NCBI GenBank assembly: GCA_002717245.1
Contig: PBCY01000019.1
Location: 83,970-139,778, forward strand
Length of the DNA: 55,809 nt
Direction: 5' to 3'
DNA from: Pelagibacteraceae bacterium
GTDB taxonomy: Bacteria; Pseudomonadota; Alphaproteobacteria; GCA-002720895
Both the position numbers and the translations under genes were made by a program. Position 1 is the stretch's first letter; each line of letters opens with the position of its first letter. Under the pieces are notes generated by a model. That model was not told the DNA's origin, ran no database searches, and was given only the letters and a program-made list of their open reading frames with translations. This document shows, one piece after another, positions 1-55,809 of the stretch.

Positions 1-233
1 CTTGATGCTAGATGAGGAGATATTGGTCTTTTAAAAATGTAAGTTGGTTTATGAAAAATATTTTTTTGATTATATGTTCTATTTTTAATATACAATGTAT
101 CGTTTTCATTTGATGCGCCTGTTTGAATTGGCTTCCAATAATCAAAATTGTATCTTTTAATTAATAACGTTGAAAACAAAGTTTTTCCTACACCTGTATC
201 AGTACCTGTAATAAAAAAACCTTTTTTATTCAT
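1..233 (-). CDS. bioD: Dethiobiotin synthetase, partial (3' end runs off the window)
   Basis: Reverse-strand translation from ATG at 233: MNKKGFFITGTDTGVGKTLFSTLLIKRYNFDYWKPIQTGA...RPISPHLAS; P-loop GTDTGVGKT, WKPIQTG and SPHLA are BioD motifs; followed by bioF. Confidence 0.88.
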   Translation of the reverse strand, partial: MNKKGFFITGTDTGVGKTLFSTLLIKRYNFDYWKPIQTGASNENDTLYIKNRTYNQKNIFHKPTYIFKRPISPHLAS

Positions 234-237
234 AACT

Positions 238-1419
238 CTAAATTCTTTTTAATAATTTTAATGAATAAAACAGTTTTTTTATATCCTTTTCATTATGATT
301 ACTTGTAATAGATATCCTTAATCTTGAAGTATTAGGCGGAACTGAAGGAGGCCTAATTGGAACAACATAAAAGCCTTTTTTTTGTAACTCTTTGGACATT
401 AATATTGTTTTTTTTGTATTGCCAATAATTACAGGTATTATATTAGATTGAGATGTTCCTATATTGAATCCTTCTTTTTTTAATATCTCTCTTAATAAAT
501 ATGAATTTTTTATTAATTTTTTTCTTTCATTTTTTAATTTTGGCATAAGTTTGATAGATGAATATATAGAAGCTAATAAACTAAAAGGCATAGATGTAGA
601 ATAAATAAAGCTAGAACAATTATTAATCAAATAAGATTTTAAAATTTTACTACAGATTACATAAGCACCAAAGCAACCAAATGCTTTACTAAAAGTTCCA
701 GTTACACAATCTATATCTTTGCTAAACTTTAAAGATAAACCAAAACCATTATCTCCATATATTCCAGTCGCATGAGCTTCATCTAGAAATAAAAATGTAT
801 TATATTTTTTTTTTAAAAATACTAACCCTTCAATATCAGCAAAATCTCCGTCCATGCTAAAAACAGATTCTGATAAAATAAATTTAGGGTTATTTTTTAA
901 ATTATTTTTTTTTAATAAATATTCCAAATTATTTAAATCATTATGCTTAAAACGAATAAAGTTAATATTTTTATTTTTACATCCTTCGTAAATACACTGA
1001 TGATTTAGTTTATCTGAAAAAACAAAAGGTTTTCTTTTGAAAATTTTTGAATTAAAAATTGTAGATAATATAGAATAATTTGCCAAATAACCTGTGCTAA
1101 ATATTAAACAAGATTCTGATTTCTTTTTTTTTGCTAAAAAACTTTCTGTTTCTTCATGAAAATCATAATTTCCCGAAACTAATCTTGAAGAACCACTACC
1201 TATACCGTATTTATTTATTATTTTTATTGTTTCATTTTTGATTATTTTATTTTGCGATAGACCTAAATAATCATTTGACGAAAAATTTAATAGTAATTTA
1301 TTCTTATATTTAATCTTATTATCTAATTTGTTTAATTTTTTTAAATATCTATAAGAATTATTTCTCTTTGATTGAGATATTGAATTTAAAAAAAGTTGAT
1401 TAAAATTAATTTTTTTCAT
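238..1419 (-). CDS. bioF: 8-amino-7-oxononanoate synthase (PLP, alpha-oxoamine synthase family)
   Basis: NFSSNDYLGL, GSGSSRLVSGN, ESVFSMDGD, LDEAHATGIYG, GTFSKAFG motifs; next to bioD. Confidence 0.9.
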   Translation of the reverse strand: MKKINFNQLFLNSISQSKRNNSYRYLKKLNKLDNKIKYKNKLLLNFSSNDYLGLSQNKIIKNETIKIINKYGIGSGSSRLVSGNYDFHEETESFLAKKKKSESCLIFSTGYLANYSILSTIFNSKIFKRKPFVFSDKLNHQCIYEGCKNKNINFIRFKHNDLNNLEYLLKKNNLKNNPKFILSESVFSMDGDFADIEGLVFLKKKYNTFLFLDEAHATGIYGDNGFGLSLKFSKDIDCVTGTFSKAFGCFGAYVICSKILKSYLINNCSSFIYSTSMPFSLLASIYSSIKLMPKLKNERKKLIKNSYLLREILKKEGFNIGTSQSNIIPVIIGNTKKTILMSKELQKKGFYVVPIRPPSVPPNTSRLRISITSNHNEKDIKKLFYSLKLLKRI

Positions 1420-1466
1420 TTAATTTCTACGATCTTTTACAATATATATTCTATTAAACTGTGTAT

Positions 1467-1500
1467 TTTTTTTTATACTTTATTTTAAGTATAAAAAAAA
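1467..1500. repeat. Perfect AT-rich inverted repeat (14-bp arms TTTTTTTTATACTT/AAGTATAAAAAAAA, 6-nt loop) in the bioF-hemB divergent gap
   Basis: Read directly from the sequence; function unknown. Confidence 0.55.
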
Positions 1501-1524
1501 TTTTTTGGGATCAAATTTGGGATT

Positions 1525-2535
1525 ATGAATAAAAGGTTTGCTTTAGGAAAGTTTCCTCGAACAAGATTAAGAAGAAATAGGCAATTTCCATGGTCTAGAA
1601 GCTTAGTTTCAGAAACTAATTTAGTTACAGATGACCTAATATTGCCATTATTTGTTACTGAAGGTAAAAAAATCAAAGAAAACATTAGTTCTTTACCTTC
1701 AATAAAAAGATACAGCATAGATAAGTTATTAAAAAAAATTGAAGAAGTTAGTGAATATAAAATTCCTGCTATAGCTCTTTTCCCATATATAGACAAAAAA
1801 ATAAAAACATTTGATGGAAAAGAAGCATTAAACAAAAAAAACCTAATTTGTAGAACAATTAGAGAAATAAAGAAAAATTTTCCAAAAATTGGTTTAATTT
1901 CTGATGTCGCCCTTGATCCATACACAACCCATGGTCATGATGGAATTTTAAAAAATAATTATATTGCAAATGACGAAACTATTGAAATATTGTCTCAACA
2001 AGCGCTTATACAAGCAGAAGCGGGCGCTGATATAATTGCTCCTTCAGATATGATGGATGGAAGAATTGGCATTATTAGAGATACTTTGGATAACGAAGGT
2101 TTTAATAAAACAATAATTTTGTCTTATGCTGCAAAATTTGCATCTAATTTTTATGGACCTTTTAGAGATGCTGTTGGATCATCAAAATCTTTAAATAAAG
2201 CTGATAAAAAGAGTTATCAAATGAGTTATAAAAATTCTAATGAAGCTATTAGAGAGGTTGGGATGGATATAAATGAAGGGGCTGATATGGTAATGGTTAA
2301 GCCAGCTTTACCTTATTTAGATATAATTTATAAAATAAAAAAAAAATTTAATATACCTATTTTTGCTTACCAAGTTAGCGGTGAATTCTCAATGATAAAA
2401 TTTTGTGAAAAAGAAAAAATTATAAACTATGAAGAAACTTTATATGAAACCTTAATAGCAATAAAAAGATCTGGAGCGTCAGCAATTTTTTGTTATGGAG
2501 CACTTGATATTGCTAAAAATTTAAAAAATGAATAA
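1525..2535 (+). CDS. hemB: Delta-aminolevulinic acid dehydratase (porphobilinogen synthase)
   Basis: [65 protein letters not shown]. Confidence 0.95.
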
Positions 2536-3244
2536 ACCAATCAATATATTTAGTAATCTTAATTTTCACCGGTCATTACCTAGACAATGTCCATATATTC
2601 CAGGAAAAAAAGAATACTTGTTATTTACAGATTTAACAAAATTTGTAAATAAGAAAACATTAGAGAAATTAATATCAGAAGGTTTCAGAAGAAGTGAAAA
2701 TATTTTTTATAAACCTAATTGTAAAAATTGTAATTCTTGTATTTCAACTAGAATTATTGTGAAAAATTTTAATCTAACAAAAAAATTTAATAGAATTATA
2801 AAAAAAAACCAAGATATAGAATTTAAAGTCCTTAAACCAAAAACTAATCACGAACATTTTAAATTATTTAAAAATTACTTAAAACTTAGACATAGAAAAG
2901 GTGAAATGTCAGATATGACTTACCTTGATTTTAGAACTATGTTGGAAATTTCTCCAGTTGAAACAAAAATACTGCATTTATATAAAAATTCAGAATTTAT
3001 TGGGGCAATGTTATATGATGTATATGAAAATTCATTCTCTGCTAATTACTCTTTTTATAATCCAAAATATAAAAATAAAAGTTTAGGAACATTTTTAATT
3101 TTGAAATTAATAGAACAAGCAAAAAAAGATAAAAAAAAATATTTATATTTAGGTTATTATATAAAAGAGTGTAAAAAAATGTCTTATAAAGTAAACTTTA
3201 AGCCAATAGAAGTTCTTAAGAAAAAAAATTGGGAAATTTTTTGA
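2528..3244 (+). CDS. bpt: Aspartate/glutamate leucyltransferase (Ate/Bpt family)
   Basis: [66 protein letters not shown]; overlaps the end of hemB by 8 nt. Confidence 0.9.
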
Positions 3245-4347
3245 AAAGAAAAAAAAATAGAAGAAAATTTTTAAAAAAAACAGTTGCTTTATCAACGGCT
3301 GCAGCAGCTTCATTAATAATTCCAAAAAAATCAATAGCAAAAAAAAAATACAATTGGAAAATGGTTACAACATGGCCAAAAAACTTTCCTGGTCTTGGTA
3401 GCGCTGCTGAAACTTTTGCAAAAATGGTAAATGAGTGTTCTGGCGGTAAAATGAATATAACAGTTTTTGGAGCAGGCGAAATAGTACCAGCTTTTGAAGC
3501 TATGGATGCAGTTTCAAGCGGTGCAATTGAAATGGGACATGGAGGTCCGTATTATTGGAAAGGAAAAGTGACAGCTGCGCAATATCTATCAGCAATACCT
3601 TTTGGTTTAACACCACAAGAACAAAATTCTTGGTTTGAAAAAGGTGGAGGGCAAAAAATAGCTGATGAAATTTATAAAAAAATGGGATGTAAGTTTTTTG
3701 TTTGTGGTAATACAGGGCCTCAAATGGGTGGCTGGTATAATAAAGAAATTAAAAAAATCGAAGATTATCAGGGATTAAAAATGAGAGCTCCTGGTTTAGG
3801 TGGAGAAGTAATCAAAGCTGCAGGCGGAACAGTTGTAAACATACATGGTGGAGAATTACTAACATCAATACAATCAGGAGCTATTGATGCCTTAGAATGG
3901 GTTGGACCATATAATGACTTAGCTTTTGGAATTTATAAAGCAGCAAAATATTATTATTATCCAGGATGGCATGAACCTGCAGCAATTCTAGATTGTTTTA
4001 TAAATTTAAAAAAATGGAATTCATTGCCTGAAGATTTAAAAAAGATTATTTCCTTGTCAGCAAAAGCAGCGACACAACAAATGACAAATGAAATGATTGC
4101 TGGTAATAACGTGGCCTTAGAAACACTTGTTAAAAAACATAAAGTTAAAATAAAACCTTTTCCTGATGAGGTGTTAAAAAAACTTGCCATATTATCTGAA
4201 AAAGTTCTTAATAAATTATCTTCATCTGATGTTTTAAGTAAAAAAGTTTATAAAAGTATTATTAAATTTAGAAATGCTTCAATAAAAAGATCTGAAAATC
4301 AAAAAAAATTCTTAGAAACAAGATATAAATATGTCAAATATAAATAA
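3229..4347 (+). CDS. TRAP transporter solute-binding protein (DctP/TakP-like) with twin-arginine-like signal; TTG start, possibly TTG at 3241
   Basis: [20 protein letters not shown] signal, [44 protein letters not shown]...[25 protein letters not shown]. Confidence 0.88.
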
Positions 4348-4699
4348 AATTGAAAATCTTTTATTAAGTTATTGGAATGGTAAAGAAAAACTTTGGAAAG
4401 CTTTCTGGTTAATGGGGTTTGCTTTTCAAATTTTTTTATTATTCTTTTTTATATTTATCATTTACATTGGATCTTTAATCGGACTGTCTTGGTCTATACA
4501 AATAACAATTTTCTTAATATCAATAATATATACAATCTGGATTTATGTTTCGATATGGAATTGCGCTTATAACGTAAAAAAAAAATACTGGGGTCACATT
4601 GCTAGATTTTACATTATATTAAATATAATATTATTCTTTTTATTATATTCAGGGATAATAGAAATAGAATCTTATCAAAATATTATAAAACAATCTTAA
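4331..4699 (+). CDS. Small integral membrane protein, function unknown, downstream of TRAP SBP
   Basis: Three hydrophobic segments; WNCAYNVKKKYWGHIARFYIILNI segment; overlaps the SBP gene end by 17 nt. Confidence 0.65.
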   Translation: MSNINKIENLLLSYWNGKEKLWKAFWLMGFAFQIFLLFFFIFIIYIGSLIGLSWSIQITIFLISIIYTIWIYVSIWNCAYNVKKKYWGHIARFYIILNIILFFLLYSGIIEIESYQNIIKQS

Positions 4700-6066
4700 T
4701 ATAATTTATCAGGCAGCCATAAAGCAATTTGTGGAAATCTTGCAATTAATAAAAGTACAAAAATTTGAATCATTACAAAAGGAATAACACCCTTATAAAT
4801 ATCTATGGTTTTTATAGATTTTGGAGCAATGCCTCTAAAATAAAAAAGAGCAAATCCAAATGGTGGTGTTAAAAAACTTGTTTGGAGATTGACAGCTATC
4901 ATAATTGCAAACCAAAGTGGATTTATATCCATTTGTAAAATTATAGGACCTACAATAGGGATAATAGTAAAAATTATTTGTATGAAATCTAAAAAAAAGC
5001 CTAAAAAAAATATTAAAATCATTAAAAATAACATTGCACCAATTGGTCCACCTGGTAATTCATGAATAAAAGAAGTTAAAATTTCTCTACCTTCTAAACC
5101 TATGAAAACTAAAGAAAAAATTGTGGCACTTATTAAAATTAAGAAAATCATTGAAGTAATTTTTGTAGTATCAAGCATTGCAATAAAAAGATTTTTAAAA
5201 GAAAAACTTTTTTTTAAAATAGTTAAAAATATTGCTCCCATAGCTCCGAATGAGGCGGCTTCGGTTGGTGTAGCAACACCTGCTAAAATTGATCCCAATA
5301 CAAAAAAAATAAGAGATATAGGTAAAATAATTACGCTTAAAAATTTTTTAAAATTAATTTTTTTATTAGAAGAAATTAATGAAGGAGAATAATTAGGCCT
5401 AAAATAAACTATTAAAAGTTGCCAAATACAATATAAAAAAACTAACAATAATCCTGGAACTATGGCGCCTGCAAACAGATCAATTGTGGAAATAGGGTTT
5501 GATGGTATTTTACCTTGCAATAATTGTGATTGACTATAAGCGCCTTGTATAACATCACTTAATAATATTAAAACTATTGACGGTGGTATTATTTGTCCTA
5601 AAGTTCCAGAGGCACATATTAGTCCTGAGGCTAATTTTTTATCATATCCCCATTTAATCATTGTAGGTAAAGTTAATAATCCCATTGTAACTACTGTCGC
5701 TCCAACTATACCTGTTGAGGCTCCTAATAAAGCACCAACAATAATAACGGTAAAACCTAACCCACCTTTAAATTTACCAAATAAATTAGCTATAGTTTCT
5801 AGTAGTTCTTCTGCAATTTTAGATTTTTCTAAAATTAAACCCATAAAAATAAATAATGGAACTGCAACCAAAAGTTCATTTGTCATAGTCCCAAATATTT
5901 TTGATGGAATTAAAGCTAAAAAATCAGGACTTAAAAAGCCTAAATTAGAAGCAATTAATGCAAATAATATTGAAACTCCTGCTAATGTAAAAGCAACTGG
6001 AAAACCAAATAATAAAAAAACAAACGTGGTTGCAAACATTAAAATACTTAGTACTTGAACAGTCAT
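4696..6066 (-). CDS. dctM: TRAP transporter large permease (DctM)
   Basis: FLLFGFPVAFTLAGVSILFA, GASTGIVGATVVTMGLLTLPTM, ASGTLGQIIPPSIVLILL, QTSFLTPPFGFALFYFRG. Confidence 0.93.
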   Translation of the reverse strand: MTVQVLSILMFATTFVFLLFGFPVAFTLAGVSILFALIASNLGFLSPDFLALIPSKIFGTMTNELLVAVPLFIFMGLILEKSKIAEELLETIANLFGKFKGGLGFTVIIVGALLGASTGIVGATVVTMGLLTLPTMIKWGYDKKLASGLICASGTLGQIIPPSIVLILLSDVIQGAYSQSQLLQGKIPSNPISTIDLFAGAIVPGLLLVFLYCIWQLLIVYFRPNYSPSLISSNKKINFKKFLSVIILPISLIFFVLGSILAGVATPTEAASFGAMGAIFLTILKKSFSFKNLFIAMLDTTKITSMIFLILISATIFSLVFIGLEGREILTSFIHELPGGPIGAMLFLMILIFFLGFFLDFIQIIFTIIPIVGPIILQMDINPLWFAIMIAVNLQTSFLTPPFGFALFYFRGIAPKSIKTIDIYKGVIPFVMIQIFVLLLIARFPQIALWLPDKLY

Positions 6067-6070
6067 ATTT

Positions 6071-6613
6071 TTAAAGTTTAAAGAATATTTTTTTTTCTTT
6101 ATTTCTTATTACTAAAATACATCTAAAAATTAATGCAATTGTTTGAGTAAATATTAAAAAACAAAAAAAAATAATAGTTGTTTTGTAAATAAATAAAAAA
6201 GGCAATCCTCCAGCCTCTCTAGATTTTTCTAAACTTAGCCAAGATTTAAAAATATATGGTAGTGAATACTTACTTGTTATAAAAATAAAAGGAAAAATAA
6301 ATAAAAAAGAAAAAAAAATATTTATGTAAGCTTTATATTTTTCATTAAATGTTCTATAAAAAATGTCCACTCTTACATGTCTGTCTTCAAGTAATGCATA
6401 ACTCGAACCAAGTAAAAAAACTAACCCATTCATCCAAATATAGGACTCTTGCATCCACACAAAACCTATATTAAAAAAATACCTTAATAAAGCTACGCAA
6501 AACGCTATTAATGACATAAACAAAACTAACAACGATACATTCTTACCAACAATTAAAGTAATGCTTTCAATTAAAAAGATTATTTTTTTTAAATTAATCA
6601 TGAATTTAAACAA
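6071..6613 (-). CDS. dctQ: TRAP transporter small permease (DctQ)
   Basis: Four-TM protein with WMQESYIWMNGLVFLLGSSYALLEDRHVRVDIFY; upstream of dctM. Confidence 0.9.
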   Translation of the reverse strand: MFKFMINLKKIIFLIESITLIVGKNVSLLVLFMSLIAFCVALLRYFFNIGFVWMQESYIWMNGLVFLLGSSYALLEDRHVRVDIFYRTFNEKYKAYINIFFSFLFIFPFIFITSKYSLPYIFKSWLSLEKSREAGGLPFLFIYKTTIIFFCFLIFTQTIALIFRCILVIRNKEKKIFFKL

Positions 6614-7304
6614 GTATATTTTTTCTACAAAATGGTAACTTTTTATTATTTTTTTTTAAAAATTTTTCTACGAAATATCCTGTTAACGTTATAGCTTGCT
6701 TTAAAGAATCTTTTGATGGTTTAATTTTTTTATTCATTAAAAAATTTGGCAAAGGAAGTAATTTTTCTTTATACTTCTCTCCCTCTAATTTTGAAACTGC
6801 TTTACCAGACTTTGGAGAAATATATATAAGATTATCTTTTCTTCCTGAAACTACACAACTATTTAGATCAAGCCCATAACCAATTTCAGATAATATAAAT
6901 AGCTCCCAAAATACATACTTTATAATCCAATCTTTAGAAAATAAACTTTCTATTAAATTAATTGTTTCTTTATAAATTTTTATTTGTGGATTATTTTTTG
7001 GTAAACTTAAATCAATAATTGAACAAATTGTAAGTAAAGTATTTAACTTATATTTATCATCAAAAAAATTAACACTATTATTTTTAATTAATTCAAATTT
7101 ACAATTCCATAGTTGCTCGTCTAATCTAAAACTTGATTTAATATAAACTCTATTTCCAATTTCATATGTTCCAAAATCCTTTTTTAAAACTCCTTTAACT
7201 AAACCAGAATTTATCCCATGATTTAATGAAAAAAAAGTTACTAATAAAGAGCTTTCTCTATATTTTTTTTTTTTTAAAATAATTCCTTCATCGTTAATTT
7301 GCAT
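6606..7304 (-). CDS. recO: DNA repair protein RecO
   Basis: N-terminal INDEGIILKKKKYRESSLLVTFFSLNHGINSGLVKG and operon context after rnc. Confidence 0.85.
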   Translation of the reverse strand: MQINDEGIILKKKKYRESSLLVTFFSLNHGINSGLVKGVLKKDFGTYEIGNRVYIKSSFRLDEQLWNCKFELIKNNSVNFFDDKYKLNTLLTICSIIDLSLPKNNPQIKIYKETINLIESLFSKDWIIKYVFWELFILSEIGYGLDLNSCVVSGRKDNLIYISPKSGKAVSKLEGEKYKEKLLPLPNFLMNKKIKPSKDSLKQAITLTGYFVEKFLKKNNKKLPFCRKNILV

Positions 7305-7307
7305 TTT

Positions 7308-8000
7308 TCAGAGTAATTTATTTTTAAATATAAAATCTACCATTTTTTTTGCTGCTGCAATTTCAGCATCTTTTATAGTTTTAGATACAGATGAAAACTT
7401 TTTAATTCCTTTTAAATATACTTCTATTTCAAACCTAGGGCTATGCGCGGGTCCTTCTTTTTTTTTTAAAATATATTTTGGAAGATCTAATCCTTTTTTT
7501 TGAGCAACTTCTTGTAATAATGATTTAGGATCTTGAGGTGGTAATATATTTTTAGAAACCTTCTTCTTCCAATGCTTATATATAAATTTTTTTACTGATG
7601 CTAGATTAGAATCTAAGTATATTGCACCTATTAGCGCTTCACACACATCACTTAAAATAGATATATTTTTTTTTAATTTTAAATTTTTTTTTTCTGAATT
7701 GTCTATTTTTAACATTTCTCTAATATTAATTTCATTAGCAACTTCTAATAAAGTTTGCTTAGAAACTAAATTTGACAATCTTTTTGATAACGCTCCTTCA
7801 TTTTCATTAGGATATTTAATGAACAAGTGTTCGGATATTACAAGAGATAGAACCCTGTCACCTAAGAACTCTAATCTTTCATAATTTAAATTCTTTTTAT
7901 TACTAAAACTTGAATGAGTAAGTGCTAAATTAATTAATTCTTTATTTTTGAATTTATAATTTATTTTTTTTTCAAATTCATCAGTTTTCATAATAATCAT
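7308..8000 (-). CDS. rnc: Ribonuclease III
   Basis: LALTHSSFSNKKNLNYERLEFLGDRVLSLVISEHL, SDVCEALIGAIYLD, dsRBD at C-terminus. Confidence 0.96.
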   Translation of the reverse strand: MIIMKTDEFEKKINYKFKNKELINLALTHSSFSNKKNLNYERLEFLGDRVLSLVISEHLFIKYPNENEGALSKRLSNLVSKQTLLEVANEINIREMLKIDNSEKKNLKLKKNISILSDVCEALIGAIYLDSNLASVKKFIYKHWKKKVSKNILPPQDPKSLLQEVAQKKGLDLPKYILKKKEGPAHSPRFEIEVYLKGIKKFSSVSKTIKDAEIAAAKKMVDFIFKNKLL

Positions 8001-8784
8001 TTATTTTTTTATTTAAAACTTTTCCAATTCTATTAAATCTTATTCTCCATTTCCAAAATTTTGTTATACCAAAATTTTTTTTATCTAATGAAAAAAATAT
8101 TATTTCTGCTTTCCCAACTAAATTTTCAAATGGTACAAATCCAACATAGTTCAATACTCTACTATCTATAGAATTATCTCTATTATCGCCCATTAAAAAA
8201 AAATTATTATCAGGAACAATATATTCTATAGTGTTATCACCTGGGCCATCATCTCCTTTTAATTCTCTAATAATATGTTTTCTTCCATTTGGTAAAATTT
8301 CAACATAGTCAAAATTACTCAAATAATTATTATAAATTTTATTGTATGATTGTTCTATATTTTCCCTTTTAACTATTTTATCATTTATATAAAGAAATCC
8401 TTCTTGAACTTTAATTGTATCACCGGGCAAACCTATTAATGTTTTTACATAATCAGTCTTGTTATCATTCGGCGTTTTAAATACAACGACATCGCCTCTT
8501 TTTGGTTTCTTTTTTAAAATTCTACCTTTAATTAATGGTAAAGATAAAGGCAAAGAATGCTTGCTGTATCCGTATTTATACTGAGATACAAATATAAAAT
8601 CACCAATTAAAAGCGTTGGTATCATAGAACCAGAAGGAATTGTAAATGGTTGAAAAAAAAATGTTCTAATAAATAAAGCTATTAAACCTGCTGATACTAT
8701 AATTTTAAAAGCTTCCCGTTTACTTTCACTTGTAAAAATAATATATAAAACTAAAAGAAGTAATAAAATAATTGATAACTGCAT
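7981..8784 (-). CDS. lepB: Signal peptidase I
   Basis: FTIPSGSMIPTLLIGDFIFVSQYKYG, KRGDVVVF, YVKTLIGLPGDTI, FFLMGDNRDNSIDSR. Confidence 0.96.
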   Translation of the reverse strand: MQLSIILLLLLVLYIIFTSESKREAFKIIVSAGLIALFIRTFFFQPFTIPSGSMIPTLLIGDFIFVSQYKYGYSKHSLPLSLPLIKGRILKKKPKRGDVVVFKTPNDNKTDYVKTLIGLPGDTIKVQEGFLYINDKIVKRENIEQSYNKIYNNYLSNFDYVEILPNGRKHIIRELKGDDGPGDNTIEYIVPDNNFFLMGDNRDNSIDSRVLNYVGFVPFENLVGKAEIIFFSLDKKNFGITKFWKWRIRFNRIGKVLNKKINDYYEN

Positions 8785-8790
8785 AATAAA

Positions 8791-9189
8791 TTATTTTTTT
8801 TGTAAGCTTATTATAACATTAGAAATTACATAATCTCTTTCGTCAGAAATAGTAACGTTGATCTTGGTTGTATAACCATTTGGAGTTTTTGTTTTTAAAA
8901 AACTTTTTACTCTTTCACTCAAATCAATAAATGGTTTTCCATTTTTTTCACTTTTTAAGGAAATATCTTTAAATGAAATCTCTTTATTAAAACCTGTGCC
9001 AACAGCTTTAACAAAAGCTTCCTTAGTTGCAAATGATTTTGCTAATTTGTTTGCTTGATATAATTTTTTTTTATTTTTTTTAATTTCATCATTTGATAAA
9101 ATCTTTTTTATAAAAATATTACCATACTTATTTAATACTTTCTCTACTCGTGATATTTTTAAAAGATCTATGCCTGTTCCTAATATCAT
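8791..9189 (-). CDS. acpS: Holo-[acyl-carrier-protein] synthase
   Basis: ILGTGIDLLKISRVE, KLAKSFATKEAFVKAVGTGF. Confidence 0.95.
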   Translation of the reverse strand: MILGTGIDLLKISRVEKVLNKYGNIFIKKILSNDEIKKNKKKLYQANKLAKSFATKEAFVKAVGTGFNKEISFKDISLKSEKNGKPFIDLSERVKSFLKTKTPNGYTTKINVTISDERDYVISNVIISLQKK

Positions 9190-9192
9190 GTT

Positions 9193-9945
9193 TTATGCCG
9201 ATTTAAGATAAAAACTTTTTTTTCTAGAACTGTCAATTATTTTTCTCATTTTCAAAATAGACTGTTTCAATCCATCAAAAATGGATTCTCCTATAATAAA
9301 ATGACCAATATTAAGCTCTGTAATTTCATTAATTTTAGCAATTTCTTTTACATCATTATATTTTAAACCATGTCCTGCATGACATTCTAATTTGTTATTT
9401 TTAGCAAAATTTGCAGATTTTTTTATTTGTATAAATTCTTTTTTTTTGTTCTTTTTGTTATCACAAAATTCACCAGTATGTAATTCAACTGATGAGGCTT
9501 TTAACTCCTTGCAAACGCCTATTTGTTTTAAACAAGGATCAATAAACAAACTTACCTTAATATTATAATTTTGAAGCTTTGTTATAATTAAAGAAATTTT
9601 CTTTTTATTTCTTATTACATTTAATCCTCCTTCAGTAGTAATTTCTTTTCTTTTTTCTGGAACTAAACATACTCTCTTCACTTTTGAATTAATTGCAATT
9701 TTTAGCATTTCCTTTGTTGGGGCCATCTCAAGATTTAAAGGTATTCTTAATTTTCTAACTAATTTTTTTATATCAATATCAGAAATATGTCTTCTATCTT
9801 CTCTTAAATGAGCTGTTATATTATCAGCGCCAGCGCTTTGGGCTATTAAAGCAGCTTTAATTGGATCAGGATGTAACCCTCCTCTAGCGTTTCTAATAGT
9901 TGCAACATGATCTATATTTATTCCTAATTTTAATTTTGAAGCCAT
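9193..9945 (-). CDS. pdxJ: Pyridoxine 5'-phosphate synthase
   Basis: KLGINIDHVATIRNARGG, GADNITAHLREDRRHI, NLEMAPT, ELHTGEF, CHAGHGLKYNDV, LNIGHFIIGESIF. Confidence 0.97.
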   Translation of the reverse strand: MASKLKLGINIDHVATIRNARGGLHPDPIKAALIAQSAGADNITAHLREDRRHISDIDIKKLVRKLRIPLNLEMAPTKEMLKIAINSKVKRVCLVPEKRKEITTEGGLNVIRNKKKISLIITKLQNYNIKVSLFIDPCLKQIGVCKELKASSVELHTGEFCDNKKNKKKEFIQIKKSANFAKNNKLECHAGHGLKYNDVKEIAKINEITELNIGHFIIGESIFDGLKQSILKMRKIIDSSRKKSFYLKSA

Positions 9946-9949
9946 TTAC

Positions 9950-12079
9950 TTATTCACCTTTAACTCTATTCACAGAAGAAACAGAATCTAACGATCTAAT
10001 AGAAGCTATAATATTTGTAAAATGATTTAAATTTTTTACCTTAACATCTACTGACATTTCAAAAAAAGTTTTTTTTCTTGATGTTAGTTTTAAATTAATA
10101 ATATTTCCTTTATTATTACCAATAGCAGAAGCTATTTCACCTAAATTTCCTGGCTCATTTAAAACAATAATCATTATTCTACCTACATAATCTTCTAAAT
10201 TTCTTTTTTTACTATCCCATGAAAGTGAAATTATATTCTTTTTAGAATATTTACCAATTTCATTACAATCACTTGTGTGAATCCCAATTCCTTTTCCTTT
10301 TATTATAATACCAATTATTCTATCTCCAGGCATAGGGCAGCAACATTTTGCATAATTAATAGCAAATCCTGGTAACAACCCTCTTATAGGTAAAGAATTT
10401 GTTTTTTCTTTTTTATTATTATTTTTTATTAAATTTTCTTTTTTTATTTTTTTTAATGTGGGATAAATAGCATATAAAACCTTAAGAGGATCAAAATTAC
10501 CTTTACCAATATTAAAATATAAGTCATCAATAGTAGATAATTTAAATAATTCTAATGTTTGTTTTAAATTAGACTCATCAAAACTTTTTTTATTTTTAGA
10601 AAAAAAATGTTTTAATATTTTTAATCCTAAAATTGAATACTCTTTATATTCTTTTGTTTTAATGAACTTTTTTATTCTACTTTTAGCTTTAGGGGTTTTA
10701 ACAAAATTAGACCAATTAGGAGAAGGATTTTGGAACTTTGATTTAATTATCTCTACTTGATCACCGTTTTTTAAATAATTTTTTAAAGGGGTTATTTTTC
10801 CATTAACTTTAGCTCCAATACAAACATCGCCTAACTTAGTATGAACGGCATATGCAAAATCTATCGGTGTAGATTTGTCTGGTAAAGCGATTAAATCTCC
10901 TTTAGGGGTAAAACAAAAAACTTGATCTTTATAAATCTCCATTTTTGTATTTTCAAGAAAATCATCTGGCTCAGATGAATTTTCTACAATTTCGGCTAAT
11001 TCTCTTATCCATTTAAATTTTTTTCCTTCTTGTAGGTTTATATTATTTTTATACTGCCAATGTGCAGCAACACCATATTGAGCAATACTTTCCATTTTTT
11101 TTGTTCTTATTTGTATCTCAATTTTCTGTTGTGCTGGGCCAAATATTGTTGTGTGTATTGACTTATATCCATTTTGTTTAGGTAAACTAATATAATCTTT
11201 AAATCTACCAGGAACAATTGGATAGCTTAAATGCATTGCTTTTAAAGCTAAATAACAATTATCAATATCGTCAACAATAATCTTAAATGCCATCACATCA
11301 GATAATTGTTCAAAACTTATATTTTTTGTTTTCATTTTTTTCCAAATAGAGTATGGTTTTTTTTCTCTACCGACTATATCTGCTTTAACATTATTTTTTT
11401 TTAAAACTTTTTGAATTTGATTGATAATTAATTTAATATTATTTTTACCCTCCAATTTCAAAAAATTTATTCTTTTTATTATTGTAGATTTAACACTTAA
11501 ATTTAATTCTTCAAAAGCGAGATCTTCTAATTCATCTTTTATTTTACGAATCCCAATTCTGTCAGCCAAGGGAGCAAAAATCTCAAGTGTTTCATTCGAA
11601 ATTTTAATTTTTTTTTCTTTATCTTTTAAATATTTAATTGTTCTCATATTATGTAATCTGTCAGCAAGCTTAACAAAAAGGACTCTAATATCTTCAGAAA
11701 TTGCTAATATGAATTTTCTTAAATTTTCAACTTGATTATTCTTATTTGTTTTTTTTAAAGATATTTTTGATAATTTAGTAACTCCATCAACTAAATTAGC
11801 TACTTCAGTTCCAAAATTGTTTTTAATTTCTTCTTTAGTAGCTAAAGTGTCCTCTATAACATCATGCAGCAAACCAGTTATAATAGAATTTTCATCTAAT
11901 TTCATTTGAGCTAAAATATTAGCTACTTCAAATGGATGAGAAAAAAAAGGGTGTCCAGATTCTCTAGTTTGACTTCCATGGGCTTTTTTTCCAAAATCAT
12001 ATGCTTTATTAATGTTTTCTACATTAAGTTTAGGAAAATAATTTTTAACTTTTTCAACTAATTTAGCTTGTTCTGTCAT
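9950..12079 (-). CDS. Bifunctional (p)ppGpp synthetase/hydrolase (RelA/SpoT, Rsh)
   Basis: HD domain (HPFEVANILA, LLHDVIEDT), synthetase (LPKQNGYKSIHTTIFGP, EIQIRTKKM), TGS and ACT domains. Confidence 0.95.
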   Translation of the reverse strand: MTEQAKLVEKVKNYFPKLNVENINKAYDFGKKAHGSQTRESGHPFFSHPFEVANILAQMKLDENSIITGLLHDVIEDTLATKEEIKNNFGTEVANLVDGVTKLSKISLKKTNKNNQVENLRKFILAISEDIRVLFVKLADRLHNMRTIKYLKDKEKKIKISNETLEIFAPLADRIGIRKIKDELEDLAFEELNLSVKSTIIKRINFLKLEGKNNIKLIINQIQKVLKKNNVKADIVGREKKPYSIWKKMKTKNISFEQLSDVMAFKIIVDDIDNCYLALKAMHLSYPIVPGRFKDYISLPKQNGYKSIHTTIFGPAQQKIEIQIRTKKMESIAQYGVAAHWQYKNNINLQEGKKFKWIRELAEIVENSSEPDDFLENTKMEIYKDQVFCFTPKGDLIALPDKSTPIDFAYAVHTKLGDVCIGAKVNGKITPLKNYLKNGDQVEIIKSKFQNPSPNWSNFVKTPKAKSRIKKFIKTKEYKEYSILGLKILKHFFSKNKKSFDESNLKQTLELFKLSTIDDLYFNIGKGNFDPLKVLYAIYPTLKKIKKENLIKNNNKKEKTNSLPIRGLLPGFAINYAKCCCPMPGDRIIGIIIKGKGIGIHTSDCNEIGKYSKKNIISLSWDSKKRNLEDYVGRIMIIVLNEPGNLGEIASAIGNNKGNIINLKLTSRKKTFFEMSVDVKVKNLNHFTNIIASIRSLDSVSSVNRVKGE

Positions 12080-12167
12080 AATTTTTTTTTCTTTTATTAT
12101 ATTATAAATAATAAAATTTACTTTGATTAAAACAAATTTTGTAGAAAATTAACTAAATTAATTTAAA

Positions 12168-12431
12168 TTATTTTTTTTTATCTTCTTCTAATTCTTCAAG
12201 TAAAGCTGTATTTTTTTGGAAAGATTTGATTAGTTCTAATTTTAAATAATTTAAAGATACTTTTTCTTGAGCAATTTCTCTTAAAGCAATAACTGTAGGT
12301 TTATCATTACCTTTATCTAAATCAGTTGGTTCACCTTGATTTAGTTCTTTTGATCTTTGTCCTGCATACAAAACTAAATCAAAAGGATTAGATATTTTTT
12401 TTATACAATCTTCTATAGTAACTCTTGCCAT
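12168..12431 (-). CDS. rpoZ: RNA polymerase omega subunit
   Basis: MARVTIEDCIKKISNPFDLVLYAGQRSKEL, KPTVIALREIA. Confidence 0.95.
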   Translation of the reverse strand: MARVTIEDCIKKISNPFDLVLYAGQRSKELNQGEPTDLDKGNDKPTVIALREIAQEKVSLNYLKLELIKSFQKNTALLEELEEDKKK

Positions 12432-12478
12432 AATTAGACTTAATTTAATAAAATTTTACAATTGATCAACTAATTTTT

Positions 12479-12967
12479 TTATATTTTTTTTATCTTTTGT
12501 TTATTATCTAAATTATCTATTAATTCATTTATTTTTTTTTTTGTAATTGGATGTTCCCAATTAGGACTCAAGTCTCTTAATGGTAGAAGAACGAAAGATC
12601 TTAAATGCATTTTTGAATGTGGAATAATTAATTTTTTCCTATCGTAAATAATTTTTCTATTATAATCAATTATATCTAAATCAATTATTCTAGCCTCATT
12701 CTTTTTTTTTCTTACTCTTCCAAAATTTTCTTCTATTTTAAGTAAAAATTCTAATAAATCTAATGGAGACTTATTAGTACTAATTTTTATAATTCCATTA
12801 ATAAACCAAGGTTGACTAGATACTGGAACTGGCTCACTTTCATACCAAGAAGAAATATCATCAATATTTACTTCTTTTTTTAATTTTTCAATAGCATTAT
12901 AACAATTCTGCAATGGGGTTTCTTTATCTGGCCCACTTAAATTTGATCCAATTCCAATATATATCAA
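12479..12967 (-). CDS. folK: 2-amino-4-hydroxy-6-hydroxymethyldihydropteridine diphosphokinase
   Basis: YIGIGSNLSGPDKETPLQNC, PWFINGIIKI, ARIIDLDIIDYN, IPHSKMHLRSFVLLPL. Confidence 0.95.
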   Translation of the reverse strand: MIYIGIGSNLSGPDKETPLQNCYNAIEKLKKEVNIDDISSWYESEPVPVSSQPWFINGIIKISTNKSPLDLLEFLLKIEENFGRVRKKKNEARIIDLDIIDYNRKIIYDRKKLIIPHSKMHLRSFVLLPLRDLSPNWEHPITKKKINELIDNLDNKQKIKKI

Positions 12968-12986
12968 TTTATATTATTAAAAAAAA

Positions 12987-13436
12987 CTATATTAATTTTT
13001 TTTGCCTCTTCCATTCTTTTTCTTTTTTAACTTGTCTTTTATCATATTTTTTTTTTCCTTCACCTACAGCAATTAATAATTTAGCAAATCCCTTTGAAGA
13101 AAAATATATTTTTAAAGGAACCAAAGAAGCTCCTTTTTTATTAAGGCTACCTAATATTCTTTTTATTTCTTTTTTTTTTAATAATAATTTTCTAGACCTA
13201 GTAACTTCGTGATTCAAAATTCCAGAAGATAAGTATTGAGGAATATTTGAATTTTTTAAAAAAATTTCTCCATTTTCCTGACTTATAAATGCATGAGATA
13301 TATCTATTCTACTGTTTCTTAAAGATTTAACTTCACTCCCTTTTAACACAATGCCAGCTTCAAATTTATCTCCTATTTTATAATCATAACTAGCGCGCCT
13401 ATTTGTCGCTATGTAACTATTTTTTCTTTTTAACAT
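12987..13436 (-). CDS. smpB: SsrA-binding protein
   Basis: NRRASYDYKIGDKFEAGIVLKGSEVKSLR, AFISQENGEIFLKN, YDKRQVKKEKEWKR. Confidence 0.96.
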   Translation of the reverse strand: MLKRKNSYIATNRRASYDYKIGDKFEAGIVLKGSEVKSLRNSRIDISHAFISQENGEIFLKNSNIPQYLSSGILNHEVTRSRKLLLKKKEIKRILGSLNKKGASLVPLKIYFSSKGFAKLLIAVGEGKKKYDKRQVKKEKEWKRQKKLI

Positions 13437-13438
13437 TT

Positions 13439-14323
13439 TTATTTTTTAATTGGTTTAAGTTTTAATTTACTTAAAGTGTTTTTAATTTTTTTCTTATTTA
13501 TTGATGATATTTTAACTAAAGGAAGTCTCAATTCATCAGAACAAATCCTCAAAAGAGAAGCTGCATATTTTACTGGACCAGGGCTTGTTTCTAGAAACAA
13601 AGCATTGTGTAAAGGAAAAAGATAAGAATTCAATAATTTAACTTTTTTAAGATTATTTTTTTGCCAAGCATTATGTAATTCTGAACATAATTTAGGAGCA
13701 ATATTTGCAGTAACAGAAATACATCCGTGTCCTCCTTGAGATAAGAAAGGAACTACTGTCGCATCTTCTCCTGAAATTTGACAAAAATCTTTACTTATAG
13801 ATTGAGAGGTTAATAAAGGTCTAGTTAAATCATTAGAAGAATCTTTAACACCGACAATATTCTTTAATTTTGCTAGTTTTATCATTGTGTCTATATCAAT
13901 ATCTATAACACTTCTTCCAGGAATATTATAAATAACAATGGGTAAGTCACAACTATCGTTTATAGCTTTAAAATGTTGATAAATTCCTTCTTGAGTAGGC
14001 TTATTATAATAAGGAGTAACAACTAAAGCTGCGTCTGCTCCTGCTTTTTTAGAATATTTTGTTAAACTAATAGCTTCATCTGTAGAATTAGAGCCTGTTC
14101 CAGCAATAACAGGTACTTTTTTGTTTGCCGATTCAATACATAAATCTATAACTCTTTCGTGTTCATTATGGTCTAAGGTAGGTGATTCACCTGTGGTACC
14201 ACAAGGAACAAGCCCGTGAGAGCCTTGTTTTATCTGCCATTCAACAAAATCTTGGAAAGCTTTTTCGTCTATCTTTCCATTTCTTAATGGCGTTATTAAT
14301 GCGGTTATAGATCCTTTAAACAT
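13439..14323 (-). CDS. dapA: 4-hydroxy-tetrahydrodipicolinate synthase
   Basis: FKGSITALITPL, VPCGTTGESPTL, VTPYYNKPTQEG, YNIPGRSVIDI, GVKDSSNDL. Confidence 0.96.
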   Translation of the reverse strand: MFKGSITALITPLRNGKIDEKAFQDFVEWQIKQGSHGLVPCGTTGESPTLDHNEHERVIDLCIESANKKVPVIAGTGSNSTDEAISLTKYSKKAGADAALVVTPYYNKPTQEGIYQHFKAINDSCDLPIVIYNIPGRSVIDIDIDTMIKLAKLKNIVGVKDSSNDLTRPLLTSQSISKDFCQISGEDATVVPFLSQGGHGCISVTANIAPKLCSELHNAWQKNNLKKVKLLNSYLFPLHNALFLETSPGPVKYAASLLRICSDELRLPLVKISSINKKKIKNTLSKLKLKPIKK

Positions 14324-14397
14324 TTAAATAAATAAAAAAATATTTTAAAATATAGAGTTTTATTTAGTTTCATTTAGTATAAAAACAAATTAAAAAA

Positions 14398-16437
14398 ATG
14401 TTCAAAATTGTTTTAATATTTTTTTCCACAATATTTTTTTTTTTCTCGTACTCTTCAGGAATAAATAGTCTAACTAAAAACCAAGTTATAAAAATTAAAC
14501 AACAAGTTAATTTTATTGATCCATTAGTAAACAAAGCAAGATCTAAAGAATCTAAATTAAATAAAGAAAAATATAAAAAATCAAAGGTCATTTTTAATTC
14601 TATTAAAAAAAAGAATTGGAGTGAAGCAAATAAATTAGCAAAAAATAATGAAGTTTTAAAAAAAATAGTTGATTGGCATTTTTTAAATCAAAATAATAAC
14701 TCAAAATATTTTAATAGAACAAAGAAATTTGTTGAAGAAAACCCTGACTGGCCACAAAAAAAACAATTAAGAAGAAAAATGGAATTATTTATAAACAAAA
14801 ATTTAAACAATAAAGAAATTATTAAATATTTTGAGACATACCCTCCAATTACCACAAAAGGTGCTGTAAATTATGTAGATGCACTAAAAAAAGAAAAAGG
14901 ATTAGAGAATGTAAAAAATTTGATTAGAAAAACTTGGATAGAGAGAAAATTCACAAGAAGTCAAAGTAAAGATTTTTATAAAAGATATAAAAAAGTATTA
15001 AGAATTGAAGACCACGATGCAAGAATAGAAAAATTAACATGGACAGGTAGAAGTTATGAAGCAAGGAGAATGCTGCCACTAATTAATAAAAATAAAAAAA
15101 AATTATATAATGCGAAAATTATTTTAAGAAGAAGGGCTGGCAATGCTGATCAAGCCATATCTTCAATAGATACTGATTTATTGAATGATCAAGGTTTGGT
15201 ATATGAAAGATTAAGATGGAGAAGAAAAAGTAGACTTTATAAAACTGCTTATGATCTAATAAATCCTTTACCAAATAATTTAAAATATGAAAGAAAATGG
15301 TGGTATGAAATTTCAATCATAGTTAGAAAGTTAATTGAAAATAAAGAATATAAGAAGGCATATTATTTAATAAAAGATTTCAGCTCCAAATCTAACGAAT
15401 TACTTTCAGAGTCCGAATGGTATGCTGGATGGATTGCGTATGAATTTCTGAATTTTGATTCTGAAATTCACATTAATCATTTTTTAAACTCATATGAAAA
15501 TACGGATCATAAAGGAGAAAAAGCAAAATCTGGTTATTGGGCAGGAAGAGCATATGAAAAAATAAATAACATAGAATTGAGTAATTTATGGTATGAAAAT
15601 TCTGCAAAATACGTAACAGAATTTTATGGTCAACTAAGTCATGAAAAAATAAATACAAATAAATCATTAATACCTAATGAAGAACTTTACGGAAAAAATC
15701 TTTTTATAAAAGATGACTTAGATTTTGTTAATAGTGATATTTACAAAGCAAGCGAATTAATGTTAGCAAATGGGACAAGAAAGAATGCAAAATTATTTAT
15801 CTCTAATTTAATTTATAATAGTAAAAGCCCTGGACAACTACAAATAATAGCAAAACTATCTAAAGATTTTGATAGACCAGATTTAGCAATTAAAGCTTCA
15901 AAATACGCTGAAAAAAAAAATATTTATCTTTACCACTATGCTTATCCTTCACTTAAAAATTATAAGATTTATAAGGATGTTGAAAAAGAATTAGTTTATG
16001 CAGTAATAAAACAAGAAAGCGCATTTGATAGCAAAGCTATAAGCAGAGTTGGCGCAAGAGGAATGATGCAAATAATGCCTGCTACTGCAAATATAGTATC
16101 AAAACAATTAAAATTAAATTATTCAAAAAAAAGATTAACAAGCGACGTTCAATATAATGTAAGTTTAGGTTCTTATTACTTATATTCATTAATAGAAGAT
16201 TATGATTCATATTTATTGGCATTAATTGGATATAATGCTGGCCCTAGGAGAGTTAAAAGATGGATAAAAAAATTTGGAGATCCTAGAAAAGAAAATGTTG
16301 ATTATGATAGTTGGATTGAAAAAATACCAATTAAAGAAACAAGACTGTATGTAAAAATTGTATTATCTAATTTACAGGTTTATAGACAAAAAAATCAAAC
16401 AAGTAAAAAAATAAGTATCTTTTCAAGAAAAAATTAA
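14398..16437 (+). CDS. Soluble lytic murein transglycosylase (Slt-like)
   Basis: C-terminal ELVYAVIKQESAFDSKAISRVGARGMMQIMPATA...LIGYNAGPRRVKRWI; N-terminal signal peptide and superhelical region. Confidence 0.9.
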   Translation: MFKIVLIFFSTIFFFFSYSSGINSLTKNQVIKIKQQVNFIDPLVNKARSKESKLNKEKYKKSKVIFNSIKKKNWSEANKLAKNNEVLKKIVDWHFLNQNNNSKYFNRTKKFVEENPDWPQKKQLRRKMELFINKNLNNKEIIKYFETYPPITTKGAVNYVDALKKEKGLENVKNLIRKTWIERKFTRSQSKDFYKRYKKVLRIEDHDARIEKLTWTGRSYEARRMLPLINKNKKKLYNAKIILRRRAGNADQAISSIDTDLLNDQGLVYERLRWRRKSRLYKTAYDLINPLPNNLKYERKWWYEISIIVRKLIENKEYKKAYYLIKDFSSKSNELLSESEWYAGWIAYEFLNFDSEIHINHFLNSYENTDHKGEKAKSGYWAGRAYEKINNIELSNLWYENSAKYVTEFYGQLSHEKINTNKSLIPNEELYGKNLFIKDDLDFVNSDIYKASELMLANGTRKNAKLFISNLIYNSKSPGQLQIIAKLSKDFDRPDLAIKASKYAEKKNIYLYHYAYPSLKNYKIYKDVEKELVYAVIKQESAFDSKAISRVGARGMMQIMPATANIVSKQLKLNYSKKRLTSDVQYNVSLGSYYLYSLIEDYDSYLLALIGYNAGPRRVKRWIKKFGDPRKENVDYDSWIEKIPIKETRLYVKIVLSNLQVYRQKNQTSKKISIFSRKN

Positions 16438-17568
16438 ATTTAATTTTTTAATTCCTTTAATAATATCTTTTTTTGGATAAGAGTAACAAAAACGAACATA
16501 TTTTTTTCCTTCAATAGAGTCAAAATCTATACCTGGAGTTAAAACTAAACCATGTTTTTTTAATAAAATTTTACATAATTTTTTACTATCTTTAGAAATT
16601 CTTGTTACATCAGCATATAAATAAAAACTTCCTTGAGGTTTTAAAACAGGCATAAAACCAATCTTTGGTAGGCTTTCATATAAAAGTTCCATATTTTTTT
16701 TGTAATCTTTAACTACTTTTTTTAAATAAGCATCATAATTTAATGCAGAAATAGCTAAATATTGAGATATTGTAGGAGGTGCAACAAATAAATTTGGTGC
16801 AAGATTTTTCATAGATGAATATAAATCATCAGGACAAATTAACCATCCAATTCTCCATCCGGTCATCAAAAAATATTTTGAAAAACTATTTATAATTATA
16901 GAGTCTTTGTTATACCTTAGAAAAGTATCAATTTTGTCAGTAAAATTTATACCATTGTAAATTTCATCAGCAATGAGTCTAATATTATTTTTCTTACAAA
17001 AAAAAGATATTTTTTTCATATTTTCTTGATCTATTGCAGCACCTGTAGGATTAAGTGGATTTGAAATCAACATTCCATCTAAATCTTTGTACTTACAAAT
17101 ACTATCAAAATCATAAGCAAAATTATTTCTGGAATTACAAAAGATAGGTTTCATTTTTAAATCAAAAGCTTTAATCATATTTTTATATGCTGGATAATTT
17201 GGAACAGTAACTCCAATAGTTGCTCCTTTATCGAAAGAACTTAAAAAAGATAATATAAAAGCACCTGAAGATCCAAAAGTAATTATAATTTTTTTATAAT
17301 TAATTTTTAAATGATATTTTTTTAAATAATAGCTGCTTATCTTTTTCTTTAGCAAATCCAAGCCTAATGGACTTGTATAACTTACATTAGTAGTTTTTAT
17401 TTTATTTATTGCTTCAGTAAAAGCAGTACGCGGTAATTTATTTGTAGGTTGGCCAGCCTCAAAATGAATAATATTTTTACCTTTTTTTGCTAAATTTCTA
17501 GCTTCTTCAAACAAATCCATTACTATGAAATCTGAAACCTGTCCTCTTTTTGATAAAAATTTTTTCAT
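16423..17568 (-). CDS. PLP-dependent class I/II aminotransferase
   Basis: HFEAGQPTNKLP, SYTSPLGLDLL, SNPLNPTGAAID, NSFSKYFLMTGWRIGW. Confidence 0.9.
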   Translation of the reverse strand: MKKFLSKRGQVSDFIVMDLFEEARNLAKKGKNIIHFEAGQPTNKLPRTAFTEAINKIKTTNVSYTSPLGLDLLKKKISSYYLKKYHLKINYKKIIITFGSSGAFILSFLSSFDKGATIGVTVPNYPAYKNMIKAFDLKMKPIFCNSRNNFAYDFDSICKYKDLDGMLISNPLNPTGAAIDQENMKKISFFCKKNNIRLIADEIYNGINFTDKIDTFLRYNKDSIIINSFSKYFLMTGWRIGWLICPDDLYSSMKNLAPNLFVAPPTISQYLAISALNYDAYLKKVVKDYKKNMELLYESLPKIGFMPVLKPQGSFYLYADVTRISKDSKKLCKILLKKHGLVLTPGIDFDSIEGKKYVRFCYSYPKKDIIKGIKKLNLIFS

Positions 17569-17602
17569 ATAACGTTAAAAAAAAAATATACTATTAATCT
17601 AT

Positions 17603-18940
17603 ATGAAAAAGTTTCTAATATTATTATTTTTTTTACTTTCAATTTCTTCAAATACCTTAGGTTTTATAAGGGACTCTGAAATAGAAAATATTATAAAAGA
17701 AATTGTAGGGCCTATAGCTGATGCAGCAGAACAAGATAAAAATAATTTAAAAATATTTTTAATAAATGACAAACAATTAAATGCTTTTGTAACTCCTGGA
17801 CAAAAAATATTTATTTTCTCTGGTTTAATTATAAATTCAAAAAATATGAATGCACTTGAAGGAGTTATAGCACATGAACTAGGACATATTACAGGTAGGC
17901 ATCATATTAAAATTTATGATCAACTTAAAAAGTCAAGAGCTATTACTTTAGTTGGAGTTATTTTAGGTGGTGCTGCTGCTATTGCTTCAGGTGATTCAAC
18001 TGCTGCAGCTGCAATAGCAGGTGGTGCTGCTACAGCGGGACAAAGATCACTTTTAAGTTTTTCTAGAACACAAGAAGGTGCGGCTGATCAAGCTGGATTT
18101 TCATTTCTAAAAAAAAGTGGAAAATCACTTTGTGGAATAATTAGTTTTTTAGAGCTTTTAGAAAGTTTACAGGGGTATAAAGAAAACGCATATACTCAAT
18201 CCCATCCTTTAACGAGAGAAAGAATAAGAGATGCAAAATATGCTGCAAAAGATGAAAATTGCGAAAATATAAATAATAATAAACTAAATAAAATTAAACC
18301 TATAGAATTTGGTATTAATGAAAGATATAAATTTATTCAAGCCAAATTGATAGGTTTTAATGATCCAGAAAATACCATTAAATCAATAAAAAATAATTCC
18401 AATTTTAGCGAAGACCATATTAACTACGCTTTAGCCATAGCAAATTATAAATTGTTTAATTATAAAAAAGGAAATAATTTAATTAATAAATTAATAAAAA
18501 AATATCCTTCTTATCCTTATTTTTATGAATTAAAAGCGCAAATGTTAAGAGAAAATGGATTTTTAAAAGAATCCTTAAAAAATTATTTATTTGTAAATAA
18601 ATTATTACCAGGTGACTCATTAATACAAATTGAATTAGCTCATACTTTATTAAACACTGAAAAAAAAGATAATATAAACAAAGCAATCAAGATTCTTGAG
18701 AAAGCACAAATTAAAGAAATTGAAAATAATAAATTGTGGTATCTTTTGTCTGTTGCGTATGGAAAAAATTCTGAAATAGGTAGATCTAGATATGCATCAG
18801 CTTATTCATCATATTTAAAAGGTGATGATGAAATGGCTATAAGTTTTATCAATAGAGCAAAAAAAATAACAAAGAGAAATACGTCTGAATGGTCTAAATT
18901 AATTGAATTAGAAAAAAAAATTAATTTTAAAAAAAAATAA
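17603..18940 (+). CDS. Periplasmic M48 family metalloprotease with TPR region (BepA/YfgC-like)
   Basis: Signal peptide, IAHELGHITGRHH (HExxH), EGAADQAGFSFL, SHPLTRERI. Confidence 0.9.
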   Translation: MKKFLILLFFLLSISSNTLGFIRDSEIENIIKEIVGPIADAAEQDKNNLKIFLINDKQLNAFVTPGQKIFIFSGLIINSKNMNALEGVIAHELGHITGRHHIKIYDQLKKSRAITLVGVILGGAAAIASGDSTAAAAIAGGAATAGQRSLLSFSRTQEGAADQAGFSFLKKSGKSLCGIISFLELLESLQGYKENAYTQSHPLTRERIRDAKYAAKDENCENINNNKLNKIKPIEFGINERYKFIQAKLIGFNDPENTIKSIKNNSNFSEDHINYALAIANYKLFNYKKGNNLINKLIKKYPSYPYFYELKAQMLRENGFLKESLKNYLFVNKLLPGDSLIQIELAHTLLNTEKKDNINKAIKILEKAQIKEIENNKLWYLLSVAYGKNSEIGRSRYASAYSSYLKGDDEMAISFINRAKKITKRNTSEWSKLIELEKKINFKKK

Positions 18941-19002
18941 AAGATTTTAAATTAAGTTGTATGGTAAAATTATATTTTTAATTTATATTAATAATTTTTT
19001 AA

Positions 19003-19452
19003 ATGAAAAAAATTTTAGTCATAAATGGCCCTAATTTAAATTTATTAGGAAAAAGAGAAATAGAAATTTATGGAAAAACTTCTTTAAAAAGTATTGAAAA
19101 TACAACAAGAGAATTCGCTAAAAACAATAGTTTAGAAGTAGAATTTAAACAAAGTAATGAAGAATCAGAAATTATAAATTGGATACAAGATTGTATGAAA
19201 AACTCTTATAATGGTTTGTTAATTAATGCAGGAGCATATACTCATACTTCTATTGCAATATTTGATGCTTTAAAAGCAATAAAAATACCTATTATAGAAA
19301 TACATTTATCTAATATCCACAAAAGAGAAGAGTTTAGAAAAAAATCTTTTATTTCAGAGGTAGCTAATGGTGTTATTTTTGGATTCGGGTCTTATAGTTA
19401 TATTTTAGCAATAATGGCAATCAAAAATTTATTAGAAAATAAAAATGGCTAA
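19003..19452 (+). CDS. aroQ: 3-dehydroquinate dehydratase type II
   Basis: ILVINGPNLNLLGKRE, FKQSNEESEIINWIQ, INAGAYTHTSIAIFDAL, EIHLSNIHKREEFRKKS. Confidence 0.96.
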   Translation: MKKILVINGPNLNLLGKREIEIYGKTSLKSIENTTREFAKNNSLEVEFKQSNEESEIINWIQDCMKNSYNGLLINAGAYTHTSIAIFDALKAIKIPIIEIHLSNIHKREEFRKKSFISEVANGVIFGFGSYSYILAIMAIKNLLENKNG

Positions 19453-19834
19453 TGATTTAGATGATAAAAAACTATTAAAAAATCTATTAAAGTCTGTAAA
19501 AGAACTTACGGAAATTTTAAAAAAATCTAATTTACCAGGAAATATTGAGAATACTGGAGACGTAACAAGAGTTACTACAAAAAGAATTAAAATTGAGCAT
19601 GCAGACGCTATGACATCACCTATGGTTGGAACTGTATATTTATCACCAGAACCAAAAGCAAAAAGTTTTATAAAGCAAGGACAAGCTGTTAAAAAAGGCG
19701 ATACTTTATTAATAATTGAAGCAATGAAAACATTTAACCCAATAAAAGCTGAAAAATCAGGAAAAATTCAAAAAATATTAGTTAATGACGCAGAGCCAGT
19801 TGAATATGGGCAGCCTTTATTAGTAATTAAATAA
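19445..19834 (+). CDS. accB: Acetyl-CoA carboxylase biotin carboxyl carrier protein
   Basis: MTSPMVGTVYLSPEP, LLIIEAMKTFNPI biotinylation motif. Confidence 0.94.
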   Translation: MANDLDDKKLLKNLLKSVKELTEILKKSNLPGNIENTGDVTRVTTKRIKIEHADAMTSPMVGTVYLSPEPKAKSFIKQGQAVKKGDTLLIIEAMKTFNPIKAEKSGKIQKILVNDAEPVEYGQPLLVIK

Positions 19835-19841
19835 ATAAAAA

Positions 19842-21185
19842 ATGTTTAAAAAAATTTTAATAGCTAATAGAGGAGAAATTGCATTAAGAATTGTAAGAAC
19901 TTGTAGAGATCTTGGAATTAAAACTGTTGCAGTACATTCATTAATTGATAAAGATTCAATGCACGTTAGACTTGCAGACGAAGCAGTCTGTATAGGTAAA
20001 TCATCAATAAAAGATAGTTATTTAAATTCATTTGCTATTTTATCTGCAGCAGAAATTACTAATTCAGATGCAATTCACCCAGGGGCAGGTTTTTTCTCAG
20101 AAAACTCTGAATTTTCTTCAATGGTAAAAAAACACAAAATAACTTTTATCGGACCAACAAGTGAACAAATAAATTTATATGGTGACAAAATATCCGCAAA
20201 AAAATTAATGAAAAAAAATAAATTCCCAGTTATTCCAGGTTCAGAAGATTATTTAGAATCTATTGATGAAGCATTAGAAATAGCAAAAAAAATTGGTTAC
20301 CCGGTAATATTAAAAGCTGGGTCTGGTGGTGGTGGAAAAGGTATTAGAGTAGTAAAAAATAAAAAAGAATTAATAGAAAATTATTCTATCGTAAAACAAG
20401 AAGTTAAAAGTTCATTTGGTAATGAAAATATATATTTAGAAAAGTTTTTTGATAATCCTAGACATATAGAAGTACAAATAGTTGCTGACAAAAAAGGTAA
20501 CATGATTCATTTAGGTGAAAGGGATTGCTCTATACAAAGAAATAAGCAAAAAATAATAGAGGAAACGCCGTCACCTACTCTGTCTGACGCTGAAAGAAAA
20601 AAAATTTGTAGTTTGGTAGTAAAAACAATAAAAAAAATAGGTTATGAAAGTTTAGGAACTGTTGAATTATTATATAAAAATAAAAAATTTTATTTTATGG
20701 AAATGAACACAAGAGTACAAATTGAACACACTATTACTGAAAGAATTACTGGTGTAGATTTAGTAAAACAACAAATTAAGATAGCTGCAGGGGAAAAAAT
20801 AAAACTAAAACAAAAAGACGTTAATTTTACTGGTCATTCTATACAATGTAGAATAAATGCTGAAGATCCTCATAGTTTTATTCCCTCTCCAGGTAGAATT
20901 GAAGAATATCATTCTCCTGGCGGACCAGGAGTAAGAATTGATTCTGCTTTATATGCTGGCTGTATAGTTCCTCACCAATATGACAATTTAATATCAAAAA
21001 TAATAATTTATTCAAGAAACAGAAATGAAGCGATACTAAGATTAAAAAGATGTTTAATAGAATATGTTATTAATGGTATTAAAACTAATATTCCTTTACA
21101 TCTTAAAATATTAAATAGTAAAGATTACATCAAAGGCAGTTACCATATTAATTGGTTAGATAAATTTTTATCTCTTAATTATTAA
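19842..21185 (+). CDS. accC: Acetyl-CoA carboxylase biotin carboxylase subunit
   Basis: KILIANRGEIALRIVRTCRDLGI, GSGGGGKGIRVV, FYFMEMNTRVQIEHTITERITGVDLV. Confidence 0.96.
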   Translation: MFKKILIANRGEIALRIVRTCRDLGIKTVAVHSLIDKDSMHVRLADEAVCIGKSSIKDSYLNSFAILSAAEITNSDAIHPGAGFFSENSEFSSMVKKHKITFIGPTSEQINLYGDKISAKKLMKKNKFPVIPGSEDYLESIDEALEIAKKIGYPVILKAGSGGGGKGIRVVKNKKELIENYSIVKQEVKSSFGNENIYLEKFFDNPRHIEVQIVADKKGNMIHLGERDCSIQRNKQKIIEETPSPTLSDAERKKICSLVVKTIKKIGYESLGTVELLYKNKKFYFMEMNTRVQIEHTITERITGVDLVKQQIKIAAGEKIKLKQKDVNFTGHSIQCRINAEDPHSFIPSPGRIEEYHSPGGPGVRIDSALYAGCIVPHQYDNLISKIIIYSRNRNEAILRLKRCLIEYVINGIKTNIPLHLKILNSKDYIKGSYHINWLDKFLSLNY

Positions 21186-21833
21186 ATGACAATTAACGAA
21201 GAAGCTATCTTAAAAGGTTATTCATTAGGAATATTTCCTATGTCAGAAAGCTTTGATGATCCAAATATATATTGGATTAATCCAAAAAAAAGAGGTGTGA
21301 TACCATTAGATGATTTTAAAATTTCTAAAAGCCTAAAAAAAGAAATAAAAAAAAAGAAATTTAAAATAACGATTAATAAAAACTTTAATCAGGTTATTAA
21401 AAATTGTGCAAAAAAAACAGAAAATAGACCCACTACATGGATAAACAAAGAGATAGTTGAGTTATATTCTAACCTTAATCAAATTGGGCACGCCCACTCC
21501 ATAGAAGCTTGGTTTAAAAATAAATTAGTAGGAGGCTTATATGGGGTTTCATTAGGTTCTGCTTTTTTTGGAGAAAGCATGTTTAGTAAAATGTCTAATG
21601 CGAGTAAAATTTGTTTAGTTTATTTAATAGCAAATCTAAAAATAAAAGGATTTACTTTGTTAGATACTCAATTTGTAAATCCTTATTTAAAAAAACTAGG
21701 GGCTATTGAGATAACAAGAAAGAATTATTTAAAATTATTAGGAAAATCATTAAAAAAAAATACAAATTTTTCTAAAAAAGTTTCTCAATCATCTATATAT
21801 GAAATCATACATTCTATGACCCAAACATCATAA
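21186..21833 (+). CDS. aat: Leucyl/phenylalanyl-tRNA-protein transferase
   Basis: YSLGIFPMSESFDDPNIYWINPKKRGVIPLDDFKISKSL, GHAHSIEAWFKNKLVGGLYGVSLGSAFFGESMFSKMSNASK. Confidence 0.95.
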   Translation: MTINEEAILKGYSLGIFPMSESFDDPNIYWINPKKRGVIPLDDFKISKSLKKEIKKKKFKITINKNFNQVIKNCAKKTENRPTTWINKEIVELYSNLNQIGHAHSIEAWFKNKLVGGLYGVSLGSAFFGESMFSKMSNASKICLVYLIANLKIKGFTLLDTQFVNPYLKKLGAIEITRKNYLKLLGKSLKKNTNFSKKVSQSSIYEIIHSMTQTS

Positions 21834-22183
21834 ACCGCATGATCAACAGCTGAAATTGATGGGCTAGATGAAAACATCCAACCGCTAAATATATTTTCTT
21901 CTTCTTTTTCAAACTTTTTATCCCAAATTTTAATAAAAGCTGAATTCTCAGGAGGGTCTTCTGGAGGAGATTTATTACATGTTTTAACGACTATTTTTAA
22001 AGTACCAAAATTAATTTCTTCATTATTCTCAATTTTAATTTTTGATATTTTTCCACTTACCTTATTTAATGCTCCTAAAACTGTAAGTGAACTAAGTGAA
22101 TTAGAATAAAAAATAGTTACAAAAAATATAAAGAAAAATATAAAAAAATTTTTATTTTTTTTTATTTGGATTCCATGCTTCAT
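21785..22183 (-). CDS. DUF2155 domain protein
   Basis: FGTLKIVVKTCNKSPPEDPPENSAFIKIWD, FSGWMFSSSPSISAVDHAVYDVWVIEC; conserved alphaproteobacterial neighbourhood. Confidence 0.82.
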   Translation of the reverse strand: MKHGIQIKKNKNFFIFFFIFFVTIFYSNSLSSLTVLGALNKVSGKISKIKIENNEEINFGTLKIVVKTCNKSPPEDPPENSAFIKIWDKKFEKEEENIFSGWMFSSSPSISAVDHAVYDVWVIECMISYIDD

Positions 22184-22514
22184 AATTTTTAACTTTTTTT
22201 AATTTATTTTGCTGGTTCAAAATATGCCCATCAGGCAAATACGCTTTTTTAGTTCCTGTATTATTAGAAGAAATATTTTTTTGCCAATGTAATTTCTTTT
22301 TTAATTTAGGAAAATCTTGTATTATATGATGTAACCAAGCATGCCAATCTGGATCTATTTTTGTTGGATCACTTTCATTTTTATACATAACCCATCTTTT
22401 TTCTTTTTTTGTTCCATGTGAAATTTTAGACATATAATACTTATTTCCATCATTATCTTTTCCTACTAAATTTCCGAAAAAAATTGTATATAAATATAAA
22501 GAAATATTTTTCAT
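22152..22514 (-). CDS. NADH:ubiquinone oxidoreductase subunit NDUFA12 family
   Basis: LVGKDNDGNKYYMSK, KEKRWVMYKNESDPTKIDPDWHAWLHHI. Confidence 0.88.
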   Translation of the reverse strand: MKNISLYLYTIFFGNLVGKDNDGNKYYMSKISHGTKKEKRWVMYKNESDPTKIDPDWHAWLHHIIQDFPKLKKKLHWQKNISSNNTGTKKAYLPDGHILNQQNKLKKVKNYEAWNPNKKK

Positions 22515-22587
22515 ATATTTAATTATTTAAAAATAACAAAAAAATCAAAAAAAATATTTTTTTTCTTGAAAATTATGTTATAAGTAT

Positions 22588-22630
22588 CAAGATATAGTTG
22601 TATAACTTTATTATACTATACTATATGTAG
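22588..22630 (+). promoter_or_regulatory. Tandem NrdR-like boxes (CAAGATATAG 22588-22597; CTATATGTAG 22621-22630) upstream of nrdJ
   Basis: Each core matches the NrdR core CwAtATaTwG at 9/10 positions; 33-bp start-to-start, about three helical turns. Confidence 0.55.
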
Positions 22631-22655
22631 TAGTTACCATATAATGTTATAATTT

Positions 22656-25600
22656 ATGAAAATTGAAAGAAAGTTTACAATAAAAGGAGAATCTCCTTAC
22701 AAAGGAGTAACCTTTAAAAAAGTCAAATCAGAGATTAGAAACCCTGATGGTTCAATAATTTTTAAATTAGATAATGTTGAAGTTCCTATTAAATGGTCTC
22801 AAGTAGCAACAGATATAATTGCTCAAAAATATTTTAGAAAAAAGGGTGTTCCAAAATATCTTAAAAAAAGCATTGAAAAAAATGTTCCAAATTGGTTATC
22901 AAAAAACATACCTGATGAAACTAAATTAGAAAAGATTGATAAAGATAAAAGATTTGGTAGTGAAATTTCTTCAAAACAAGTTTTTGATCGAATTGCTGGG
23001 ACTTGGACATATTGGGGATGGAAAGGAAAATATTTCAATACCGAAGAGGATGCAAGATCTTTTTATGATGAATTAAGATATATTTTATGCCAACAAATGG
23101 CTGCGCCTAACTCTCCTCAATGGTTTAATACTGGCCTTAATTGGGCATATGGTATTGACGGTCCGGCTCAAGGCCACTTTTATGTTGATAATAATTCAGG
23201 AAAACTAAGTTTATCTGAAACAGCATACGAACATCCTCAACCACACGCTTGTTTTATACAAAGTGTAAGCGATGACCTTGTTAATGAAGGTGGAATAATG
23301 GATTTATGGGTGAAAGAAGCAAGATTATTTAAATATGGGTCAGGTACAGGAAGTAATTTTTCAAATTTAAGAGGAGATGGAGAAAATTTATCAGGTGGTG
23401 GAAAATCTTCTGGTCTAATGAGTTTCTTAAAAATTGGAGATAGATCTGCAGGAGCAATAAAATCTGGCGGAACAACAAGAAGAGCCGCAAAAATGGTAGT
23501 AGTTGATGTTGATCATCCAGATATTGAAGATTTCATTGATTGGAAAGTTAAAGAAGAGCAAAAAGTTGCGTCATTGGTTGTTGGTTCAAAAATATGTGAA
23601 AGACATCTTACAGAAATTATGGAAGCATGCTGGAACAATGAAATAAATGATGAAAAAAGATTTGATCCAAAAACTAATACTATTTTAAAAGGAAAAATAA
23701 TAAGCGCAAAAAGAGCTCTTATACCTGAAAATTATATAAAAAGAATACTAGAATTTGCCAAACAAGGATTTAAAACTATAGAATTTAGAACTTATGATGT
23801 TGATTGGGATTCTGAAGCATATTTAACTGTATCAGGGCAAAATTCAAATAACTCAGTTAGAGTTAATAATAAATTTTTAAATTGTGTTCTAGAAGATAAA
23901 GAATGGAAATTAATTAGACGAACAGACAACAAAGTTTTTAAATCAATTAACGCAAAAGATCTTTGGGATAAAATTGGTTATGCTGCATGGTCATGTGCAG
24001 ACTCAGGCATTCAATATGATACTACGATTAATGAATGGCACACATGCCCTAAAAGTGGGAAAATAAATGCATCAAATCCATGCTCTGAATATATGTTCTT
24101 AGATAATACAGCTTGTAATTTAGCATCAATAAATTTAATAGAGTTTTTAGATAATAAAGGAAAATTCAAAATTGAAGATTTTAAACATGCGGTAAAACTT
24201 TTTACCTTAGTATTAGAAATATCTGTAATGATGGCTCAATTTCCTTCTAAAGAAATAGCTAAGCTTTCCTATGAATTTAGAACATTAGGATTGGGATATG
24301 CAAATATAGGCGGACTCCTAATGCAACAAGGTTTTAGTTATGATAGTGATGAAGGTAGAGCTATATGCGCGTCAATAACAGCTTTAATGACAGGAGAATC
24401 TTATAATATATCCTCACAAATTGCCAAAGAACTTGGTTCTTTTAATAGGTTCAAAGAAAATGCAAAAGATATGCTTAGAGTAATTAAAAATCATAAACTA
24501 GCTGCATGTGGTAAAAAAAATGGATATGAAAATTTATCAATTTTACCTGTTCCTATTGAAGAAAAAGACTGTGTAGATAAAGAATTGTTATTAGCAGCAA
24601 AAGAATCTTGGGATAACGCGCTAATTAATGGCAAAAAGTATGGTTTTAGGAATGCTCAAACAACTGTAATAGCGCCAACAGGTACAATTGGATTAGTAAT
24701 GGATTGCGATACAACGGGAATTGAGCCAGATTTTTCAACAGTTAAATTCAAAAAACTTGCTGGAGGCGGTTATTTTAAAATTATTAATAGACTAATACCT
24801 ATATCACTAAAGAATCTTGGTTATAGCCAATTTCAAATTGAAGAAATAACAAAGTATGTAATTGGTAATGGAACTTTAAATAACTGTGAAAAAATAAATC
24901 ACAAAAGCTTAAAAGAAAAAGGATTTACTGAAGAAATAATAAAAAAAATTGAAGAAAATTTAACAAATGCTTTCGATATTAAATTCGCTTTTAATAAATT
25001 TATTATAGGAGAAGATTTTTGTTTAAATAATTTAAAGTTAAAGAAAAAAGATTTAGATGATCCTTCATTTAACATGCTTCAACACTTAGGTTTTAATGAA
25101 GATGAAATAAACGATGCAAATATTTATTGTTGTGGTTCAATGACTTTAGAAAAGGCTCCGCATTTGAAAGAAGATCATTTACCTATTTTTGATACAGCCA
25201 ATCCATGTGGAAAAATTGGAAAAAGATTTTTATCAACTGAGAGTCATATAAAAATGATGGCTGCAGCACAACCTTTTATTTCAGGTGCAATTTCCAAAAC
25301 AATTAATATGCCAAATAAAGCTACAATAGAAGAATGCAAAAATTCATATATAAAATCGTGGAAATTAGGTTTAAAGGCCAATGCTCTTTATAGAGATGGT
25401 TCCAAATTATCTCAACCTTTAAGTTCTGCTATTGTCGAAGAAGAAGACGTTGTTGATGAAACAATATCCACAAAAGATAAAACTATTAATGTTGCTAGAA
25501 AAATTGCGCAAGATTATGTTAAAGAAATAATTAGAACAAAAAGAAATAAAATGCCTGATAGAAGAAAAGGATATACTCAAAAAGCTATTGTCGCAGGACA

Positions 25601-26243
25601 TAAAGTATATTTAAGAACAGGAGAATATGATGATGGGTCTATTGGTGAGATTTTTTTAGATATGCACAAAGAAGGCGCGGCATTTAGAAGTCTTATGAAT
25701 AATTTTGCAATTGCTATATCTATAGGGTTACAATATGGCGTGCCACTTGAAGAATTTGTTGAAGCATATGTAAATACTAAATTTGAACCATCTGGTCCAG
25801 TTCAAGGAAATGATTCTATAAAATTCTCAAGTTCTATTTTAGACTACGTTTTTAGAGAATTAGCAATATCATATTTAAATAAAAAAGAACTTGCTCATTT
25901 TAATCCTGATCAAAAAATATCCACAAATATGGACAACCAAGAAATTAAAGCTTCAGCTGCAAATGATCAAATATCAAGATACGCAAGTACTGGTTATTTA
26001 AGAAGTAATTTTTATGTTCTATCTGGTGGAATGGAAAACATCAATAAACATGGCAAAGAAATTAAAAATAATAAACCAAATAATAAGATTAATTTAAAAA
26101 AAAATATAGATGATCTAAGAAAAAAAGCAAAATTAAGTGGATATGAAGGTGATGCTTGTGGTGAATGTGGCAACTTCACTCTTGTAAGAAATGGCACGTG
26201 TTTAAAATGTGATACTTGTGGCGGGACTACAGGTTGTAGCTAA
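22656..26243 (+). CDS. nrdJ: Adenosylcobalamin-dependent (class II) ribonucleotide reductase
   Basis: [71 protein letters not shown]-terminal [31 protein letters not shown]. Confidence 0.95.
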
Positions 26244-26251
26244 ATTAATAA

Positions 26252-28555
26252 CTAAATAATTTCTTCTCTAACTTTTCCAGAAATAAAATTAAATTTTAAT
26301 CTACTTTTATTTTTTAAATTTATTTTTATTAAAATTTTTGATTTTAAATTATTAGACAATAAAAAATCAGCTATTGGTTCTTTAATTTTTAATTGAATTA
26401 ATCTAGAAAGAGGTCTGGCACCATAAACTTCGCTATACCCATTTTTAACTAAAAAATTTATTACATCTTTCGAAATTTTTATTGAAATATTTTTTTGTTT
26501 TAATCTTACTTCTAATTGTTTAATAAATTTATTAACTATTTTTTCTACAGTTTGAAAATTTAATGAATTAAAAGTAATAATTGAATCTAATCTGTTTCTA
26601 AACTCAGGTTTGAAAAAAAATTTAATTTCTTCTTCATTGTCTTGTTTATTAATGTTTGTTCCAAATCCTAACTTACCTTTTGTTAAATTTTCAGCTCCTA
26701 TATTAGTGGTCAAAATTAAGATTGTATTTTTAAAATTAACAGATTTACCATTATTATCTGTTAATTTACCGTAATCCATAACTTGAAGTAGTATATTAAA
26801 AAGATCGTGATGAGCTTTTTCAATTTCATCAAAAAGAACAACTGAATGTGGACTCTGATCAACAGCTTCAGTTAAAAGACCACCTTGATCAAAACCAACG
26901 TATCCTGGTGGTGATCCTATTAATCTTGCTATGCTATGCTTTTCTGAATATTCAGACATATCCAATCTAATAAATTTAGATTCTAATGAATTTGACAATT
27001 GTTTAGCTAATTCTGTTTTACCTACTCCTGTTGGGCCAGTAAATAAAAAACAACCAATAGGTTTATCAGGCTCAGATAAGCCTGCTTGAGAAACTTTAAT
27101 AGCTCTGGTTAAATCATCAATTGCTTTATCTTGGCCATAAATTAATTTCTTTATTTTATTACCAAGATTTTTAGCAACTAAATTGCTTTGATTGTTAATG
27201 CTTTTTAAAGGTATTTTAATAATCCTAGAAATAGTATTAATTATATCTGAATCATTAATAATTTTATTTTTATTATCAAAAGTTTTTTTATACGCACCAG
27301 CTTCATCTATTACGTCAATTGCTTTATCTGGCAATTTCTTTTGAGTTATATATCTATTTGATAAATCAATTGCTAATTTTAAAGCATCATCTGTATATTT
27401 TAACTTATGAAAGTTTTCATAATACTTTTTAATACCCTTTAATATTTCAAAACATTCAGAAGTAGAAGGTTCTGCCACATCAATTTTTTGAAATCTTCTA
27501 GAAAAAGCTTTATCTTTATCAAAATAATTCCTAAATTCCTTATAAGTTGTAGAGCCAATACACTTTATTTGTCCGTTCGAAAGAACTGGTTTTAAAATAT
27601 TTGAGGCATCCATTGATCCTCCTGTTGTTGCTCCAGCCCCAACAATTGTATGAATTTCATCAATAAATAAAATGTTATTCTTTGATGAACTTATATTTTT
27701 TATAACTTTTTTAAGCCTATCTTCAAAATCCCCTCTATATTTAGTACCAGCAATTAAAGCTCCTAAATCTAATTGATGGATTACAGATTGGCGCAAAAAT
27801 TTAGGCACTTCATTATTAAATATTTTAAGAGCTAGTCCTTCAACAATAGCCGTTTTGCCCACTCCTGGATCTCCTACATATAAAGGATTATTTTTCAAAC
27901 GTCTTGATAAAATTTGTATAGTTCTTTCTATTTCTTCATTTCTTCCTATCAATTTATCAATTTTTTTATCCTTAGCTTTATCAATTAAATTAATTATAAA
28001 TTCATTTTTATTTGTTTTTTCTTTTGATTGATATGTATTGGGGTATACAAAGTCACTATTTGTTTCATCTTGTCTTTGAGACTCCAAATCATCAAATTCA
28101 TCATCTTTTGTCATTTTGTTCCCATCTTCTTTTTGTATACCGTGAGAAATAAAATTTAAAGCATCCAATCTTGACATATCTTGTTTTTGTAAAAAATAAA
28201 CTGCATGAGATTCTCTCTCAGAAAAAATTGAAACTAAAACGTTTGCGCCATTAATTTTTTTATTAGATGAATAAATATGACCTGTAGTTCTTTGTAAAAC
28301 TCTTTGAAAACTAGCAGAAGGTTCAGCTTCTTGCACTGTCGCAGAAGTTATACTTTTTAATTCTTCATCTATATATTTAATTAAACTTATTCTAAGATTC
28401 TTAATATCAACATTACATGCTTTTAACACATCCAAAGCTTCCTTGTCTTCAATTAATGCTAATAATAAATGTTCTAAAGTAACATATTGTTGTTGTCTGT
28501 CAGTTGCATAACAAACGGCTCTTTTTATAGTTTTTTCTAAATTATCTGACAACAT
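26252..28555 (-). CDS. clpA: ATP-dependent Clp protease ATP-binding subunit ClpA
   Basis: Two AAA+ modules ([29 protein letters not shown]), Clp N-domain, adjacent to clpS. Confidence 0.95.
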
Positions 28556-28558
28556 TAT

Positions 28559-28885
28559 TTAAATCTTTTCTAAAGTACAAAGTAAAGGAAACCCATTATT
28601 TCTAGCTGTATTAATAACTTTTAATATTTTTGTTTCAGCTATCTCATATGGAAATATTCCACAAATTCCAGCGCCTTTATTGTGAACTTCTAACATTATT
28701 TTAGAAGCTTCATTATGGTTTTTTCTAAATAAAGTTTTTAACAAATATACTACAAAATCCATTGGTGTATAATCATCATTAAGCATTACAACTTTATATA
28801 AAGGTGGTTTTGCTACCTTATTTTTAGATAACTTTTCTATAACTAGTTCGTTTTCTTGATTGGTATTTTTAAAAGTTTTTGGCAT
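28559..28885 (-). CDS. clpS: ATP-dependent Clp protease adaptor ClpS
   Basis: PPLYKVVMLNDDYTPMDFVVYLLKTLF, EVHNKGAGICGIFPYEIAETK. Confidence 0.96.
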   Translation of the reverse strand: MPKTFKNTNQENELVIEKLSKNKVAKPPLYKVVMLNDDYTPMDFVVYLLKTLFRKNHNEASKIMLEVHNKGAGICGIFPYEIAETKILKVINTARNNGFPLLCTLEKI

Positions 28886-28932
28886 AAATTATTAATAATT
28901 ATTATAAATTATAAATATTTAAAAAATAATAG

Positions 28933-30316
28933 TCAAAACTTAGGTGTAATAAAATTACATTTTCTTAAACTATTTTTCAAATTAAGTTTAATTTTCTTTA
29001 AATTTTCTTGATTATTAGCTTCGCATCTAGCAACAATAATATTTTGTGTATTAGAAGCTCTTACTAGCCACCAGCCATAGTTATTTGAATATCTTACTCC
29101 GTCAATATCTATAAATTTTTTATTCTCTTTTTTTAAAATATTTTTTAACTTTTTAACAATCAAGAATTTTTCGGTTTCTGTACTATTAAATCTTAATTCA
29201 GGAGTATTATAGGATTTTTCCATACTATCAAATAGTTTTGACAAAGAATTATCAGAGTCACAATACAGATTTAAAAATCTTATAGAAGCGTATATTGCGT
29301 CATCAAATCCATAATATTTATCAGCAAAGAAAATATGGCCACTCATTTCACCGGCAAAGATTGCTTTAGTTTCTTTCATTTTTTTTTTTATTAAAGAATG
29401 TCCAGTTTTCCAAAATATAGGATTACCATTTAATTTTTTAATTTCATTAAAAACAACTTGGCTGGATTTTATATCTAAAATAATTTTAGAATTTGGATTA
29501 TTTAAAAGAACATCTCTAGCTAAAAAAGCAACAATCTTATCTGCAAATATAATTCTTCCTTTATTATCAACCACACCCAACCTATCGCCATCGCCATCAA
29601 AGGCAAAACCTAAATCGCATTTTTTTTTTTTTTACTAAATTTATCAATTGTTTTAAATTTTTTGGAACAGTCGGATCTGGATGATGTGAAGGAAAATTTC
29701 CATCAATTTTTCCATTAATAATAAAATGTTTACCTTTTATTTTTTTAATTAATTTTGAAACAACCTCTCCACTTGATCCATTACCTGGATCCCAAGCAAC
29801 TTTAATATTCTTTTTAATATTTGAAGAATTCTTTAAAAAAGATAAATATTTATTTTTAATTAATATTTTTTTTATTTTTGCTTTTTTATCATTAACAAAA
29901 ATACCTTTTGAAGAAATTCTAGCCAAATCTAAAATATCTTTACCTACAATACTTTTATTTTTTAATAACATCTTAAACCCATTATAATTTGAAGGATTAT
30001 GTGAACCTGTAATCATAATTCCGCTATCATATTTCTTAGAATACATTGTAAAATATAACAAGGGGGTTGGAACAAGACCAATTTTATAAACATTAATGCC
30101 TTTAGAGGACAATCCTTTTACTAATTCTTTTTCAAAATTTATTGAACTAATTCTTCCATCGTACCCTACTACAACATTTTTAAATTTTTGTTTTTTTAAT
30201 AAAGTAGCAAATGCTTTTCCTAAATATAAAGCATCGATACTATTTAAATCTTCATCAATTATGCCTCTTATGTCGTATTCACGTAATATTGTTTTTTTAA
30301 AATTATGAATATCCAT
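28933..30316 (-). pseudogene. Phosphomannomutase/phosphoglucomutase, split by a frameshift in a 14-A homopolymer (ORFs 29597..30316 and 28933..29580)
   Basis: N-terminal ORF has YDIRGII, ITGSHNPSNYNGFK, DPGNGSSGEV; removing one A at 29620-29633 restores VKKKKCDLGFAFDGDGDRLGVVDNKGRII (metal-binding DGDGDR) and joins the C-terminal ORF (AGEMSGHIFF, DIDGVR). Confidence 0.88.
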
Positions 30317-30335
30317 TAAAGATTCTTTTAAACTA

Positions 30336-30548
30336 CTAAATACCTATTATTTTTAATAAATTAGGAAGAATGCTTCTAAGAAAAGAAATTAAAAAACCTA
30401 CTTTGCCAGTGTATATAAAATAAATAATCAAACCAATTATAAATAAAATAAATAAATTTTTATAAAATGAATTCTTATTTTTAAAAAAATTAATCAATAT
30501 AAAAATAAAAAAAAATGCTGCTAGTATGAATAATAAAATTTTGATCAT
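30336..30548 (-). CDS. Small hypothetical membrane protein
   Basis: 70 aa, two hydrophobic segments; follows promoter-containing gap; no family recognised. Confidence 0.5.
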   Translation of the reverse strand: MIKILLFILAAFFFIFILINFFKNKNSFYKNLFILFIIGLIIYFIYTGKVGFLISFLRSILPNLLKIIGI

Positions 30549-30575
30549 TTAATAAAACTTTAATAATAAAATTAA

Positions 30576-30603
30576 TTGAAAAAACTTTAAAACCAAATAA
30601 TAT
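30576..30603 (+). promoter_or_regulatory. Putative sigma-70 promoter (TTGAAA-N16-TAATAT) for the iron-binding protein gene
   Basis: Hexamers at 30576-30581 and 30598-30603, just upstream of the Fur box. Confidence 0.45.
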
Positions 30604-30614
30604 CTTACCATTAT

Positions 30615-30633
30615 GATAATGATAATCATTATC
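30615..30633. promoter_or_regulatory. Fur box GATAATGATAATCATTATC
   Basis: Matches the classical 19-bp Fur consensus at every position; 18 nt before the start of a ferric-iron SBP gene. Confidence 0.92.
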
Positions 30634-30650
30634 AATTAAATACAATTCAA

Positions 30651-31691
30651 ATGTTCAATATAAAAAAATTTATATTAAAAAGTATATTTATACTTACTTT
30701 ATTAAGCTTAATACATATAAATCTTGAATCAAAATCAGAAAGCGAATTAAATATATATTCAGGTAGAAAATTACATCTAATAGATCCTTTAATAAAAGAA
30801 TTTGAAAAAGATTACAAAATTAAAGTTAATATTACCACGGGAAAAGCTGATGAATTCATAGAAAGATTAAAACTTGAAAAAAAAAATACAAAAGCTGATA
30901 TTTTACTAACAACAGATATAGCAAGACTATCAAGAGCAAAAAAGAATAATTTATTTCAAAAAGTTAATTCAGAAATTTTAAAAAACAATATACCATCAAA
31001 ATATACAAGTAAGGATTTTGACTGGTTTGGATTTTCAATAAGAGCTAGACCTATAATTTATTCAAAAGAAAGAATTAATAAAAAAGAATTAAAAAATTAC
31101 GAAAATTTGGCTGATGCAAAATGGAATAAGAAAATTTGCATGAGATCATCTAATAATGTTTATAACCAATCATTAATTTCTTATATGATTATAAATTTAG
31201 GTGAAAAAAGAACCGACCTGTGGATTAAAAATTTAATAAAAAACTTTGCACGAAAGCCATATGGGGGTGATAGAGATCAAATTAAAGCTATTGCTTCAGG
31301 ACAATGTGATATCACTGTTGCAAATACATATTACCTAGCAAATATGTTAAATAGTAAAAATGAAAAAGATCGAAACGCAGCTAAAAAAGTATCACTATTT
31401 TGGCCAAATCAAAATACTTTTGGAACACATATAAATTTAAGCGGTGCTGGGATAATAAAAGATTCTAAAAATTATGACAATGCAGTTCTATTTTTAGAAT
31501 TCCTCTCTTCACAAAAAGCTCAAGAAATATATACAAAAAAGATAAATGAATACTCTGTAAGAAAAGATGTAGAGCCATCAAAAATAGTATTTAAATTTGG
31601 TAAATTTAAGTCTGATGATAAGCAACTTCATGAAATAGGTAAAGAAATAGAAAAAGCAATTTATTTATCATCAAAAAACGGCTGGAAATAA
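30651..31691 (+). CDS. Ferric iron ABC transporter substrate-binding protein (FutA/FbpA-like)
   Basis: LNIYSGRKLHLIDPLIKEFEKDY, FGFSIRARPIIYSKERI, KICMRSSNNVYNQSLIS, CDITVANTYYLANM, GTHINLSGAGIIKDSKNYDNAVLFLEFLSS; Fur box upstream. Confidence 0.92.
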   Translation: MFNIKKFILKSIFILTLLSLIHINLESKSESELNIYSGRKLHLIDPLIKEFEKDYKIKVNITTGKADEFIERLKLEKKNTKADILLTTDIARLSRAKKNNLFQKVNSEILKNNIPSKYTSKDFDWFGFSIRARPIIYSKERINKKELKNYENLADAKWNKKICMRSSNNVYNQSLISYMIINLGEKRTDLWIKNLIKNFARKPYGGDRDQIKAIASGQCDITVANTYYLANMLNSKNEKDRNAAKKVSLFWPNQNTFGTHINLSGAGIIKDSKNYDNAVLFLEFLSSQKAQEIYTKKINEYSVRKDVEPSKIVFKFGKFKSDDKQLHEIGKEIEKAIYLSSKNGWK

Positions 31692-31710
31692 TATTAATTT
31701 TTAACTTATT

Positions 31711-31777
31711 GTAAGGAGTCAATTTATTGAGGGAGAATATATGACTCCTTACTTGATTTTATAGAAATCTATACAAA
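31711..31777 (-). ncRNA. Candidate sRNA driven by an ECF-type promoter: 5' hairpin (31760-31773) and 11-bp hairpin (31711-31752) with UCUCCCUC in the loop
   Basis: Minus-strand promoter GGAAT-N16-CGTT (31807..31783) just upstream; arms GTAAGGAGTCA/TGACTCCTTAC perfect, TATAGA/TCTATA perfect; ends are approximate. Confidence 0.5.
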
Positions 31778-31782
31778 CTAAT

Positions 31783-31807
31783 AACGAAATAAATAAAATT
31801 TTATTCC
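31783..31807 (-). promoter_or_regulatory. ECF-type promoter C: GGAATAAAATTTTATTTATTTCGTT
   Basis: Same GSAATAAA-N12-TCGTT pattern and 16-nt spacer as the two plus-strand copies in this cluster. Confidence 0.6.
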
Positions 31808-31861
31808 TTTTTTGATTAAAAAATATTATTTAATGTATAGGTGTAATTTAATTATTTAATT

Positions 31862-33073
31862 GTGAAATTATTTATAAAAATTTTATTCTTTTTCGTATTT
31901 ATTTTATTCTTTAATAAAGAATTATTATCTGAAGATTTTGATACTGCTAAAAAATATTTAAATAATAAAGAATATGATGAAGCTTATAAAAATTTTAATT
32001 CATGCACTAATGAATGTATTTCAGGAATTAATTGTAATAAAGAACATTTTATGTGCATGCTAGAAATAGGAAGAATGCTTGAACAAGGTCTAGTTGAAAA
32101 AGATTTAAGTAAAGAGCAAAGAACAAATAAAGCAATTTTTTGGTATGAATATTGTTCTGATAAAAAATCAAAGAAATGTGCTGTAAAAATTGCAACTTTA
32201 AAACCTAGAAATAAATTTATTGTAAAAAACATTCAAGAAAAATTATTTGATTTAGGATATCCAATTAAAAGGGATGATATACCAGGTATTGAAACTTTTG
32301 ATGCTATTGAAAAATTTCAAAAAAAAGAGCAGTTACCGGTAGAGCTACCTAATGAACCTGAAGAATGGCTTAAACTCAATGATATGTTAACAAATGCATT
32401 AGCCAATAAAAAAAATAATGAAAATACAAAAATTGGAAAACCATCTGATTATTCTACTGGTATATGGGTAGGTAAAAAAAATAAATTTTATGTTTTATCT
32501 GCTGCTCATTTTGTAAATGGATGCACTAAAATTAGATCTAATAAACTGAGTTTAAGAGTTTATAAAATTGATAATTTCAATGACTTAGCTTTATTAGAAA
32601 GCGATGAAATTAATAAAAATAATATTTCAGCTGAGTTTCCTTCAAAAGCAGGAGTTGAGAATGAAAAAATTTATGTTTTTGGCTATCCAAGACAGACTAT
32701 TCTTGGCAAAGGAGAGACGTCTGAAGGAGAGATCATATCTTTAACGTTAAAAGGAGACAGAAGCAAAATAGCTATCTCTGGAGATTTACATATACATTCA
32801 AGTGGTAGCCCTGTTATTAATAAAAAAGGACTAATAATTGGTACTGTGCATGCAAAATCTTCTTTATGGAAAAAAGTAAAAGAAAAATTAAAATTTGGTG
32901 TAACGTCAGAAGGTCAAAACCTAGCAATTTCAATTTATACAATTAAAAGCTTTTTAGATGAAAGTAATGTTGATTACGTTACTCTTTATGATCCAAAAAA
33001 TAAAGATAGAGAACAAATAATTTCAAAAGCAAAAAAATATACTATACCATTGGAATGTTGGGGAAAAAATTAA
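31862..33073 (+). CDS. Secreted trypsin-like serine protease with Sel1/TPR-like N-terminus and peptidoglycan-binding-like domain (GTG start)
   Basis: Signal peptide; VKNIQEKLFDLGYP...GIETFDAIEKFQKKEQLP; catalytic-type VLSAAHFVNGC, NDLALLES, HSSGSPVINKKGLIIGTVHA. Confidence 0.8.
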   Translation: MKLFIKILFFFVFILFFNKELLSEDFDTAKKYLNNKEYDEAYKNFNSCTNECISGINCNKEHFMCMLEIGRMLEQGLVEKDLSKEQRTNKAIFWYEYCSDKKSKKCAVKIATLKPRNKFIVKNIQEKLFDLGYPIKRDDIPGIETFDAIEKFQKKEQLPVELPNEPEEWLKLNDMLTNALANKKNNENTKIGKPSDYSTGIWVGKKNKFYVLSAAHFVNGCTKIRSNKLSLRVYKIDNFNDLALLESDEINKNNISAEFPSKAGVENEKIYVFGYPRQTILGKGETSEGEIISLTLKGDRSKIAISGDLHIHSSGSPVINKKGLIIGTVHAKSSLWKKVKEKLKFGVTSEGQNLAISIYTIKSFLDESNVDYVTLYDPKNKDREQIISKAKKYTIPLECWGKN

Positions 33074-33074
33074 C

Positions 33075-33099
33075 GGAATAAAGTTATTATATAATCGTT
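33075..33099 (+). promoter_or_regulatory. ECF-type promoter A: GGAATAAAGTTATTATATAATCGTT upstream of the ECF sigma gene
   Basis: GGAAT-N16-CGTT, 9 nt between CGTT and ATG; same architecture as promoters B and C. Confidence 0.65.
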
Positions 33100-33108
33100 A
33101 TAACTACT

Positions 33109-33708
33109 ATGAGGGAGATTTTAAAAAAAAAAATAAGATTAGAGGCCCGCAAATGTTACGGAGATTTATTAAATTATACTAAATTTAGCCTTACCCACAA
33201 TCATCATGATGCTGAAGATTTAGTTTCACAAGCTTACATTAGATTTTTTAATTCTTATGACAAAGGAAAAAGCAAATATAAAGAAAATACTAATATTCTA
33301 GGATATTTAAAATTAATAGTAAAAAACCTATATATTGACAGAAAAAGAAAAGAAAAAAGATCTCCTAATATTATTTCTATTCACAAAGAAATAGATAATA
33401 AAGAAATTATTAATTTTGATGAATACAAAGCTCAAAAACTTGAAAAAGAAGAAGAGAGCATTAAAGATCCATTCTCAATAAATATAGACATAAAGAGAAT
33501 TCTAAAAATAATGGATAGATTGCTATCTCAGGAAGATAAAGAAATTTTCTTTTTAATATTTATTGAAGGATATAAATATAATGAAGTTTCTAAAAAACTT
33601 AAAATTTCTCAAGGAACTATAGGTAGCAGACTAAATAGGAACATTAAAAAAATTAAGCAAGAATTAAATAAAAAAAACGTTAATAAAGTTAAGGAATTAA
33701 AAAGATGA
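33109..33708 (+). CDS. ECF-type RNA polymerase sigma factor
   Basis: Region 2 HDAEDLVSQAYIRFFNSYD, IVKNLYIDRKRKEKR; region 4 EIFFLIFIEGYKYNEVSKKLKISQGTIGSRLNRNIKKIKQ. Confidence 0.88.
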   Translation: MREILKKKIRLEARKCYGDLLNYTKFSLTHNHHDAEDLVSQAYIRFFNSYDKGKSKYKENTNILGYLKLIVKNLYIDRKRKEKRSPNIISIHKEIDNKEIINFDEYKAQKLEKEEESIKDPFSINIDIKRILKIMDRLLSQEDKEIFFLIFIEGYKYNEVSKKLKISQGTIGSRLNRNIKKIKQELNKKNVNKVKELKR

Positions 33709-34211
33709 AGATAGATAATAGCGCTCTTATAAGATTTATTAATAAAGATCTTTCTAAATTAGAAAGAAAAAAAATACAATTATTAATAAATAATAATGTA
33801 AAAATAAAGTCAAAATATAAAAGTTTAAAAAATTTTCAATCTATTCTTAAAGATCAAGCTAAGATTAATAAAAAAAATAAAATGCCTGAGAAATTACTAA
33901 ATAAAATTTCTATAGATAATGAAAATACAAAAAATACTAAAATAAAATTTAATAATTTATATAAGATTGCCGCTAGTTTACTAGCATTTGTTGCCATAGG
34001 ATGGTTAATTAGTATGCCTAATAAAACTTTTTTATCTAAAAATCCGAATCCTTATATAAAAAATAGTAATTCAAATAAGATACATATTTTTTATAATCCT
34101 GTAACATTATCCGATTTTCTCTACGAAAATAAAAATAATTGTTCAATTCCTGAAAAAATATTAGATGAAAATAATAAAGAAGTATACGCGGTTAGCTGTA
34201 AAATAAACTAA
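33705..34211 (+). CDS. Putative anti-sigma factor (cytoplasmic N-terminus, one TM, extracytoplasmic Cys-containing tail)
   Basis: ATGA overlap with the sigma gene; N-terminal ALIRFINKDLSKLERKKIQLLI, single TM IAASLLAFVAIGWLISM, two Cys at the C-terminus. Confidence 0.72.
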   Translation: MKIDNSALIRFINKDLSKLERKKIQLLINNNVKIKSKYKSLKNFQSILKDQAKINKKNKMPEKLLNKISIDNENTKNTKIKFNNLYKIAASLLAFVAIGWLISMPNKTFLSKNPNPYIKNSNSNKIHIFYNPVTLSDFLYENKNNCSIPEKILDENNKEVYAVSCKIN

Positions 34212-34222
34212 AAAAAAAAAAT

Positions 34223-34247
34223 GCAATAAAATTTTAAGAAAATCGTT
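34223..34247 (+). promoter_or_regulatory. ECF-type promoter B: GCAATAAAATTTTAAGAAAATCGTT upstream of the small membrane protein
   Basis: GCAAT-N16-CGTT; 9 nt between CGTT and ATG, identical spacing to promoter A. Confidence 0.6.
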
Positions 34248-34256
34248 CTTATAGAT

Positions 34257-34541
34257 ATGAATAAAAAATTACTATACCCTTTATATGGAATTGTTTTCTT
34301 CTTTGTATTATCAATTATTTTTATTACATCTTTTACTAAAAACAGTATGTCAAAAGAAATTGATCCCAGATATCCTGCTACGAGATGGCTAGAAATAGAT
34401 AATTATATAGGTGGAAGCAAATCTAGTATGGAAAATAGTTCTAAAAATAAAACTATAGAACCAATTAAATTTGCTGAGGACATATCTATACCAGAATTAC
34501 CTAATTTAACTGATATTCCTCTAACAAATGAAGATAAATAA
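34257..34541 (+). CDS. Small membrane-anchored protein, function unknown, candidate ECF regulon member
   Basis: One N-terminal TM (YPLYGIVFFFVLSIIFITSF) and a 65-aa tail; ECF-type promoter directly upstream. Confidence 0.65.
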   Translation: MNKKLLYPLYGIVFFFVLSIIFITSFTKNSMSKEIDPRYPATRWLEIDNYIGGSKSSMENSSKNKTIEPIKFAEDISIPELPNLTDIPLTNEDK

Positions 34542-34596
34542 TAAAATAGTTTGATTTTTTAATCTTTTATTATCAAATAAATAGCATTCTTAAAAA

Positions 34597-35703
34597 ATGA
34601 AGAAAGTTATTTATTTTATTTCAGAAGATTGGGTTTTTTTAAATCATCGTTTAGAACTCGCAAAAAAAATTCAAAACAAAGGTTATGAAATTACATTAAT
34701 TACAAATGTAACTCATTATAAAAAAACAATTGAAAAAAAAAAAATAAAAGTAATTCCATTAAAAATAGAAAGAGGAAGTTTAAATCTTAGAAAATCGATA
34801 AAAACAGTTTATAGATTAATTAAAATTTTTAAAAAAATAAAACCAAATATTGTTCATAATTTTGGTTTAAGACAAATTGTACAAGGTAATATAGCGGCAA
34901 AAATCTCAGGTGTAAGAAAGATTTTTAATTCAATAATAGGTTTAGGGAGTGTTTTTGTATCAGGCAATATATTAATTAAAACTTTTATAACTAATTTATT
35001 AAGAGCAACATTATTTTTTAAAAATTCTAATGTTTTAGTTCAAAACAAAGATGATTATTATTTTTTTAAAAAAAAAATATGGATAAGAGAAAAAAATTTA
35101 TTCATTAATACCACATCTGGAATAAATTTAAAAAAATATAATATCTCAAAAGAACCAAAAGGAAAAATTACATTTTTATTTGCTTCAAGAATTATAAAAG
35201 ATAAAGGAATTAAAGAATTAATAGAAGCGTCAAGAAAGCTTAACAAAACATTTAAAAATTTCCAAATTTTTATAGCTGGTAAAATTGATAGCCAAAACCC
35301 TTCTAGTGTATCTTATGATAAAATAAAGTCTTGGGATGCTTTAAATTATATAAAATATTTAGGTCATGTTAATAATATGAATGAACTTTATAAAAAAATA
35401 CATGTCGCTATATTGCCATCATACAGAGAAGGTTTACCAAAAGGTTTATTGGAGGCTTCAGCTTCTGGAAAACCAATTATTACAACAAACGTTCCTGGAT
35501 GTAGAGATGTAGTAATAAATAACAAAAATGGTATTGTTGTAAATCCTAAAGACATTGAAGAATTATATCTAGCAATGAAAAAAATGATTAATAATAAAAA
35601 TCTTAGAATAAAAATGGGAAAAGAAGGCAGAAATTTTATAAAAAAAAAATTCTTAATTGGAAATACTGCAAAAAATTTAGTTGAATTATATAAGAATTGT
35701 TAA
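34597..35703 (+). CDS. Glycosyltransferase family 4/group 1
   Basis: FISEDWVFLNHRLELAKKIQNKGYEITLIT, SRIIKDKGIKELIEA, ILPSYREGLPKGLLEASASGKPIITTNVPGCRDVV. Confidence 0.9.
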   Translation: MKKVIYFISEDWVFLNHRLELAKKIQNKGYEITLITNVTHYKKTIEKKKIKVIPLKIERGSLNLRKSIKTVYRLIKIFKKIKPNIVHNFGLRQIVQGNIAAKISGVRKIFNSIIGLGSVFVSGNILIKTFITNLLRATLFFKNSNVLVQNKDDYYFFKKKIWIREKNLFINTTSGINLKKYNISKEPKGKITFLFASRIIKDKGIKELIEASRKLNKTFKNFQIFIAGKIDSQNPSSVSYDKIKSWDALNYIKYLGHVNNMNELYKKIHVAILPSYREGLPKGLLEASASGKPIITTNVPGCRDVVINNKNGIVVNPKDIEELYLAMKKMINNKNLRIKMGKEGRNFIKKKFLIGNTAKNLVELYKNC

Positions 35704-36338
35704 GGAGATTTAATTCTCATACTTGCATTAACAGCAATACATATTCTTGGATTATCACCGTAATATGTTCTCACGCCGTGTCTAACATAACTAGGAAATA
35801 AATTCATCATACCTGTTTTAGGCTTAATAAGGTATTCTCCAGCTAATAATCCAGGAAAAAAAGATGTTAAATGTGATAAATTTGGATTGTACGCTTCAAA
35901 CAGTCCGCATTTACTTTCATCTAAATCATCTCCTGCATCAACATAATAAGTACCAGACCAAGTCGACATAGGATGAATATGTGCAATATTTGAATGTCCT
36001 TTTCTATTAACATTCGCCCATCCGTAAATATGAAAATCCATTGGGATAGTCTGTATAAAATCTAATTTTTTTGTTGATGCACTAATTAAATCTAAAAATA
36101 AATTATACACCTTCTCAATACTACTTCCGCCCCAACGAAAAAAATCTCCTTCTGATTGCCACCCCCCTTGATTACTTTTGTTTGTAGTTGGAGTATCTTT
36201 TTCTTTTTTTAAAATGATTTCTTTTAATTCTTTATTCATGTCACTTGTATCTTTTGTTTGATATTGAACTATTGGAAGAGAGAAAACATTCTCAAACTGT
36301 AATTTTGACTCATCAATATTACTATTTCCATTAGACAT
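35700..36338 (-). CDS. Putative 2-oxoglutarate/Fe(II) oxygenase (TIGR02466-like)
   Basis: AHIHPMSTWSGTYYVDAGDD, LFPSYVRHGVRTYYGDNPRICIAVNA. Confidence 0.78.
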   Translation of the reverse strand: MSNGNSNIDESKLQFENVFSLPIVQYQTKDTSDMNKELKEIILKKEKDTPTTNKSNQGGWQSEGDFFRWGGSSIEKVYNLFLDLISASTKKLDFIQTIPMDFHIYGWANVNRKGHSNIAHIHPMSTWSGTYYVDAGDDLDESKCGLFEAYNPNLSHLTSFFPGLLAGEYLIKPKTGMMNLFPSYVRHGVRTYYGDNPRICIAVNASMRIKSP

Positions 36339-38030
36339 TTAAAATAATCCTTGTATCAAACCTTTTTGATCTATATAAATTGATTCCGCTGCAGGCGTCT
36401 TAGGTAACCCAGGCATTAACATAATATCTCCACAAATCACAACTATAAACTCGGCTCCAGCAGAAATTCTTATTTCTTTTATAGGCAGATTATGTTCTTG
36501 CGGTAATCCTCCATTTTCAGGATCAGCTGTAAAACTGTATTGGGTTTTTGCAATACAAACAGGGAATTTTTCATATTTTGTTCCTTTTAAATCATTAAGT
36601 TGTTTTTTTGCGGTAGTACTTATTTCTAGTTCCTTAGCTCCATAAATTTCATTAGCAACTTTTTTTATTTTATCTTCTAAACTAATATTATCTTCATACA
36701 ATGTTTTAAAATTTGATTTAGTTGTTTCTAAAACATCAACCACTTCTTTAGCTAAATCTACTGCGCCATCTCCTCCAAATTCCCAATGTTTACTTGTTAT
36801 AGCTTTAATTCCTACTTTTTCACAAACATTTTTTACTACGTTCATTTCATCTTCTGTATCTGATACAAATGCATTAATCCCTACTACAATTGGTACTCCA
36901 TATTTTTTTAAATTCTCGATATGTTTTAATAAATTCTCAGATCCTTTTTTTACCGCTTCTACATTTTCTTTATTAAGATTGTCTTTATCTACTCCTCCAT
37001 GCATTTTTAAAGCTCTAATTGTAGCAACGAGAATAGAAGCATCCGGAGATAAATTAGCTTTTCTACATTTAATATCTAAAAATTTTTCTGCCCCTAAATC
37101 AGCACCAAATCCAGCTTCAGTAACTACATAATCAGATATTTTTAGAGCTGTTTTTGTAGCAATAATTGTGTTACATCCATGGGCAATATTACCAAAAGGT
37201 CCTCCGTGGACAAAAACCGGGTTATTTTCTAAACTTTGAATAATGTTAGGCTTTATAGCATCTTTTAATAAAACCAACATTGACCCAATTACTTTTAAAT
37301 CTTTTGCTAAAACAGGTTCTTTATCACTAGTATAACCAACTAGAATATTTCCCAATCTTCTTTCTAAATCTTTTATATCATTTGCCAATGTAAAAATTGC
37401 CATAATTTCTGATGCCGGAGTAATATTAAAACCATCTTCCCTTGGATATCCATTTCCTGGCCCTCCTATACTACAAACTATTTGTCTCAAAGCTCTATCG
37501 TTCATATCCATTGTTCTTTTCCAACTTACTCTTCTAGCATCAATTAAAGGTTCTTTTCTCCAATTTATATGATTATCAATTGCAGCAGATAATAAATTAT
37601 GTGCAGTACTTATTGCATGAAAATCTCCAGTAAAATGTAAATTTAAATCTTCCATTGGAACAGCCTGTGCTTTACCACCACCAGCGGCTCCGCCTTTCAT
37701 ACCAAAACAAGGCCCCAAACTTGGTTCTCTTATACAAACTGAAGAATTTTTTCCAATTTTTCTTAAAGCATCACCTAATCCTAAAGTTGTAGTTGTTTTT
37801 CCTTCTCCTGCTGGGGTTGGAGTTATAGCTGTTACTAAAATTAATTTACCATTCTTATTTTTTTCTAAAGTATTTATATAATCAAAATTAAGCTTTGTTT
37901 TATATTGGCCATACTGTTCTAAAAATTTTTCTGGTATATTTAATTTTTTTTCAGCTATATCTACAATACGCTGGAGTTTTGCTTCTCTAGCAATTTCAAT
38001 ATCACTTTTATATTTCTTGTTTTCTGTCAT
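36339..38030 (-). CDS. fhs: Formate-tetrahydrofolate ligase
   Basis: ITPTPAGEGKTTTTLGLGDAL, REPSLGPCFGMKGGAAGGGKAQ, LHFTGDFHAI, EAGFGADLGAEKF. Confidence 0.97.
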   Translation of the reverse strand: MTENKKYKSDIEIAREAKLQRIVDIAEKKLNIPEKFLEQYGQYKTKLNFDYINTLEKNKNGKLILVTAITPTPAGEGKTTTTLGLGDALRKIGKNSSVCIREPSLGPCFGMKGGAAGGGKAQAVPMEDLNLHFTGDFHAISTAHNLLSAAIDNHINWRKEPLIDARRVSWKRTMDMNDRALRQIVCSIGGPGNGYPREDGFNITPASEIMAIFTLANDIKDLERRLGNILVGYTSDKEPVLAKDLKVIGSMLVLLKDAIKPNIIQSLENNPVFVHGGPFGNIAHGCNTIIATKTALKISDYVVTEAGFGADLGAEKFLDIKCRKANLSPDASILVATIRALKMHGGVDKDNLNKENVEAVKKGSENLLKHIENLKKYGVPIVVGINAFVSDTEDEMNVVKNVCEKVGIKAITSKHWEFGGDGAVDLAKEVVDVLETTKSNFKTLYEDNISLEDKIKKVANEIYGAKELEISTTAKKQLNDLKGTKYEKFPVCIAKTQYSFTADPENGGLPQEHNLPIKEIRISAGAEFIVVICGDIMLMPGLPKTPAAESIYIDQKGLIQGLF

Positions 38031-38056
38031 ATTAAAATAAATTAAATATATATTAT

Positions 38057-38686
38057 ATGAATTTTGATAATTTTAAAAATAAAACAGCAAAAATTCTTTT
38101 AGATATAAAAGCGATAAATATTCAAATAAAAAAACCTTTTAAACTAACCTCTGGCAAATTAAGCCCTGTTTATGTTGATTGTAGAAGAATTATAAGTCAT
38201 CTTAAAGAAAGAAGGTTGATAATAAATATGAGTTCTAAACTAATAAAAAAAAAAATAAATTTAAAAAAAATAAATTATATAGCTGGAGGAGAAACAGCTG
38301 GAATTCCTTATGCTTCTTGGATATCCGAAAAATTAAATAAACCAATGATTTATATTAGAAAAAAACCTAAAGGATTTGGAAAGTTATCACAAATTGAAGG
38401 TGAAATTAAAAAAAATGCAAATATATTGCTAGTTGAAGATTTATCAACTGATGGAAAAAGTAAAATTAATTTTTGTAATGCAATAAAAAAAGCAGGTGGA
38501 AAAATAAAAGATATTTTTGTTATATTTAATTACGGAATATACCCTGAAACAATTTTTAAACAAAATAACTTAAAAATTCATTCTTTAACTAATTGGAAAT
38601 TTGTAATAAAACATTTAAAAAAAAATAAAACTTTTAAAAATAAAGAAATATTAGTAATTGAAAAATTTTTATCAAAACAAAACTAA
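38057..38686 (+). CDS. pyrE: Orotate phosphoribosyltransferase
   Basis: [55 protein letters not shown]. Confidence 0.9.
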
Positions 38687-39462
38687 TTTTTTTTTATCAA
38701 ACTAATTTTTCCACTATTTGTTGTTGAATTCTTAGCAAATGATTTTGGAATTCTTCCTGCTAAAAAAGCACTTCTTCCTGCTTCAATAGCTTTTGACATT
38801 GCACTTGCCATTAATATTGGATCATCTGCTTCTGCGACAGCTGTATTTAATAAAACTCCATCACAGCCAAGTTCCATTGCTATAGCAGCATCTGAAGCAG
38901 TCCCAACACCTGCATCTATAATTACTGGAACAGTTGATTTCTCTACAATTATTTTAATATTATTTTTATTAAGCACTCCTAAGCCTGATCCAATAGGAGC
39001 TGCTAAGGGCATGACAGCAGCACATCCTATATCTTCTAATTTCTTACAAACTAGTGGGTCATCAGTACAATAAGGTAAAACATTAAATTTTTTCTTTACT
39101 AATTCTTTTGCTGCAGGAATAAGATTTTCTGTATCAGGCAATAAATCTTCATCATTTCCAATAACTTCAAGTTTAACAAAATTAGTTTTTAATGCTTCTC
39201 TGGCTAATTCAGCAGTTAAAACCGCTTCTTTAACAGTGTAACAACCAGCGGTATTTGGTAAAATAAAATATTTTTTTTTTAAAATATCTACAATATTTTC
39301 ATTATATTTTTTTAAACTTATTCTTCTAATTGCAACAGTTACAATTTCGGTTTTAGCAATTTTTAATGACTCAAGCATTACTTGATAATTTGGATACCTA
39401 GAAGTACCCATTAATAATCTTGATTTAAATTTTTTTTTAGCTATCAAAAAAAAATCATCCAT
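38683..39462 (-). CDS. thiG: Thiazole synthase
   Basis: [87 protein letters not shown]. Confidence 0.96.
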
Positions 39463-39466
39463 TTAT

Positions 39467-39673
39467 TTATCCTCCTTTTAAAGGATGAACTATTTCAATT
39501 ATATCACCAGTCTTTATTTTAAAATTTTTCCAATTATTTTTTTCAACTACTTCTTCATTTACCGCAATAGCAATAGTTCTTTTTTTTACTATATTAATTT
39601 CATTTAAAACTTTTAATAAAGTTTCAGATAAACAAGAATATTTTTTTCCGTTAATAGTTATTATTTTTTTCAT
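39467..39673 (-). CDS. thiS: Sulfur carrier protein ThiS
   Basis: 68 aa beta-grasp protein ending in VHPLKGG; between thiO and thiG. Confidence 0.92.
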   Translation of the reverse strand: MKKIITINGKKYSCLSETLLKVLNEINIVKKRTIAIAVNEEVVEKNNWKNFKIKTGDIIEIVHPLKGG

Positions 39674-39675
39674 TA

Positions 39676-40794
39676 TTAAATTATAAATCTTCCTGGTTTT
39701 AAATTATTAAAATCATTCTCTATTTTACCTTTTAAATAATAATTTTGTATAACGTTAGAAGTTAAAGGTGCTAAAAGTATGCCATTTCTATGATGTCCAG
39801 TTGCATATATTAATCCTTTTATTTTTTTTGAAGGTCCAATAATTGGGGCTTCATCTCTTGTTGTAGGTCTTAAACCAGACCATGACTCAACAATTTGTAA
39901 ATCTTCTATTGCAGGCAATATATCTCTAGCAATCTTTAATAAATTATAGACACCTCCAGCTGTCAAATTTTTATCAAACCCCATTTCTTCCTCAGTAGCG
40001 CCAATAATTAAATCGCCATTATCTCTAGGAACTAAATAAACGTTTTCTCTCCATAAAATATGTTGTAAAAATGATAATTTTTTTGGAACTTTAAGACAAA
40101 TTATTTGTCCTTTTACTGGTCTTATAGGTGCTTCATTTAATTCAATATTATTAATTTTATTTGTCCATGCACCAGAACAAATAATTATATCTTTTGTTTT
40201 AATTGTTTCTTTTGTCTTTGTTCTTATACCAACAACTTGATTTCTGCTAGTAATTATTTCTTTAACTTCTGTATTTTCTTTAAAAATACATTTTTTTTTA
40301 TTTTTTTTTAAGATTGTTATTAAAGCATCAATCATATATCTATTATTTACGTGATGATCGTCCGGAGAAAAAAAGCCAGATATTATATTATTAGAAACAA
40401 ATGGTTCTTTCTTTCTAATATCATCTCCTTTAAGCCAACTAATATTAATATTATTTTTTTTTAAAAAATTATAATTATTCTTTAATTTTTTTTCTTCATA
40501 ATGATCGCAAGCAACCATTATTGTTCCTTCTTTTCTATAGCCAATACTTTTTCCAGACTTGTTCTCAAGTTCCTGAGCAAATTTAGGCCATGCACAATGA
40601 CTTTTTTCAAAAATAGGTAATAATTTTTTTTCACTTGGTCTTAAATCTAACCTTCCGGATAACATTCCAGCGGCTGCCCAGCTAGCTTCTTTACCCAAAT
40701 TATTCTTATCAACAATTATTACTTTTTTTCCAATGCTTGTTAATCGCCAAGCGATCGTCAAGCCTATTATTCCGCCTCCAATTATTAAAACCAT
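39676..40794 (-). CDS. thiO: Glycine oxidase
   Basis: VLIIGGGIIGLTIAWRL, LGKEASWAAAGMLSGR, VESWSGLRPTTRDEAPIIG, TGHHRNGILLAP. Confidence 0.92.
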   Translation of the reverse strand: MVLIIGGGIIGLTIAWRLTSIGKKVIIVDKNNLGKEASWAAAGMLSGRLDLRPSEKKLLPIFEKSHCAWPKFAQELENKSGKSIGYRKEGTIMVACDHYEEKKLKNNYNFLKKNNINISWLKGDDIRKKEPFVSNNIISGFFSPDDHHVNNRYMIDALITILKKNKKKCIFKENTEVKEIITSRNQVVGIRTKTKETIKTKDIIICSGAWTNKINNIELNEAPIRPVKGQIICLKVPKKLSFLQHILWRENVYLVPRDNGDLIIGATEEEMGFDKNLTAGGVYNLLKIARDILPAIEDLQIVESWSGLRPTTRDEAPIIGPSKKIKGLIYATGHHRNGILLAPLTSNVIQNYYLKGKIENDFNNLKPGRFII

Positions 40795-40859
40795 TGTCGT
40801 ATGTTAAAGTTATGTTACATTATTATCCAACTTAATAATTATATATTTTTTTATACATA

Positions 40860-42071
40860 ATGGACTATAAAAAATTTTTTTCTAATTCAATAGATGCTTT
40901 AAAAAAGTCTGGAGAATATAGAATTTTTAGAGACATTGGAAGAATATCAGGTTCTTTTCCTAACGCAAAATATAACGATTTAATTAGAAAAAAAAATATA
41001 ATTGTTTGGTGTAGCAATGATTATTTAGGTATGGGACAACATCCATTTGTAATAGAGGCAATAGAAAGAACTATGAAAGAAATTGGTGGTGGGTCTGGTG
41101 GCACAAGAAATATATCAGGGACAAATCATTATCATATTGCTTTAGAAAATTTGATCTCTGAAATACATGAGAAAGAAGCTTCTTTAATTTTTACGTCTGG
41201 TTATGTTGCAAATGATTCTGCATTAAGCATTTTAGGATCAAAATTAAAAGATTGTGCAATATTTTCTGATGAAAAAAATCATGCTTCAATGATAAACGGT
41301 ATAAGAAATAGTAAAGCTGAAAAATTTATTTTCAAACATAATGATTCCAAACATTTAGAAGAACTTTTAAAAAAAGTTGATGTCAATAGACCAAAAATAA
41401 TAGTTTTTGAATCTGTTTACTCAATGGATGGTGATTTTACTCCAATTGAAAAGTTTGTAAATCTTGCAAAAAAATATAATGCATTAACATATCTTGATGA
41501 AGTACATGCGGTAGGCTTGTATGGTTCATATGGTGGCGGAGTTGCACAAGAACAAAAAATAATGCATGAAATTGATATTATAAATGGTACCTTAGCAAAA
41601 GCTTTTGGTCTAATAGGAGGATATATATCTTCTAATAGAAATATTATTGATTTTGTAAGAAGTTACTCTCCAGGATTTATATTTACAACTTCAATTCCTC
41701 CTGCTATTGCAGCTGGTGCTATAGCAAGTATTAATTATGTTAAAAATAATCAACAACTAAGATCTAAATTAAAAGAAAAATGCTTATTAATTAAAGAAAA
41801 GTTATTAGCAGCAAACATTCCTTTTTTAAAGACTAAAAGTCATATAATTCCATTAATTATAGGAGATAGTAAATTATGTAAAAAAGCTGCTGATGAATTA
41901 TTAGAAAAACATAATGTTTATTTGCAGCCAATAAATTACCCTACTGTCCCTAGAGGTGAAGAAAGATTAAGAATAACTCCTTCCCCATTGCACACTGATC
42001 AAATGATAGATGACCTAATAAATGCTCTTATATTTACTTGGAAAAAATTAAAATTAAACAAAGCGGCTTAA
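40860..42071 (+). CDS. hemA: 5-aminolevulinate synthase
   Basis: NIIVWCSNDYLGMGQHP, GSGGTRNISGTNHYH, ESVYSMDGDFTPI, YLDEVHAVGLYG, NGTLAKAFGLIGGYI. Confidence 0.96.
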   Translation: MDYKKFFSNSIDALKKSGEYRIFRDIGRISGSFPNAKYNDLIRKKNIIVWCSNDYLGMGQHPFVIEAIERTMKEIGGGSGGTRNISGTNHYHIALENLISEIHEKEASLIFTSGYVANDSALSILGSKLKDCAIFSDEKNHASMINGIRNSKAEKFIFKHNDSKHLEELLKKVDVNRPKIIVFESVYSMDGDFTPIEKFVNLAKKYNALTYLDEVHAVGLYGSYGGGVAQEQKIMHEIDIINGTLAKAFGLIGGYISSNRNIIDFVRSYSPGFIFTTSIPPAIAAGAIASINYVKNNQQLRSKLKEKCLLIKEKLLAANIPFLKTKSHIIPLIIGDSKLCKKAADELLEKHNVYLQPINYPTVPRGEERLRITPSPLHTDQMIDDLINALIFTWKKLKLNKAA

Positions 42072-42125
42072 AAAATATACTAAAATTAAATTATAAAATT
42101 ATTATCTATTATTTATAATAGAATT

Positions 42126-42938
42126 ATGAATATTTCTTCATTAATGAAAGATAAAAAAGGATTAATTATGGGTGTTGCCAATGATAGATCAATAGCCTGG
42201 GCAATAGCTAAAACTTTACATAAATCAGGAGCGCAAGTAGCTTTAGCATATCAAGGAGAAGCTTTAAAAAAAAGAGTTTACCCTTTAGCAGATGAAATTA
42301 AATCTCCTTTAATTCTGGAATGCAATGTAGAAGATGAAAAAGATATTATTAAAATGTTTAAAGAAATTAAAAAAAAATGGAAAAGTATTGATTTTATAGT
42401 CCATGCTATTGCATTCTCAAATAGAGAAGAATTAAAAGGAAAATATTTGAATACATCAAAAGAAAATTTTAAAAAAACCTTAGATGTATCATGTTATTCT
42501 TTTACCTCGGTAGCAAGAGAAGCAAGTAAAATTATGAATAATGGAGGATCGTTACTAACCTTATCTTATTTTGGATCCGAAAAATTTATGCCTCATTATA
42601 ATGTTATGGGTATTGCAAAATCTGCTTTAGAAGCAAGTATAAAATATTTAGCAAAAGATTTAGGTAAAAAAAAAATTAGAGTAAATGCTTTATCGCCTGG
42701 GCCTATAAAAACTCTTGCTGCATCAGCAATAGGAGACTTTAGCTACATTCTAAAATGGAATGAAAATAATTCTCCTCTAAAAAGAAATATTACATTAGAT
42801 GACATATCAGGTTCAGCAATATATCTTTTAAGTGATCTTTCTTCTGGAGTTACTGGAGAAATTCATCACGTTGATTCAGGATATAATATAATAGGCATGA
42901 AAGATACAGATTCGCCTGATATATTTGAAAAAAAATAA
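42126..42938 (+). CDS. fabI: Enoyl-[acyl-carrier-protein] reductase (NADH)
   Basis: [71 protein letters not shown]. Confidence 0.96.
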
Positions 42939-42940
42939 AA

Positions 42941-44026
42941 ATGCCAGGAAATAGTTTCGGAAAAATATTTAAATTTAGTACTTGGGGTGAAAGTCATGGG
43001 CCTGCTATTGGGTGTACTTTAGATGGCGTACCATCAAAAATAAAAATTACAGAAAAAGAAATACAATATTATCTAAACCAAAGAAAGCCTGGAAATAGCA
43101 AATTTGTTACCCAAAGAAAAGAAAAAGATAAAATAAAAATATTGTCTGGAGTATTCAATAATTTCACAACAGGAACTCCTATATCTTTTATAATTTATAA
43201 TGAAGATCAAAAATCAAAGGATTACGAAAAAATAAAAAATAAATTTAGACCAGGGCATGCTGATTATACTTATCAAGAAAAATATGGTATTCGTGATTAT
43301 AGAGGTGGGGGAAGGTCTTCTGCGAGAGAAACTGCTATGAGAGTGGCTGCTGGTGCAATAGCAAGAAAAATATTATCAAAAAAATTAGGTAAAAATTTTT
43401 CTATTAAAGGAGCTTTAATTCAAATGGGGTCTTTACATATAAATAGAGATAATTGGAACTGGGATTTTGTAAAAAAAAATCCCTTTTGGTGTCCTGATAA
43501 ACAAATGGTAAAAATTTGGGAAAATTATTTAACTCAAATTAGAAAAAATGGGTCATCTGTAGGAGCAATAATTGAATTACAAGCTACTGGGATCCCAGTT
43601 GGATTAGGTGAACCAGTATATGATAAATTAGATGCTGATATTGCAAAAGGTTTAATGAGTATAAACGCAGTTAAAGGAGTAGAAATTGGTAGCGGATTTG
43701 CTTCTGCTTTTATACCAGGAGAAGAAAGTTCAGATGAAATGTTTTTAAAAAAAGGTAAAGTAGAATTTAAATCAAACCATGCAGGTGGTATATTAGGAGG
43801 TATTTCATCAGGACAAAATATAATTACAAGATTTGTTGTAAAGCCTACAAGTTCAATATTAAAAACAAAAAAAACAATAACAAATAAATTAAAAAAAACA
43901 TCAATTTCAGTTGGCGGTAGACATGATCCGTGTGTTGGAATAAGAGCCGTTCCTATTGGTGAAGCAATGCTAGCATGTATTTTAGCTGATCATTTTTTAA
44001 GAAACAAAATTTTTCAATCAGAATAA
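42941..44026 (+). CDS. aroC: Chorismate synthase
   Basis: [76 protein letters not shown]. Confidence 0.97.
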
Positions 44027-44027
44027 A

Positions 44028-45950
44028 TCAAGCTAAATCTATTTCTTTTTTTGAATAATTACTTCCAAGTGTCTGTAATGCACAATAAGCAATATCTTTA
44101 GCTAAAAGATTAGCTTCTTCGTATTGCTCTTCAGGTTTTCCGTGAGGTAAAAAGATATCTGGAAAAAATAAAGATCTAAATTTTAATGAACCATCTAGCA
44201 AAGTTTCATCACTTAAAAATTTTGCTACATGAGAAGAAAACCCTCCAATTGATCCCTCTTCAACTGTTATAAGAGTTTCATGCTCAATAGCTAACTGTTT
44301 TATTAATTTCGTATCAAGTGGTTTACAAAATCTTGCATCAACAATAGTGGTTGATAAACCTTTCGCGTTTAAAATATCAGCTGCTGCTATACACTCATAT
44401 AATCTTGCGCCGTATGACAATATAGCGATTTTACTTCCTTCATTTATAATTCTTCCTTTCCCAATTTCTAGTGGTATTCCTTCAGTAGGTATTTGAACTC
44501 CGATACCATCACCTCTAGGATATCTAAAAGCTGATGGACGATCATTAATTTGACAAGCTGTAGCCACCATATGAACTAATTCTGACTCATCTGATGGAGC
44601 CATTAAAACAAAATTTGGTAAACATCCTAAATAAGTGATATCAAAAGATCCTGCATGAGTTGCTCCATCTGCACCTACTTGTCCAGCTCTATCCATTGCA
44701 AAACGAACTGGTAATTTCTGGATTGCGACATCGTGAACAACTTGGTCATATGCTCTTTGCAAAAAAGTGGAATAAATTGTAGCAAATGGTTTAAAACCTT
44801 CAGTAGCAAGACCAGCGGCAAATGTTACTGCATGTTGTTCAGCAATTCCTACATCAAAACTTCTATTTGGAAATTCTTTTTGAAACAAATCTACGCCTGT
44901 TCCTCCTGGCATAGCTGCTGTAATTGCAACAACCTTTTTATCTTTTTTAGCCTCATTTATTAAACTATTTGCATAAACTTTTGTATAAGAAGGAGCTTTA
45001 GATTCTGATTTTTGCTGTACTCCTGTTGCTACATTAAATTTTCCTACTCCATGATATTTATCATCTGATTTCTCTGCAGGTTCGTATCCTTTACCTTTTT
45101 TTGTAACACAATGAATTAAAATTGGTCCTTTCTTATATTTTTTTGCATTTTCTAAAACTGGAATTAATGTATTCAAATTATGTCCATCTACAGGTCCTAC
45201 ATAAAAAAAACCTAATTCCTCGAAAAGTGTTCCTCCGGTTACAATACCTCTTGCAAATTCTTCTGCTTTTTTTGCAGCTTTGCCAATTCTATCTGGAAAT
45301 GTTTTTGAAACAATTTTTCCTCCTAAATCTTTTACAGATTGATAAGTGCCTGATGAAATTAGTTTTGAAAGATAATTGCTAAGCGCTCCTACTGGAGGAG
45401 CAATAGACATATCGTTATCATTTAAAATAACAACTAACCTAGATTTTTGTGAACCTGCATTATTCATTGCTTCATAAGCCATACCTCCGCTCATTGCTCC
45501 ATCACCAACAACACAAATTACATTATTTTTTTTTTTCATTAAATCCCTAGCTATAGCCATACCAAGTCCTGAAGACATAGCAGTTGATGCATGCGCTGCT
45601 CCAAACGGATCATATTCGCTTTCAGTTCTTTTAGTAAATCCATAAAGGCCATTTTTTTGTCTAAGAGTTCTTATTCTATCTCTTCTGCCAGTTAAAATTT
45701 TGTGCGGATAAGCTTGATGACCAACATCCCATACAAGTCTATCTTTAGGTGTATTAAATACGTAATGGATAGCAACGGTTAATTCTATAACTCCCAAACT
45801 TGCTCCCAAATGACCGCCTGTCACTGAAACAGCATCGACAGTTTCTTTTCTTAATTCATCTGCTAAATCAGTTAATTTATCTTTTGATAATTTTCTTAAA
45901 TCTGCAGGAAAATTTATTTCGTCTAACAAAGGTTTATTGTCTGATACCAT
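44028..45950 (-). CDS. dxs: 1-deoxy-D-xylulose-5-phosphate synthase
   Basis: [70 protein letters not shown]. Confidence 0.97.
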
Positions 45951-45969
45951 AGATGAATATTATATTAAA

Positions 45970-46857
45970 TTATTTATTTCTTTCTACAATAAATCTTGCT
46001 ATGTCCCTCAGCATATCAGCTTTTTGATCAAAAACTCCTAAATGTTTAATTGCCTGATTAGCAAGAAATTCTAATTGTTTTTTTGCCCTATCTTTTCCTA
46101 AAATCGATACAAAGTTTTTTTTTCCAGCCTTTTTATCTTTATTAGCTTTTTTACCCAATTTTTTTGTTGTACTTGTTGCATCTAATAAATCATCTCTAAT
46201 TTGATAGGCCAAACCAATATCGTGTGCAAAACCTTGTAATGCAAATTTAAATTTTTTTTCTGCTCTACCTAAAATTGATCCAGAATTACATGCAAATGCA
46301 ATTAATGCCCCTGTTTTTAATCTTTGAATTCTTGTAATAACTCCAATTCCTAATTTTTTATTTTCTGCCTCAATATCCATCATTTGCCCTGTAACCATTC
46401 CACTTGTGCCAGCTGCTTTTGCTAATTCATTAATTAATTCACATCTAATTCTTGGATCGCTATGAGTTAAGTTATCAGATAAAACTTGAAAAGATAATGT
46501 AAGCAAAGCATCGCCAGCAAGAATTGCTGTAGCTTCGTTAAATTTTTTATGAGTTGTAGGTAGTCCTCTTCTTAATGAGTCATTATCCATAGATGGTAAA
46601 TCATCATGTATAAGTGAATAAGCATGAATCATTTCAATCGAAGAAGCTACACGAAAAGCGTATTTTTCATCAACATCAAACAATTTAGATGATTGGATTA
46701 CTAAAAAAGGTCTTAACCTTTTTCCCATTGATAATATTGAGTAATTAATTGCTTCATAAAGTTTTTTTTCAATTCCTTTACCATTAGGTAAAAGAGATTT
46801 AATAGTTTTATCAACTTCCTTTTGAGCAAAACTTAAACTAGATTTTAAATCATCCAT
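45970..46857 (-). CDS. ispA: Farnesyl/geranyl diphosphate synthase (polyprenyl synthetase)
   Basis: GKRLRPFLV, HAYSLIHDDLPSMDND, LRRGLPTTHKKF, AYQIRDDLLD. Confidence 0.93.
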   Translation of the reverse strand: MDDLKSSLSFAQKEVDKTIKSLLPNGKGIEKKLYEAINYSILSMGKRLRPFLVIQSSKLFDVDEKYAFRVASSIEMIHAYSLIHDDLPSMDNDSLRRGLPTTHKKFNEATAILAGDALLTLSFQVLSDNLTHSDPRIRCELINELAKAAGTSGMVTGQMMDIEAENKKLGIGVITRIQRLKTGALIAFACNSGSILGRAEKKFKFALQGFAHDIGLAYQIRDDLLDATSTTKKLGKKANKDKKAGKKNFVSILGKDRAKKQLEFLANQAIKHLGVFDQKADMLRDIARFIVERNK

Positions 46858-46860
46858 TTT

Positions 46861-47097
46861 TTATTTTTTTTCTATTGAATCTTCTTTATTAATTTTTACT
46901 TCATCAATTTTTTTTTTTGCTTCTTTTAATTTTTGTTCACAATGTTTTTTTAACAAAACACCTTTATTATATAAATTCACAGCATCTTCTAGAGTTGAGT
47001 CACCATCTTCAAAACTTTGCGTTATATTTTCTAATTCTTCCAAAGCTTCCTCAAATGAAAGATTACTAATATTTTCTTTTATATCTTTATTACTCAT
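46861..47097 (-). CDS. xseB: Exodeoxyribonuclease VII small subunit
   Basis: LSFEEALEELENITQSFEDGDSTLEDAVNLYNKGVLLKKHCEQKLKEAKKKI. Confidence 0.95.
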   Translation of the reverse strand: MSNKDIKENISNLSFEEALEELENITQSFEDGDSTLEDAVNLYNKGVLLKKHCEQKLKEAKKKIDEVKINKEDSIEKK

Positions 47098-48020
47098 AAA
47101 ATTAATCCTTTAACATGTTCTAAACAACTCTCAGATAAAGCTTTTATATTATAACCTCCTTCTAAACATGAAATCAATTTACCTTTGCAATATTTAATTG
47201 ATAATTTGTTAAGCTCTTTTGTTATCCAATAAAAATCACTTTTTGTTAATCTAAAATCTGCTAATGGATCATCTATATGAGCATCAAATCCAGCAGATAT
47301 AAAAATAACATCAGGTGCAAATTTTTTTAGTTTTGGAAATATTATATCTTCATAAGATTTTTTAAATAACAAACTATTAGTGCCTGCAGGTAACGGTACA
47401 TTAATTATATTGTCGTTTATTCCTACCTCATCTTTAAATCCAGTTCCAGGAAAAATTCCTTCTTGATGAGTAGAAGCATAAAACATATTGGGATCATTCC
47501 AAAAAATTTTTTGTGTTCCGTTACCATGATGGACATCAAAATCAATTACAGCACATTTTTTAACTTTATATTTTAATTTTGCATAATACGCTGCTATTGC
47601 AACATTGTTAAAAAAACAAAACCCCATTGCTCTTTCTGGTTCTGCGTGATGTCCAGGCGGTCTTATGGGACAAAAAGCATTTTGAAATTTTTTTTCTAAA
47701 ACTAAATCAACTGCCATGCATACAGATCCTGTTGCTTTTAAAGCAGCTTCTAAACTATATTTGCTTAATATTGTGTCACCATCAATATTATATAAATTTT
47801 CATTAGGAGACATTTTTTTAATAATTGAAAAATGATCTTTTGAATGAACTTCGTATATATATTTTAAATCCACTTTATTGCTTTCAAACCATTTGATTTT
47901 ATTAGATTTGAAATTTTTTAGAGTCTTGTTTACAGCAATTAATCTTTCTTTACTTTCTGGATGATTTGTTCCTGTATCATGTAGAATACAATCTTTATGT
48001 GTTACAATAGCAGTGGACAT
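47094..48020 (-). CDS. Histone deacetylase-family / acetoin utilization-type deacetylase
   Basis: RPPGHHAEPERAMGFCFFNNVAIAA, VIDFDVHHGNGTQKIFW, ISAGFDAHIDDPLADFRLT. Confidence 0.92.
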   Translation of the reverse strand: MSTAIVTHKDCILHDTGTNHPESKERLIAVNKTLKNFKSNKIKWFESNKVDLKYIYEVHSKDHFSIIKKMSPNENLYNIDGDTILSKYSLEAALKATGSVCMAVDLVLEKKFQNAFCPIRPPGHHAEPERAMGFCFFNNVAIAAYYAKLKYKVKKCAVIDFDVHHGNGTQKIFWNDPNMFYASTHQEGIFPGTGFKDEVGINDNIINVPLPAGTNSLLFKKSYEDIIFPKLKKFAPDVIFISAGFDAHIDDPLADFRLTKSDFYWITKELNKLSIKYCKGKLISCLEGGYNIKALSESCLEHVKGLIL

Positions 48021-48077
48021 AATAAATAAATTTATCTTGAAAATACTTTAACTAAAATATTTATTGTTAAATAAATT

Positions 48078-49142
48078 ATGAAAAAAATTATCTTATTCAT
48101 ATTTATAATTATATTTATAAATTATAACACTGAAGTTTTACAGGCAAATACTGAAAAAGCAGTAAAAGTATCTGTAGAAATGGTGAAAAAAGAATTTATT
48201 AGCGAAACTTATATTGTTACATCTAGAATTGCGCCTTTTAAAAGTGATGCAATATCGGTTAAAAGTCCAGGTCCTATAGAAGATGTTTTTGTAGAAGTAG
48301 GAGATTTTGTAAAAAAAGGAGACATTTTACTTAAAATTGAAAATGATGAATTAGAAGCTGATAAAAATAATAAAGAAGGGGAATTGTCTGAAAGTTTAGC
48401 AAGATTAGAATTAGAAGAAAAAAAACTAGAAAGGTTAGAAGCACTGAAAAGCTCGCCATCTTTTAAAAAAGCAGAATATGAAGATCAAATAAATATTGTT
48501 AAAGCTGCGGAAGGTAATTTAATCAAAATTACTTCACAGTATAATAAAGCTAAAATAATATACGATGACGCTATTTTAAAAGCTCCTTATTCTGGAGTTA
48601 TTTCAAAAAGATTTGTTACTAAAGGAAACTATGTTAATACTGGAACTTCAGTTTTTGAATTAGTAAATAACGAAAGATTTGAAATAGAAGCAAATATACC
48701 AACGGACAAAATACCATTACTAGATAAAGAAAAGGAAGCGGAAATTATTTTTCCAGATGGAAGAATTTTAAAATCATCTTTTAGGTCAATTGTTCCAAAG
48801 GAAAATCCTAATACTAGAACTGTTATTGTAAGATTTAAACCTCTATTCAATCAAAAAAATTCTAATTTATTTATTGATCAAAATATGAACTTAAAAGTTA
48901 ATTTAAAATCAAAAAAACAAATAAAAACAATTATTAAAGATGCTTTATTAATTAAGAATGGTAATGTTGTTGTTTATGTTGTAGAAGATAATATTGCAAA
49001 ATTAAGACCTATTAAAACTGGAAATCCGTACCAAGATTCTATTGAGATTATAGAAGGACTAGATGAAGGAGAAAAAATTGTTACTAGAGGAAATGAAAGA
49101 TTAATACCTAATCAAAAAGTTGAAATAGAGGAAATTAACTAA
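48078..49142 (+). CDS. RND efflux periplasmic adaptor (HlyD/AcrA family)
   Basis: Signal peptide; biotinyl-lipoyl-like halves, coiled coil, DDAILKAPYSGVISKRFVTKGNYVNTGTSVFELV. Confidence 0.92.
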   Translation: MKKIILFIFIIIFINYNTEVLQANTEKAVKVSVEMVKKEFISETYIVTSRIAPFKSDAISVKSPGPIEDVFVEVGDFVKKGDILLKIENDELEADKNNKEGELSESLARLELEEKKLERLEALKSSPSFKKAEYEDQINIVKAAEGNLIKITSQYNKAKIIYDDAILKAPYSGVISKRFVTKGNYVNTGTSVFELVNNERFEIEANIPTDKIPLLDKEKEAEIIFPDGRILKSSFRSIVPKENPNTRTVIVRFKPLFNQKNSNLFIDQNMNLKVNLKSKKQIKTIIKDALLIKNGNVVVYVVEDNIAKLRPIKTGNPYQDSIEIIEGLDEGEKIVTRGNERLIPNQKVEIEEIN

Positions 49143-49143
49143 A

Positions 49144-52100
49144 TTGGATATTATTAAAAATTGTCTAAGAAGACCAATAATAATTTACGCGCTTATAATA
49201 TTAATTTTATTTTCTGGAATTTTAGCATTGTTTAAGATTCCAATTCAATTAACTCCTGATGTAAGAAAACCATTAATAGAAATATCTACAAATTGGCAAG
49301 GAGGATCTCCTAGTGAGGTAGAACGTGAAATTGTTATTAAACAAGAAGATGTTTTGAAATCTGTTAAAGGTGTAGAAAGGATAAGAAGTAATTCCTATGA
49401 CAAAAAATCTGAAATAAAATTAGAATTTAATTCCACAAAAAATTTTCAAACTGCGCTACTGATGGTTTCTAACGCACTAGATAGAGTTAGAGGAATGCCA
49501 GAAGAAATAATGAAACCTACTATAGAAACTTCAGGTAGTGAGGATGCGCCAATTGCATGGATAATGCTTCGACCAATAAAAAAAATAAATAAATCTATGT
49601 CTGAATTTGGTGATTTAGCAGATAATCTAGTAAAAACAGAATTTGAGAAAATTCCTGGGATTTCAAGATCTAATATTTTTGGTGGTAGTAAAACTGAGAT
49701 GCAAGTTATTGTAGATCCTCAAAGATTATCTTTATATAAATTAACAATCCCTGATATTGCTAATAGTTTAATATCGTCAAATGTTTCTTTAACAGCTGGA
49801 GATGTAGATGAAGGAAAAAGAAAATATTTAATAAGAGCTGAAGGACAATTAGATAATCCAGAAAAAATAAAAAAGGTTGTAATTAAAGTAAATAAAGATG
49901 AACAAACTCAATTTTCTTCAAAAATTTTTTTAGAAGATGTTGCGGAAGTAAAATATGGAATAAAAGAACCTAGTGCGTATATCCGTTCATTAGGAAAGGA
50001 GGTGATAGCTTTAAATTTAGTAAGAGATGTCGGGGTTAATGTTTTAGAAACAATGGAACAAGTAAAAAAAACCATTAAAAGATTAAATCCAATATTAAAC
50101 AAAGAAGGCTTGGAACTTAAACAAGTATATGATGAAACTGTATATATAAATTCTTCAATAGACTTGGTTCAACAAAATATAATTCTTGGAGGTTTATTAG
50201 CTGCGTTAGTATTATTATTATTTTTAAATTCAGCTAGAGCTACATTGGTAATAGCAACAACTATCCCTCTCACAATAATTGGAACTTTTGTAGCAATGGC
50301 AATTTTAGGAAAATCATTAAACGTTATTAGTCTAGCAGGATTAGCTTTTGCTGTAGGAATGGTTATTGATGCAGCAATTGTTGTATTAGAAAATATTTTT
50401 AGACATAAAGAAATGGGTAAAAATGATTATGAAGCTTCATTAATTGGAACAAAAGAAGTCTGGCAAGCTGTTTTTTTATCAGCATTAACTACTGTTCTAG
50501 TTTTTATACCTTTATTAATTGTACAAGTTGAAGCAGGTCAATTATTTAGGGATATATCTGTTGCAATTTGTGTTGCTATTAGTTTATCACTGGTTTTAGC
50601 TACAACTTTAATTCCAGTTATATCTAGCAAACTACAACTACTACAAACTGATAACAAAAAAAAAATTTGGAAATTTAATAATCCTAAAATTCTAGAAAAA
50701 CTTGCTTTAAACTTTTTATATAGATTTTACAAGTATTTAGCCTGGATTTTACCATCAAAAAAAAGAGCTTCTGTTACAATTTCTACAATTATTTTAATAA
50801 GCATTATTGGTATTTTTTTTCTTAAACCTAAATTAGAATATTTGCCTGAAGGTAATAAAAATTTAGTTTTTGGAATTTTGATACCTCCTCCAGGATATAA
50901 TTTGGATACAACTAGTGAAATTGCAAAAAATATCGAGAACCAAATTAAGCCTTATTTTATTTTAGAAGAAGGTGGTGACTCAACTGCAATTGATTATCCA
51001 AGAATAAGTAATTTTTTTTATGTTTCTACATCCACAAGAATTTTTATTGGAGCATCTACTGAAGACCCAAATAATGTTAAAAAAATTATCCCATTAATGG
51101 AGAAATTAGCCTTTCAAGAATCCGGAACTTTAGGTTTTATAAATCAACCGTCGATATTTGGTAGAACAGGAGGTGGTAGCAGGCAAATTGATGTAAATTT
51201 TAGTGGTAATAATTTAAATGACATTTTAGATGTAACAAAAAAAGCTTTTTTTATTACTAATCAAGTATTTCCTAAAAAACTTGGTAATACGCAAATACGA
51301 CCAAAACCAGGTTTAGAACTTGGGACGCCAGAGCTGAGATTTATACCTGATATGGAAAAATTATCTGAAAATGGTATCACGGTAAGAGAATTTGCAAATA
51401 CTATGGATGCTTTTAATGATGGTTTATGGATAGATGAAATAGTTGCTGAAGGAAAGAATATGGACTTAAGAATAATTGGAAAAAAAAATGAAGAAATTAA
51501 TTTTACTCAACAAATAGCTAATATTCCAATAGTTTCAAAATCTGGAATAACAATACCTCTTTCTTCAGTCTCAAAAAATGAAATTACTTCAAGTGCTGTT
51601 TCAATTCGTCATATTAATTTTAAAAGAACTGTAACTTTAGAAATAAGACCCCCGTCCCAAATTCCTTTAGAAGTTGCTATAAATATTCTTAATGAGTCTG
51701 TTGTTAAAGGTTTAAGCGACGAAGCTTTTAAAAAAGGTATTATAATTAATTTATCTGGAACAGCAGATAAGCTATCACAAACATTAGATTCAATGTCGTT
51801 AAGTATAGCAATTGCATTAATTTTAGTTTTTTTAAGTTTAGCAATACTTTTACAAAGTTTTATTTTGTCATTAGTTATTATGATTGCAGTGCCACTAGCA
51901 ACTGTCGGCGGCTTTATAGGACTTAAAATTCTTAATTTATTTACTTATCAAGCATTAGATATGTTAACTTTACTTGGTTTTTTAATTTTAATTGGAATTG
52001 TTGTTAATAACTCAATATTACTTGTTCTTAAAACAGTGGATCTAATTAAAGAAAAAAAACTATCAAAAATAGATGCTATTTTTGAATCTGCTAAAACTAG

Positions 52101-52314
52101 AGTTAGACCAATATTTATGTCTACATTAACTAGTATTTTTGGAATGTTTCCTTTAGTTTTGTTCCCAGGTGCAGGCTCAGAACTATATAAAGGTTTAGGT
52201 TCGGTTGTTATTGGCGGATTATTTTTATCGGCAATACTAATATTAATAATAGTTCCGGCGTTATTAACTTTAACAATTAATGAAAATAAAATAATCAAAG
52301 ACTCTTACAAATAG
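49144..52314 (+). CDS. RND efflux permease (AcrB/HAE1 family), TTG start
   Basis: 1056 aa; IYALIILILFSGILALFKIPIQLTPDVRKPLIEISTNWQGGSPSEVEREI, GLAFAVGMVIDAAIVVLENIFRH, TLLGFLILIGIVVNNSILLV. Confidence 0.95.
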   Translation: MDIIKNCLRRPIIIYALIILILFSGILALFKIPIQLTPDVRKPLIEISTNWQGGSPSEVEREIVIKQEDVLKSVKGVERIRSNSYDKKSEIKLEFNSTKNFQTALLMVSNALDRVRGMPEEIMKPTIETSGSEDAPIAWIMLRPIKKINKSMSEFGDLADNLVKTEFEKIPGISRSNIFGGSKTEMQVIVDPQRLSLYKLTIPDIANSLISSNVSLTAGDVDEGKRKYLIRAEGQLDNPEKIKKVVIKVNKDEQTQFSSKIFLEDVAEVKYGIKEPSAYIRSLGKEVIALNLVRDVGVNVLETMEQVKKTIKRLNPILNKEGLELKQVYDETVYINSSIDLVQQNIILGGLLAALVLLLFLNSARATLVIATTIPLTIIGTFVAMAILGKSLNVISLAGLAFAVGMVIDAAIVVLENIFRHKEMGKNDYEASLIGTKEVWQAVFLSALTTVLVFIPLLIVQVEAGQLFRDISVAICVAISLSLVLATTLIPVISSKLQLLQTDNKKKIWKFNNPKILEKLALNFLYRFYKYLAWILPSKKRASVTISTIILISIIGIFFLKPKLEYLPEGNKNLVFGILIPPPGYNLDTTSEIAKNIENQIKPYFILEEGGDSTAIDYPRISNFFYVSTSTRIFIGASTEDPNNVKKIIPLMEKLAFQESGTLGFINQPSIFGRTGGGSRQIDVNFSGNNLNDILDVTKKAFFITNQVFPKKLGNTQIRPKPGLELGTPELRFIPDMEKLSENGITVREFANTMDAFNDGLWIDEIVAEGKNMDLRIIGKKNEEINFTQQIANIPIVSKSGITIPLSSVSKNEITSSAVSIRHINFKRTVTLEIRPPSQIPLEVAINILNESVVKGLSDEAFKKGIIINLSGTADKLSQTLDSMSLSIAIALILVFLSLAILLQSFILSLVIMIAVPLATVGGFIGLKILNLFTYQALDMLTLLGFLILIGIVVNNSILLVLKTVDLIKEKKLSKIDAIFESAKTRVRPIFMSTLTSIFGMFPLVLFPGAGSELYKGLGSVVIGGLFLSAILILIIVPALLTLTINENKIIKDSYK

Positions 52315-52522
52315 AAATCTCTATTACATTCTTAGTTTTATTAAAACTTTGGAACAAACAATTAGAAACTTCGCAAAAAGCTTTAAAATCTTTAATTGCC
52401 TGTGGATCTGTTGTCAAAACTAACAGAATATCGCCTGTTTTTAAATTTTTAAGCGCTTTTTCTGCTTTTAATACAGGAATTGGACACCTTAATCCTTTTA
52501 CATTTAAAACTTTTTTAGTCAT
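52295..52522 (-). CDS. TusA-family sulfurtransferase
   Basis: LNVKGLRCPIPVLKAEKALKNLKTGDILLVLTTDPQAIKDF; conserved CPxP. Confidence 0.92.
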   Translation of the reverse strand: MTKKVLNVKGLRCPIPVLKAEKALKNLKTGDILLVLTTDPQAIKDFKAFCEVSNCLFQSFNKTKNVIEISICKSL

Positions 52523-52601
52523 AATAATAAAAAAAAAAAATTAAAATAATTTCTTGAAAAAACAAATCATTTATTAAAGAATCATATATAAAAATATTAA
52601 A

Positions 52602-53030
52602 ATGTTAATAAGGGATATATTAAAAAAAAAAGGAAGTAAAACTTTTACAGCAACTAAAGAAACTAAAATAGTTGATATTGCTCATATATTGACTAAAGAA
52701 AATATAGGGGCAATAGTAATTTTAGAAAAAGAAAAAGTAGCTGGGATATTATCAGAAAGAGATATTGTTCGAGGATTTACACAAAAAAAATCTGTAAGAA
52801 ATACGCAAGCTCAAGAATTAATGACTAAAAATGTTTTTACTTGTAGTTTAGAAGATAACAATGAAGATCTTCTGACATTAATGGTTAGCAAACATTTTAG
52901 ACATTTACCGGTTATTGATAAGGGAAAACTTGTTGGTGTTGTTAGTATCGGTGACTTAGTAAGAGACAGAACTAAAAGATTAAAAAAAGAAATTGATCAG
53001 CTTAAATCTTATGTAACTAAATCCTATTAA
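52602..53030 (+). CDS. CBS domain-pair protein
   Basis: GAIVILEKEKVAGILSERDIVRGF ... HLPVIDKGKLVGVVSIGDLV. Confidence 0.9.
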   Translation: MLIRDILKKKGSKTFTATKETKIVDIAHILTKENIGAIVILEKEKVAGILSERDIVRGFTQKKSVRNTQAQELMTKNVFTCSLEDNNEDLLTLMVSKHFRHLPVIDKGKLVGVVSIGDLVRDRTKRLKKEIDQLKSYVTKSY

Positions 53031-53117
53031 TTAAAAAAAATAGTTAATTAATTTATATAAAATTTGCGCATTATTTAAACTTGATTTAATAAATTTTAAA
53101 GATATTTTTTATATAAA

Positions 53118-54092
53118 ATGAAAATTTTAAGATATTTATTTCTATTAATTTCTTTCTTTATATTACCAAATAACATTACTAAAGCAGAGGTCGGTACTTT
53201 AAATATTGGATTGCTTAAATATGGCAGTGTAAATTGGGAAATGGATATTATTAAACATAACGAATTAGATAAAAAAAATAATATAACTATAAATAAAAAA
53301 TTTTACTCTACTAAAAACGCTGCAGCTATTGCCTTACAAGGAAAAGCCGTAGATATAATAGTTACTGATTGGATATGGGTTTCAAGACAAAAAGCACTAA
53401 ACAGAAGCTATTTATTTTATCCTCACTCAATGTCAGTTGGTGGAATTATTGTTAGACATGACTCAGAAATAACTGACATACAAAATTTAGAAAATAAAAA
53501 GCTTGGAATTGCAGGAAGTTCAATTGATAAAAGTTGGTTATTATTTAGAGCATATGGAATTAAAAAATTAAGCAAAGACCCGAAGCAATTTTTAAAACCA
53601 ACTTACGCAGCCCCTCCTCTACTAAATGAATTAGTTAAAAAAAATGAAATCGATGCTGTTTTAAATTACTGGCATTATAATGCTAGGCTAATATCTAAAG
53701 GATATAGAGAATTAATATCGGTTGATGATATTTTAAAAAATTTAGGTATTAAAACTAAAATACCTGCATACGGTTGGGTTTTTTCTGAAAAATTTGCAAA
53801 GAATAAAAAAGAATTAATTAATAATTTTTTAAAAGCATCAATGGAAGCAAAAAAAATAATGTTATCTTCTGATAATGAATGGGAAAGAATATTTTCTTTA
53901 ACAAAAGCAGAAGATAGAACTGCCCTTATACATTTAAGAGATGCTTATAGAAACGGGATACCTTTAGTATTTGGTAATGAAGAGATTGAAGAAACAAAAA
54001 AAGTATATAAAATTTTAGCAGAATACGGTGGTAGAGATTTGGTTGGAAAAAATAATGAAATCTCTGAAGGTATATTTTGGCTTCCTAATTAA
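53118..54092 (+). CDS. ABC transporter substrate-binding protein, NMT1/SsuA-TauA superfamily
   Basis: Signal peptide; LNIGLLKYGSVNWEMDII, AIALQGKAVDIIVTDWIWVSRQ, NLENKKLGIAGSSIDKSWLL; adjacent permease and ATPase. Confidence 0.85.
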   Translation: MKILRYLFLLISFFILPNNITKAEVGTLNIGLLKYGSVNWEMDIIKHNELDKKNNITINKKFYSTKNAAAIALQGKAVDIIVTDWIWVSRQKALNRSYLFYPHSMSVGGIIVRHDSEITDIQNLENKKLGIAGSSIDKSWLLFRAYGIKKLSKDPKQFLKPTYAAPPLLNELVKKNEIDAVLNYWHYNARLISKGYRELISVDDILKNLGIKTKIPAYGWVFSEKFAKNKKELINNFLKASMEAKKIMLSSDNEWERIFSLTKAEDRTALIHLRDAYRNGIPLVFGNEEIEETKKVYKILAEYGGRDLVGKNNEISEGIFWLPN

Positions 54093-54112
54093 TTAAATTT
54101 TGTAAGAGTAAA

Positions 54113-54871
54113 TTGTTGAATGCTTTATTAAATAACGGATTATTTAGAAGAGTAATTTCTGTAATAATTTTATTAATTATTTGGAAAATAGTTGCTGCTT
54201 TAATTGGAGATGAAACAATATTACCTTCTCCGAATAATGTCGCAGAATCAATCAAATATCACGCATCAGCTGAGTTATTTCATCACGTATACATAACTTT
54301 ATTAAGAGTTTTTGCCGCATTCTTCCTTGCAATGTTTATAGGGTCAGCGATTGGAATTGCCATGGGAAGAAGGGAAAAATTAGATGACTATTTTGATGGA
54401 TGGCTAATATTAGCTTTAAACGTTCCTGCTCTTGTTACTATAATATTATGTTTTATTTGGTTTGGTTTGAATGAAGTTGCTGCAATATTGGCTGTAGCAA
54501 TTAACAAAATACCTACTGTTACTGTTATTTTAAGAGAAGGAACTAAAGCTCTTAATGAAAAACTTATAGATGTAGGAAAAATATATAATTTAAAAAGAAG
54601 CGAAATTGTAAAAGAAATTCTTATACCTCAGTTATATCCATATTTTATTTCAGCAGCTCGTTCTGGTTTAGCTTTAATATGGAAAATTGTTTTAGTAGTG
54701 GAGCTTCTTGGGAGATCTAATGGAGTTGGTTTTAAGATTAATGAATTTTTCTCAATGTTTGACACTACTTCGATATTAGCTTATACACTGGTTTTTGTTT
54801 TTATTATCATGTCTATAGAATGGTTTCTTGTAAAGCCAATTGAAAAAAAGTTAACAGAATGGAGATTGTAA
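54113..54871 (+). CDS. ABC transporter permease (SsuC/TauC-like), TTG start
   Basis: ILPSPNNVAESIKYH, LRVFAAFFLAMFIGSAIGIAMGR, BPD motif EGTKALNEKLIDVGKIYNLKRSEIVKEILIPQLYPYFIS. Confidence 0.9.
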   Translation: MLNALLNNGLFRRVISVIILLIIWKIVAALIGDETILPSPNNVAESIKYHASAELFHHVYITLLRVFAAFFLAMFIGSAIGIAMGRREKLDDYFDGWLILALNVPALVTIILCFIWFGLNEVAAILAVAINKIPTVTVILREGTKALNEKLIDVGKIYNLKRSEIVKEILIPQLYPYFISAARSGLALIWKIVLVVELLGRSNGVGFKINEFFSMFDTTSILAYTLVFVFIIMSIEWFLVKPIEKKLTEWRL

Positions 54872-54890
54872 ATTAATTAAATTTGTAAAA

Positions 54891-55625
54891 ATGAAAGAAA
54901 TAAATATTGAAATAAAAAATAAATCTTTTCCTTTAAAAATTAAAAACACAAAAAGACAAAATTTAATTTTTAAAAATATAGTTTTAAAAATAAAAAAAGG
55001 AGAATTTATTTCTATTTTTGGGCCTTCTGGTTGTGGCAAAACTACATTATTAAATATGATTTCTGGATTAGACAAAAATTTTGAAGGTTCAATAGAAGCA
55101 GAAAAAAATGTAAGTTATATGTTTCAATCGCCAAGACTATTTCCATGGTTAACTGCAATTGACAATATTAAGTTTCCAATAAGAAAAAATAGTAATTCTG
55201 ATAAAATAGCTAATGGTCTTATAAAGAAAGTTGGGTTAGAAAAATTTAAAAATCAATACCCAGATAAATTGTCTGGGGGAATGCAAAGAAGAATTGCTCT
55301 GGCTAGAGCTTTTGCTTCTAACCCAAGTGTTTTATTATTAGACGAACCATTCATATCGCTTGATAGAAAAATCGCAAATTTATTAAGAAAATTATTAATT
55401 AATTTATGGAAAAAAAATAAACCAACTGTCATTTTTGTTAGTCATGATTTAGATGAGGCAATTGAGTTAGCGGATAGAATATTTTTTTTATCAAGCCTAC
55501 CTTCAAAAATATTACTCGAACATAAGATAAATTTAACAAGACCAAGGAATATAAATAGTAAAAAATTTATCTCACTTAAGAGATTATTAAGCTCAACTAC
55601 TAGAACAAAAAGCCAAAAAAATTAA
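54891..55625 (+). CDS. ABC transporter ATP-binding protein (SsuB/TauB-like)
   Basis: GPSGCGKTTLLNMISGL, LSGGMQRRIALARAFASNPSVLLLDEPF, FVSHDLDEAIELADRI. Confidence 0.94.
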   Translation: MKEINIEIKNKSFPLKIKNTKRQNLIFKNIVLKIKKGEFISIFGPSGCGKTTLLNMISGLDKNFEGSIEAEKNVSYMFQSPRLFPWLTAIDNIKFPIRKNSNSDKIANGLIKKVGLEKFKNQYPDKLSGGMQRRIALARAFASNPSVLLLDEPFISLDRKIANLLRKLLINLWKKNKPTVIFVSHDLDEAIELADRIFFLSSLPSKILLEHKINLTRPRNINSKKFISLKRLLSSTTRTKSQKN

Positions 55626-55809
55626 ATATAACTTATTCAATTATTTCATATAAAACAAATATATCGATTCAAAAAGCAGATATAGCAAATAATGCTGTTG
55701 TAAAAATGCAACATTTTAATAAAAATTTTACTTTTTTTATACATACAATAACATATAAATTAATATATAAATAACTGATTTTACTAGGTAATAGCCGTAT
55801 ATAGGCGTA

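Follow-up and report, generated by a model that had tools for sequence, protein, structure and literature searches.

Introduction

The sRNA GsrN of Caulobacter and the GsrN-like sRNAs depend on an ECF sigma factor, are usually encoded beside sigma/anti-sigma genes, and carry an exposed C-rich loop that is their most conserved part (PMC5869019). As part of the EcfG/NepR/PhyR general stress response, GsrN activates katG, the target on which it has been studied. In Rhodobacter sphaeroides, the 72-nt sRNA StsR, made by the stress sigma factors RpoHI/RpoHII, pairs near the start of the mRNA of an ECF sigma factor (rpoE), lowers the level of this mRNA and closes a negative feedback loop, which is an indirect one (PMC8307010). 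The RpoE-RseA-DegS system of E. coli joins an ECF sigma factor, a membrane anti-sigma factor and a periplasmic serine protease with the sigma-dependent sRNAs MicA, RybB and MicL, which repress outer-membrane protein or lipoprotein mRNAs (PMC8103513). The protease of this system, DegS, is of the HtrA type and has a PDZ domain.

Here, we describe a locus of a marine alphaproteobacterium that is well supported, from its sequence and conservation, as a compact self-contained ECF sigma stress-response module with its own repeated promoter-like motif. By comparison of parts and wiring, GsrN is its nearest precedent in anatomy and StsR in logic. The predicted sRNA resembles GsrN in its putative ECF sigma promoter, its place beside the sigma genes and its exposed C-rich loop, a likeness of anatomy and not of demonstrated RNA homology, with no match in Rfam even at E-values up to 1. 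In contrast to GsrN, its sigma factor falls outside the EcfG group, NepR was not found in the genus, and its best predicted target is the start of the sigma gene itself. With StsR it would share pairing near the start of an ECF sigma mRNA, but the sRNA described here and the sigma factor that it would repress have promoter-like sites of one class at a single locus. Unlike DegS, the protease encoded here carries a peptidoglycan-binding domain, and we recognised no homologue of RseB at the locus. The literature searched, which covered few subscription journals, yielded no report of a sigma-driven sRNA that directly targets the mRNA start of the same sigma factor.

Results

Conserved gene order around an ECF sigma operon

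The window, meaning the whole 55,809-nucleotide stretch of DNA that was analysed, belongs to a 1.14-Mb genome (G000), and its relatives are labelled G001-G005. We compared its locus (Table 1) with those of three congeners, AG-464-G09 (G002), Pelagibacteraceae SP2998 (G001) and MarineAlpha6_Bin4 (G004), which together with the window species make up the four species referred to below. A fifth relative, G005, represents a sister genus, and its contig begins within the anti-sigma gene. G003 lacks both the sigma gene and the adjoining glycosyltransferase gene, so that the absence of the locus there is uninformative. A preliminary description of this DNA had read the genes as a self-contained ECF sigma module. 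It proved accurate in gene content, coordinates, the GTG start of the protease gene and the ATGA overlap at 33705-33708. The synteny in relatives that it called for is also present, as the order from the substrate-binding protein (SBP) gene to the formate-THF ligase gene is kept in 3 of 3 congeners. This last gene is a 563-aa ORF at the end of the conserved block, which we take to be a formate-THF ligase from its sequence.

The neighbourhood also showed differences between genomes. At window positions 28933-30316, a phosphomannomutase/phosphoglucomutase-like gene (family read from sequence) appears to be split into two ORFs near 29580-29597; it seems longer in one congener, and the window has either a frameshift or an assembly error. 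Between the phosphomannomutase/phosphoglucomutase-like gene and the SBP gene, the congeners encode a protein of about 485 aa that was judged decarboxylase-like by eye; the window has only a 70-aa hydrophobic ORF (30336-30548) there.

Table 1. Features of the sigma factor locus (window coordinates)
Feature	Position	Strand	Remarks
Putative sigma-dependent sRNA	31694..31776	-	Both ends estimated; 5' end about 7 nt past CGTT; placed by promoter position and conserved structure
sRNA hairpin 2	31711..31752	-	10-pair stem, 31743-31752 with 31711-31720; loop exposes UCUCCCUCAA
sRNA loop seed 5'-UCUCCCUCA-3'	31728..31736	-	Perfect 9-nt complement of 33110-33118
sRNA hairpin 1, GAUUU-CUAUA-AAAUC	31755..31769	-	5/5 pairs kept in four species
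Promoter-like site 1, GGAATAAAATTTTATTTATTTCGTT	31783..31807	-	Points away from protease gene into SBP-protease intergenic region; orthologues in three congeners
Secreted protease, 403 aa	31862..33073	+	GTG start; N-terminal hydrophobic segment; PG_binding_1 121-160; Trypsin_2 199-327
Promoter-like site 2, GGAATAAAGTTATTATATAATCGTT	33075..33099	+	Before sigma gene; kept in three congeners
ECF-type sigma factor, 199 aa	33109..33708	+	Sigma70_r2 and Sigma70_r4_2 above cut-off
TGAGGGAGA at sigma start	33110..33118	+	Resembles a ribosome-binding sequence; predicted target of the sRNA
Putative one-TM anti-sigma factor, 168 aa	33705..34211	+	ATGA overlap with sigma gene; TM about 84-106
Promoter-like site 3, GCAATAAAATTTTAAGAAAATCGTT	34223..34247	+	CGTT 9 nt ahead of small-protein ATG; kept in sister genus
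Small single-TM or signal-anchored protein, 94 aa	34257..34541	+	Conserved C-terminal tail ISIPELPNLxDIPLTxEDK

The sigma factor contains only two domains, Sigma70_r2 (residues 20-84) and Sigma70_r4_2 (residues 139-180), which is the sigma2-plus-sigma4 architecture of ECF (group IV) factors. Profile matches in the PDB named SigH, SigE and SigW as its nearest solved relatives, and no second ECF-like sigma factor was found in its own genome. Membership of the EcfG general stress response was rejected on three grounds. In the tree, the sigma factor lies apart from the NepR-linked EcfG group, with a 96/84 branch between them; its identity to NepR-linked sigma factors is 20-26%; and NepR (PF18557) was not found in the five genus genomes (59-90% complete), while the Caulobacter positive control was detected.

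The second protein of the operon is a putative anti-sigma factor on the basis of gene order, the ATGA overlap and topology. The preliminary description of a one-TM anti-sigma-like gene therefore holds for position, overlap and membrane segment, with no profile or fold match behind it: profile searches against Pfam, NCBIfam, PDB and the ORFs at other ECF loci gave no anti-sigma match, and the AlphaFold model (mean pLDDT 61) retrieved nothing meaningful in a fold search. Helices are predicted at the N-terminus with low confidence. Weak matches to DUF2207_C in two members are probably due to membrane segments. In G001 and G004, a second hydrophobic segment stands in place of the soluble outer domain. 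Neither this protein nor the small membrane protein matched a curated family above cut-off. The ATG of the small protein lies 9-10 nt after CGTT in five genomes, and its mRNA is thus probably leaderless; the sister-genus contig (G005) retains both this gene and site 3.

A promoter-like motif confined to the locus

The preliminary description reported three sites reading GSAATAAA-N12-TCGTT. All three were exact, and a scan of the whole 1.14-Mb genome returned these 3 matches and no others, compared to 0 for the reversed-pattern control; the expectation from dinucleotide shuffles of the window was 0.00. Since the pattern was derived from these very sites, the genome-wide count is partly circular, and conservation provides the better, independent test. 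All three sites are kept in the three congeners, with a constant 25-nt box-to-box length and a diverged spacer sequence. Site 3 reads GGAAGAAAAAATAAATTTTTTCGTT in G001 and is present as GGAATAAAATTAAATTAGAAACGTT in G005. The comparison with background was therefore favourable for the full pattern, within the limit of that circularity, and unfavourable for the loose core GSAA-N17-CGTT, which occurs 18 times genome-wide versus 40 times in the reversed-pattern control and so is not enriched on its own.

The motif is conserved before the sigma gene in four species and would be recognised by the sigma factor encoded there. The protease gene has no site in its own orientation. A further match, at 33657-33681 within the sigma coding sequence, recurs in all four species; we discounted it, since codon conservation explains its presence.

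Only 4 of the 18 loose-core matches are intergenic, namely the three described here and one, GCAAATAAATATTATTTAGTTCGTT, at G000:C20:64323-64347 (-). It lies 9 nt before the gene of a 206-aa protein, presumably lytic transglycosylase-like as judged from its sequence, and is oriented divergently from a gene that, again by its sequence, is peptide-deformylase-like. Similar sites are also found in G001, G002 and G003, and the GCAAATAAATATTATTTAGTTCGTT site may belong to the same regulon.

The form GSAAT-N16-CGTT resembles the EcfG promoter GGAAC-N16/17-CGTT, as the preliminary description had pointed out, but AAC/CGT-type boxes are general among ECF sigma factors (PMC8103513). With the sigma factor outside the EcfG group in the tree and NepR not found in the genus, we consider the resemblance probably superficial.

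The minus-strand site precedes a conserved, predicted two-hairpin RNA

The minus-strand site, which had been counted as part of the module, does not belong to the protease gene. Rather than an ORF, a predicted two-hairpin RNA follows it, conserved in four species and with a loop complementary to the sigma gene start, a feature overlooked in the earlier reading. All 15 pairs of the predicted structure are kept in the four species, 3 of them with both sides changed. These 3 lie among the 10 of 10 kept pairs of hairpin 2; in hairpin 1, two of the 5 pairs are kept as G-U, in one species each. When the structure was slid by 1-3 columns, at most 55% of the cells remained paired. Column shuffles reached an equal covariation score in 13 of 500 cases, and with only four sequences the covariation support is good but not overwhelming. 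Read in the minus-strand direction, the non-Watson-Crick cells (4 of 4) are G-U; the plus strand would give A-C instead. All four species share the loop UCUCCCUCAA without change, and it stays unpaired in every predicted minus-strand fold.

A covariance model of this RNA (R1) gave one match per genome in the four species, other matches being weak (E of at least 0.1), and there were no significant matches in the other 56 genomes of a 60-genome set. The comparison of the RNA draws on four species of one genus. A clear U-run terminator is absent in 3 of the 4 species, where a terminator scan likewise found none. A plus-strand leader peptide, ATGACTCCTTACTTGATTTTATAG, within the hairpin was considered and rejected, the mini-ORF not being conserved.

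The predicted sRNA loop matches the start of the sigma gene

The sequence complementary to the loop at the sigma start is UGAGGGAGA in the window species and G002, GAGGGAGA in G001 and GGGGAGA(U) in G004. Among the gene starts examined (52, 37, 17 and 29 in the four species), the sigma start ranked first by duplex energy in every species, with −16.6, −16.6, −15.6 and −13.2 kcal/mol compared to −10.2, −9.1, −6.6 and −9.0 kcal/mol for the next best. The 9-mer TGAGGGAGA occurs 5 times in the window species' genome, at the RNA locus, at the sigma start and 3 times inside coding sequence, and at no other start codon. Most gene starts in the window have no SD, which makes the G-rich sigma start unusual. 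The leader of the window species is shorter than that of the others, so that here the motif runs into the annotated ATG (ATGAGGGAGA), and the exact start codon is uncertain. Pairing with the G004 target is weaker, and 312 of 2000 shuffled loops did equally well there. The sigma-start pairing carries the caveat that any strong SD would match an anti-SD loop. Given this fit between the loop and the beginning of the sigma mRNA itself, the sigma switch is probably self-limiting.

Protease and putative anti-sigma factor share an allele split

The likely catalytic residues of the protease (His216, Asp241 and Ser314, a triad assigned by eye) are invariant in the four species. There was no match to a PDZ domain, so the protein lacks the trypsin-plus-PDZ combination of HtrA/DegS-type site-1 proteases. 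From about residue 111 onward, its informative sites are dominated by a split of the window species and G002 versus G001 and G004 (78:16:14), and the same split dominates the anti-sigma factor from the TM outward (18:6:4). It is not dominant in the N-termini of the protease (2:5:17) and the anti-sigma factor (2:6:7), nor in the small protein (7:10:5), SBP (26:20:31) or glycosyltransferase (23:37:34), and the sigma factor is intermediate (21:9:17). The window thus has an allelic mosaic at 32192-33073 and 33951-34211, the stretch between them following the split weakly or not at all.

Since two separated stretches share this split, our comparison suggests that the protease, in its catalytic part, and the anti-sigma factor, in its outer part, are inherited as matched allele types. 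This is a lead and not proof, because a shared 2:2 split among four species has a chance of about 1/3 of arising by accident. The preliminary description proposed that the protease may act on, or be sensed through, the anti-sigma factor; the shared split weakly and indirectly backs such coupling, in which a cleaving or sensing role may be supposed.

Discussion

We interpret the locus as a self-limiting ECF sigma circuit in which an sRNA damps sigma synthesis, the best reading of the data, to which we give a probability of roughly 55%. According to this model, the sigma factor would be bound by its membrane-bound anti-sigma partner and released by an envelope signal, and the freed sigma factor would transcribe three local units through the GSAATAAA-N12-TCGTT promoters. 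These units would be the sigma/anti-sigma operon itself, the small membrane-anchored protein with its nearly leaderless mRNA, and the short two-hairpin sRNA, which is encoded on the other strand in the SBP-protease intergenic region. Its loop UCUCCCUCAA would then pair with GAGGGAGA at the sigma mRNA start, so that less sigma factor and less of the coupled anti-sigma factor are made, a brake that could turn positive autoregulation into a pulse or a set-point. The secreted peptidoglycan-binding protease encoded upstream would be constitutive or expressed from another promoter, and may be coupled to the outer part of the anti-sigma factor as a sensor or a cleaving enzyme. The sequence itself provides the genes, the promoter-like sites, their conservation, the RNA structure and its complementarity to the sigma start; transcription, recognition of the sites by the sigma factor, its binding by the anti-sigma factor, the direction of the RNA effect and the part played by the protease are inferences of the model. 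Searches of the five incomplete genus genomes (G000-G004) found no Hfq (PF17209) and no CsrA (PF02599), and the sRNA may therefore act without them. A more complete version, namely a minimal one-locus ECF circuit in which a sigma-made, Hfq-independent sRNA shuts off translation of the same sigma factor, and which is coupled to a peptidoglycan-bound protease whose alleles are passed on in matched pairs with those of the anti-sigma outer domain, is tentative, and we would not expect all of its parts to hold.

The predicted RNA could also be a real sigma-dependent, trans-acting sRNA that acts mainly on other mRNAs through a general C-rich anti-SD loop, as GsrN does, its match to the sigma gene being incidental to the strong SD of this gene, such SDs being few in the genus. 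GsrN of Caulobacter indeed depends on sigma-T and uses its C-rich loop on many G-rich targets (PMC5869019). Moreover, the loop gives −10.2 also with the AAGGAGG start of another gene, and shuffled loops often match the G004 target. This alternative nevertheless seems unlikely, as in 4 of 4 species, with 17-52 gene starts each, no other start comes near the sigma start as a target, and the 9-mer was found at no other start codon of the window species. An ordinary ECF sigma/anti-sigma operon, beside which the minus-strand site and the hairpin are unrelated or non-functional remnants, is the least probable of the explanations considered. Autoregulated ECF operons are common, and about 55% of ECFs with predictable targets are estimated to be autoregulated (PMC8103513), but this explanation is opposed by compensatory changes, an invariant loop and a constant promoter position across four species that share only about 70-80% identity in their flanking proteins.

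It is likewise improbable, to a slightly lesser degree, that the hairpin works on the plus strand, where it could terminate SBP transcription, form a 3'-UTR structure of that gene, or act as a protein-binding decoy with the loop UUGAGGGAGA, a repeat of the sigma-start sequence. The hairpin does lie 20 nt past the SBP stop codon, and its plus-strand loop matches the sigma start and contains an AGGGA core. An AGGGA core is a feature of CsrA sites; CsrA, however, was not found in the five incomplete genus genomes, which disfavours a decoy of that type, and neither a canonical terminator nor a conserved mini-ORF supports the plus strand. The minus strand is the only one on which the four non-Watson-Crick cells form G-U pairs, and it has an oriented promoter-like site ahead of it in four species. 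The covariance model scored 94.1 bits on the minus strand versus 23.7 on the plus strand, a difference that is partly by construction because the model was built on the minus strand.

If the self-limiting circuit is true, a streamlined marine alphaproteobacterium in which NepR, Hfq and CsrA were not detected would provide a very compact, one-locus case of a sigma factor equipped with an RNA brake of its own. The circuit would also illustrate how an envelope-stress response can persist in a reduced genome when nearly all of its regulon is gathered in a single place, and the pairing of protease and anti-sigma alleles in two matched types would then offer a natural experiment on how the signal is read.
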